This document shows positions 1 through 39,690 of a DNA stretch of 39,690 nt, one piece after another. Numbering within the stretch: position 1 is the first letter of the stretch; each line of letters opens with the position of its first letter. The translations under genes were made by a program, and so were the position numbers. The notes under the pieces were generated by a model. The model did not search any database. It saw nothing but the letters and a program-made list of their open reading frames with translations, and was not told the DNA's origin. The DNA is from Lachnospiraceae bacterium (GTDB lineage Bacteria; Bacillota; Clostridia; Lachnospirales; Lachnospiraceae), in contig JAFUZJ010000010.1 of the NCBI GenBank assembly GCA_017476665.1, forward strand, positions 1 through 39,690, in the 5' to 3' direction.

Positions 1-1123
1 CGATGCAGTACGCCATACGGAAGAACCCGGGCGCCCCGAAGCTGTCCGCGGGCCCCAGGATCAGATCGTATTTTAACGCCTTCTTGCAGAATGCGATCGA
101 ATCCTCCTCCAGCGCCTTCGGGAAGATATAAAATGTTCCGCCGGGCTTCACGCAGGTGAAACCAAGGCTTTTCAGTTCATTATAGATCAGGTTCATATTG
201 GTCTCATAAACACTCAGATCAGCCGTCTTGTCCAGCACCTGGGTCACCGCCAGCTGAATGATGGAAGGCGGACAATTATGTCCGATCCCCCGGGAGATCT
301 GACCGCACATATTCACCATGGTCTCCGCATCGGGACACGCCGGATTGATCGCCAGATAACCGATCCTCTCACCCGGCAGGGACAGCGATTTGGAGAAGGA
401 ATAACACATCATGGTATTTTCATAGAACCTGGACACGCAGGGTGCATCCACGCCTTCAAACACGATCTCTCTGTAGGGCTCATCCGAGATCAGATAGATC
501 TCATGTCCGTACTGCGCCGATTTTGCCCGCAGGATATCCGCCAGCCTCTGCACCGTCTCCGTGGAGTACACGATGCCGGAAGGATTGTTCGGCGTATTGA
601 TCAGGATCGCTTTCACCTTGTCCGTCAGCATTTCTTCGAACGCGGCAAAGTTGATCTGGAACGTCTCCGTATTGGGGGGAACAATCTTTAACGTTGCCCC
701 GGTCAGTTCAATATAAGGACGGTACTCCGGGAAGAAAGGTGCAAAGATCAGCACTTCGTCCCCCTGCTCCACCACCAGCCGCAGTGCATGGGCAATGGCG
801 CCTGCTGCCGCGGAAGTCATGAAAATGTGTTCCTTCCTATAAGGAATGCCAAAACGCTTCTCCAGCGAAGTCGCGATGGCCTCCCGCACGGAAGTGATCC
901 CCAGACTGGGGCTGTATCCATGCAGCTCCATCGGATTTTTCTCCTGCAGTAGCCGGATCATCGCATCCGTAAATTCCTGCGGAACCGCCACAGACGGATT
1001 TCCCAGGCTGTAGTCAAACACATTCTCATACCCGATCTCCCGCCCTCGCGCAGTGGCAAACTCAGATAACTGCCGGATCACGGATTTTCCCGATAACATA
1101 TTTTTATATTTCTGCACTAACAT
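1..1123 (-). CDS. PLP-dependent class I/II aminotransferase, C-terminus cut by window edge
   Basis: This is a cytoplasmic fold-type I aminotransferase with 374 codons visible; the C-terminal end lies beyond base 1. The start is the ATG at 1123, placed by a GGAGGAAG ribosome site 5 bases upstream, and the protein begins MLVQKYKNMLSG. Visible family marks are the N-terminal YSLGNPS segment, the substrate/PLP segment INTPNNPSG, the SDEPYRE aspartate segment and the PLP-lysine motif SFSKSLSLPGERIGYLA. The amino acid substrate cannot be told from the sequence. Only 35 bases separate it from the glycerol kinase stop and no terminator is visible there, so it is probably co-transcribed with glpK. Family assignment is firm; specificity is unknown. 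Confidence 0.9.
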   Translation of the reverse strand, partial: MLVQKYKNMLSGKSVIRQLSEFATARGREIGYENVFDYSLGNPSVAVPQEFTDAMIRLLQEKNPMELHGYSPSLGITSVREAIATSLEKRFGIPYRKEHIFMTSAAAGAIAHALRLVVEQGDEVLIFAPFFPEYRPYIELTGATLKIVPPNTETFQINFAAFEEMLTDKVKAILINTPNNPSGIVYSTETVQRLADILRAKSAQYGHEIYLISDEPYREIVFEGVDAPCVSRFYENTMMCYSFSKSLSLPGERIGYLAINPACPDAETMVNMCGQISRGIGHNCPPSIIQLAVTQVLDKTADLSVYETNMNLIYNELKSLGFTCVKPGGTFYIFPKALEEDSIAFCKKALKYDLILGPADSFGAPGFFRMAYCI

Positions 1124-1158
1124 TTTTCTTCCTCCGAATTTTTAATGTAAGTATAACC

Positions 1159-2688
1159 CTATTCTTCTGCCCACGCAAGTGCGCATTTCACTGCCCTGCG
1201 CCAGCCCTTCAGCAGAGCAGCCCGCTTCTTTTCATCCATGCTGGGCAGGAAGGTCTTGTCCGGCTTCCAGTTGGCGCGGATCTCCGCCTGATCCTTCCAG
1301 TATCCCACAGCCAGTCCGGCCAGATACGCCGCTCCCAGGGCCGTGGTCTCAATACAGCCGGGCCGCACGGTATCCGCATCGATCACGTCCGCCTGGAACT
1401 GCATCAGAAAATCATTGGCACTGGCCCCTCCGTCCACCTTCAGACTTTTCAGCCCGATTCCGCTGTCCTGTTCCATGGCATGCAGCAGATCCGCCGTCTG
1501 ATAGGCGATGGACTCTAACGTCGCCCGGATAAAATGTGCCCTGGACGTACCTCTGGTGATTCCTACGATCGTTCCTCTGGCATAGGGATTCCAGTAGGGC
1601 GCCCCCAATCCCGCAAACGCAGGCACCAGATACATACCGTCCGTATCCTCCACCTGTGCCGCAAAACGCTCCGACTCCGCCGCGTTCCGCACAAGCTCCA
1701 TGCCGTCCCGCAGCCATTGGATCGCTGCGCCCGCCACAAACACACTGCCCTCCAACGCATAATTCACGCAGTCTTTGGCGTCTTTCGCATCTCCAACAGC
1801 ACTGTCACAATCAGCCGTCGCCGCAATTGTGGTCAGCAGCCCGGCGGAAGAATTTATGATCTTCTTTCCAGTATTCATAAGCAGAAAACATCCCGTACCA
1901 TACGTATTTTTCACTTCGCCTTCCTCAAAACAGCACTGTCCGAACAACGCCGCCTGTTGATCTCCCGCTGCTCCCGCTATGGGAATCTCGCCTCCTAAAA
2001 ACGACACATCCGTCATTCCAAACAGATGACTGGACGGATATACCCGGGGCAGCATGCTCTCCGGAATCTTAAAATAGTCCAGGATCTCCTGATCCCACCG
2101 AAGATTTCTGATATCAAAGAGCATGGTGCGGGATGCATTGGTGTAGTCCGTGGCATGCACTTTTCCTCTTGTCAGATTCCAGATCAGCCAGCTGTCCACC
2201 GTGCCAAAGCGCAGTTTTCCGGCTTCCGCCTTCTCCCTGGCATCTACTGCATGCTCCAGGATCCACGCGATCTTGGAAGCACTGAAATACGCATCCGGGA
2301 TCAGACCGGTCCTCTCTTTGATCCGCTGCTCCCACCCGTCTTTCTTCAGCTGCTCGATCCGGTCCGCCGTCCGCCTGCACTGCCATACGATCGCATTGTA
2401 CACCGGCCTGCCTGTATCCGCATCCCAGACAATGGTGGTCTCCCGCTGATTGGTGATGCCGATCCCCCTGATCTGCCCTGCATTTACATTGATCTTCGCC
2501 ATTGCTTCCGCCGCCACGGAAAGCTGCGAGGACCAGATCTCCATCGGATCATGCTCCACCCAGCCGGGCTGCGGATAGATCTGTGTAAACTCCTTCTGCG
2601 CCATGGAACAGATATTTCCGCCCTTGTCAAACAAAATACAGCGGGAACTGGTCGTTCCCTGATCCAGCGACATGATATAGGTCTCCAT
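1159..2688 (-). CDS. glpK: Glycerol kinase
   Basis: ATP-dependent phosphorylation of glycerol to glycerol 3-phosphate in the cytoplasm (FGGY sugar kinase family). The protein is 509 residues, close to the usual 495-505. Marks in order are the N-terminal phosphate-binding segment [50 protein letters not shown], and the FGGY signature around [16 protein letters not shown] near the C-terminus. The open frame extends 51 codons further upstream, but [10 protein letters not shown] at 2688 is chosen because ACGGAGGG lies directly before it and it fits the family N-terminus. No glpF or glpD is next to it. A possible terminator separates it from the deacetylase upstream, and the aminotransferase follows without a terminator. 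Confidence 0.97.
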
Positions 2689-2711
2689 AAATCCCTCCGT
2701 AAACAGACAAA

Positions 2712-2751
2712 GACCCGCACTTCCGGCATCTTTTGACCAAAAGCGAGGGTC
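2712..2751 (-). terminator. Possible intrinsic terminator between the deacetylase and glpK
   Basis: On the minus strand an imperfect stem (GACCC pairing with GGGTC, extended past one mismatch) encloses a perfect small palindrome, CTTTTG-N2-CAAAAG at 2730-2743. It is followed by a T-rich stretch running into the glpK leader. The T tract is interrupted, so this may be an attenuator or only a partial terminator. Confidence 0.4.
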
Positions 2752-2762
2752 CTGTAGCTTTA

Positions 2763-3587
2763 TTATTTTATCAATGCACTCAGGTCCACATACTGACCGC
2801 CGGGAATCTCTGCCCGAACCTTGTCGTTCAACACCAGCCACACACTGGCTGCACTGGGATTATAAACTGCCTCGCAGTCCGCGGAAAACTGCAGATTCTT
2901 TGCCGCCGTCATATAATCCACGATCTCGATGTTGGTGGCGTACCAGATATCCTCTCTGCCGCCCATGTATTCGCAAAACTCCTCGATCACATTCCAGTTG
3001 TCATTATTGTCAAATTCGTAGCTGTGTCCCCATACATACATCAGTTTCAGGTATTGGGGCTTATGAAACTCCGCAAAATACCTTGCCTTCTCCATCAGCT
3101 GCGGATCATTGTGATGACAGGTCGCCTTCCATTCCATGAAATCGTCCGGCAATTCAAATTCTCCCGTGGTCTCCACCACACGCGCATAGGCGATCCCCAT
3201 CTGCCGAAACAGTGTCTTGATCTCCTCGCTGTAGGAACCGTTCGGATACGCATGACCGCGCACCAGTGTCCCCAGCGCCTTCTCCAGCCCTTTCCGATCC
3301 TCCAGGATCTCCTCCGCCACATAGGTCAGCGGACATCTGGCGATGGTCGGGTGGGTCATCGTATGGGTGGCAATCTCATGCCCCTTATAAAGCTCCTTGA
3401 TCTGCTCCTTCTCGAAGCGGGGCGGCTTTTTATCAAGCCCCATCAGACCGTAGTTCAGATTAAAGGTTCCCTTGATCCCGTATTGATTAAAAATAGAGAG
3501 AAGTCTCTCATCCTGCAGCTTTCCGTCATCATAACTCATGGTCAGTGCTTTTGACTTTCCCTCCGGAAAAGCAATGTACGCTTTCAT
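2763..3587 (-). CDS. Polysaccharide deacetylase family protein (NodB-like), cytoplasmic form
   Basis: This is a 274-residue carbohydrate esterase family 4-type protein. SYDDG at residues 18-22 corresponds to the TFDDG motif that carries the catalytic base and a metal ligand. HTMTHP at 75-80 supplies the two metal-binding histidines, and the GHAYPNGSY segment follows. There is no signal peptide or membrane segment, so it should act in the cytoplasm, unlike classical peptidoglycan or chitin deacetylases. The substrate is therefore open. The C-terminal 70 residues (from about [11 protein letters not shown]) keep the WGHSYEF segment common in this intracellular group. A promoter fits directly upstream. 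It precedes glpK but is probably partly insulated from it. Confidence 0.85.
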
Positions 3588-3628
3588 CTCTTTTACCCCG
3601 TCTTTCCCAAAAATCCCGCATTATATTA

Positions 3629-3657
3629 ATGATAGCGTGTTTTTGCCCGTTTGACAA
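3629..3657 (-). promoter_or_regulatory. Predicted sigma-A promoter for the deacetylase gene
   Basis: Reading the minus strand, TTGTCA and TATCAT are separated by 17 bases, each matching five of six consensus positions. They lie 42-70 bases upstream of the deacetylase ATG. Confidence 0.55.
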
Positions 3658-3665
3658 CTGCTTTT

Positions 3666-4079
3666 TCACTCCTGACGGTAAAAATCCACACCGCATTTAC
3701 CGGTGAGCGCATCATACTGTCTGTACATCGCCTGCACCTCATTTTCCAGAATGTAATAATGCCTCACATAGGGGATCAGCAGGATCAAAAACATCACCAC
3801 CAGCACAAGCCAGCCCGCGCCGCCTTCCATACCGGCCGCCATCAGACCAAACGCCACGAAAAGTGACATAATCGTCATAAACGCAAAGATCACTACCACG
3901 ATCAAGTGTACCAGTCTCTCGTGCTGGAAAAATCCCACCTGTACCAGGTGCTCCCTGCGAATCTGCTGCCAGTCCAGATCCTCCTGCTGCAGCAATTCAT
4001 CTATGTATCGGCGGTAAGTCAGGATCCTCCTCTCCATACCGCCTTCGCCCTGGATCAGCTTCTCTGTTTTTCTCGACAT
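3666..4079 (-). CDS. Small two-helix membrane protein, unknown function
   Basis: I do not recognise this 137-residue protein. The N-terminal 55 residues are charged and rich in Arg, Glu and Gln, with a helix-forming pattern (RRYIDELLQQEDLDWQQI). They are followed by two hydrophobic helices at about 57-82 and 90-107 and a short charged cytosolic tail. The start at MSRKTEK (4079) is chosen because AAGGGGG lies just upstream; an in-frame start 19 codons earlier lacks a ribosome site. It runs away from the divergent CapA-type gene, with 85 bases between the two start codons. The topology resembles small regulatory or scaffold membrane proteins, but nothing shows a function. Confidence 0.7.
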   Translation of the reverse strand: MSRKTEKLIQGEGGMERRILTYRRYIDELLQQEDLDWQQIRREHLVQVGFFQHERLVHLIVVVIFAFMTIMSLFVAFGLMAAGMEGGAGWLVLVVMFLILLIPYVRHYYILENEVQAMYRQYDALTGKCGVDFYRQE

Positions 4080-4164
4080 GTTTTCGCCCCCTTCGACACA
4101 ATGTTTTATCGGTGTGCTGTTTTTTTCTCTTTTCACACGCCTGAAAATATGCTAGCATAGATGC

Positions 4165-5511
4165 ATGAAAAAGAAAAGTAAACCTACTCAAAAATTATTT
4201 TTATACACGCTTGCTGTAGCTTTCCTGCTCCACAGCCCTGTCCTGACGGGCTGCAATCGGGCAGACGAGCCGAATCTTTCCGACATCCGGACCATTACAC
4301 CGGAGAGCATCCCGGCTCCCGGCGCTACTTCGGAATCCAGCGTCACACCGGATATTTCCCAATCCACGGCCACCCCGTCGGAACCGGTACAGCCTGTCCA
4401 GCCACCCCAGCCTGCCGGTCCTACTCAGCTCACTCTTTTGATGGTGGGCGATATTCTGCTGCACACCCCCGTGGAGGAGAGTGCCCTGCAGGCCGACGGC
4501 ACCTATGATTTCGACCCGATCTTTGCCCACACCGCAGACACCATACAGGCTGCGGATGTTGCCCTGGTGAACCAGGAGGTCATCATCGGCGGAGAGGCGC
4601 TGGGCATCTCGGGCTATCCCGCATTCAACGCGCCTTACGCCATCGGCGACGCGCTGGTGGATGCCGGCTTTGACGTGGTCTGCCACGCCACAAACCACGC
4701 GCTGGACAAGGGAAAAAAGGGAATCGTCAATTGCAGTTCTTACTGGCGGGATGAACACCCGGAGATCACCGTGCTGGGCATCCACGACGCAGATCCCTAT
4801 AACGCGGAGTTATCTTCGTCGGATCGCCCCATCTATTTTTATGAAAAAGATGACATTACTGTCGCAATCCTGAACTACACCTACGGTACCAATGGCATCG
4901 CTCTGCCCGCCGACATGCCTTATGCGGTGGAGCTGCTGGAGGAGGAGCAGGTGACCGCCGATATCCGATATGCGGAAGAACACGCGGACTTCACCGTTGT
5001 CTGCCCTCATTGGGGCACGGAATACCTCCTCACCACCGATTCCATGCAGCAAAAATGGACGGAGCTTTTCCTGGAAAACGGCGTGGATCTGATACTGGGC
5101 ACCCACCCCCACGTCATCGAGCCCATAGAATGGGTGGAGGACCCGGACACAGGACACCGGATGTTGGTATATTACTCTCTGGGAAATTTTGTGAACTGGA
5201 CCTCCGGCACCGGAGCCGGCGTCTCCAACCGCATGGTGGGCGGCATGGCACAGGTCACCCTGACCAGAACGGATTCGGGTAACAGCACCGGTATTTCCGA
5301 TTATTCTGACAAAGTTGTCATTTCAGACTACGGTGTAGAGGCTGTCGTATGTCATGTCACAGAGGGCACAGACGGTGTCACTGTATACCCTTTGGCGGAT
5401 TACACAAAAGAACTCTCCGCACAAAACGCGATCCTCTCACAAGCACCGGACTTTTCCCTGGATTACTGCACGGATCTGTGCAACAATGTGTGGGGAGATG
5501 TATGGCACTGA
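4165..5511 (+). CDS. CapA-family (PGA_cap) lipoprotein
   Basis: This 448-residue exported protein has a lipoprotein signal peptide: a basic N-terminus, a hydrophobic stretch at 11-23 and lipobox LTGC with Cys30 as the lipidated residue. A Pro/Ser/Thr/Gln-rich linker follows (about 31-87). Then comes a calcineurin-like CapA domain starting at VGDILLH (94-100), with NQEV, ATNHALD, HWGTEY and GTHPHVIEP motifs typical of the metallophosphatase fold. Family members include the poly-gamma-glutamate synthesis protein CapA, but most homologues in Clostridia have no assigned substrate, and no capB or capC is nearby. No Shine-Dalgarno sequence is visible in the 20 bases before the ATG, which is unusual in this window. 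It is monocistronic in appearance. Confidence 0.9.
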   Translation: MKKKSKPTQKLFLYTLAVAFLLHSPVLTGCNRADEPNLSDIRTITPESIPAPGATSESSVTPDISQSTATPSEPVQPVQPPQPAGPTQLTLLMVGDILLHTPVEESALQADGTYDFDPIFAHTADTIQAADVALVNQEVIIGGEALGISGYPAFNAPYAIGDALVDAGFDVVCHATNHALDKGKKGIVNCSSYWRDEHPEITVLGIHDADPYNAELSSSDRPIYFYEKDDITVAILNYTYGTNGIALPADMPYAVELLEEEQVTADIRYAEEHADFTVVCPHWGTEYLLTTDSMQQKWTELFLENGVDLILGTHPHVIEPIEWVEDPDTGHRMLVYYSLGNFVNWTSGTGAGVSNRMVGGMAQVTLTRTDSGNSTGISDYSDKVVISDYGVEAVVCHVTEGTDGVTVYPLADYTKELSAQNAILSQAPDFSLDYCTDLCNNVWGDVWH

Positions 5512-5585
5512 CCCGGGACGGAACTTTCGATTTTTGGTAAAACATACTGCTGACATATCCATGTGGTCAGAAGTCCAAAATGCTC

Positions 5586-6088
5586 TTAAAATATCCAAAA
5601 TACCCTTTCTTCTGGGTAATCCTCTTTATCAACAGCGATCCTGCCTATGATGCCTTCCTTGTCACCGCTATACAGATATTTGAGATAGACCAATTTTTTA
5701 TCTTCAATCCCCAGATAATCATTAACTTTTTCATAATACTCAAACATAGCCTCTGCCCCATAAATTCTCGCACGGACTTCGCACTGCTACATGATTCATC
5801 CTGTCCCTTGTTTCCATCAATAGTACGCTATTATGCGTACCTGTTTCCCTTTCCAAATTTATGAGACAATAACTCAAAAAACTTTGCCAGAGATTTTGTG
5901 TCATATCATTGGCAAGTTCCTCCAATCTTCTTTTGGACCAACGGTCCAGAAGTAAAAATGACAAACGCAGATTCGGGATTTCTCTCAAAACTGCGTCTGT
6001 CGCTGATATGTTCATTTATATGCTTTTTGCCGGTTCAATAATAAATCCAATCTAAGATTTTCACGAAAGTAATGTATCCTGTGATCAT
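5586..6088 (-). pseudogene. Multiply frameshifted coding relic downstream of the DUF234 ATPase
   Basis: This 503-base stretch holds no intact gene, but the minus strand reads as protein-like sequence in successive frames. It starts at an ATG with a GGAG site (6088), followed in another frame by YFRENLRLDLLLNRQKAYK, then MNISATDAVLREIPN through to an Arg/Leu-rich segment (5740-6015). After a further shift it reads from CEVRARIYGAEAMFEYY to VFWIF with a stop at 5586-5588. The joined product would be roughly 160 residues. I do not recognise the family. Its position directly after the ATPase stop suggests a decayed partner gene. The remaining bases of the 5512-6110 gap hold nothing I can identify. 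Confidence 0.45.
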
Positions 6089-6110
6089 TTTCTCCGGTCT
6101 GGATGATTCT

Positions 6111-7538
6111 TCAAACAACCAAGAACAGATCCTCCAATGTTATAACTTTAGAAAATACCCCACTGTATTTATTTTGAGTAAGTCCATACGTAGTGATCAA
6201 CGTTTGGTGTATCACCTGTTTGGGGGAGATCATCTTTTGAATGATTGCCTGGCGATTAGCCAATTTGCGTTGGTAAGCTGCATTCACTGAAAAATCTCCG
6301 CTAAGATACTTAATCTCACACATATTCAGGACATGATCATCACGATCTAATATCAGATCGATCTGTGCCCCACCAAGTTCCTCGTCATAACCAAACCATG
6401 CAGAATGAGTCGTATGGACTCCATAGATGTCAAGTGCCTTCTTTATCTGGTCAATATGCCTGAAACAAACATTTTCAAAAGCCAGTCCACGCCAAGAGTT
6501 TGCCGAAGATGAGTTATGATTGTTAGTCCAATAATGATCCATTTTATGAGATTTCCCTATAAAATGTAGGTAAAACAGGCAAAACGGATCCGTCAGTTTA
6601 TAATATGCTATGCTTTCCCCAAAAGGGACATACTTGGTGATAAAATCGCTTTCTATAAGACTCTTCAGGCATTTTGTCAGTGTTCCTCCTGAACGGAACT
6701 TAAGTTTTTCCGCTATATCCGACCTTTTATACCCTTCGCGCCTGGATGCCAAAACTTCAATAATGCTCTTCATGGTGTCCGGATTACTGAAGACAGATGA
6801 AAACAGCCGATCATACTCATCCTTAAGGAAGGCGTTATTTGTAAAGAATAATTTGTCAATATCCTGCGGCATACTTAATCCCGGCTCATAATAATCCAGA
6901 TAATAAGGTATTCCACCAAGGATCATGTAACTTTGTACGATATCATATCTAGATAAATGGATCTGGTTTTCTTCAAGAAACAGCTCGCATTCACGAAGGC
7001 TGAACGGAGCAAGTTTCATTTGGCAGGTCAGGCGGTTATACAAGCCGCCATGATTATTAATCAGATTATCCAGGATCCACGAACTGGCACTGCCGCAAAC
7101 AATGAACATCAGATTGTTTCTGTGACATCCCCAATTGTTCCAAAAGCTTTCCAATGCCGATTTAAAATGCGAGCGCGGAGTATCAAGCCAAGGAAGTTCA
7201 TCCAAAAAAACAACCTGACGAGATCCGTCATCCACTTTTTCAAGCCAAGTCTCCAGCATAAAGAATGCTTCCAGCCAATCTTTCGGGCAATGGTCCACAT
7301 CTGCATGATACAATTGAAGCGTATAATAAAACTGTTCCAACTGTCTGTTCATTTCACCCGATTTTTGATCATCTATCGGTGAAAGACCTGCATGACGAAA
7401 TGTAATCTTCTTTTCAAAAGTATTATCGATCAGGAATGTTTTCCCAACACGCCTACGACCATATACAGCTATGAATTCAGGTTTGTTGCGCTCATATCTG
7501 CGTAATAACTCTTTTCTTTCCCACTCGCGCCCAATCAT
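6111..7538 (-). CDS. AAA-type ATPase with C-terminal DUF234 nuclease-like domain
   Basis: This 475-residue protein is of the archaeal-type ATPase_2 (PF01637) family. The N-terminal motif is MIGREWERKEL. Walker A GRRRVGKT is at 27-34 and Walker B VVFLDE at 109-114, followed by a winged-helix region around 265-300. A C-terminal DUF234 domain carries GAQIDLILDRDDHVLNMCEIKY, which fits a PD-(D/E)XK nuclease-like core. Members are common as single genes in gut Clostridia; their role is not established, and defence or mobile-element functions have been suggested. It has its own strong promoter and a leader inverted repeat. A frameshifted relic lies downstream. A paralogue of the same architecture lies at 31442-32851. 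Confidence 0.9.
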   Translation of the reverse strand: MIGREWERKELLRRYERNKPEFIAVYGRRRVGKTFLIDNTFEKKITFRHAGLSPIDDQKSGEMNRQLEQFYYTLQLYHADVDHCPKDWLEAFFMLETWLEKVDDGSRQVVFLDELPWLDTPRSHFKSALESFWNNWGCHRNNLMFIVCGSASSWILDNLINNHGGLYNRLTCQMKLAPFSLRECELFLEENQIHLSRYDIVQSYMILGGIPYYLDYYEPGLSMPQDIDKLFFTNNAFLKDEYDRLFSSVFSNPDTMKSIIEVLASRREGYKRSDIAEKLKFRSGGTLTKCLKSLIESDFITKYVPFGESIAYYKLTDPFCLFYLHFIGKSHKMDHYWTNNHNSSSANSWRGLAFENVCFRHIDQIKKALDIYGVHTTHSAWFGYDEELGGAQIDLILDRDDHVLNMCEIKYLSGDFSVNAAYQRKLANRQAIIQKMISPKQVIHQTLITTYGLTQNKYSGVFSKVITLEDLFLVV

Positions 7539-7562
7539 TATGCCACTTTCCTTGCTTTATTT

Positions 7563-7595
7563 AGCCAAACTTATTTATTTTTATAAATTTTGGCT
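7563..7595 (-). promoter_or_regulatory. Inverted repeat in the leader of the DUF234 ATPase gene
   Basis: AGCCAAA at 7563-7569 and TTTGGCT at 7589-7595 are perfect 7-base arms around an A/T-rich 19-base centre. They lie 7-39 bases downstream of the -10 box, where an operator or leader hairpin could act. Confidence 0.4.
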
Positions 7596-7601
7596 GATTT
7601 G

Positions 7602-7630
7602 ATTATACCATAAGCGCAAATCAATATCAA
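7602..7630 (-). promoter_or_regulatory. Predicted sigma-A promoter for the DUF234 ATPase gene
   Basis: On the minus strand TTGATA and a consensus TATAAT are separated by exactly 17 bases, within A/T-rich DNA about 65 bases upstream of the ATG at 7538. Confidence 0.75.
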
Positions 7631-7717
7631 CCAATTTATTGCCCCCCGCCAAAACAATCAATATAAAACTCAATTTTATTGACATAACTCACAGAAATTC
7701 GTAGGATGTATTTTAAT

Positions 7718-8440
7718 CTATGCCTCCCACGCGTACAGCGCGTAGTCCTGCCCCTGCACACACACCTGTGCTTCCTCGTGCATGCCGATTTTCCCGCACA
7801 CCCTGCGGGAGGCCGCATTGTCTGGCTGCACAAAAGCTAACACCCGTTCGAATCCCAGTTCTTTATCGGCATATGCAAGCACCGCCCGACACACTTCCGT
7901 GGCAAGCCCTTTTCCCTGCCACGGCTCCCCGATCAAGAAGCCCAATTCCGGATCTTCATATCCTTCTCTGTAGCAGATCCCCGCACGCCCGATCACCGCA
8001 CCGCTCTCTTTTTCCAACACGGTCCAGATCCCGAAATCATAGAATGCATAGACTTTCTCAATATAATCTCTCGCATAGGCGCGCTCCTCCTCCGGGTCCG
8101 CATAGAGAGGCTCCATATACCGCGTGATCCCGGGCTCTGCATAAATCTCATAGAATGCGTCCACATCCGCCACCGTGGTCTCACGCACCAGACAGCGCTC
8201 CGTCTCCAGGACGGAAAGCGGCAGTCCCTTCTCTCTCTGGTAGATCCGGTCCAGATACGCCTCGTCCAGATCCTCCGGATCTTCACAGACATACCTGCAA
8301 AACCCGAAATCCTCCTCCCTGTTTCCCGCATGCAAAAAGACCAGCACCGCCTCACCCTGCGCTTTGAGCCGCCTTGCTATGACACTATTGTCAGTTATAT
8401 GCAGGATCCCTCCTGTTTTTACTCTGACCGCCCGATCCAT
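7718..8440 (-). CDS. GNAT-family N-acetyltransferase with an extra N-terminal domain
   Basis: This 240-residue cytoplasmic protein has a RimJ/RimL-like acetyltransferase domain from about residue 78 (TERCLVRETTVADVD). It keeps the central ELGFLIGEPWQGKGLATEVC segment, where the Q/R-x-x-G-x-G/A acetyl-CoA loop reads QGKGLA, and the VQPDNAASRRVCGKIGM segment. The first 75 residues form a separate small domain (ILHITDNSVIARRLK, then a LHAGNREEDFGFCRYV stretch) that I recognise only as recurring in front of some clostridial GNAT domains. It may be a degenerate nucleotide- or phosphate-binding fold. The start at 8440 has an AGAGGAGAAC ribosome site. The acceptor substrate is unknown. Confidence 0.88.
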   Translation of the reverse strand: MDRAVRVKTGGILHITDNSVIARRLKAQGEAVLVFLHAGNREEDFGFCRYVCEDPEDLDEAYLDRIYQREKGLPLSVLETERCLVRETTVADVDAFYEIYAEPGITRYMEPLYADPEEERAYARDYIEKVYAFYDFGIWTVLEKESGAVIGRAGICYREGYEDPELGFLIGEPWQGKGLATEVCRAVLAYADKELGFERVLAFVQPDNAASRRVCGKIGMHEEAQVCVQGQDYALYAWEA

Positions 8441-8503
8441 CTTCTGTTCTCCTCTGATTCCCTCGGCGTGCTGCCAAATATTTGATTTTCCGTTCCTTTC
8501 TTC

Positions 8504-8532
8504 TTTACGTCACACCGAAATTACGGTACAAT
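8504..8532 (+). promoter_or_regulatory. Predicted sigma-A promoter for the cyclophilin gene
   Basis: TTTACG and TACAAT are separated by 17 bases, ending 55 bases before the ATG at 8588. The region lies between divergently transcribed genes. Confidence 0.6.
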
Positions 8533-8587
8533 GATTTTAGTTGTTTAAAACCAGTATACTATATTTCAGAACAGAGAGGTATCATTT

Positions 8588-9115
8588 ATGGCAAAAAATC
8601 CAGTAGTTACCATTACCATGCAAAACGGAGATGTGATCAAGGCGGAGCTTTACCCCGAGATTGCACCCACTTCCGTAAACAATTTTATCAGCCTGATCAA
8701 TAAGGGATTTTATGACGGTCTGATTTTTCATCGCGTGATCCGCGGTTTCATGATCCAGGGCGGCTGTCCCGACGGCACCGGCATGGGCGGTCCCGGCTAT
8801 TCTATTAAAGGAGAATTTGCGCAGAATGGTTTCCAAAACGATCTGAAACACACCGAAGGCGTTCTGTCCATGGCCCGGGCGATGCATCCCGACTCTGCCG
8901 GCAGCCAGTTTTTCATCATGCACAAGACGAGTCCTCATCTGGACGGCGGTTACGCTGCTTTTGGCAAGGTGATCGAGGGCATGGATGTGGTGAATAAAAT
9001 TGCGGAGACTCCCACGGATTATCAGGACAGACCGATGGAGGTACAGCAGATGAAGAGCGTTACCGTAGATACCTTCGGAGAGACCTATCCGGAGCCGGAG
9101 AAGCTGCCCCGCTAA
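8588..9115 (+). CDS. Cyclophilin-type peptidyl-prolyl cis-trans isomerase
   Basis: This 175-residue cytoplasmic protein catalyses cis-trans isomerisation of X-Pro bonds. Family marks are [11 protein letters not shown] near residue 27, [13 protein letters not shown] with the catalytic arginine, [17 protein letters not shown] and [18 protein letters not shown]. Length and motif order match bacterial cyclophilins, and no signal peptide is present. It has its own promoter and an AGAGAGG ribosome site. It is flanked by a divergent GNAT gene and a 375-base gap downstream, so it is probably a single-gene unit. Confidence 0.95.
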
Positions 9116-9301
9116 GCACGAAGGAGGATTCCCGCGGATTGTTGTCATTCATATTTTGTTCACAATTCTTTTAATTTTTTTTAAATTTTCCATCATGTTT
9201 TAGACATTTCTGTGCCATATACTAGTATCATAGTGATGAGGCAATGACCGGAACAATCCGATGTTTATAACAAGTTGTTTATAATAACTTTTTCATAATA
9301 A

Positions 9302-9330
9302 ATGCCAAGGAACAGCAGGTTCCTTGGCAT
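9302..9330. repeat. Perfect 12-base-pair hairpin in the intergenic gap
   Basis: ATGCCAAGGAAC and GTTCCTTGGCAT form a perfect stem around a 5-base loop, followed on the plus strand by CCTCCCTTTT. It may end transcripts from the cyclophilin gene, although the T tract is weak and the distance from that gene is about 190 bases. The rest of 9116-9490 is A/T-rich without a recognisable gene, apart from the promoter at 9365-9393. Confidence 0.5.
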
Positions 9331-9364
9331 CCTCCCTTTTCAGGGGTTTTCCTTCACAAAACAC

Positions 9365-9393
9365 TTGCAATATGGCAGTCTTTTTACTATAAT
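9365..9393 (+). promoter_or_regulatory. Predicted sigma-A promoter for the XRE regulator gene
   Basis: TTGCAA and TATAAT are separated by 17 bases. The start codon is 97 bases beyond the -10 box, leaving a leader of about 90 bases that contains a purine-rich GGTAGAGGGGGC stretch. Confidence 0.7.
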
Positions 9394-9490
9394 CTATAAT
9401 TACAAAATGCGACATTCTAAAATACTAATCCAGTCTTACTTATGGTAGAGGGGGCATCACTACAATAAGGATAAGATAGGAATCATACAT

Positions 9491-10240
9491 ATGAAAAAGC
9501 AGGAATTGACTGCAAGATTTGTGGAACATCTTGAGCGCGAACGTATCATCGCCGGACTCACACAGACACAGATGGCACAGCACTTGGAATTATCCCTGTC
9601 CGGCTACAAGAAAATTATCTCCGGAGAGACTGCCAGGATTGATCTGTATACAGCATACCGCCTGGGCCAATTTACCGGCAAAGACATACCGGAGTTTTTT
9701 GAGGAAAGAGATTCTGAACTGACCCATGCCACCCGAAAACTAAGGCAACTTTCCCCGCTTCAGTTTAACTTTGTTTCAGCTGTCATTAATTTTGAGACAG
9801 CTTTTTTAGACTACCTTTCTCCCGACGCATCACCGGATTATATCACGCTTTTGACGCCGACCGGCAACCTCCATGACGGCATGATCTGGGATACTGTCCA
9901 CATGGAGAAACTGAATGTGTCTCATTATCGCAGAATTCTGGGAGCACAGCTGCATTGCGCCATACGCATCACCAGCAACCATCTGCATCCCGCTTATAAC
10001 ATCAATGATATTCTGCTGATCTCCAAAACAGCGCCCCGGGACGGCGATATCGGGATCTTTATCCACAAGGAAACCCATTGCTGCTATCTGCGCAAATTCC
10101 GCCAGACGTCGCTCTGGATTCTGGAACCTGTCAATCACTATGGCATTTCTTTTGAAATAGACTGCACCGACAACGGAGAGATCGACAAATGGATCGTATT
10201 CGGGAAAGTACTGACAAAAATGCGCAGAGACAACGGATGA
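9491..10240 (+). CDS. XRE-family transcriptional regulator with S24-like C-terminal domain
   Basis: This 249-residue protein has an N-terminal helix-turn-helix at about 18-50 (GLTQTQMAQHLELSLSGYKKIISGE), a helical linker, and a C-terminal part resembling the LexA/phage-repressor S24 fold. The S24-like marks are NINDILLISKTAPRDGDIG, then YLRKFRQ, and EIDKWIVFGKVL. At the place where S24 proteases carry the catalytic serine this protein reads NHLHPAYN, so self-cleavage is doubtful. It may act by ligand binding or dimerisation only. It has its own promoter. The symporter gene lies 119 bases downstream with a separate promoter, so it is a reasonable but untested candidate regulator of that gene. 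No phage genes are nearby. Confidence 0.75.
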   Translation: MKKQELTARFVEHLERERIIAGLTQTQMAQHLELSLSGYKKIISGETARIDLYTAYRLGQFTGKDIPEFFEERDSELTHATRKLRQLSPLQFNFVSAVINFETAFLDYLSPDASPDYITLLTPTGNLHDGMIWDTVHMEKLNVSHYRRILGAQLHCAIRITSNHLHPAYNINDILLISKTAPRDGDIGIFIHKETHCCYLRKFRQTSLWILEPVNHYGISFEIDCTDNGEIDKWIVFGKVLTKMRRDNG

Positions 10241-10279
10241 CTATCCGCGGATAAACCGCGGGGAACCCTCAGATTTTCA

Positions 10280-10308
10280 TTGATTGTACCTATATTTTAT
10301 GGTAAAAT
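10280..10308 (+). promoter_or_regulatory. Predicted sigma-A promoter for the symporter gene
   Basis: TTGATT and TAAAAT are separated by exactly 17 bases, 51 bases before the ATG at 10360. A CCGCGG-N5-CCGCGG repeat just after the regulator stop (near 10245-10261) lies upstream and may be a weak terminator. Confidence 0.65.
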
Positions 10309-10359
10309 ATGTCGCGAAGCGTTTGCGCGCATCATATTTTAATTACGAGGAGAAAATAT

Positions 10360-11817
10360 ATGGATCGAGTTGTTGAAATTGTCACTAATGTCAATAATGC
10401 CCTAAACGGCTTTATCTGGGGCCCGTATATGCTGGTGTTCTTCCTGCTGGTCGGCTTGATGTTCACCATTCGCACCGGATTCTTCCAGGTAACTCACATC
10501 AAGTACTGGCTGGATGTCACCTTTCTTTCTATCTTCAGAAAAGGAAACAACGTGCTGCGCACCGACGACAAGCACTCCATCTCCCAGTTTCAGTCCCTGT
10601 GTACGGCACTGGCTGCCACCATCGGCGTAGGCAACATCTCCGGTGTGGCTGTGGCTTTGGCTCTCGGCGGCCCCGGCGCCATCTTCTGGATGTGGCTTTC
10701 CGCATTCTTAGGTATGATGACCAACTATGCCGAGAATACACTGGGTATCAAATACCGTTATAAAAATGAGGAAAATCAATGGGTCGGCGGCGCCATGATC
10801 TATATTGAAAAGGGACTCGGGCAGAAATGGCTTGCTGTGATCTTTTCCGTGTTCTGCATGTTCGCCTCCTTCGGTATCGGCAATATGTCCCAGGGAAATG
10901 AGATTGCCAACGGTCTGCGCAATTCTTTCGGCATTCCCAGCTGGATCACCGCGCTGGTGATCATGGTGTTAGTCGCACTGGTGATCATGGGCGGCATCAA
11001 GCGCATCGCTTCCGTGACGGAGAAGATTGTGCCTTTCATGGCAATTACCTATATCATCGGCGCTTTGGTCGTGATCTTCAGCAACATTACCGCGATACCC
11101 GGTGCTTTCGCATCAATCTTTGGAAATGCCTTTAACCTGCCTTCCATGGGCGGCGGTGTAGTCGGATTTACCATCATGGTAGCCATGAAACGCGGTATCT
11201 CCAGAGGCGTGTTCTCCAACGAGGCCGGCCTCGGTTCCTCCGTTATGGTACACTCCGCATCGGATGTGAAGGAGCCCGTTGTACAAGGTATGTGGGGTAT
11301 CTTCGAGGTATTTGCCGACACCATCATCGTCTGCACCATGACCGCTCTGACCATTCTTTGCTCCGGTGTATACGATTTCACTTTGTATGAATCCGCCGCT
11401 GTAGAAGGCGTATCCCTTGCGGATGCAGGACTGCTCTCCGGCGTCGCGCTGACCAGTGCTGCCTTTGAGTCCGTGTTCGGCGCTCTGGGCAACAAGTTTA
11501 TTTCCATTGCGGTGATGCTCTTTGCTTTCTCCACCATCTTAGGCTGGTCCTACTACGGGGAACGCGCGGTGGAGTACCTTTTCGGTCTGAAGGCAGTTCC
11601 CGTGTACAAGGTCATTTTCATTCTGATCATTTTCATCGGCTGCAACGCATCTCTCCAGCTGATAGTGGATATTTCCGACACCTTCAACGGATTTATGGCA
11701 CTGCCTAACCTGATCGCCATCACGCTGCTCTCTAAACAGGTCGTGGAAATGACGAAAGAGTATATCGCCCGCGTGAAAGAGGGCAAGGAGACGGTTGGCG
11801 GGGAAGAGGTACAGTAA
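10360..11817 (+). CDS. Alanine/glycine:cation symporter (AGCS family)
   Basis: This 485-residue integral membrane protein couples uptake of alanine or glycine to Na+ (or H+). The start at MDRVVEIVTNVNN (10360) follows GAGGAGAA; an in-frame upstream extension of 17 codons overlaps the promoter and is rejected. Family marks are FFQVTHIKYW, ATIGVGNISGVAVALALGGPGAIFWMW in the first third, the highly conserved SNEAGLGSSVMVHSA segment near the middle, and GWSYYGERAVEYLFG near the C-terminus. About ten membrane helices are evident. The gene ends 8 bases before a large palindromic element that separates it from pyruvate kinase. Confidence 0.95.
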   Translation: MDRVVEIVTNVNNALNGFIWGPYMLVFFLLVGLMFTIRTGFFQVTHIKYWLDVTFLSIFRKGNNVLRTDDKHSISQFQSLCTALAATIGVGNISGVAVALALGGPGAIFWMWLSAFLGMMTNYAENTLGIKYRYKNEENQWVGGAMIYIEKGLGQKWLAVIFSVFCMFASFGIGNMSQGNEIANGLRNSFGIPSWITALVIMVLVALVIMGGIKRIASVTEKIVPFMAITYIIGALVVIFSNITAIPGAFASIFGNAFNLPSMGGGVVGFTIMVAMKRGISRGVFSNEAGLGSSVMVHSASDVKEPVVQGMWGIFEVFADTIIVCTMTALTILCSGVYDFTLYESAAVEGVSLADAGLLSGVALTSAAFESVFGALGNKFISIAVMLFAFSTILGWSYYGERAVEYLFGLKAVPVYKVIFILIIFIGCNASLQLIVDISDTFNGFMALPNLIAITLLSKQVVEMTKEYIARVKEGKETVGGEEVQ

Positions 11818-11824
11818 TATGCTG

Positions 11825-11984
11825 TTGCCAGTGTGGCCCGGCATTGTATCTATTCCGCCGTGGGGACGCTCGCGCTCAATTTCGGACGTAACAGTACTAA
11901 GATGCGAAAGTACCGCATCTAAGTACTGACGTCCTCAAATGCCCCACTTGCAAATAGATACAATGCCGGGCTCGGTACTGGCAA
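11825..11984. repeat. 160-base nested palindromic element
   Basis: The whole stretch folds on itself. The outer arms are TTGCCAGT (11825-11832) with ACTGGCAA (11977-11984). The next arms are 18 perfect pairs, CCCGGCATTGTATCTATT (11837-11854) with 11953-11970. Then come GTGGGG/CCCCAC (11860-11865 with 11942-11947), ATTT/AAAT, and GGACGT/ACGTCC (11884-11889 with 11929-11934). The core pairs AGTACT with AGTACT and GATGCG with CGCATC around a 7-base loop at 11907-11913. About 58 base pairs form in total. No protein is encoded. It fits a mobile palindromic repeat, MITE relic or structured RNA; no T tract follows, so it is not a standard terminator. Confidence 0.75.
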
Positions 11985-12038
11985 AAAGATATTTGAGGAT
12001 CACAAAAATAACAACATGAAAAGTTGGGAGATAGAAAG

Positions 12039-13454
12039 ATGAGAAAGACGAAAGTAGTATGTACCATCGGGCCTTCCTGTGAAAACACAGAGACTCTGAA
12101 AAAAATGTGCGAGGCCGGCATGAATGTGGCGCGCCTGAATTTTTCCCACGGAAGTCATGAGGAGCATAAACACAAGATCGATCTGATCAAAGAGGTGCGG
12201 GAGGAGCTGAAACTGCCCATTGCCATCATGCTGGACACCAAAGGTCCGGAATATCGCATCGGTACCTTTGCGGACCACAAGATAACCCTGGAGGAGGGTG
12301 CGGATTTCACCTTTACCACGGAAGATCTCATCGGCGATGAGACAAAGGTTTCCGTCAGCTACAAGGACCTGATGAAGAATCTGGAGCCCGGCGATACCAT
12401 CCTGGTAAACAACGGTCTGGTCATCTTTGAAGTAGTGGATGTGAACGAGACCGAGGCACACTGCAAGGTTTTGAACGGCGGCGTGCTGTCCGATAAAAAG
12501 AGTATGAATTTCCCCGGAAAAGTCATGAAGCAGGATTTCCTGAGTGAGAACGACAAGGCCGACATCCTGTTCGGCATCGAGAACGATGTGGATTTCATTG
12601 CGGCATCCTTCGTTTCCACCAAGGCAGATATCCAGTCCCTGCGGTATTTTCTGGACGATAACGGAGGAAGAGAGATTGAGATCATCGCCAAGATCGAGAA
12701 CCGCTCCGGCGTAGACAATATTGAAGAGATCTGTGAGATTGCTGACGGCGTCATGGTGGCAAGAGGCGATCTGGGCGTGGAGATCCCCGGAATCGAAGTA
12801 CCTTCCGTGCAAAAATACCTGATCCAGAAATGTCGTCTTCTGGGAAAACGCGTGATCACCGCTACGGAAATGCTGGAGTCCATGATCCATAATCCCAGAC
12901 CCACCAGAGCAGAAATCTCCGATGTGGCAAATGCTGTTTATGACGGAACCTCTGCCGTCATGCTTTCCGGAGAGACTGCGGCCGGCAAGTTCCCGGTGGA
13001 AGCTGTAAAGACGATGGTGGAAACCGTGAAATTTACAGAAGACAGAATTCACTACGATAAGCGTTTTAAAGAAGCGGAGTTTATCATCCGCAATAACCAG
13101 GATGCGGTATCCCACTCCACCTGTGCCATGGCCATTGACGTACAGGCAAAATGTATCGTGGTCAATTCCCTGACGGGGCTTACCGCCCGCATGGTCAGCC
13201 GTTTCCGCTGTCCCATCGACATCATAGGCATGACCGCCTCCAAGAAGGCATGGCGCAAGATCAATCTGAGCTGGGGCGTGACTCCGGTGCTTTGCAGCAG
13301 ATATGCCTCCATGGATCAGATGTTTGAGAGCGATCTGGTACAGGCCAAAAAACTGCTGGATCTTCAGCCGGGGGACAACATCGTCATGACCGGCGGTCAG
13401 CTGACCGGCTCCGCAGGCAACACGAATCTGATCAAAGTAGAACAGGTGATATAG
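12039..13454 (+). CDS. pyk: Pyruvate kinase, short form
   Basis: It transfers phosphate from phosphoenolpyruvate to ADP, giving pyruvate and ATP, the last step of glycolysis. The protein is 471 residues, the form without a C-terminal PEP-utiliser-like domain. Marks are TKVVCTIGPSCENTETLKKM, MNVARLNFSHG, LDTKGPEYRIG, the active-site AKIENRSGVDNI, MVARGDLGVEIP and TATEMLESM. Several positions differ from the commonest form (usually KGPEIRTG and TATQMLESM), which suggests a divergent pyruvate kinase group rather than loss of function. The start at 12039 follows GGGAG; a TTG five codons earlier is less likely. No clear promoter lies between it and the palindrome, so transcription may begin at or before that element. 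Confidence 0.95.
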   Translation: MRKTKVVCTIGPSCENTETLKKMCEAGMNVARLNFSHGSHEEHKHKIDLIKEVREELKLPIAIMLDTKGPEYRIGTFADHKITLEEGADFTFTTEDLIGDETKVSVSYKDLMKNLEPGDTILVNNGLVIFEVVDVNETEAHCKVLNGGVLSDKKSMNFPGKVMKQDFLSENDKADILFGIENDVDFIAASFVSTKADIQSLRYFLDDNGGREIEIIAKIENRSGVDNIEEICEIADGVMVARGDLGVEIPGIEVPSVQKYLIQKCRLLGKRVITATEMLESMIHNPRPTRAEISDVANAVYDGTSAVMLSGETAAGKFPVEAVKTMVETVKFTEDRIHYDKRFKEAEFIIRNNQDAVSHSTCAMAIDVQAKCIVVNSLTGLTARMVSRFRCPIDIIGMTASKKAWRKINLSWGVTPVLCSRYASMDQMFESDLVQAKKLLDLQPGDNIVMTGGQLTGSAGNTNLIKVEQVI

Positions 13455-13469
13455 ATCAGGTAACGCCTG

Positions 13470-14132
13470 CTAGTCCTCCTGCTTGCGCAGAGAGGCATAC
13501 ACCCTGGACAGTGCGGAGCGATCCGTCCCCAGGCTTTCATCGTATTCAATGTTGCAGTAACTATAGCAATTATGGATCTTGGTTCCTGCCGCATGGGTCA
13601 TAGTGCGCTTGAAACTTGCACTGTATGTTTGATGCACATGCCCATGCAGCATGAGCTTCGGCTTCCATCTCTCGATCAGATCATTGAAACACCGGTACCC
13701 CCAATGGGGCATATCTTCCAGATCACCGTAGCCGGCGGCCGGCGCATGGGTCACCAGAATATCGATCCCACCCATCAATGCAATCTGCGGCGTCACTTTC
13801 AAAATACGGCGCCTCATCTCGTTTTCCGTAAACATCAGCTTACTTTTTTTGTATTTCATGCATCCACCCAGCCCTAGAATACGAACACCATTATGTTCAT
13901 ATACCCTGCCGTCGATATTGACGCAGCCAAGCGGCGGATTCTCCTCATACTGTGTGTCATGATTCCCATAGATATACAGCAGTTTTTTGTTGGTCATAGA
14001 CACAAGGAACTGCAGATAATCCGGGTTCAGATCCCCACAGGAGATGATCAGATCCGCGTCCTGCGTGCGCTCCGGACTGTAATAATCCCACAAAGCATTC
14101 GCTTCGATATCCGCTATCGCCAGAATGTTCAT
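13470..14132 (-). CDS. Metallophosphoesterase with altered first metal motif
   Basis: This 220-residue cytoplasmic protein has the calcineurin-like phosphoesterase fold. GDLN is at 33-36, GNHD at 56-59, THAP at 128-131 and HGHVH at 163-167. The first motif, normally Asp-x-His, reads DIE at 8-10, so one metal ligand is replaced by Glu. This could change metal preference or activity. The start codon overlaps the stop of the BMP-domain gene by 4 bases (ATGA), so translation is probably coupled. It converges on pyruvate kinase with 15 bases between stops. The substrate is unknown; the tight pairing suggests that it acts with the BMP-domain protein. Confidence 0.88.
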   Translation of the reverse strand: MNILAIADIEANALWDYYSPERTQDADLIISCGDLNPDYLQFLVSMTNKKLLYIYGNHDTQYEENPPLGCVNIDGRVYEHNGVRILGLGGCMKYKKSKLMFTENEMRRRILKVTPQIALMGGIDILVTHAPAAGYGDLEDMPHWGYRCFNDLIERWKPKLMLHGHVHQTYSASFKRTMTHAAGTKIHNCYSYCNIEYDESLGTDRSALSRVYASLRKQED

Positions 14133-16063
14133 TCTTTTCTTACCCCGCTCATACTTACAACTTCCTGCACCTGCGACACCAGTTCATCCATGGAGGGAAC
14201 CTCGCCGACTACATTGTCATTCAGCCAGTCCATATTGACGATCTCCTCTCCCGTCAGACCTTCATTGTCTGCCCCCTTTACAAGTCCCGTCTGACTGTGC
14301 AGTTCTCCGCCGAAAATCTGGATCCGCGCATCCACAAGCGCTTTCTTCAACATATTCGCCAGCTTCACCGAATAGTAGGAGATCCTGTCAGACATAAACA
14401 CATCGATCACGCCGGCGGACATACCGTACCAGTAATTGATCGCCTGATTTTTTTCCGCCACCTGCGCCGTATCCCACGTACCGTTCAGAACAGTCTGTAC
14501 AATCAGTTCATAATAATGGCCCCAGTTAATGACCGGCGCTGCCAGATTGACAATTCCGCCGTATTGATCCAGCTTGTAGATCCCGTATGCCCGGGACGCG
14601 TCATGGGGCTTGATAGTATCGGGACCAGACACCACATCCACCTGCAGATCCCGCATTTCCCGATGCCAGTCACCGTCTGCCTTGGTGGACCATGCCAGAT
14701 AAATCTTCGCCCAGGGATCTACCAACGCCGCTCCGATGGCAAACGCATTGATACCGGCAATTGTGCCATAAATCGGGTAATCTGCCACATAGCCTATCTT
14801 ATGATTTTCCGCCGCGCTGGCGGCGATTGCGCCCATAATGAATTTTGCCTCATGCATGCGTGCATAATAGGTGCGCACCGCACTGCTGGAGAGGTTCACC
14901 GAACAGTTCAGGAACTTTACCTTGGGATACTTCACCGCCGTCCGCAGTGTTTCATTCATCTGCGCCGGGAACACTGTGAAGATCATCTGCGCCCCTTTTT
15001 GCACAGCCTCATCCACTGCCGCTTCCATCAGCTCCTCTGTGTAGCAGTTCTCATACTTCTCGGTCTGTACGATATCTCCGAAGCTTTCCGCCAGACTGTT
15101 GCGTCCCAACTCATGATTGTATACCCAGCGGGAATCCGCGATCTCACGGTCATAAATGAAAGCGATGTTCAGCGGATTCTTCGCACTGTACGCCGGCGTC
15201 TGGGTCATCTTGAGAATGTCCATGAATACATTGCCCTTCGCCTCCTCCTGAGGCGTTTCCACAAGCGCGATCTTGTCCTCTCTGGTCTCCACCAGAAGCT
15301 CTTTCCAGATGGTATCCATGTTTTTTCGGATCTCTTCTTCGCTTCCATTGACCAATGTATCAAAACTATATACTTCCAGATAAATCAACAGTGCATCGCC
15401 GGCGGTCAGGTTGTTTAACTTACTGCCGCCTTTCTCCAGAAAAAGTGTCTCGAACAGTTGATATGCCTGACGCACATCCCTGACTTTTTCCTCTTCCCAC
15501 GGTTCCGTCAGATTCTGCCCCAGATACTCTGTCAGCTTCTTATAGCCACCCGGCTCCGAAAAGTAGATCCCGTAAATGGGAGCCACCTCATAAAACTCCA
15601 TGAATTCCTCATAAATCTGATGCTCTTTGTCATCGCTTTTTCGAGGTAAAAGTCTGGTGATATCCGCGTAGATTCCGGGGGCTCCCAGATATTTCAGCAC
15701 CGATACACGCGTATTTCCCTCCTGCACATAAAACCGCTGCAGGTATTCATACACTTTGATCGGATCCCGGAACCCTTCCTCCTCCTGAATATCATAGAGA
15801 TTAGACCATTTTGCGGAAAATTCACTGCCTTCCTTCAAAATCGGCATGAATCCACAGGAAAAGGCCTTCTGTCTGCCGGCGGTTTTGGTACCCGCGACCA
15901 TAGACAGAGGGATCTCCTTAACCCCGATATGCTGTTCCGCCGTATAGCGGCTCTCCTCCATAAAGTCTTCCAACGCCGTGAGATACGGATACTGACCGCG
16001 TGCCACCGCATTCCGGCACTCCTGCTCGCCACGTTTCAGTGCTTTTCTGTAATCTGTGATCAT
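14129..16063 (-). CDS. Signal-less BMP-domain protein with N-terminal ParB-like segment
   Basis: This 644-residue protein has no signal peptide, lipobox or membrane helix. Residues 1-140 contain a ParB/sulfiredoxin-like motif, VQEGNTRVSVLKYLGAPG, at about 113-130. A helical middle region follows. From about 297 (NPLNIAFIYDREIADSRW) it carries a BMP-type periplasmic-binding fold (PF02608), including NCSVNLSSSAVRTYYARMHEAKFIMG split over neighbouring segments, IGYVADYPIYGTIAGINAFA and WGHYYELIVQ. BMP proteins normally bind nucleosides outside the cell for ABC importers. Here the domain should be cytosolic, pointing to a nucleoside or ligand sensor role (inference). It overlaps the phosphoesterase start by 4 bases and has its own promoter. 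Confidence 0.82.
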   Translation of the reverse strand: MITDYRKALKRGEQECRNAVARGQYPYLTALEDFMEESRYTAEQHIGVKEIPLSMVAGTKTAGRQKAFSCGFMPILKEGSEFSAKWSNLYDIQEEEGFRDPIKVYEYLQRFYVQEGNTRVSVLKYLGAPGIYADITRLLPRKSDDKEHQIYEEFMEFYEVAPIYGIYFSEPGGYKKLTEYLGQNLTEPWEEEKVRDVRQAYQLFETLFLEKGGSKLNNLTAGDALLIYLEVYSFDTLVNGSEEEIRKNMDTIWKELLVETREDKIALVETPQEEAKGNVFMDILKMTQTPAYSAKNPLNIAFIYDREIADSRWVYNHELGRNSLAESFGDIVQTEKYENCYTEELMEAAVDEAVQKGAQMIFTVFPAQMNETLRTAVKYPKVKFLNCSVNLSSSAVRTYYARMHEAKFIMGAIAASAAENHKIGYVADYPIYGTIAGINAFAIGAALVDPWAKIYLAWSTKADGDWHREMRDLQVDVVSGPDTIKPHDASRAYGIYKLDQYGGIVNLAAPVINWGHYYELIVQTVLNGTWDTAQVAEKNQAINYWYGMSAGVIDVFMSDRISYYSVKLANMLKKALVDARIQIFGGELHSQTGLVKGADNEGLTGEEIVNMDWLNDNVVGEVPSMDELVSQVQEVVSMSGVRKE

Positions 16064-16096
16064 ATTCTGACCTTCCCAATCCTATTTTTCTTTTTT

Positions 16097-16125
16097 ATCA
16101 TACATCCTCTCTGTCAAAATGTCAC
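16097..16125 (-). promoter_or_regulatory. Predicted sigma-A promoter for the BMP/phosphoesterase operon
   Basis: On the minus strand GTGACA and TATGAT are separated by 17 bases, each five of six matches, 34 bases upstream of the ATG. It is back-to-back with the strong plus-strand promoter at 16148-16176. Confidence 0.55.
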
Positions 16126-16147
16126 CTGTTTTTGTAAAAGACGAAGA

Positions 16148-16176
16148 TTGACACCTTATAGCGAAATTGCTATACT
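16148..16176 (+). promoter_or_regulatory. Strong predicted sigma-A promoter for the sulfatase-like gene
   Basis: A perfect TTGACA is separated by 17 bases from TATACT, 24 bases before the start codon. This is one of the best promoter matches in the window. Confidence 0.8.
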
Positions 16177-16200
16177 TTGGAAAGATAGGAGGCGCTTCGC

Positions 16201-17847
16201 TTGAAAAAGATATTGAATCCCGATTTATATCCTGCCTTTACTCTGGTCTTTGCATTGTGCTTTATGCTCTTTTTTTATGCCCCGTTGGAGATATATTTCA
16301 ATAATGTAAACGATTTCTGGTACGATTTCCATATGCTTTTCCCTTACTGTGCAGGCATGCTTCTGGTTTTCTGCTTTCTGGGGATGTTGCTTTTTGTACT
16401 GATCAGCCTGCTCCCCCGCAAATTGTATCAGGCGGCTGTGATCCTCTGTCTGATCATGCTCCTTTGTACTTATGTGCAGGGCAATTTTATGTTGGATGCG
16501 ATTCCTGTCATTGACGGTTCCGAGATCGATTGGAACAGCTTTGGTTCCCAGCGCATTCACACCATGATCCTGTGGGTGGCTGTCTCCGCGCTCACTCTGG
16601 CGGCATTGCATTTTTTCCGCTATGATAATTTTTCCCGGGCGATTCCCATATTCAGCATTTGCTTTTCACTGATGCTGTTTGTCTCTCTGGTTGTTCTCTG
16701 CATCTCCCATTACGGCTTGGAAACCAAGGGAGACGGCGTTGTCACGGACGATTTCGCCTTCACACTCTCCGAGGATAAAAACTTTATTATTTTAATGCTG
16801 GATGCCGTGGACGGCGATACCCTGGTGGATCTGTGGCAGGACGAGTATGCTTTGACTTTTCAGGACTTCACCCGGTATGATAATTGCATGAGTGCTTATC
16901 CCTATACGGAACTATGTGTCCCCTTTTTATTCAGTGACAGTTATTTTGAAAATAATATGAGTTACCGCAGTTACTATACCAATGCTTTTACGAAGTCCCG
17001 CTTCTTGAGCGAATTGGAAAAAGAAGGGTACCGCATGGGACTCTATGAACCGGATGCCATTATCAATCACCCTGACATGTACCGCTTTGAAAATTTAAAA
17101 CAGAACCCTTTACTGATCTCCTCTCCCAAGGAAATGATCAAGATCCAGATCAAGCTGGCTGGCATGCGTTATATGCCTTACGATCTGAAACGTTACTGCC
17201 AGGTAATGCCCGGAGATGTCCCCAGACTGCGCCGATATTCCCTGGGAATCTCCTCTCTGGTTTTTGACGAATCAAACCTTGCCTTTTACCGGGCGATCAG
17301 CGACTCTGAGATTACCTATTCTGATGCTCCCTGTTTTCGGTTTCTCCATATTGAGGGTGCCCATATTCCCTATCGATATGATGAATTTGTAAATGAAGTT
17401 CCGGAAGGCACCGGAACCTACGAAGACAATGTGAAAGCCAGCATGACCATCGCCATGGCTTATCTGGAAAAATTAAAACAAAACAATGTATATGACAATT
17501 CCGTTATAATTGTAATGTCAGACCATGGCTACAATCGGTTCCAGTACAATGCTGCTGTAGGAAGACAACATCCGATTTTGCTTGTAAAAGGACAAAACGA
17601 ACACCATGATGCCGTTCAGATTTCCAAAGCTCCCATCGCACACGAAGATTTTCAGTCTGCCTGCCTGAACCTTCTATCAGGAACTCCCGGCACAGATATT
17701 TTTGATGTTCCGGAAGGTGCACACAGAGAGCGAAGATATCTGTTTTACTACTATACAGGTATGGGTGAACTGCAGGAATTTCTGCAGCCCGGAGATGCCG
17801 GAGACACAGATGCCATGATTTCCACCGACCGCATCTTCAGACAATAA
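16201..17847 (+). CDS. Membrane sulfatase-like hydrolase/transferase
   Basis: This 548-residue protein has about five N-terminal membrane helices (roughly 12-30, 45-70, 78-98, 123-140, 150-172), followed by an extracellular alkaline-phosphatase-superfamily domain. The domain opens with FIILMLDAVDGDTL, where the Thr after GD is a plausible nucleophile. It continues with HIEGAHIPY and ends its core at MSDHGYN, which supplies metal ligands. The layout resembles LTA synthase and phosphoethanolamine transferase families that modify surface glycans or lipids, but the substrate is not evident. The start is TTG at 16201, supported by AGGAGG 8 bases upstream; no ATG fits. A strong promoter precedes it and a hairpin follows. 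Confidence 0.82.
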   Translation: MKKILNPDLYPAFTLVFALCFMLFFYAPLEIYFNNVNDFWYDFHMLFPYCAGMLLVFCFLGMLLFVLISLLPRKLYQAAVILCLIMLLCTYVQGNFMLDAIPVIDGSEIDWNSFGSQRIHTMILWVAVSALTLAALHFFRYDNFSRAIPIFSICFSLMLFVSLVVLCISHYGLETKGDGVVTDDFAFTLSEDKNFIILMLDAVDGDTLVDLWQDEYALTFQDFTRYDNCMSAYPYTELCVPFLFSDSYFENNMSYRSYYTNAFTKSRFLSELEKEGYRMGLYEPDAIINHPDMYRFENLKQNPLLISSPKEMIKIQIKLAGMRYMPYDLKRYCQVMPGDVPRLRRYSLGISSLVFDESNLAFYRAISDSEITYSDAPCFRFLHIEGAHIPYRYDEFVNEVPEGTGTYEDNVKASMTIAMAYLEKLKQNNVYDNSVIIVMSDHGYNRFQYNAAVGRQHPILLVKGQNEHHDAVQISKAPIAHEDFQSACLNLLSGTPGTDIFDVPEGAHRERRYLFYYYTGMGELQEFLQPGDAGDTDAMISTDRIFRQ

Positions 17848-17850
17848 AAA

Positions 17851-17876
17851 GAAAACTCTCATGAGCGTTTTCTTCT
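17851..17876 (+). terminator. Possible intrinsic terminator after the sulfatase-like gene
   Basis: GAAAAC and GTTTTC arms enclose the self-complementary CTCATGAG, followed by TTCT. It lies 4 bases past the stop codon. Confidence 0.55.
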
Positions 17877-17888
17877 CATAAAAAATGG

Positions 17889-17918
17889 TTGGCAACAACT
17901 GCTATATCATGTTATAAT
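17889..17918 (+). promoter_or_regulatory. Predicted promoter for the Acb2/Tad1-like gene
   Basis: TTGGCA and TATAAT are separated by 18 bases. The -10 is also preceded by TGT, giving an extended -10. The start codon follows 39 bases later with an AAAGGAG ribosome site. Confidence 0.7.
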
Positions 17919-17956
17919 TAGAATTAATTAAATATCTGGTAAAGGAGAATTGACCT

Positions 17957-18328
17957 ATGGACAAACTGAATACAATTCAAAAAAGAAATAACCTCAATGA
18001 GATTTATTCTACGGATGAGTTGGGTTCTGATGGGGCACATCATTCCTACAGGATCGTAACCCCTAATGAGATCGACCCCACCGCAGGCATTCTTGCAACC
18101 ATCAAGTTCCAGAAAGGTGCAAGAAGCGAAACCGACGAGACCAACGGCGTTCTCGATGCAGATTTGCTGGAGATTATCAGAGACAGACTGACCTGCTTTC
18201 AGAACGGACCTTTTGCCTGTGAAGAGACTGCAGAGGCACTGAGACACATTACGGAAGCTTTGATGTGGCTGAACAAGAGAGCTGAAGACAGAGCAACCAG
18301 AAATGTACTGGGTAAGAGCGAGAAATAA
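17957..18328 (+). CDS. Small protein resembling the Acb2/Tad1 cyclic-nucleotide sponge family
   Basis: The protein has 123 residues and no signal or membrane segment. The C-terminal 75 residues carry the pattern I associate with phage anti-CBASS Acb2 and anti-Thoeris Tad1 proteins. These marks are IKFQKG at 49-54, NGV at 63-65, DRLTCFQNGPFAC at 76-88, then EALMWLNKRAEDRATR at 100-115. Those phage proteins bind cyclic oligonucleotides or ADP-ribose-derived signals and remove them. Here the gene is chromosomal among housekeeping genes with its own promoter and terminator, and no phage genes lie near. The N-terminal 30 residues (NTIQKRNNLNEIYSTDELG) are an extra segment. Family match is by recalled motif only; function in the host is inference. 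Confidence 0.7.
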   Translation: MDKLNTIQKRNNLNEIYSTDELGSDGAHHSYRIVTPNEIDPTAGILATIKFQKGARSETDETNGVLDADLLEIIRDRLTCFQNGPFACEETAEALRHITEALMWLNKRAEDRATRNVLGKSEK

Positions 18329-18352
18329 TCAAGAGGCAATAATCAAGAGGCA
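18325..18352 (+). repeat. Exact 14-base tandem duplication over a stop codon
   Basis: ATAATCAAGAGGCA occurs twice without a gap. The first copy contains the TAA stop of the small Acb2/Tad1-like gene, and the second runs into the terminator stem. It looks like a recent slippage or duplication. Confidence 0.85.
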
Positions 18353-18376
18353 GGTGATCCGAATCACCTGCCTCTT
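18345..18376 (+). terminator. Intrinsic terminator of the Acb2/Tad1-like gene
   Basis: A perfect 14-base-pair stem (AAGAGGCAGGTGAT at 18345-18358 with 18363-18376) around a 4-base loop is followed by ATGTTTTATTT. Convergent aldolase transcripts also run into this stem, though without a T tract on their side. Confidence 0.85.
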
Positions 18377-18394
18377 ATGTTTTATTTCTACTTT

Positions 18395-19261
18395 TTATTC
18401 AGCCTTACCAACAGAGCCGAACAACTCCATCTTCTCTTTCACGGTAGCCTTAATTGCCTCAGCACCGGGAGCCAGAAGCTTACGGGGATCGAAGCCTTTT
18501 CCTTCCTGATCCTTGCCTGCCTCGATATACTTACGGGTAGCCTCAGCAAATGCCAGCTGGCACTCTGTATTTACATTGATCTTTGCAACACCCAGAGAGA
18601 TGGCCTTCTTGATCATATCTGCGGGAATACCTGTACCACCGTGAAGCACCAGCGGAAGCTCTCCCGTCAGCTGCTGGATCGCATCCAGTGTCTCAAAGGA
18701 AAGTCCCTTCCAGTTTGCAGGATATTTGCCATGGATGTTTCCGATACCCGCTGCCAGGAAATCTACGCCCAGATCAGCAACTGCCTTACACTCCTTGGGA
18801 TCAGCACACTCACCCATACCGATTACGCCGTCTTCCTCACCACCGATGGCACCAACCTCAGCCTCAATGGACAGCCCCTTCTGATGAGCTGCCTTCACTA
18901 ACTCTCTGGTCTTCTCAACGTTCTCATCGATGGGATAGTGGGAACCATCGAACATGATAGATGAAAAACCTGCCTCAATACACTTATAGCAGCCTTCGTA
19001 AGTACCATGATCCAGATGAAGCGCTACCGGAACATCGATGTCCAGATCCTTTAACAAACCGTTTACCATGCCAACAACTGCGTGATAACCGCCCATGTAC
19101 TTGCCTGCGCCCTCAGATACACCCAGAATCACAGGAGATCTGCACTCTTTTGCAGTAAGCAGGATGGACTTTGTCCACTCCAGGTTGTTGATGTTGAACT
19201 GACCAACTGCGTAATGACCGGCTTTCGCCTTGTTTAACATGTCTGTTGCGGATACTAACAT
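18395..19261 (-). CDS. fba: Fructose-bisphosphate aldolase, class II
   Basis: Zinc-dependent cleavage of fructose 1,6-bisphosphate to glyceraldehyde 3-phosphate and dihydroxyacetone phosphate in glycolysis and its reverse. The protein is 288 residues. The start at MLVSATDMLNKAKAG (19261) follows GGAGG by 8 bases; the frame remains open 23 codons upstream but that part overlaps the promoter. Marks are YAVGQFNINNLEW, the zinc-binding LHLDHGTYEGCYKCIEAGF, the FDGSHYPIDENV segment, EAEVGAIGGEEDGV, GNIHGKYP and LHGGTGIPADMIKKAISLG. A promoter and a palindromic site lie directly upstream. Confidence 0.97.
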   Translation of the reverse strand: MLVSATDMLNKAKAGHYAVGQFNINNLEWTKSILLTAKECRSPVILGVSEGAGKYMGGYHAVVGMVNGLLKDLDIDVPVALHLDHGTYEGCYKCIEAGFSSIMFDGSHYPIDENVEKTRELVKAAHQKGLSIEAEVGAIGGEEDGVIGMGECADPKECKAVADLGVDFLAAGIGNIHGKYPANWKGLSFETLDAIQQLTGELPLVLHGGTGIPADMIKKAISLGVAKINVNTECQLAFAEATRKYIEAGKDQEGKGFDPRKLLAPGAEAIKATVKEKMELFGSVGKAE

Positions 19262-19292
19262 ACTCTTTTCCTCCATTCTTTCTATACCCTTA

Positions 19293-19308
19293 AGCGGTCT
19301 TGACCGCT
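19293..19308 (-). promoter_or_regulatory. Palindromic operator candidate at the fba promoter
   Basis: AGCGGTC and GACCGCT form perfect 7-base arms around two T bases. The site starts 11 bases after the -10 box, at the predicted transcription start, where a bound repressor would block initiation or elongation. Confidence 0.5.
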
Positions 19309-19318
19309 CGCTTTTAAT

Positions 19319-19347
19319 AGTATAACACATATTTCCAAAAATGGGAA
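19319..19347 (-). promoter_or_regulatory. Predicted promoter for fba
   Basis: On the minus strand TTCCCA and TATACT are separated by 17 bases. The -10 is good and the -35 matches four of six positions. The ATG is 57 bases downstream. Confidence 0.5.
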
Positions 19348-19382
19348 CAGGTAATTGTTAAATTTTTATCTTATTCTTTCCG

Positions 19383-20288
19383 TTATCTTTTTGTTACCCG
19401 TATCTCCACCGCCTTGTGCCTGTTTTCGATATAAACGTCCCGGTGAACTCCTCCGTTTTCTCCGTCCAGCGTCCAGGCAATATCCTCCGTGGACTCGATC
19501 CGCACAGATGCCGTCCGAAAACAGTACATCAACTTCGTATCAATATCCCGGTTCATCAGGCTGACCATGATCTGGTTCAGTTCACCCGGCGCCTTGGGCT
19601 CCTTGATCAGAGTCACCTCGAAGACACCGTCATCCAGCCGCACATTTTTGCCGGTGATATTTTTAAACCCTCCCACGGAGATAGAGTTGGTCACCATCCC
19701 AAAGACGAAATCATCCTCAATCACCTTATCCTCGTAGGAAACCTTCATATGATAAGACTTCACCGTTGAAAGCCGCTTCATCCCCTCCAGAAGATAGGCC
19801 ATATGCCCCAAGACATTCTTCATCTCCTGATCTGTCTCATAAGAAACTTCCGTAAAAATGCCGAATGCCGCAATGTATACAAACACATCCTTATTGAAAG
19901 CCCCGATATCGCAGGGGAAATTATATCCCTTTACAATCTGCTGTGCCGCCGTGATCATATTGTTGGAGAGCGCCAGACTGCCGCCGAAATCATTGGTACT
20001 GCCTGCGGGAATATAGCCCAACGGGGTCTGAAAACCGCTCTGCATCATACCGGTCACCACTTCGTCCAGGGTGCCGTCTCCGCCGCTGCACACCACCATG
20101 TCATAGATCGGTTTGCGGTTTGCGATCATCTCCGTCGCATCTCCCCGCTTTCCCGTAGGACATGTGGTCACCTCGAATCCTGCCGCCGTAAAAATATCCA
20201 GGATATCTGCCAGCTTATTTCGGATTCTGGCTTTTCCGGATTTGGGATTGTATACAAACAAGATCTTTTTATCCAATGGGAATTTCAT
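19383..20288 (-). CDS. Diacylglycerol kinase family lipid kinase
   Basis: This 301-residue member of the DAGK catalytic family (YegS/BmrU/DgkB type) phosphorylates a lipid such as diacylglycerol using ATP, at the inner face of the membrane. Marks are VYNPKSGKARI near the start, the nucleotide-binding CSGGDGTLDEVVTGM near residue 70, and GYIPAGSTNDFGGSLAL near 98. The second beta-rich domain contains ITGKNVRLDDGVFEVTLI and DGENGG near the end. The start MKFPLDKK (20288) has AGGAGG 7 bases upstream; the frame extends 27 codons further but without a ribosome site. The strong terminator after the HPr-like gene lies only about 30 bases before the start, so the promoter is unclear. Confidence 0.9.
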   Translation of the reverse strand: MKFPLDKKILFVYNPKSGKARIRNKLADILDIFTAAGFEVTTCPTGKRGDATEMIANRKPIYDMVVCSGGDGTLDEVVTGMMQSGFQTPLGYIPAGSTNDFGGSLALSNNMITAAQQIVKGYNFPCDIGAFNKDVFVYIAAFGIFTEVSYETDQEMKNVLGHMAYLLEGMKRLSTVKSYHMKVSYEDKVIEDDFVFGMVTNSISVGGFKNITGKNVRLDDGVFEVTLIKEPKAPGELNQIMVSLMNRDIDTKLMYCFRTASVRIESTEDIAWTLDGENGGVHRDVYIENRHKAVEIRVTKR

Positions 20289-20317
20289 ACCGCATCCTCC
20301 TGTAAGCGTTTTCATTG

Positions 20318-20355
20318 CAAAAACGGAGCGAGTTTCGTTTTCCCCCGCTCCGTTT
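20318..20355 (-). terminator. Intrinsic terminator after the HPr-like gene
   Basis: On the minus strand AACGGAGCG and CGCTCCGTT (20346-20354 with 20322-20330) form a 9-base-pair stem with a 15-base loop, followed by a run of five T bases. It would end the hprK-to-HPr operon. Confidence 0.75.
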
Positions 20356-20389
20356 ATCTTTCGTCTCACTTATCTCAGTTATATTCCTC

Positions 20390-20638
20390 CTATTTACCGC
20401 TCAGGAACTGATACAGATTCTGCATCGCAACCTCTTCATCCGTACCGTCCACCGTAACCTTAAGCTGGTCGCCGTTGTCGAGTCCCAATGCCATCATTCC
20501 CATGATACTCTTGGCATTGACCTTTTTACCTTCCGCTTCCACATAAATCTTGCTGTCGTACTTACTCGCCTCCTGAACCAAGAGCGCAACAGGATGTGCG
20601 CCGCCTTCCAGCTTGATCGCGATTGTTTCTGTCTTCAT
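20390..20638 (-). CDS. HPr/Crh-like protein lacking the catalytic histidine
   Basis: This 82-residue protein has the HPr fold. The regulatory-serine segment is intact: KKVNAKSIMGMM with Ser44, equivalent to Ser46 of Bacillus HPr. The active-site loop reads EGGAHPVAL instead of GIHARPA. Aligned through Pro and through SKYD, the His15 column is Gly13 and the Arg17 column is His15, so phosphotransfer to sugar PTS proteins is doubtful. Bacillus Crh likewise lacks His15, keeps KKVNAKSIMG, and its gene also follows whiA. A role as a catabolite-signalling partner of HPr kinase is therefore likely (inference). AGGAGG lies 12 bases before the ATG, a long spacing. A terminator follows. Confidence 0.85.
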   Translation of the reverse strand: MKTETIAIKLEGGAHPVALLVQEASKYDSKIYVEAEGKKVNAKSIMGMMALGLDNGDQLKVTVDGTDEEVAMQNLYQFLSGK

Positions 20639-20679
20639 GATAACTTTAATCCTCCTAATAAAACTACAGCTATGTTAAA

Positions 20680-21545
20680 TTATTTTTTTAATCTCTCGGC
20701 AATCTCATTCAGCTTCTGCAGTCTGTGATTGACACCGGATTTACCCACCGGCGGATTGAGATATTCCCCCAGTTCCTTCAGCGTGGCGTCCGGATACTCC
20801 ATCCGGACTTCCGCCATCTCCCGCAGATTATCCGGCAGCATTCCCAGTCCTCCGTGGGACTGAATATATTCGATATCCTCAATCTGCCTGGTGGCTGCAT
20901 TCACTGTTTTGGTGATATTGGCCGCCTCACAATTGACGCGCCTGTTGATGGAATTGCGCATATCCTTCAGGATCCGCAGATTCTCTAACTCCATCAGAGC
21001 CACATGGGCTTCACAGACATTCAAAAGATCCACGATACTCTCGCCCTCCTTCAGATACACCACATGATATTTCTTCCGGAGCACGATCTTGCCTTCAATA
21101 TCAAAATTGTGCAGCATTTCCTGAATCTGGGCTGCCTTCCCCGCATCCGTACAGACAAATTCCAAATGATATCCCTTTGCGGGATCACTGATGGAACCGG
21201 TGCTTAAGAAAGCCCCCGCAGAAAAGCACGCTGACAACAGGCGTTCTTCAGCAGGAGCGGATTTACCGGCTTCTCCAGATCTCCGATCTTATGGGAAATC
21301 TCCTGCATTTGCTCTGCACTCAATTTGACACCAGTTTCTATATTAAATGTTTTTTTCAATAATGTAAAGCCTTTTTTTGCAACAGTTTCATTTTCGGTCT
21401 GAAATCCGACAAGATAGGTACCGTCTTCCTCCTGCCCGTATTGTCCGCAAAAATGCAAAAGCGCTGCCAGTTCCGCCAGCTGACAGTGCCTTGCCGGACT
21501 CATATGCTTCACCAGTTCTTCCTTAACATTCTGCGAAAATGACAT
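20680..21545 (-). pseudogene. whiA: WhiA sporulation/cell-division regulator, split by a frameshift
   Basis: WhiA is a LAGLIDADG-like plus helix-turn-helix DNA-binding protein found in most Gram-positives. The N-terminal part (21545 down to about 21213) reads MSFSQNVKEELVKHM through NACCQRAFLRG. The rest continues in another frame as AFLSTGSISDPAKGYHLEF through the C-terminal PPVGKSGVNHRLQKLNEIA. The break lies in five C bases at 21213-21217 (G on the coding strand); a sixth would restore the expected CCQRAFLRGAFLSTGS. Both parts are otherwise well conserved, so a sequencing or assembly error, a very recent mutation or ribosomal frameshifting are all possible. The repaired protein would be about 288 residues. 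It starts 8 bases after the rapZ stop. Confidence 0.9.
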
Positions 21546-21553
21546 GCTTCCCC

Positions 21554-22435
21554 CTAGCGCTGCAGATCCTGTAAACTGGACTCTGCCATATCCCTGTGAT
21601 AGAGCTTGATCCCATATTGCCCCTGGTCCTTCATACGGGCATACAGTTCGTTCGCCAGCGTGACGCTGCGGTGCTTGCCGCCGGTACAGCCAATCGCAAT
21701 GACAAGCTGATACTTTCCTTCATTGACATAATTCGGAATCAAAAACTGGATCATGTCCACCAGCTTCTGCAAAAAAGTTTCCGCCTCCGGATTGCTCATG
21801 ACATACTGCTGCACCTCCGGATCATTTCCTGTCTTATGTTTCAGTTCATCTATGTAAAATGGATTCGGCAGGAACCTTACATCAAACACCAGATCCGCAT
21901 CCACCGGGATTCCGTGCTTAAAGCCAAATGACATTACTGTCACCATCAGGCTGTTATATTCCTCATTTGCGACAAAAATACGCTCCAGCTCTGCTTTCAG
22001 CTCTCTGGTGAGCAGTTTGGACGTATCCAGCACATAATCCGCCATCTTGCGGATCTTGGACAGCACCTCCTGCTCCTTACGAACTCCGTCCTCCACACGG
22101 CCGCCGGCAGCCAGCGGATGCACCCGCCTGGTCTCCTTATATCGCTTGATCAGGACGGATTCCGAAGCCTCCATAAACAGGATCTCAAACTGATATCCCT
22201 TCTCTTTCAGCTCCTTCAGTATCCGTGTCGTCTTTTCAAAAGACTGATCCGCACGCACGTCCAGCCCCAAGGCTACCTTGGTGATCTCGCCGTTCGGCAT
22301 GGTGATCAGCTCTACAAATTTTTCAATCAAAGAAGCCGGGAGGTTGTCCACACAGTAGAATCCGAAATCCTCCAGCATCTTCAGAGCGGTACTCTTTCCG
22401 CCGCCGCTCATTCCCGTCACTACTACAAATCTCAT
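21554..22435 (-). CDS. rapZ: RNase adapter / nucleotide-binding protein RapZ (YvcJ)
   Basis: This 293-residue P-loop protein is conserved next to whiA in Firmicutes. Walker A GMSGGGKS is at 8-15. Other marks are FYCVDNLPASLIEKFVELI, LFMEASESVLIKRYKETRR, HPLAAGG, MSFGFKHGIPVDADLVFDVRFL and the C-terminal IAIGCTGGKHRSVTLAN. In Escherichia coli RapZ directs RNase E to a small RNA; in Bacillus YvcJ affects competence and binds nucleotides; the clostridial role is not settled. The yvcK gene that often lies between rapZ and whiA is absent here. It is part of a minus-strand operon between murB (24 bases upstream) and whiA (8 bases downstream). Confidence 0.96.
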   Translation of the reverse strand: MRFVVVTGMSGGGKSTALKMLEDFGFYCVDNLPASLIEKFVELITMPNGEITKVALGLDVRADQSFEKTTRILKELKEKGYQFEILFMEASESVLIKRYKETRRVHPLAAGGRVEDGVRKEQEVLSKIRKMADYVLDTSKLLTRELKAELERIFVANEEYNSLMVTVMSFGFKHGIPVDADLVFDVRFLPNPFYIDELKHKTGNDPEVQQYVMSNPEAETFLQKLVDMIQFLIPNYVNEGKYQLVIAIGCTGGKHRSVTLANELYARMKDQGQYGIKLYHRDMAESSLQDLQR

Positions 22436-22459
22436 AATGCGCCGTCTTTCTTTATTTCC

Positions 22460-23374
22460 TTAAAAATCTCCCAGAAATACCACTTCCGGTTCCAATTCCA
22501 CCCCAAAACATTCCTTCACTCTCGATTGCACTTCGCAGATCACATCCCGCACATCCGCCGCCGTGGCGTTGCCCATGTTGACCACAAATCCACAATGCTT
22601 GTCGGACACTCTGGCTCCGCCGATCTGAAATCCCCGCATACCGGCCTTCATGATCAGCTCCCCCGCATAATACCCCTCCGGCCGCTTGAACGTACTTCCC
22701 GCACTGGGGAATTGAAGTGGCTGCTTCTCCCTGCGCTTTGCCGCCAGTTTATCCATTTTGTCCTTGATCTGGGCGGCATCTCCGGGCTGCAGTTCCATTG
22801 TGACCTCCGTCACGGTAAACGGTTTTTTACGCAGAATACTCCTGCGATAGCCAAACTCCATGGTCTCATTATCCAGGCACAGTTCCTCTCCCTCGCCATT
22901 TACGACCTGTACCTCCCGTACCACCTGCGCCAGTTCTCCGCCGTACGCGCCGGCATTCATCACCACGCCGCCGCCGAGGGTGCCGGGAATGCCCGACGCA
23001 AACTCAAGACCTGTAAGTCCGTGTTTCAGGGCCGCGGCCGCAGCCTGCGCCATTGTGGCACCTGCCTGGGCGCGAATCCTGGTCCCCTCCACGGTGATCT
23101 CACTCATTTTCTTACCAATCAATAGTACGATCCCCTGATATCCCTTGTCACTGACCAGCAGATTGCTTCCGTTTCCCACGACGGTGAACGGATACTCCAC
23201 CTGCCGCAGATACCGCTGCAGTTTCGCAACCTGCACCGCATTTTCCATCTCGATCACGCACTCTGCGGGACCGCCGATGCGGAATGTGGTATGCTGCGCC
23301 ATCGGCTCCTGCAGATAAATATTTACCGCCGGCACATATCCCTGTATTGTCTCAATCATCGCACTACTGATCAT
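22460..23374 (-). CDS. murB: UDP-N-acetylenolpyruvoylglucosamine reductase
   Basis: FAD- and NADPH-dependent reduction giving UDP-N-acetylmuramic acid, an early cytoplasmic step of peptidoglycan synthesis. The protein is 304 residues. Marks are HTTFRIGGPAECVIEM, the FAD-binding VVGNGSNLLVSDKGYQG, EFASGIPGTLGGGVVMNAGAYGG, GYRRSIL, the catalytic-serine segment PSAGSTFKRPEG, and GARVSDKHCGFVVNMGNATA near the end. The length and the GSTFKRP form fit the type II enzymes of Gram-positives. A GAGG site lies 10 bases before the ATG at 23374. A palindromic element separates it from glucokinase upstream. Confidence 0.96.
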   Translation of the reverse strand: MISSAMIETIQGYVPAVNIYLQEPMAQHTTFRIGGPAECVIEMENAVQVAKLQRYLRQVEYPFTVVGNGSNLLVSDKGYQGIVLLIGKKMSEITVEGTRIRAQAGATMAQAAAAALKHGLTGLEFASGIPGTLGGGVVMNAGAYGGELAQVVREVQVVNGEGEELCLDNETMEFGYRRSILRKKPFTVTEVTMELQPGDAAQIKDKMDKLAAKRREKQPLQFPSAGSTFKRPEGYYAGELIMKAGMRGFQIGGARVSDKHCGFVVNMGNATAADVRDVICEVQSRVKECFGVELEPEVVFLGDF

Positions 23375-23406
23375 TTCCGTTCTGCCTCACTTTTGTTGTT
23401 TTGCCT

Positions 23407-23530
23407 TTCTTACGCTCGAAAGCCCGCGGCTGCGCCGCTTTTTGTCTGCTTCGCAGACTGCTTTCTCGCTAATGACGCTGGAAAAACAAATGCCGCCTTC
23501 GGCGTCGCTTGTTTTTCCACCAGCGTCATT
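23407..23530. repeat. Composite palindromic intergenic element
   Basis: Two structured blocks lie side by side. In the first, GAAAGC (23418-23423) pairs with GCTTTC (23460-23465) and encloses two separate hairpins, GCGGC-N3-GCCGC (23426-23438) and GTCTGC-N3-GCAGAC (23444-23458): a three-way junction. In the second, AATGACGCTGG (23471-23481) pairs with CCAGCGTCATT (23520-23530) and, inward, AAAAACAA pairs with TTGTTTTT, giving a 19-base-pair stem with a 3-base bulge around a small CGCC/GGCG hairpin. It fills the gap between glucokinase and murB and encodes no protein. Confidence 0.7.
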
Positions 23531-23544
23531 ACATTATATGTCTC

Positions 23545-24483
23545 TTACTGCAGAATTAGCCCTGCTGCGCCGTAAATCCCGGCATCATTCCCCAGCGTGG
23601 CCAGCGCGAACTTCGCGTCACGGCAGGCCAGAAACGCATATTTCCGGAAAACAGGCTCCACATAGGAAAGCAATACCTCCCCTGCCTTGGATACGCCGCC
23701 GCCGATCACAAAGATCTCCGGGTTTACCACGGCTGCCACCAGTGCCAGCCCCTTGCCCAGATATTCACCGAACTGCTCCGCCACCTCGATGGCCAGGGCA
23801 TCACCGGCTTTCACCGCGTCAAACACGGTCTTCGCCGTCACTTCGCCGTCCCGCAGCACACTGGGCGCAAGATCCTTTGCCAGCCTGCGGTTCGCCAGAC
23901 GCGCGATACCGGTCGCGGATGCATACTGCTCCAGGCAGCCTTTGTTTTTGCAGCCGCACTCCTCGGTTTCCGCATCTTCCACGTGCATATGCCCGATCTC
24001 TCCACCGGCACCGGTAGCGCCGGTGAGGATCCTGCCTTCCACAATGATGCCGCCGCCCACGCCGGTTCCCAGCGTCACAGCCACCATGTTGCGGTAGCCC
24101 TTGCCGCCGCCCTGCCACATCTCGCCAAACGCCGCCACATTGGCATCGTTGGCCGCCTTCACAGGCACATCCAAGTATTTATGCAGTTCTTCCGGGATAT
24201 TCAGCTTTCCCCAGCCCAGGTTCACCGCGCCCTTTACCATCGTACCCTGCTCGTCCACGGCCCCCGGCGCACCCACGCCGATCCCGGCCACGTCCGCCAG
24301 CGCGATTCCTTTTTCCTCTATCTTACCGCGGATACTCTGCGCCACGTCCGGCAGGATCTTCTCCCCGCCGTTCTCCTTCACCGTGGGAATCTCCCACTTG
24401 TCCAGCACCGTTCCGCTCTCATCAAACAACCCCAATTTTACCGTTGTTCCGCCGATATCCACCCCAAACGCATACTTACTCAT
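23545..24483 (-). CDS. ROK-family glucokinase
   Basis: ATP-dependent glucose phosphorylation, probably feeding glycolysis with sugar that enters without the PTS. The protein is 312 residues. The N-terminal phosphate-binding DIGGTTVKLGLF is at 9-20. GVGAPGAVD, NDANVAAFGEMW and GTGVGGGIIVEG follow, then the ROK zinc signature EIGHMHV with CGCKNKGCLEQYAS. The C-terminal VNPEIFVIGGGVS is typical. The start overlaps the end of hprK by 8 bases, so the two are translationally coupled, placing glucose phosphorylation and HPr kinase under joint control. Confidence 0.94.
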   Translation of the reverse strand: MSKYAFGVDIGGTTVKLGLFDESGTVLDKWEIPTVKENGGEKILPDVAQSIRGKIEEKGIALADVAGIGVGAPGAVDEQGTMVKGAVNLGWGKLNIPEELHKYLDVPVKAANDANVAAFGEMWQGGGKGYRNMVAVTLGTGVGGGIIVEGRILTGATGAGGEIGHMHVEDAETEECGCKNKGCLEQYASATGIARLANRRLAKDLAPSVLRDGEVTAKTVFDAVKAGDALAIEVAEQFGEYLGKGLALVAAVVNPEIFVIGGGVSKAGEVLLSYVEPVFRKYAFLACRDAKFALATLGNDAGIYGAAGLILQ

Positions 24484-25423
24484 CTTCCTCGTCCTCTTCC
24501 CTTCTCCTTGCTATAGAATTCTGCACACGGGTGTAAAGTTCCTTCGCCGCATTGTAACCCATTTCCTTCTGTCTGTGATTTGCCGCCGCAGACTCACAGA
24601 TGATCGCCAGATTTCGTCCGGGACGGATCGGCAACGTGTGACATACCACCTTATTGCCCAGATACTCGATATAATTCTCCTCCAGGCCCAGTCTGTCGTA
24701 CTCTTTATCTTTATCCCAATCCTCCAGATGGATCACCAGATTTACCTGCTGGGTATCCATTACCGCAGCCGCACCGAACAATGCCTTCACATCCACAATG
24801 CCGATACCGCGCAGCTCAATAAAGTGTTTCGTGATATCCGGTGCAGAACCGACAAGCGTGTCATCACTGACCTTCCTGAGCTCCACCACATCGTCCGTCA
24901 CCAGGCGGTGTCCTCTCTTGATCAGTTCCAATGCCGCCTCGGACTTACCGATACCGCTCTCACCGGTGATCAGCACACCGATACCGTAAATATCCATCAA
25001 CACGCCGTGCACCGAAATACAGGGCGCCAGTTTTACGCTCAACCAACGGATGATCTCTGCCGTGAAAGAGGAAGTCGTCTTCTTGGTGGACAAAATAGGC
25101 ACATTGTGTTTGATTGCCGTCTCCAAAAAAAGCGGATCCGGCGCCAGCTCCCTACAGAACACGATACAGGGAATGTCATGCTCCAGAAGCTTCTCATAAC
25201 TCTCTTTCTTTTGCTCCTCTGACAGATGCTCCATATAAGAATATTCCACGTACCCAATGATCTGCAGACGCGACGCGTCAAAATTCTCAAAAAATCCGGT
25301 CAACTGCAGCGCCGGACGGTTGATCTCCGCCAACGTGATCTTTTTCTTTTTTACATCAATCTCCGGAGTCAGATTCTCCAACTTCATTTTCTCAATGATA
25401 CGAGTCAATGCAATCCCTGCCAT
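24476..25423 (-). CDS. hprK: HPr kinase/phosphorylase
   Basis: A bifunctional enzyme that phosphorylates HPr and Crh on the regulatory serine when glycolytic intermediates are high and removes that phosphate when phosphate is high; central to CcpA-type catabolite control. The protein is 315 residues. P-loop GESGIGKS is at 154-161, with the VHGVLMD histidine segment before it. RLVTDDVVEL carries the Asp pair, and the family signature is IELRGIGIVDVKALFG. The C-terminus is acidic (REEDEEDE). The start MAGIALTRI (25423) is favoured by the GGAGG before it; a TTG eight codons upstream is possible. It is first in the operon and has a promoter with a perfect -35. Confidence 0.96.
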   Translation of the reverse strand: MAGIALTRIIEKMKLENLTPEIDVKKKKITLAEINRPALQLTGFFENFDASRLQIIGYVEYSYMEHLSEEQKKESYEKLLEHDIPCIVFCRELAPDPLFLETAIKHNVPILSTKKTTSSFTAEIIRWLSVKLAPCISVHGVLMDIYGIGVLITGESGIGKSEAALELIKRGHRLVTDDVVELRKVSDDTLVGSAPDITKHFIELRGIGIVDVKALFGAAAVMDTQQVNLVIHLEDWDKDKEYDRLGLEENYIEYLGNKVVCHTLPIRPGRNLAIICESAAANHRQKEMGYNAAKELYTRVQNSIARRREEDEEDE

Positions 25424-25490
25424 ACACCCTCCATTCCGTACTGCCAAGACGTTTATCCCCCGGTCTTGCAGCCCTTTTTACTCTAGATTT

Positions 25491-25519
25491 AGTCTATCAT
25501 TCCGCTTTTGCTTTGTCAA
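25491..25519 (-). promoter_or_regulatory. Predicted sigma-A promoter for the hprK operon
   Basis: On the minus strand a perfect TTGACA is separated by 17 bases from TAGACT, 68 bases upstream of the hprK ATG. The leader contains a CAAGAC/GTCTTG hairpin. It lies just after the uvrC stop codon. Confidence 0.65.
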
Positions 25520-25532
25520 TCAATGCCCCGCC

Positions 25533-27407
25533 TTACGATTCCTCTGCTTTCCGCGCAAAAAACTCCATGATGTCCTCCACCGCCCGTTCGTTCAGCTCCG
25601 GCACCTGCAGCAGCTCCTCCCTTGTGGCCTCCCGGATCTCCTGGATCGATCCGAAGTGCCGCATCAGCGCCTTCCTGCGCACGGGTCCTACGCCGGGAAT
25701 ATCGTCCAGCATGGACTTCACTTGGGCTTTGCTGCGCAGTGACCGATGATACTCAATGGCAAACCGGTGCGCCTCGTCCTGAATCCTGGTGATCAGCTTG
25801 AATCCCTCCGAGTGCGTATCAATGGGAAGCTCCACATTGTTGAAATACAGCCCTCTGGTGCGGTGATTGTCGTCCTTCACCATACCGCACACCGGTATAT
25901 TGATATGCAGCTCGTCAAGCACCTCCAGCGCAATGTTCACCTGACCGCGACCGCCGTCCATCAGAAGCAGATCCGGAAACTTCGTGAAGCTGCCGAACTC
26001 CGCATCGATCTCCCTCTCCTGCAGCTTCTTCTGCTCCTCCATGCCGTGCACAAACCGCCTGGTCAGCACCTCCCGCATGCAGGCGTAATCATCCGGTCCC
26101 GCCACCGTCTTGATGCGGAATTTCCGGTAATCGCTGCGCTTCGGTTTTCCTTTTTCGTAGACCACCATGGAACCCACATTCTCAAATCCGTTGGTGTTGG
26201 AGATATCAAAAGCCTCCATGCGCTCGATCCGGTCCATTCCCAGGATCTCCGCGATCTCCTTCACCGCGCCGATGGTGCGGCCCTCCTCACGCTTGAGCTT
26301 TTCTCTGTCCTGACTTAAGATCAGCTTCGCGTTCTGCGCCGCCAGTTCCACCAGCTTCTCCTTGCTGCCGATCTTGGGCACCCGCAGATACACTCTGCTG
26401 CCCCTGCGCTCCGACAGCCATTTTTCGATCAGCTCCGCGTCCTCAATCTCATACTGTAGCATCAGTTCCCGGGGCAAAAAGGGCGTGCCCGCGTAAAACT
26501 GCTTGATAAACTCCTGTAAAATCCCCGGCTTGTCATTTTGTGACACATTTGTCATGTAATAATGTTCCCTGCCGATCAGCTTGCCGTCCCGCACAAAGAA
26601 CACCTGCACCACGGCCTCGTTCTCATCCTGGTACAGCGCGATCACATCCTTGTCCTCACCGTCGCTGTCCGTGATCTTCTGCTTCTGTGCTACGCTTTTC
26701 ACACTGTTATACAGATCCCTGTAGCGGGCGGCCTCCTCGAATTCCATGGATTCCGCCGCCGCTTTCATCTTCGCTTCCAGATCATTCAGGATCGGCGCGT
26801 AGTTTCCGTTCAGAAAGGACAGGGCGCCGTCCACCTGCTTCGCATACTCCTCTTTGCTCACATATCCCTGGCAGGGCGCCAGACATTGCTTGATATGATG
26901 ATTCAGACAGGGACGCTCCAGCCCGATATCCCTAGGCAGCACCCGGTTACAGGTCCGCAGCTGATACAGCTTATTCAGAAGCTCTATCGTATCCTTCACC
27001 GCTGCGGCACTGGTATAAGGCCCGAAATACTTGGACTTGTCTTTTTTCATGGAGCGGGAGAACAGGATCCGCGGAAACTCCTCCCCCAGCGTCACCTTGA
27101 TGTACGGATAGGTCTTGTCGTCCTTCAAAAGCGTGTTGTACTTGGGCGAATTCTCCTTGATCAGATTGTTCTCCAACACCAGCGCTTCCAGCTCCGAGTC
27201 CGTCACGATATACTCAAAACGCGCAATCAAAGAGACCATCTTGTCGATGGCCGGTCCTCTGCCGATGTTTTCCCGAAAATAGGAGCGCACCCGGTTGTGC
27301 AGATTGATCGCTTTGCCCACATACAAAATGGTATCTTTCGCATCACGCATGATATACACCCCCGGCTTTCGGGGGAGTTTTTTTAACTCTTCCTCAAAAT
27401 CAAACAT
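25533..27407 (-). CDS. uvrC: UvrABC excinuclease subunit C
   Basis: UvrC makes both incisions around bulky DNA lesions in nucleotide excision repair. The protein is 624 residues, the usual length. The N-terminal GIY-YIG nuclease domain has [19 protein letters not shown] at 15-34. The UVR motif region is near 200-235 ([23 protein letters not shown]). The RNase H-like C-terminal nuclease domain includes AFDISNTNG and [12 protein letters not shown] helix-hairpin-helix pair at the end contains [21 protein letters not shown]. The ATG directly abuts the TAA of the cellulase gene with no spacer, so translation is probably coupled to that gene; this pairing of DNA repair and cellulase is odd. Confidence 0.97.
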
Positions 27408-30158
27408 TTATGGCCTCGTTCCGAAGATTACCTTGCCGCTGTCCGTCACCACGATATGCGCCGCATCCGCCACGGAATAATCGTTGGCCGTATTCAGGTT
27501 CGACCAGTCCGTGCGATGGATGCTGAAGTTCACCATCAGCGTCTCCCCGGCGGGAAGCTCTCCCTTGTCGGAGATCGTGATGTTACAGCAGGTGTCCGCG
27601 TCCATACCGCTCGCTGTACTATAGCTTCCCTTCACGCCGCTCAGGGCACTCTGCCCGCTGACCGCCGCATAATAACAGTCAAAGGTCAGCTCCTTGTCCT
27701 CATCCTTAGTGAAATAAAATTCAATTCCCAGATTACTCAGGGTGATCGCATTTCCGCTGTTGTTTTTGATCAGCATGGATCCGGCGAGACTGCCTGTCGT
27801 CGCCGTCATATTGTCGTAGTTCACAGACAGATCGATGGCGTCGTTGGAAGCAGACTTCGTCCCCACCTTGGGACCGTTATTCTGGCCGCCGTTTTGTCCG
27901 TTTTGACCATTGTTAACCGCCTCGGTGAACACCACCGTCTGACCTGCGTTCTTCCCCTTCGCAGGCTCTTTGCCGTATACCAGCACCCCGTCTTCGTAAA
28001 GGGCCATTCCCGTCTCCGGGGAAAGTCCGCCGTGTTCCATATTTTCAAAAGAAGGATCGTTGTTGTTATCCCAGACGCCTCCGGTGTTGCGCAGGCGCAC
28101 CTGCAGCTCGCTCTTATACTGGGACTGCCCGCCGGGATAGATCGCCCCGTCCGGGAACTCCACGGACAGATAATAAATATGTTTGTCCTCATCCCAGGTC
28201 TTCAGCCCGCCGACACTGCCGTTCTGCATATAGTTTCCGTTCACCGAAATATTCTCCGCTGTACCACCCGCATCGTACACCTCTGTCAGATCCACATAAT
28301 AGCGGAACTCCAGATTTCTGCCGGCTCTGGCAGGCCATGCGCTGGTATTGTACACATAAGCGCGGATCTCGATGAAATCATCTCCGGGCACATTGATACC
28401 GCCCTCCACATACATCTCCGGCCCCGGCGTCTCCACCGCACCGAAATCCTTCAATGTCTTGCCGTGGTAAACACTGTAAAGCCCTGCCATCAGACCGGTG
28501 AAACCGGCGTTGTAGTCACAGGCAACCTCATTGCAGTTATAATTCGTGATCACATCCTGGTAGTTGTCCGCCGCATCCGGTCCTCCCACCAACGCGCCGT
28601 AGAGCACATGTCTGTGTTCCTCGGGCTCATTCATGTTATCCATATACGGCCCATGCGCCGTGCGATGATGCGGGTGTTGTGGGTAGTCGTCCCCGAAGCC
28701 CACCAGATAGGAAAAACCGGTATCTCCCAATATATAATTTGCCTGGCTTTCGGCAAAGTCAAAATATTTGTCCTTTCTGTCCGCCGGACATCCGTCCCAA
28801 CGGCTATAAACAAAAGCAATATACGCCGTAGTGGACGCATACCGCAGCGACCCCCAGTTATCCAGCCATGCAAGACCTTTCGGAGAATACTGAATATGCT
28901 GGGCCGAGATCCCCGCCCAATAATCCAGATGCTCCTGCATCACCTTCGTGTAGGTATCCTCGCCGGTGATCCGCGCCAAAAGAAGCGCCGCGCCGATGTG
29001 CACGTCATCCCAGCAATGCGCCCATTTGATATCGTCCTTGGCCTGCTTATAACATTCCTTCGCCGTGCTCAGATAGGAGTCCTCACCCGTCGCCAGATAC
29101 AGCCATGCACCTGCCCATGCCAACTCGTCATAAAAACCGGAATGGGAATCATAAAATCCGTTGGCCTGCGTGTACCCCGCATCGCTTCTGGTCTCATTGG
29201 CAAATTTGAACAGACTCTTTGCATGCTTCAGACACTCCTTGGAAAATGCTGCGTCCTCTTTCTCAAACACGATGGAAGCCACCGCCAGGGATGCCGCCGT
29301 CTCCGCGGTCACCGCACTGCCCGGCTTATCCTTTGTCACCTTATAGGAAGGTCTGTCCATCTTCAGCTCCACAACCTCCGCAGCGCCCCAGAAGACATGG
29401 TCATTGCCGCCGTTGCCCACCTGATAGTAATATACAGAATCCTCCGGATGACACTTGATAAAATACTCATTCGCCCAGCGGATATTCGAAAGCGCATACT
29501 GCAGCTGTCCGCTCTCCTCATAAGCCTTCTTGTCCTCGTACAGAGACCATCCCAGCATTGCCGCGGAATAAGACATGGGCAGATTAAACTTCACATGATC
29601 CCCCGCATCAAACCAACCGCCGGTCAGATCCAATCCCACATCGCCGCCGTCGCTCAAACAGCTGTCCCCGCGCCAGTTACAGCGCACCTGCTCCGGCAGA
29701 TCGCCGCTGCGCTGCAGCTCATAAAAAAGCAGAGACTTCTGCAAAGCCTCGCCGTAATTATATTTTCCGGTGCCTTCGATGCCCTCATAGCCGTTTCCCG
29801 CAGCAATGAGATTCCCGGTATTCAGCGTGGAATTCCGGCTGACATACAGCGACAGCTTCTTGCTGTTGTCCGTCGTGCCGTTCTGCGCGCTGCCGCCGTT
29901 ACCCTGATTGTTGCTGTTCTGATCAGCCCCGTTTCCCGCATCGACATGATTGCTGCCGTTTACGCCCGGCATCTGCGCCTTCACACCGCCTGTCTCCGAA
30001 CCTGAACCCTGCACTTCACCGGAAGCCTGTACACCGTTTGCGGAGGTCTGCTCCGAACCGCCCCGTCCGCCTCTCCCGATAGCAAATCCGATCACGAGGC
30101 CGACTATAACAATAGCGATAGCCCCCGCAATCCACTTTTTGTTATTACCCTTATCCAT
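27408..30158 (-). CDS. Membrane-anchored GH9 endoglucanase with two CBM3-type modules
   Basis: This is a 916-residue surface cellulase. A single hydrophobic helix at about 9-28 acts as an uncleaved anchor and is followed by a Gly/Asn/Ser-rich linker to about 100. The GH9 catalytic domain starts at KYNYGEALQKSLLFYELQ. GGWFDAGDHVKFNLPMSYS carries the catalytic Asp pair, and HHRTAHG and NEVACDYNAG (catalytic Glu near 544) complete the site. A CBM3c-like module follows (about 580-745), then an Asn/Gly/Gln linker and a second CBM3-like module at the C-terminus. This layout matches processive endoglucanases. No dockerin is present. The start is the ATG at 30158; a TTG two codons upstream is nearer the GGGAGG site and is possible. 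Confidence 0.93.
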   Translation of the reverse strand: MDKGNNKKWIAGAIAIVIVGLVIGFAIGRGGRGGSEQTSANGVQASGEVQGSGSETGGVKAQMPGVNGSNHVDAGNGADQNSNNQGNGGSAQNGTTDNSKKLSLYVSRNSTLNTGNLIAAGNGYEGIEGTGKYNYGEALQKSLLFYELQRSGDLPEQVRCNWRGDSCLSDGGDVGLDLTGGWFDAGDHVKFNLPMSYSAAMLGWSLYEDKKAYEESGQLQYALSNIRWANEYFIKCHPEDSVYYYQVGNGGNDHVFWGAAEVVELKMDRPSYKVTKDKPGSAVTAETAASLAVASIVFEKEDAAFSKECLKHAKSLFKFANETRSDAGYTQANGFYDSHSGFYDELAWAGAWLYLATGEDSYLSTAKECYKQAKDDIKWAHCWDDVHIGAALLLARITGEDTYTKVMQEHLDYWAGISAQHIQYSPKGLAWLDNWGSLRYASTTAYIAFVYSRWDGCPADRKDKYFDFAESQANYILGDTGFSYLVGFGDDYPQHPHHRTAHGPYMDNMNEPEEHRHVLYGALVGGPDAADNYQDVITNYNCNEVACDYNAGFTGLMAGLYSVYHGKTLKDFGAVETPGPEMYVEGGINVPGDDFIEIRAYVYNTSAWPARAGRNLEFRYYVDLTEVYDAGGTAENISVNGNYMQNGSVGGLKTWDEDKHIYYLSVEFPDGAIYPGGQSQYKSELQVRLRNTGGVWDNNNDPSFENMEHGGLSPETGMALYEDGVLVYGKEPAKGKNAGQTVVFTEAVNNGQNGQNGGQNNGPKVGTKSASNDAIDLSVNYDNMTATTGSLAGSMLIKNNSGNAITLSNLGIEFYFTKDEDKELTFDCYYAAVSGQSALSGVKGSYSTASGMDADTCCNITISDKGELPAGETLMVNFSIHRTDWSNLNTANDYSVADAAHIVVTDSGKVIFGTRP

Positions 30159-30172
30159 AGTCAAAAATGCCT

Positions 30173-30267
30173 CCCTTATTGCTTATTATGCATAACCTGT
30201 GCATGCCTATCCGGTTTTTCAAAACTGATTTTATCCTATCATAAATTGCCCGAATCCGCAATAAGGG
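30173..30267 (-). promoter_or_regulatory. Long-range stem overlapping the GH9 ribosome site
   Basis: In the transcript direction CCCTTATTGC (30267-30258) and GCAATAAGGG (30182-30173) are exact 10-base complements 75 bases apart. The second arm overlaps the AAGGGAGG ribosome site of the GH9 gene. Pairing would hide that site in any transcript beginning upstream, for example read-through from the Rpn gene. Confidence 0.5.
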
Positions 30268-30274
30268 AACGCAT

Positions 30275-31192
30275 CTACAGCTCTTTTGCCTTTGCCTCAA
30301 ACTCCGAAACAGAAAGATTCGCTCTTTCCGCCGCCTGCTCTACCGTAAGCACCGAATCTTTTACGAGACCGACCAATGCCTGCAGCATTCCTTCCCGTCT
30401 GCCTTCCTGTCTGCCTTCCGCCACCATTTCATCTATCGCAACACACATGCTATATTCTCCATCCTTTCCGTCCTGCTTGTCATTTTCCACATACTCCAAT
30501 AATTTCGGCATGTCTGCCAACTCAGCTATCGCTTTTCCTGTCTCCGCATCCAGATTGTCCAATTCTCCACTGTTCTTTAGTGCTTCCATCTGCTTTCGGT
30601 CTCCGCGCGCCGCTAGCACCCGCAACAATAATCCCAGTTGAGTATTACAGTTTTCCGCCAGACCAACATCATCTACACACACCAGATGCATTTGATAATC
30701 GTTAAATTCCATCGGAAAATCCCCCAGATCCACCATGTCCTTCAAGCTCCTCGGACCTGTCCATGGTTGCTTTCCATGATAAAAACAGATTGTCCAGACA
30801 GGGCTCAGTTTATCCTTTGCATCCATCATTGTCTCCAGCCAACTAAGTTTCTTCCCTGCTTTGCTTCCTTCAAGCCTTTTTTGCTTATGAATCTGCCTGA
30901 TCTGTCTCCTGTATTCCGCATGATCATACCCCATAATCCGCCACGGCATCTCATAGTCAACATTGTCTTGATTTTCTATGGCCAGAATAACAAAACGCGC
31001 GCCGTTTGGAAGCCGTTTTATAATATCCCTGTATTGTGAATTTTTCCCATTTCCACCTGTTCTGCCATCTGCTTCCAAAAGCTTCTCACTGTCTACTACC
31101 GGTCTCCCTCCAAAAAATTTAGCGTTGAACAAGTCTGCAAAATGCTCTGCCTGCGACAAGTATTCATACGCTGCCACATCATGTCTCCCCAT
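30275..31192 (-). CDS. Rpn-family recombination-promoting nuclease / putative transposase
   Basis: This 305-residue protein belongs to the PD-(D/E)XK-type family related to Escherichia coli RpnA (older name transposase_31). Visible marks are the N-terminal DLFNAKFFGG, the mid segment FVILAIENQDNVDYEMPWRIMGYDHAEYR that forms the nuclease-core strand and helix, and VWTICFYHGKQPWTGPRSLKDM. The C-terminal tail, EGRQEGRREGMLQALVGLVKD then VEQAAERANLSVSEFEAKAKEL, is typical of clostridial members. GGGAGG lies 6 bases before the ATG. Such genes occur in many copies in Lachnospiraceae genomes and show no terminal repeats here. The role is uncertain; RpnA proteins promote RecA-independent recombination. 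Confidence 0.85.
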   Translation of the reverse strand: MGRHDVAAYEYLSQAEHFADLFNAKFFGGRPVVDSEKLLEADGRTGGNGKNSQYRDIIKRLPNGARFVILAIENQDNVDYEMPWRIMGYDHAEYRRQIRQIHKQKRLEGSKAGKKLSWLETMMDAKDKLSPVWTICFYHGKQPWTGPRSLKDMVDLGDFPMEFNDYQMHLVCVDDVGLAENCNTQLGLLLRVLAARGDRKQMEALKNSGELDNLDAETGKAIAELADMPKLLEYVENDKQDGKDGEYSMCVAIDEMVAEGRQEGRREGMLQALVGLVKDSVLTVEQAAERANLSVSEFEAKAKEL

Positions 31193-31389
31193 GCGCTCCT
31201 CCCTTCACCAGAGCCAGCAACCATGGCTTATGGATAGCAAAATATAGCAAGCCCTGACTCACCGCCTCTGTACAATACATTATTTATTCATTCATCGTGG
31301 AATCATTAGGCGATACGCCAGATATGCACCTTGAATTATGTTAAGATTACTCTAATACAATATTTACAAATTGTCAACAGCAAATTTTA

Positions 31390-31418
31390 CGGGAATCACC
31401 ACTTATGTGGTGTGCCCG
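31390..31418 (-). terminator. Possible terminator hairpin after the second DUF234 ATPase gene
   Basis: CGGG/CCCG and CACCAC/GTGGTG arms stack around a 4-base loop. The stem is strong, but the following minus-strand sequence (TAAAATTTGC) is only weakly T-rich. The remaining bases of 31193-31441 show no gene. Confidence 0.4.
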
Positions 31419-31441
31419 CAGTTTTAGGCAACTTCTGCCCT

Positions 31442-32851
31442 CTAAGGAAGTTTCTCAAGACTCCCTATCATATCTTTGACCTCGATCAACGTCAGATTCT
31501 TCTCCTTTGCCTCCGCAAGTTTTCTCTCAAACCCTGCTTTTGAGAAAAGATAATAGGATATCTCCCGATTGTTTCGGATCAATCTCGACCGCTCCACCAA
31601 CGTATTAAAAACAGCATAGTCCACTTTCTCCGTCTGCCATTTACACTCCCCTGTCAAAATCCGCTCGCCGCTCACGGCAACCAGATCGATCTCCTCCTGG
31701 CGTTTTTCCTGCGGATTATTTCCCCACCACTTCCCGTAATCGTCATAGATAACGGGAATGCTGCGATTTGCGGTCTTGCGCAATATATACTGCATACATA
31801 CTTCCTCAAATACAGGTCCGAAATATTCCGGCATATGGGGCAGGATCTTTTTCTCATATGCCTCATCCCGCAGCCCCATTGAAATCTGAAACCTGCACTT
31901 TGGAATAAAATGATACCAAAAATAAAATAATTTGTCAGAGATCACAAAAATGGTCTTTTTTGCGGATGTTTCCTCTACCGGATTTCGCTTTTCAAGGATC
32001 TCAAGCGCGATCAGATTCTTCAGATAGGGAGCTATTGTATTTGCGGGCTTATGTACCCGATCTGCAATTTCGTTATTTTTATTTGCACCGTTGGCAACCG
32101 CTTCTATGATGGAATTGTATAACGCCGGCTCTCTCAACTCCTCCTTGATCAACAACTCCGGCTCATCGATCAGCCCGCCGCTGGACATCAGAAACTCATT
32201 TTCCACAGCCTCTTTGAAACTGTTCCATCTGGCAAATATTTCCAGATATTGCGGAATCCCATCGCAGGCACCATATGCATAAAGCTTATCCTCCAAAGCC
32301 CAGCCGTCAAAAAATTTGATACTGTCATAATAATCCATCTTTTTCAATTTCATCTGTGCCGTACGCCGCCCATACAAAGGACTTTCATACCCAAGCACCT
32401 GGTTTTCCATAAAACTCATGGAAGAACCGGATAAAATCAAAAAAAGCTCTGTATCCTTCCATTTTGAATCAATATACTTCTGTAGGACGGAAGAGATTGC
32501 CGGATAAGATTTTGCGAGATAAGGATACTCATCTATGACCAATATGAGTCTCTCTTTTGCCATACCCGTAATATAGTCAAACGCCGCGCTCCAGTCCGGA
32601 AATGTTTCTATCAACTGAAGAATGCCGTTATCCGGCTCGGCTTCCTTGATACAAGCAGTAAAATCTTTCAGGCACCGATTCTCCTCATCCTGCGTTGCCG
32701 TATAAAAAACAACCCGCTTTTCCGCGCAAAATTCTCTGATCAGCCTCGTTTTTCCGATTCTGCGTCTCCCATATATGACCGGCATCTGAAACCCTTTTTT
32801 CTCATATAGCACTTCCAGCGCATTGCGCTCCTGCTCTCTCCCAATAAACAC
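31442..32851 (-). CDS. AAA-type ATPase with C-terminal DUF234 domain (second copy)
   Basis: This 469-residue protein has the same architecture as the one at 6111-7538. It starts VFIGREQERNALEVLYEKKG, with Walker A GRRRIGKT at 28-35, Walker B LILVIDEYPYL near 110, and LILSGSSMSFMENQVLGYESPLYGRR split over the sensor region. A C-terminal nuclease-like core reads EEIDLVAVSGERILTGECKW. GTG at 32851 is taken as the start because GGAGG lies 7 bases before it and the family N-terminus begins there. The open frame continues 38 codons upstream, but that part only translates a tandem repeat. The two paralogues differ considerably in sequence, so they are not a recent duplication. Confidence 0.88.
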   Translation of the reverse strand: MFIGREQERNALEVLYEKKGFQMPVIYGRRRIGKTRLIREFCAEKRVVFYTATQDEENRCLKDFTACIKEAEPDNGILQLIETFPDWSAAFDYITGMAKERLILVIDEYPYLAKSYPAISSVLQKYIDSKWKDTELFLILSGSSMSFMENQVLGYESPLYGRRTAQMKLKKMDYYDSIKFFDGWALEDKLYAYGACDGIPQYLEIFARWNSFKEAVENEFLMSSGGLIDEPELLIKEELREPALYNSIIEAVANGANKNNEIADRVHKPANTIAPYLKNLIALEILEKRNPVEETSAKKTIFVISDKLFYFWYHFIPKCRFQISMGLRDEAYEKKILPHMPEYFGPVFEEVCMQYILRKTANRSIPVIYDDYGKWWGNNPQEKRQEEIDLVAVSGERILTGECKWQTEKVDYAVFNTLVERSRLIRNNREISYYLFSKAGFERKLAEAKEKNLTLIEVKDMIGSLEKLP

Positions 32852-32883
32852 AGTAATCCCTCCACATGATATGTTGGATAATT

Positions 32884-32937
32884 TTGTTACAACTAATCTT
32901 GTTACGACTAATCTTGTTACGACTAATCTTGTTACGA
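32884..32937 (-). repeat. 15-base tandem repeat in the leader of the DUF234 ATPase gene
   Basis: The plus-strand unit TTGTTACGACTAATC occurs three times in a row (32884-32898, 32899-32913, 32914-32928; the first has one A for G change), followed by 9 bases of a fourth copy. The array abuts the -10 box of the gene and would form the start of its 5' untranslated region. Confidence 0.9.
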
Positions 32938-32965
32938 TTATAATATAATTACTGCAGAAACGCAA
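32937..32965 (-). promoter_or_regulatory. Predicted promoter for the second DUF234 ATPase gene
   Basis: On the minus strand a perfect TATAAT (32942-32937) lies 17 bases after TTGCGT. The -35 is weak, the -10 is consensus, and the tandem repeat begins immediately downstream. Confidence 0.5.
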
Positions 32966-32976
32966 TGTATTTTCAT

Positions 32977-33012
32977 AAAAAAGGCACTATGTCTCTACAA
33001 AGACACAGCGCC
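32977..33012 (-). terminator. Strong intrinsic terminator after the aminotransferase gene
   Basis: GGCGCTGTGTCT pairs with AGACATAGTGCC over 12 positions including two G-T pairs, with a 6-base loop and a run of six T bases on the minus strand. It ends the metNIQ-dehydrogenase-aminotransferase operon. Confidence 0.88.
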
Positions 33013-33032
33013 TCTTCCTTTGATGGTCTTTC

Positions 33033-34199
33033 TTATCGTTTCATTTTAACGCGGATATCCGCCAGCCGATCCAAAGCCTTCAGCAACGTCTCATCCTGTT
33101 TTGCAAAATGGAATCGAATGTAATTATTTATTTCCTCTTTGAAAAAACTGGAACCGGGCACTGCACCCACGCCCACCTTCTTCGCCAATTCTTCGCAAAA
33201 CAGATAATCGTCCTGATAACCAAATTCCCCGATATCCACCATGACATAATATGCGCCCTGGGGCTCCACAAATTTCAGACCGATATCCCGCAAGCCACTG
33301 ACGAACAACTCCTTCATGTGGGTATAATGCTCCTGCAATCTTTGATAGTAATCATCTTTGAAGTTTAAACCCACTACTACCGCCTCCATCAAAGGCGCTG
33401 CAGCACCAATGGTCAGAAAATCATGAACCTTTTTCACACGGTCTGTAACCTCCGGGTTTGCAATGACATACCCTATGCGCCAACCCGTAATCGCATACGT
33501 TTTGGACAACGAACTGCAGATGATTGTTCTCTCCCGCATACCGGGCAGCATAGCCATGTATACGTGACGGTGTGGCTTATACAGGATATGTTCATACACT
33601 TCATCCGTGATCACATAAAGATCATACTTGATCGCCAGTTCTGCAATTACCTGCATTTCTTCCTGTGTAAACACTTTACCGGACGGATTGGAGGGATTAC
33701 ACAGGACTAACGCTTTCACGCCATCCTGTTTCATAGCCTGTTCCAACACATTCCCGTCAAATGTAAAATCCGGTGGGTTCAAAGGCACATAGATCGGCTC
33801 CGCGCCGCAGAGAATGGTATCCGCACCATAGTTTTCATAAAACGGCGAAAAAATAACCACCTTATCGCCCGGATTGCACACTGACATCATCGCTGCCATC
33901 ATGGCTTCCGTTCCGCCGCAGGTGACGACAATCTCCCTGTCAGGATCCACTTTCATACCGGAGAAATGCTCCTGCTTACGGGCAAGCGCTTCCCTGAAAT
34001 TCTGAGCCCCCCAGGTCAGGGCATATTGATGCGGTCCTTCTCCCGCTACCTGTGCCAGTCTGTCCGTAATCTCTTTTGGAGGATCAAAATCAGGAAATCC
34101 CTGGGATAAATTTACTGCGCCATATTGATTTGACACCCTGGTCATACGCCGGATAATGGAATCTGTAAATCCCGCCGACCGATCACTGAGCTGTTTCAT
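33033..34199 (-). CDS. Class I/II aminotransferase, methionine-type
   Basis: This 388-residue PLP-dependent aminotransferase resembles the methionine/kynurenine aminotransferase group (NLSQGFPDFDPP near the start, as in YbdL-like enzymes). Other marks are CGGTEAMMAAMM, FSPFYENYGAD, CNPSNPSGKVF, ITDEVYEHILY, and the PLP-lysine segment SSLSKTYAITGWRIGY. GAGGAG lies just before the ATG. It follows the FAD dehydrogenase gene by 39 bases on the same strand and precedes a strong terminator, so it is the last gene of the metNIQ operon. Context suggests amino transfer between methionine and its 2-oxo acid; this is inference. Confidence 0.92.
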   Translation of the reverse strand: MKQLSDRSAGFTDSIIRRMTRVSNQYGAVNLSQGFPDFDPPKEITDRLAQVAGEGPHQYALTWGAQNFREALARKQEHFSGMKVDPDREIVVTCGGTEAMMAAMMSVCNPGDKVVIFSPFYENYGADTILCGAEPIYVPLNPPDFTFDGNVLEQAMKQDGVKALVLCNPSNPSGKVFTQEEMQVIAELAIKYDLYVITDEVYEHILYKPHRHVYMAMLPGMRERTIICSSLSKTYAITGWRIGYVIANPEVTDRVKKVHDFLTIGAAAPLMEAVVVGLNFKDDYYQRLQEHYTHMKELFVSGLRDIGLKFVEPQGAYYVMVDIGEFGYQDDYLFCEELAKKVGVGAVPGSSFFKEEINNYIRFHFAKQDETLLKALDRLADIRVKMKR

Positions 34200-34238
34200 A
34201 TTGTCTCCTCTTTCATTCCTTCTTTTGCTTTCGACAAC

Positions 34239-35606
34239 TTACACATCATATGACATCCCTGCATTGAGGATTCTCTTTTCATCAAAAGATTTCTTGATCC
34301 GCTTCATAAGTGCCAGATTCGCAGGAGCGGTCGCTTCCGCCAGATATTTCTGCTTACTGAGACCGATACCGTGCTCACCGCTGGCAAGACCGCCCAGTTC
34401 GTAAGCCTTTTTGTAAAGAATCTCGAGATTCGCATCCAGTTCACGTTCCCAGGTTGCTTCATCCCTGTCTCCGCGTACCACGCACAAATGCACGTTACCG
34501 TCACCCGCATGCCCAAAGCTGATCATCCGCATATTCACTTCTTTTTCCAGCCGGTTGACAAAATTGATAAACGTATCAATCTGGTTGATCGGTACCACAA
34601 TGTCTAAAGGCTCCTGCTCACTTACCGCCTCTACCGCTTTCACCAGGATACCGCGTACCCTCCAGACATTGGCTGATAATTCCTTATCCTGCAACTCCAG
34701 CACTGAAATTGCCCCGCTCTGTCGGGCCACATTTTGCAATCCCGCCAGATGTGTTTCAATTTCCTGCCTGCTGCCGTCAAAGGTAAGCAGCAGATACGCC
34801 TGCGCATCGGGCTGTGGAAACTCAATATGCAAAAAATCTTCTCCCAATTGTACCACTTTGCGCTCTACAAACTCAATGGCTGTAGGATTCAGATTTGCCT
34901 TGATGATCTTACGTACACTTTCAATGCCGCTCTTAAGACTGTCATAGCTCACCAACACACTCAGAGAGGCCTCCGGCTTTGGAATCAGCTTCAAAATACA
35001 CTTGGTAATGACTGCCAGAGTCCCTTCTGAACCAATCACAATTTCCTTGAGATCCAGCCCGGACGTGTCCTTGCGATTCTTCGATCCCGCAAGAATAACC
35101 GTACCGTCTGCCAACACCAGTTCCAATCCCATCACATAATCTCTGGTCACACCGTATTTTACAGCTCTCATGCCTCCGGCATTGGTGCTGATATTACCTC
35201 CGATGGAAGCTCTCTTCTCTCCCGGATCAGGCGGATAGAAAAGTCCCTTTTCTTCTACAACCGCCTGGAAATCCTCCAGAATGACTCCAGGCTCCACCGT
35301 TGCGGTAAAAGTTTCCTCATCAATTTCCAGAATATGATTCATAAGAGAAAAATCCAAAACAATGCCTTCACCCACAGGTATTGTGGATCCTACCAGATTG
35401 GTTCCGGCGCCTCTCGGTGTTACCGGTATACTGTTTTCATAGGCATATTTGAGGATTTGACTGACCTCCTCTGTGGAAAGGGGAAATACCAGCGCAGCCG
35501 CGGTTCCCTGCCTTCTGCCCAGATTGTCGGACAGATACTGTTTTTCAATATTTCCGGTAATGACACGTTTTTCATCCTTTATGATTGCCAACAACGCTTC
35601 TCTCAT
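34239..35606 (-). CDS. FAD-linked 2-hydroxyacid dehydrogenase (GlcD/LDH type)
   Basis: This 455-residue flavoprotein of the vanillyl-alcohol-oxidase superfamily oxidises 2-hydroxy acids such as D-lactate or glycolate to 2-oxo acids, usually passing electrons to a partner such as an electron-transfer flavoprotein. The PCMH-type FAD domain contains VTPRGAGTNLVGS, PPDPGEKRASIGGNISTNAGG and IGSEGTLAVIT. The C-terminal FAD-oxidase domain ends with SFGHAGDGNVHLCV, SGEHGIGLSKQ and LNAGM. MREALLA at 35606 is preferred as the start because GGGAG lies before it; the frame extends five codons further. It begins 2 bases after the metQ stop. No etf genes are nearby. Confidence 0.9.
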   Translation of the reverse strand: MREALLAIIKDEKRVITGNIEKQYLSDNLGRRQGTAAALVFPLSTEEVSQILKYAYENSIPVTPRGAGTNLVGSTIPVGEGIVLDFSLMNHILEIDEETFTATVEPGVILEDFQAVVEEKGLFYPPDPGEKRASIGGNISTNAGGMRAVKYGVTRDYVMGLELVLADGTVILAGSKNRKDTSGLDLKEIVIGSEGTLAVITKCILKLIPKPEASLSVLVSYDSLKSGIESVRKIIKANLNPTAIEFVERKVVQLGEDFLHIEFPQPDAQAYLLLTFDGSRQEIETHLAGLQNVARQSGAISVLELQDKELSANVWRVRGILVKAVEAVSEQEPLDIVVPINQIDTFINFVNRLEKEVNMRMISFGHAGDGNVHLCVVRGDRDEATWERELDANLEILYKKAYELGGLASGEHGIGLSKQKYLAEATAPANLALMKRIKKSFDEKRILNAGMSYDV

Positions 35607-35608
35607 GA

Positions 35609-36520
35609 CTATTTCTCCCATGCCGGTACAAAGAATCCGCCAAAGGTATCCTGAAAGATCGCCTTGGTTTCTTCAGACTGAAACAGTTTTACAATCTTCT
35701 GGAAATCAGGGTCATCTTTCTCGCCGGTTCTGACTGCGATCAGGCAGAAATAGCTGTCATCATCATACTCCGTCTCATGGAAAATTGCGGTCTTAGGATC
35801 AATACCATAGTCCAACGCATAGTTTCCGTTAACCACCGCCGCCGTCACATCGGGAATAATGGAAGGTGTGTTTGCGGCACCTACCTCTGTGATATCCACT
35901 TTCACGTTATATGTATCAATGTCTGCCAGTGTAGGATTCTTGCCCGCATCTGCTTTCAGTGTCACAATACCTGCAGATTCCAACAGCTTGATCGCTCTGC
36001 CGCCGTTAGAAGCATCATCAGGAATGGCAATAGTGTCCCCATCCTTCAGATCGTCGACAGAAGAAATCTTGTCAGAATACAGATTCATCGCAATGACAAA
36101 AGTGTCTGCGATCGGCGTGATATCATAACCGTTTGTACTTACATCATTGTTAAAATATGCATGATGCTGAAAGGCATTAATATCAATCTCACCGTTGTCC
36201 AGCGCATTATTGGGTAATGAAAAGTCTGAGAACTGGATCAATTCCAGATTGATATTATCCTCCGCCAGCTTATCTTTGATTGGATTCCAGATATCTTCAT
36301 AGATCACGCCTGTCAGACCCAGTTTGATCGTTCTGGCCTCACTGGAAGCAGACGGTGTCTCCGAGCTTACCGCCACGGAAGACTCCTGCCCCGCGCCGGA
36401 TGTACTCTGACCGGCCGTGCTTTGCGCGCTGCCTGCGCTTCCGTTGCCGCAGCCTGCGAACAATCCCGTCACAAGAAGCGCTGCCATTGTTAATGTTGCC
36501 GCTAATTTTTTCTTTCTCAT
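35609..36520 (-). CDS. metQ: Methionine-binding lipoprotein MetQ (NlpA family)
   Basis: This 303-residue substrate-binding lipoprotein serves the MetNI importer. The signal peptide has a basic start and lipobox LFAGC (Cys24), then a Ser/Gly/Ala-rich linker to about residue 60. The NlpA domain follows with GLTGVIYEDIWNPIKDKL, DINAFQHHAYFNND, YSDKISSVDDLKDGDTIAIPDD, SNGGRAIKLLESAGI and the closing FGGFFVPAW. GAGGAG lies 10 bases before the ATG; another ATG just upstream is out of frame. It is anchored on the outer face of the membrane. It lies 77 bases after metI and is followed at once by the dehydrogenase gene. Confidence 0.95.
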   Translation of the reverse strand: MRKKKLAATLTMAALLVTGLFAGCGNGSAGSAQSTAGQSTSGAGQESSVAVSSETPSASSEARTIKLGLTGVIYEDIWNPIKDKLAEDNINLELIQFSDFSLPNNALDNGEIDINAFQHHAYFNNDVSTNGYDITPIADTFVIAMNLYSDKISSVDDLKDGDTIAIPDDASNGGRAIKLLESAGIVTLKADAGKNPTLADIDTYNVKVDITEVGAANTPSIIPDVTAAVVNGNYALDYGIDPKTAIFHETEYDDDSYFCLIAVRTGEKDDPDFQKIVKLFQSEETKAIFQDTFGGFFVPAWEK

Positions 36521-36597
36521 TTTTCATAATCTCCTCTTCTTTTTATTGGGTATTTGCAGCACTCTTTCAGAAGTACCGCAATTACTTTCTTAAATTA

Positions 36598-37278
36598 TTA
36601 ATGGGTGTTTCGTTTGGCAATATAATTGCCTGTCACCTGAATCAATGATACCATCACCACCAACACCAGTACCGTAGTGTATGTTACGTCCAACATATTC
36701 CGCTGATGGCCGTACATGATTGCAAAATTCCCCAAACCTCCGGCACCGATGGCACCGGCCATGGCCGTCAGACCGATCAGGCTGATCAGGGTAATTGTCG
36801 TACCTCTCACAATTCCCGCGATACTCTCCCGCAAATAGACTCTCCAGATAATATCCAGATTTCCCAATCCCATGGATTGCGCCGCCTCTATCAGTCCCGG
36901 ATCCACTTCCGCCAATGCGCTTTCCATCTGTCTGGTGAAAAAAGGCGTACAGCCAAATACCAACGGCACAATGGCACCTTTCACTCCGATAGATGTACCC
37001 ATGATAAGCCTTGTCAGCGGAACCAGACATGCCAATAAAATAATAAAAGGCACTGACCTAAAAAAATTCACCAGCTTATCCAGGATATGATAAACTATCT
37101 TGTTACTACAGATACCATCCGGTCTGGTCACCGTAATCGTCACACCGAATAGAATTCCCAGCAGAAACGAAATGCTCCCGGACCAGCCCACCATCAGACA
37201 GGTTTCCCGAATGCTCTTAAAAAAAATATCCTGCCTTGCCATTACATTGGGAATCAGATCATTCAGAAACTCTTCCAT
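36598..37278 (-). CDS. metI: Methionine ABC transporter permease MetI
   Basis: This 226-residue inner-membrane permease has about five helices. The cytoplasmic coupling segment ALAEVDPGLIEAAQSMGLG contains the EAA-type motif that docks on the ATPase. GLTAMAGAIGAGGLGNFAI is a further family mark. GGAGGTGA lies before the ATG, and the start overlaps the metN end by 20 bases, so translation is coupled. Length is normal for MetI. Confidence 0.96.
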   Translation of the reverse strand: MEEFLNDLIPNVMARQDIFFKSIRETCLMVGWSGSISFLLGILFGVTITVTRPDGICSNKIVYHILDKLVNFFRSVPFIILLACLVPLTRLIMGTSIGVKGAIVPLVFGCTPFFTRQMESALAEVDPGLIEAAQSMGLGNLDIIWRVYLRESIAGIVRGTTITLISLIGLTAMAGAIGAGGLGNFAIMYGHQRNMLDVTYTTVLVLVVMVSLIQVTGNYIAKRNTH

Positions 37279-38314
37279 CCAAAATCACCTCCACTCCCAC
37301 ATTTTTTTCGTGCAAATAATCTATTGCTCCGTCAATCTGTTCGGGGGTTCCCCGCACAATGGCGACCAAACCTCCGATCGGATTCTCCCCGATCAACTCG
37401 ATATTGCCAAAAATAATATTGATATCCAGATCAAACTTTCTGGATAATTGAGATACTAAAGCCTCCGACACATTACGTTCCAGATACCGCAGCCGCCATA
37501 CAATCTGCTCCTGATCCACACGGACAATATCACTTTTCTCTTCTACCAGCTCATAGATCTTGGAAAGATTCGAAGTATGCTCCACAAATTCTCTGGTGAT
37601 CTGTTCCTGCGGATTTGCAAAAATATCAAAAACCTCGCCAATCTCCACCACTTTGCCATCTTTCATGACAGCAACTCTGTCGCAGATTTCCTTGATCACC
37701 TGCATCTCATGTGTGATAACTACAATAGTAATCCCCAACTCTCTGTTAACCTTTTTGAGCAGATTCAGGATAGACTTCGTTGTTTTCGGATCCAGCGCAC
37801 TGGTCGATTCATCGCTCAGCAGGATCTCCGGATCACTGGCAAGAGCCCTTGCAATCGCCACCCTCTGCTTCTGTCCGCCGCTTAAATTGGAAGGGTACGC
37901 GTCCGCCTTACTGTCCAGCTCCACAAGTTTCAGAAGCTTTTCCACTTTCTCTGCCTTTTCCTCTTTACTTAGTCCACTTCCTTTTAAAGGAAAAGCAATA
38001 TTGTCCCAAACCGTCCTGGATGCAAACAGATTGAACTGTTGAAAAATCATACCAATTTTCTTCCGCTTCTGCCGAAGTTTACTCATAGGCAGTTCCGTAA
38101 TCTCTGTCCCGTTGATAAAAACCTGCCCCGAAGTGGGACGTTCCAGCAAATTGATACATCGGACCAATGTAGACTTTCCTGCGCCGGAAAAACCGATAAT
38201 CCCAAATACCTCGCCTTTTTGAATGTCAAAACTCACATCATCAACAGCCAGAAATTTTTTTCCATCACTATTAAATTCTTTTCTTACATGTTGGAATTTT
38301 ATCATTGCTTCCAC
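37259..38314 (-). CDS. metN: Methionine ABC transporter ATP-binding protein MetN
   Basis: This 351-residue ATPase drives methionine import. Walker A GFSGAGKS is at 41-48, followed by a Q-loop in IGMIFQQFNLFASRTV, signature LSGGQKQR and Walker B ILLSDESTSALD (SDES in place of the more common CDEA). A C-terminal NIL domain (about 270-345) binds methionine and inhibits transport when internal methionine is high. The start is GTG at 38314, favoured by GAGG 8 bases upstream; an in-frame ATG three codons later has poor spacing. It is first in the operon, with a promoter and a short leader that is too small for a SAM or T-box riboswitch. Confidence 0.96.
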   Translation of the reverse strand: MEAMIKFQHVRKEFNSDGKKFLAVDDVSFDIQKGEVFGIIGFSGAGKSTLVRCINLLERPTSGQVFINGTEITELPMSKLRQKRKKIGMIFQQFNLFASRTVWDNIAFPLKGSGLSKEEKAEKVEKLLKLVELDSKADAYPSNLSGGQKQRVAIARALASDPEILLSDESTSALDPKTTKSILNLLKKVNRELGITIVVITHEMQVIKEICDRVAVMKDGKVVEIGEVFDIFANPQEQITREFVEHTSNLSKIYELVEEKSDIVRVDQEQIVWRLRYLERNVSEALVSQLSRKFDLDINIIFGNIELIGENPIGGLVAIVRGTPEQIDGAIDYLHEKNVGVEVILDGRVSE

Positions 38315-38354
38315 TGTTGCTTCCTCTTATCCCTTGTATTCCTATCAAGTAAGT

Positions 38355-38383
38355 ATGATATAATGGAAAACAGTATTTGTCAA
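38355..38383 (-). promoter_or_regulatory. Predicted sigma-A promoter for the metNIQ operon
   Basis: On the minus strand a perfect TTGACA is separated by 17 bases from TATCAT, 40 bases upstream of the GTG start. The predicted leader is only about 33 bases. Confidence 0.75.
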
Positions 38384-38412
38384 CCCCTTTATTCGTTTTC
38401 TTTTTATTAAAA

Positions 38413-38453
38413 TACAAAAATTAAACTGCCGTACCACATTAGGTACGACAGTT
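38413..38453 (-). terminator. Intrinsic terminator after ftsH
   Basis: AACTGTCGTACC and GGTACGGCAGTT form a 12-base-pair stem with one G-T pair and a 6-base loop, followed by TAATTTTTG on the minus strand. It separates ftsH from the metNIQ promoter. Confidence 0.85.
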
Positions 38454-38483
38454 GTTTCATTTATGAAATCCTTCTATTGAGTT

Positions 38484-39690
38484 TCAATCAATCTTCACAT
38501 CCGAAAACCGTCCTCTGGTGCCGCTGTCCTCATCAGTTTTATCTTGGGCACCTTCCGCACCTGTTTGGTCATCCTCATCCCTTTGTGTCATATCATAGGA
38601 CATTTCTGCCATATCAGAACTCGTTTCCACAGCCCCTCCGACCAACTCTGTGGCATCTGTAATCGTCACGTCGATTTTAGGTACCTCTGACTGTGAATTC
38701 TCATGATCCTTCTCTTTCTTTTCTTCCTCCGGCTCCGGAATACCCTTCGCCTCTCTGAAGATCTTCATGAATTCTTTGCCGGTGATGGTCTCCTTCTCGA
38801 TCAGGAACGCTGCCAGCTTGTCCATGACATCGCGATTCTCCCGAAGCATCTCCAACGCCTTCTCATAGCTTTCCTTCAGGATCTTCATGACTTCCTCGTC
38901 AATGTCCGCCGCTGTCTTGTCACTACAGTTGAGCGCCGTTCTGCCTTCCAGATACTGACTCTCCACAGTCGCCAGTCCGATCAGTCCGAAGCGCTTGCTC
39001 ATGCCGAAGCGGGTCACCATATTTCTTGCGATGGCTGTGGCACGCTCGATATCGTTGGCCGCACCGGTGGTCACGTTGCCGAACACCACTTCCTCCGCCG
39101 CCCGGCCGCCCACCAGACTCACCAGCATATCCCGCAGTTCCTCCTCGGAATTCAGGTATTTCTCCTCCTCCGGCACCTGCATTACATAGCCCAGCGCCCC
39201 CATGGTACGGGGCACGATGGTGATCTTCTGCACCGGCTCGGAATTCTTCTGCAGAGCCGCGATCAAAGCATGTCCCACCTCATGATAGGATACAATCTTG
39301 CGCTCCTCCTTGCTCATGATGCGGTCTTTTTTCTCCTTGCCGACCAGTACCACTTCCACCGCATTGAACAGGTCATGCTGATTGACGCACTCACGTCCCT
39401 CTTTCACGGCATTGATGGCCGCCTCATTGATCATATTGGCCAGATCGGAACCCACGGCGCCGCTGGTTGCCAGCGCGATGGCATCCAGATCCACCGTCTC
39501 ATCCATCTTGATATCCTTGGCGTGTACTTTCAGGATCTCCACACGTCCCTTCAGATCCGGCTTATCCACGATGATCCGCCTGTCAAAACGTCCGGGACGC
39601 AGCAATGCTTTGTCCAGGATCTCCGGGCGGTTGGTCGCACCCAGCACCAGAATACCCTTGGAACTGTCGAAACCGTCCATCTCCGAGAGC
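38484..39690 (-). CDS. ftsH: ATP-dependent zinc metalloprotease FtsH, C-terminal part
   Basis: This is the membrane-bound AAA+ protease for quality control of membrane and regulatory proteins. About 401 residues are visible; the N-terminus with its membrane helices and Walker A lies beyond the right edge. The visible part starts in LSEMDGFDSSKGILVLGATNRPE and includes the second region of homology ALLRPGRFDRRI and the zinc site HEVGH, where HEAGH is more usual. The GAANDIERATAIARNMV segment follows. After about residue 310 of the visible part there is an 85-residue acidic, low-complexity tail rich in Glu, Asp and Thr that most FtsH proteins lack. A terminator follows. Confidence 0.96.
   Translation of the reverse strand, partial: LSEMDGFDSSKGILVLGATNRPEILDKALLRPGRFDRRIIVDKPDLKGRVEILKVHAKDIKMDETVDLDAIALATSGAVGSDLANMINEAAINAVKEGRECVNQHDLFNAVEVVLVGKEKKDRIMSKEERKIVSYHEVGHALIAALQKNSEPVQKITIVPRTMGALGYVMQVPEEEKYLNSEEELRDMLVSLVGGRAAEEVVFGNVTTGAANDIERATAIARNMVTRFGMSKRFGLIGLATVESQYLEGRTALNCSDKTAADIDEEVMKILKESYEKALEMLRENRDVMDKLAAFLIEKETITGKEFMKIFREAKGIPEPEEEKKEKDHENSQSEVPKIDVTITDATELVGGAVETSSDMAEMSYDMTQRDEDDQTGAEGAQDKTDEDSGTRGRFSDVKID

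Follow-up and report, generated by a model that had tools for sequence, protein, structure and literature searches.

The window analysed here, a stretch of 39,690 nucleotides from a Lachnospiraceae genome, carries a gene at positions 17957–18328 (tad1) whose product is a full-length homologue of Tad1, and by sequence matches and predicted fold is Tad1 proper. Sequence comparison establishes this homology, a location away from phage genes, confinement within the genus to carriers that cluster together, purifying selection, conserved promoter boxes, two chromosomal sites and a further chromosomal lineage in another genus. Adoption of Tad1 by bacterial hosts is probable, and is likely to have happened twice.

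Tad1 is described as sequestering cyclic ADP-ribose isomers and cyclic oligonucleotides without degrading them, and as forming hexamers (PMC12043709, PMC10022894), each composed of three dimers (PMC12043709). Its chain is described as an N-terminal antiparallel β sheet followed by two long helices, the N-terminal domain being the part that Acb2 is reported to lack; homologues are described in phages and prophages (PMC12043709). Sponges are likewise presented as viral proteins (PMC11722364). The features of the tad1 locus in the window are the following:

16201–17847, + strand: sulfatase-like gene (PF00884, 27.2 bits; cut-off 25), upstream of tad1 and outside its transcription unit
17889–17918, + strand: tad1 promoter, TTGGCA and TATAAT separated by an 18-base spacer, with TG before the -10 box (11 of 12 matches)
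17957–18328, + strand: tad1-like gene, ATG start, 123 residues; N-terminal strands at residues 15–18, 30–34 and 45–50, C-terminal helical hairpin at 67–83 and 89–114, then a tail
18345–18376, + strand: intrinsic terminator, 14-pair stem and 4-base loop, between the convergent tad1 and fba
18395–19330, - strand: fba, class II fructose-bisphosphate aldolase (PF01116, 4e-100), convergent neighbour of tad1

Identity and Predicted Fold

The open reading frame is a real gene, and its kinship with Tad1, proposed in the initial annotation from sequence motifs, is borne out well beyond chance. The motifs in question (FQKG, NGV, DRL-x2-FQNGPFAC and ALMWL-x2-R-x3-R) are all present in the product. Among solved structures, phmmer matches CbTad1 from a Clostridium prophage (7uav) at 5.3e-34 over residues 1–122, a second solved Tad1, CmTad1 (8kbb), at 1.3e-11 and gp184 (8y6v) at 4e-4. 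The phage family phrog_2428 (PHROG 2428) is matched at 2.1e-31 over residues 1–123. The Pfam family for the Acb2/Tad1 hairpin, PF24729, stays below threshold (19.3 bits, cut-off 27; residues 70–107), and an NCBIfam search with the product returns no match. Full-length matches to Tad1, combined with a sub-threshold hairpin match and an empty NCBIfam search, identify the product as Tad1, with the N-terminus usual for that protein. The earlier assignment to the Acb2/Tad1 fold holds on the side of Tad1. Membership of Acb2 is ruled out: the likeness is confined to the weak hairpin match, and the window protein has the Tad1 N-terminal domain. The 30 N-terminal residues once regarded as extra are so only by comparison with Acb2; they align with the N-terminus of solved Tad1 (7uav).

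Structure prediction, also proposed as a check, gives a Tad1-like fold. The model (pLDDT 77) contains three strands, Tad1 being described with four, followed by the two helices of the hairpin. All 20 Foldseek matches at E ≤ 0.001 are Tad1 chains, with CbTad1 at the top (E 9e-11), and the predicted hairpin superposes on CbTad1 with an rmsd of 0.9 over 62 residues.

CbTad1, encoded by a Clostridium botulinum prophage (7uav, 7uaw, 8smd, 8kbe, 8kbf), is similar to the window protein over its full length, with 49–51% identity in the fold-search alignments, the same domain order, the same hairpin and nearly the same size (124–125 residues in most entries against 123 here). It differs in setting: CbTad1 belongs to a prophage, whereas the window gene is chromosomal, lies beside fba, has its own promoter and is distributed with its host clade. 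Relatives of tad1 occur in 69 of 50,697 phage records at E ≤ 0.01, all below 60% identity. They include the annotated Tad1 of Bacillus phage SBSphiJ7 (OM982674), which is 48% identical to the window protein over residues 43–123 but is a phage gene, with a product of 142 residues and V rather than R at position 56. Two Tad1 relatives carry annotations that are probably wrong, ‘structural protein’ in Lactococcus phage 1706 (L021:1528-1881) and ‘ABC transporter ATPase’ in Agrobacterium phage OLIVR5 (L022:1456-1857).

Conserved Residues and Predicted Pocket

An alignment of 28 Tad1 sequences, in which some rows match part of the protein only and the four rumen rows include an identical pair, is invariant (28/28) at F51, Q52, G54, G64, R77, A94, R108, R112, R115, V117 and G119. 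F81 is kept in 26 of the 28, and R occupies position 56 in 20. In CbTad1, R57, F82, N92, R109 and R113 are presumably the pocket residues, N92 with a role in binding. The window protein keeps R56, F81, R108 and R112 and has T91 at the place of CbTad1 N92. Position 91 is N in 22 of the 28 sequences; the rumen clade has T in three members and D in the fourth, RGIG4995, and two viral sequences also have T. With T or D replacing N92, ligand choice may have changed in the rumen clade.

Genomic Context and Transcription Unit

The window gene is its own transcription unit, as the initial annotation had read it: the extended -10 promoter and the terminator listed above are both found, by a scan that yields about one site of each kind on shuffled sequence. 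The -10 box and its TG do not differ between the window and three relatives, and the -35 box is nearly constant, being TTGTCA instead of TTGGCA in the relocated copy of RGIG4995. The inverted repeat of the terminator is also present in UBA3821 and RUG14141, and in weaker form in RGIG4995. A 14-base tandem duplication, in which AATAATCAAGAGGC occurs twice (18324–18351), covers the tad1 stop codon and enters the terminator stem; it is not seen in three aligned relatives.

The position between a sulfatase-like gene and fba, with no phage genes around, is likewise confirmed by Pfam and PHROGs. No family of phage morphogenesis, lysis or integration is matched by the 16 window proteins searched against Pfam or the 4 searched against PHROGs; in the latter, the sulfatase and bmp proteins have no match, and the fba and DAGK proteins fall into families of unknown function. 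The window also encodes pyk, agcS, HPr, RapZ, MurB, UvrC and a GH9 cellulase. No defence operon was found at or beside tad1, its Pfam-tested neighbours being metabolic and housekeeping genes, and Rfam and tRNA scans of the window found nothing. This setting of housekeeping neighbours departs from the phage or prophage surroundings usual for Tad1. The GC content of tad1 (46%) and its GC3 (50%) are lower than those of most of the eight neighbours compared; both are near the values of the sulfatase gene, and GC3 is also near that of fba.

A link between tad1 and the sulfatase gene is ruled out. The latter lies between bmp and tad1 in the window's genome (G000) and UBA3821 and is missing from the same site in RUG14141, which points to an independent gain or loss. 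The window clade has pyk, a phosphoesterase gene, bmp and tad1 between agcS and fba (11900–18390). In genome G096 agcS adjoins fba, and in G106 it is next but one, beyond a 165-residue ORF. The adjacency in G096 suggests that the intervening genes of the window clade came to this place by insertion or relocation, all at once or stepwise.

Distribution, Descent and Selection in the Genus

Of 138 genomes in the genus, four carry the gene, all with an open reading frame; a family sample of 397 genomes yields one carrier, the window's own genome. The proteins of UBA3821 (G007), RUG14141 (G076) and RGIG4995 (G033) are 100%, 96% and 85% identical to that of the window. The four carriers include three draft MAGs, which are 69–85% complete.

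In the window's genome, UBA3821 and RUG14141, tad1 adjoins fba. In RGIG4995 it is flanked by genes for an RlmI-like methyltransferase and an AI-2E transporter, and no phage genes were seen among the ORFs of the surrounding 20 kb, judged by eye. The gene was not found beside fba of RGIG4995, nor at 29 other AI-2E loci read (up to 1.5 kb on each side). It occurs at 2 of the 30 fba loci read, among which no clean empty fba-side site was obtained; seven of these loci, followed beyond fba, differ in the next gene downstream.

Host phylogeny groups the carriers. They fall together with UFBoot 100 in a tree of fba, DAGK and HPr for 24 of 30 genomes (UBA3821 left out), and again with UFBoot 100 in a tree of AI-2E and RluD for 30 genomes including all four carriers; since these trees hold the 30 best-scoring genomes of each search, a non-carrier may still belong inside the carrier clade. 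Among the 136 genomes with an AI-2E match, the three other carriers rank closest to RGIG4995, and in the fba ranking RUG14141 and RGIG4995 come directly after the window. The rumen pattern agrees with a single capture, vertical inheritance and a single relocation of the transcription unit.

Judged from its substitution pattern, tad1 is under strong purifying selection, with dN/dS of 0.02–0.09. The ratio is 0.023 between the window and RUG14141 (dS 0.98), 0.044 between the window and RGIG4995 (dS 2.1) and 0.085 between RUG14141 and RGIG4995 (dS 1.3), the larger dS values being near saturation. For comparison, dS is 0.53–0.91 for fba and 1.1–1.4 for the DAGK gene, of the same order as for tad1.

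Tad1 Elsewhere in Clostridia

At the level of the class, 9 of 391 genomes sampled have a match: that of the window, five with hits among phage genes (L111–L115) and three of a second Clostridia genus, g412, in non-phage surroundings (L107–L109). The surroundings of L111–L114 were checked by PHROGs and those of L115, whose match covers only residues 71–122, by reading of the ORFs. These five hits indicate that the approach separates phage from chromosomal settings. Prophage tad1 genes (L008, L111, L112, L113) are repeatedly found in the head cluster, among portal, minor-head and major-head genes.

In g412, tad1 occurs as a chromosomal gene in 10 of 19 genomes (L126–L135). Eight of the ten share a site on at least one flank and six on both. 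One flank is an amino-acid ABC transporter operon (7/10); the other (7/10) comprises genes for DUF4364, an Fe-S protein, DUF512 and a Der/EngA-like GTPase, these families having been assigned for one locus, L129. In L131 a 910-residue ORF separates tad1 from this second group. L134 and L135 lie at other sites, the former next to an apparent insertion-sequence transposase (identified by eye). Six g412 neighbours compared with PHROGs match no head, tail, lysis or integration family; their best PHROGs are auxiliary-metabolic in two cases and of unknown function in three, with none in one. Across the 38 of 45 pairs of g412 tad1 genes whose dS is finite, the median dN/dS is 0.059 and the highest value 0.098.

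The g412 genes thus resemble that of the window as chromosomal single genes of the same family under purifying selection, and differ in forming a separate clade, in occupying another site and in keeping N92 in all ten copies. The Tad1 tree gives the rumen clade and the g412 clade a support of 100 each and places phage and prophage sequences between the two; since the separating nodes have support of only 59–84, two separate captures are likely rather than proven. Clade grouping, selection and the chromosomal copies of g412, set against the five hits among phage genes, together argue for adoption by hosts.

Candidate Partner Systems

The initial annotation had proposed a survey of carrier genomes for CBASS or Thoeris; among the four carriers no cognate system is found, and the TIR genes that do occur are uninformative. 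TIR_2 domains are present in all four carriers, with five in the window's genome, and TIR genes in 92 of the 138 genomes of the genus, including 88 of 134 non-carriers; an association between tad1 and TIR genes was therefore dropped. STALD, the SLOG domain of ThsA, is found in no carrier and in 5 of the 138 genomes. The SMODS CD-NTase is likewise found in none of the four. SAVED also gives 0/4, but the control genomes gave no match either, and this result is not evidence of absence. Given the draft state of three of the four carriers, these absences are soft.

On another contig of the window's genome (C7, L031:5832-9548), a standalone TIR gene of 174 residues lies beside genes of 495, 335 and 272 residues, for which Pfam and PADLOC give no family above the Pfam cut-off or of note. 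The four genes are possibly an undescribed TIR defence operon.

Proposed Function and Alternatives

The reading favoured here, with a little better than even confidence, is that a phage Tad1 gene was captured in the ancestry of a small rumen clade of Lachnospiraceae and has been retained as an ordinary gene of the chromosome, under a sigma-70-type promoter of its own and with a product that buffers nucleotide signals. The protein would still form the Tad1 oligomer and bind such signals, namely isomers of cyclic ADP-ribose and cyclic di- and trinucleotides. Its promoter suggests production in uninfected cells; if so, the protein would act as a buffer and make suicidal TIR- or CBASS-type systems, among them newcomers on mobile elements, harder to trigger, and neither noise nor a recently acquired system would then kill the cell. 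Buffering of TIR- or CBASS-type signals is the most likely role of the product; with TIR genes also frequent in non-carriers and no cognate Thoeris or CBASS found in the four carriers, no association points to a particular target.

It is highly improbable that tad1 is a remnant of some decayed prophage or other mobile element and has no present use. The many phage and prophage relatives, the rarity of the gene in genus and family, and a GC content below that of most neighbours (though near that of the sulfatase gene) would suit such an origin; low dN/dS over substantial dS makes a useless relic unlikely, and the open frame in every carrier, the conserved promoter boxes and the lack of visible phage genes at either chromosomal site also speak against it. 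The gene could instead serve mobile elements or lysogens by leaving the cell permissive to them rather than tolerant of its own immunity. The known function of Tad1 is described as anti-Thoeris and anti-CBASS (PMC12043709), and TIR genes are common in the genus, but in the rumen clade no linkage to mobile elements is seen, and the occurrence of the gene mirrors the host trees; this explanation is unlikely.

It is likewise unlikely that Tad1 has been repurposed as a regulator that binds another host nucleotide, such as c-di-AMP or an NAD-derived metabolite, unrelated to phage immunity. The change at the N92 position would agree with this, as would the failure to find a cognate immune system by SMODS, STALD or SAVED (for which the controls, too, lacked a match). 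In work on Panoptes, two of four Tad1 alleles are reported to activate a system using 2',3'-c-di-AMP, in the authors' opinion by sequestering that nucleotide (PMC12657218). On the other side, the remaining conserved positions inspected are kept, and g412 retains N throughout.

Implications

A well-preserved copy among housekeeping genes suggests that sponges of this kind may serve some bacteria as well. No host-owned Tad1 is reported in the titles and abstracts listed by searches on sponges or Tad1 of host or chromosomal origin, which mostly leave subscription literature outside their coverage. In its broadest form, the proposal would make Tad1 a host gene family as well, adopted at least twice in Clostridia and supplying constitutive chromosomal buffers for the second messengers of immunity, as a layer of self-tolerance in abortive immunity; this generalisation is tentative, its chances falling slightly short of even.

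Sponges such as Tad1 have been described as viral weapons. If stable host-owned copies exist, bacteria would tune the sensitivity of their own suicide signalling, and Tad1 would become less straightforward as a prophage marker in anti-defence surveys. Such copies would also offer a natural system for asking how TIR- and CBASS-type immunity avoids mistaken firing.
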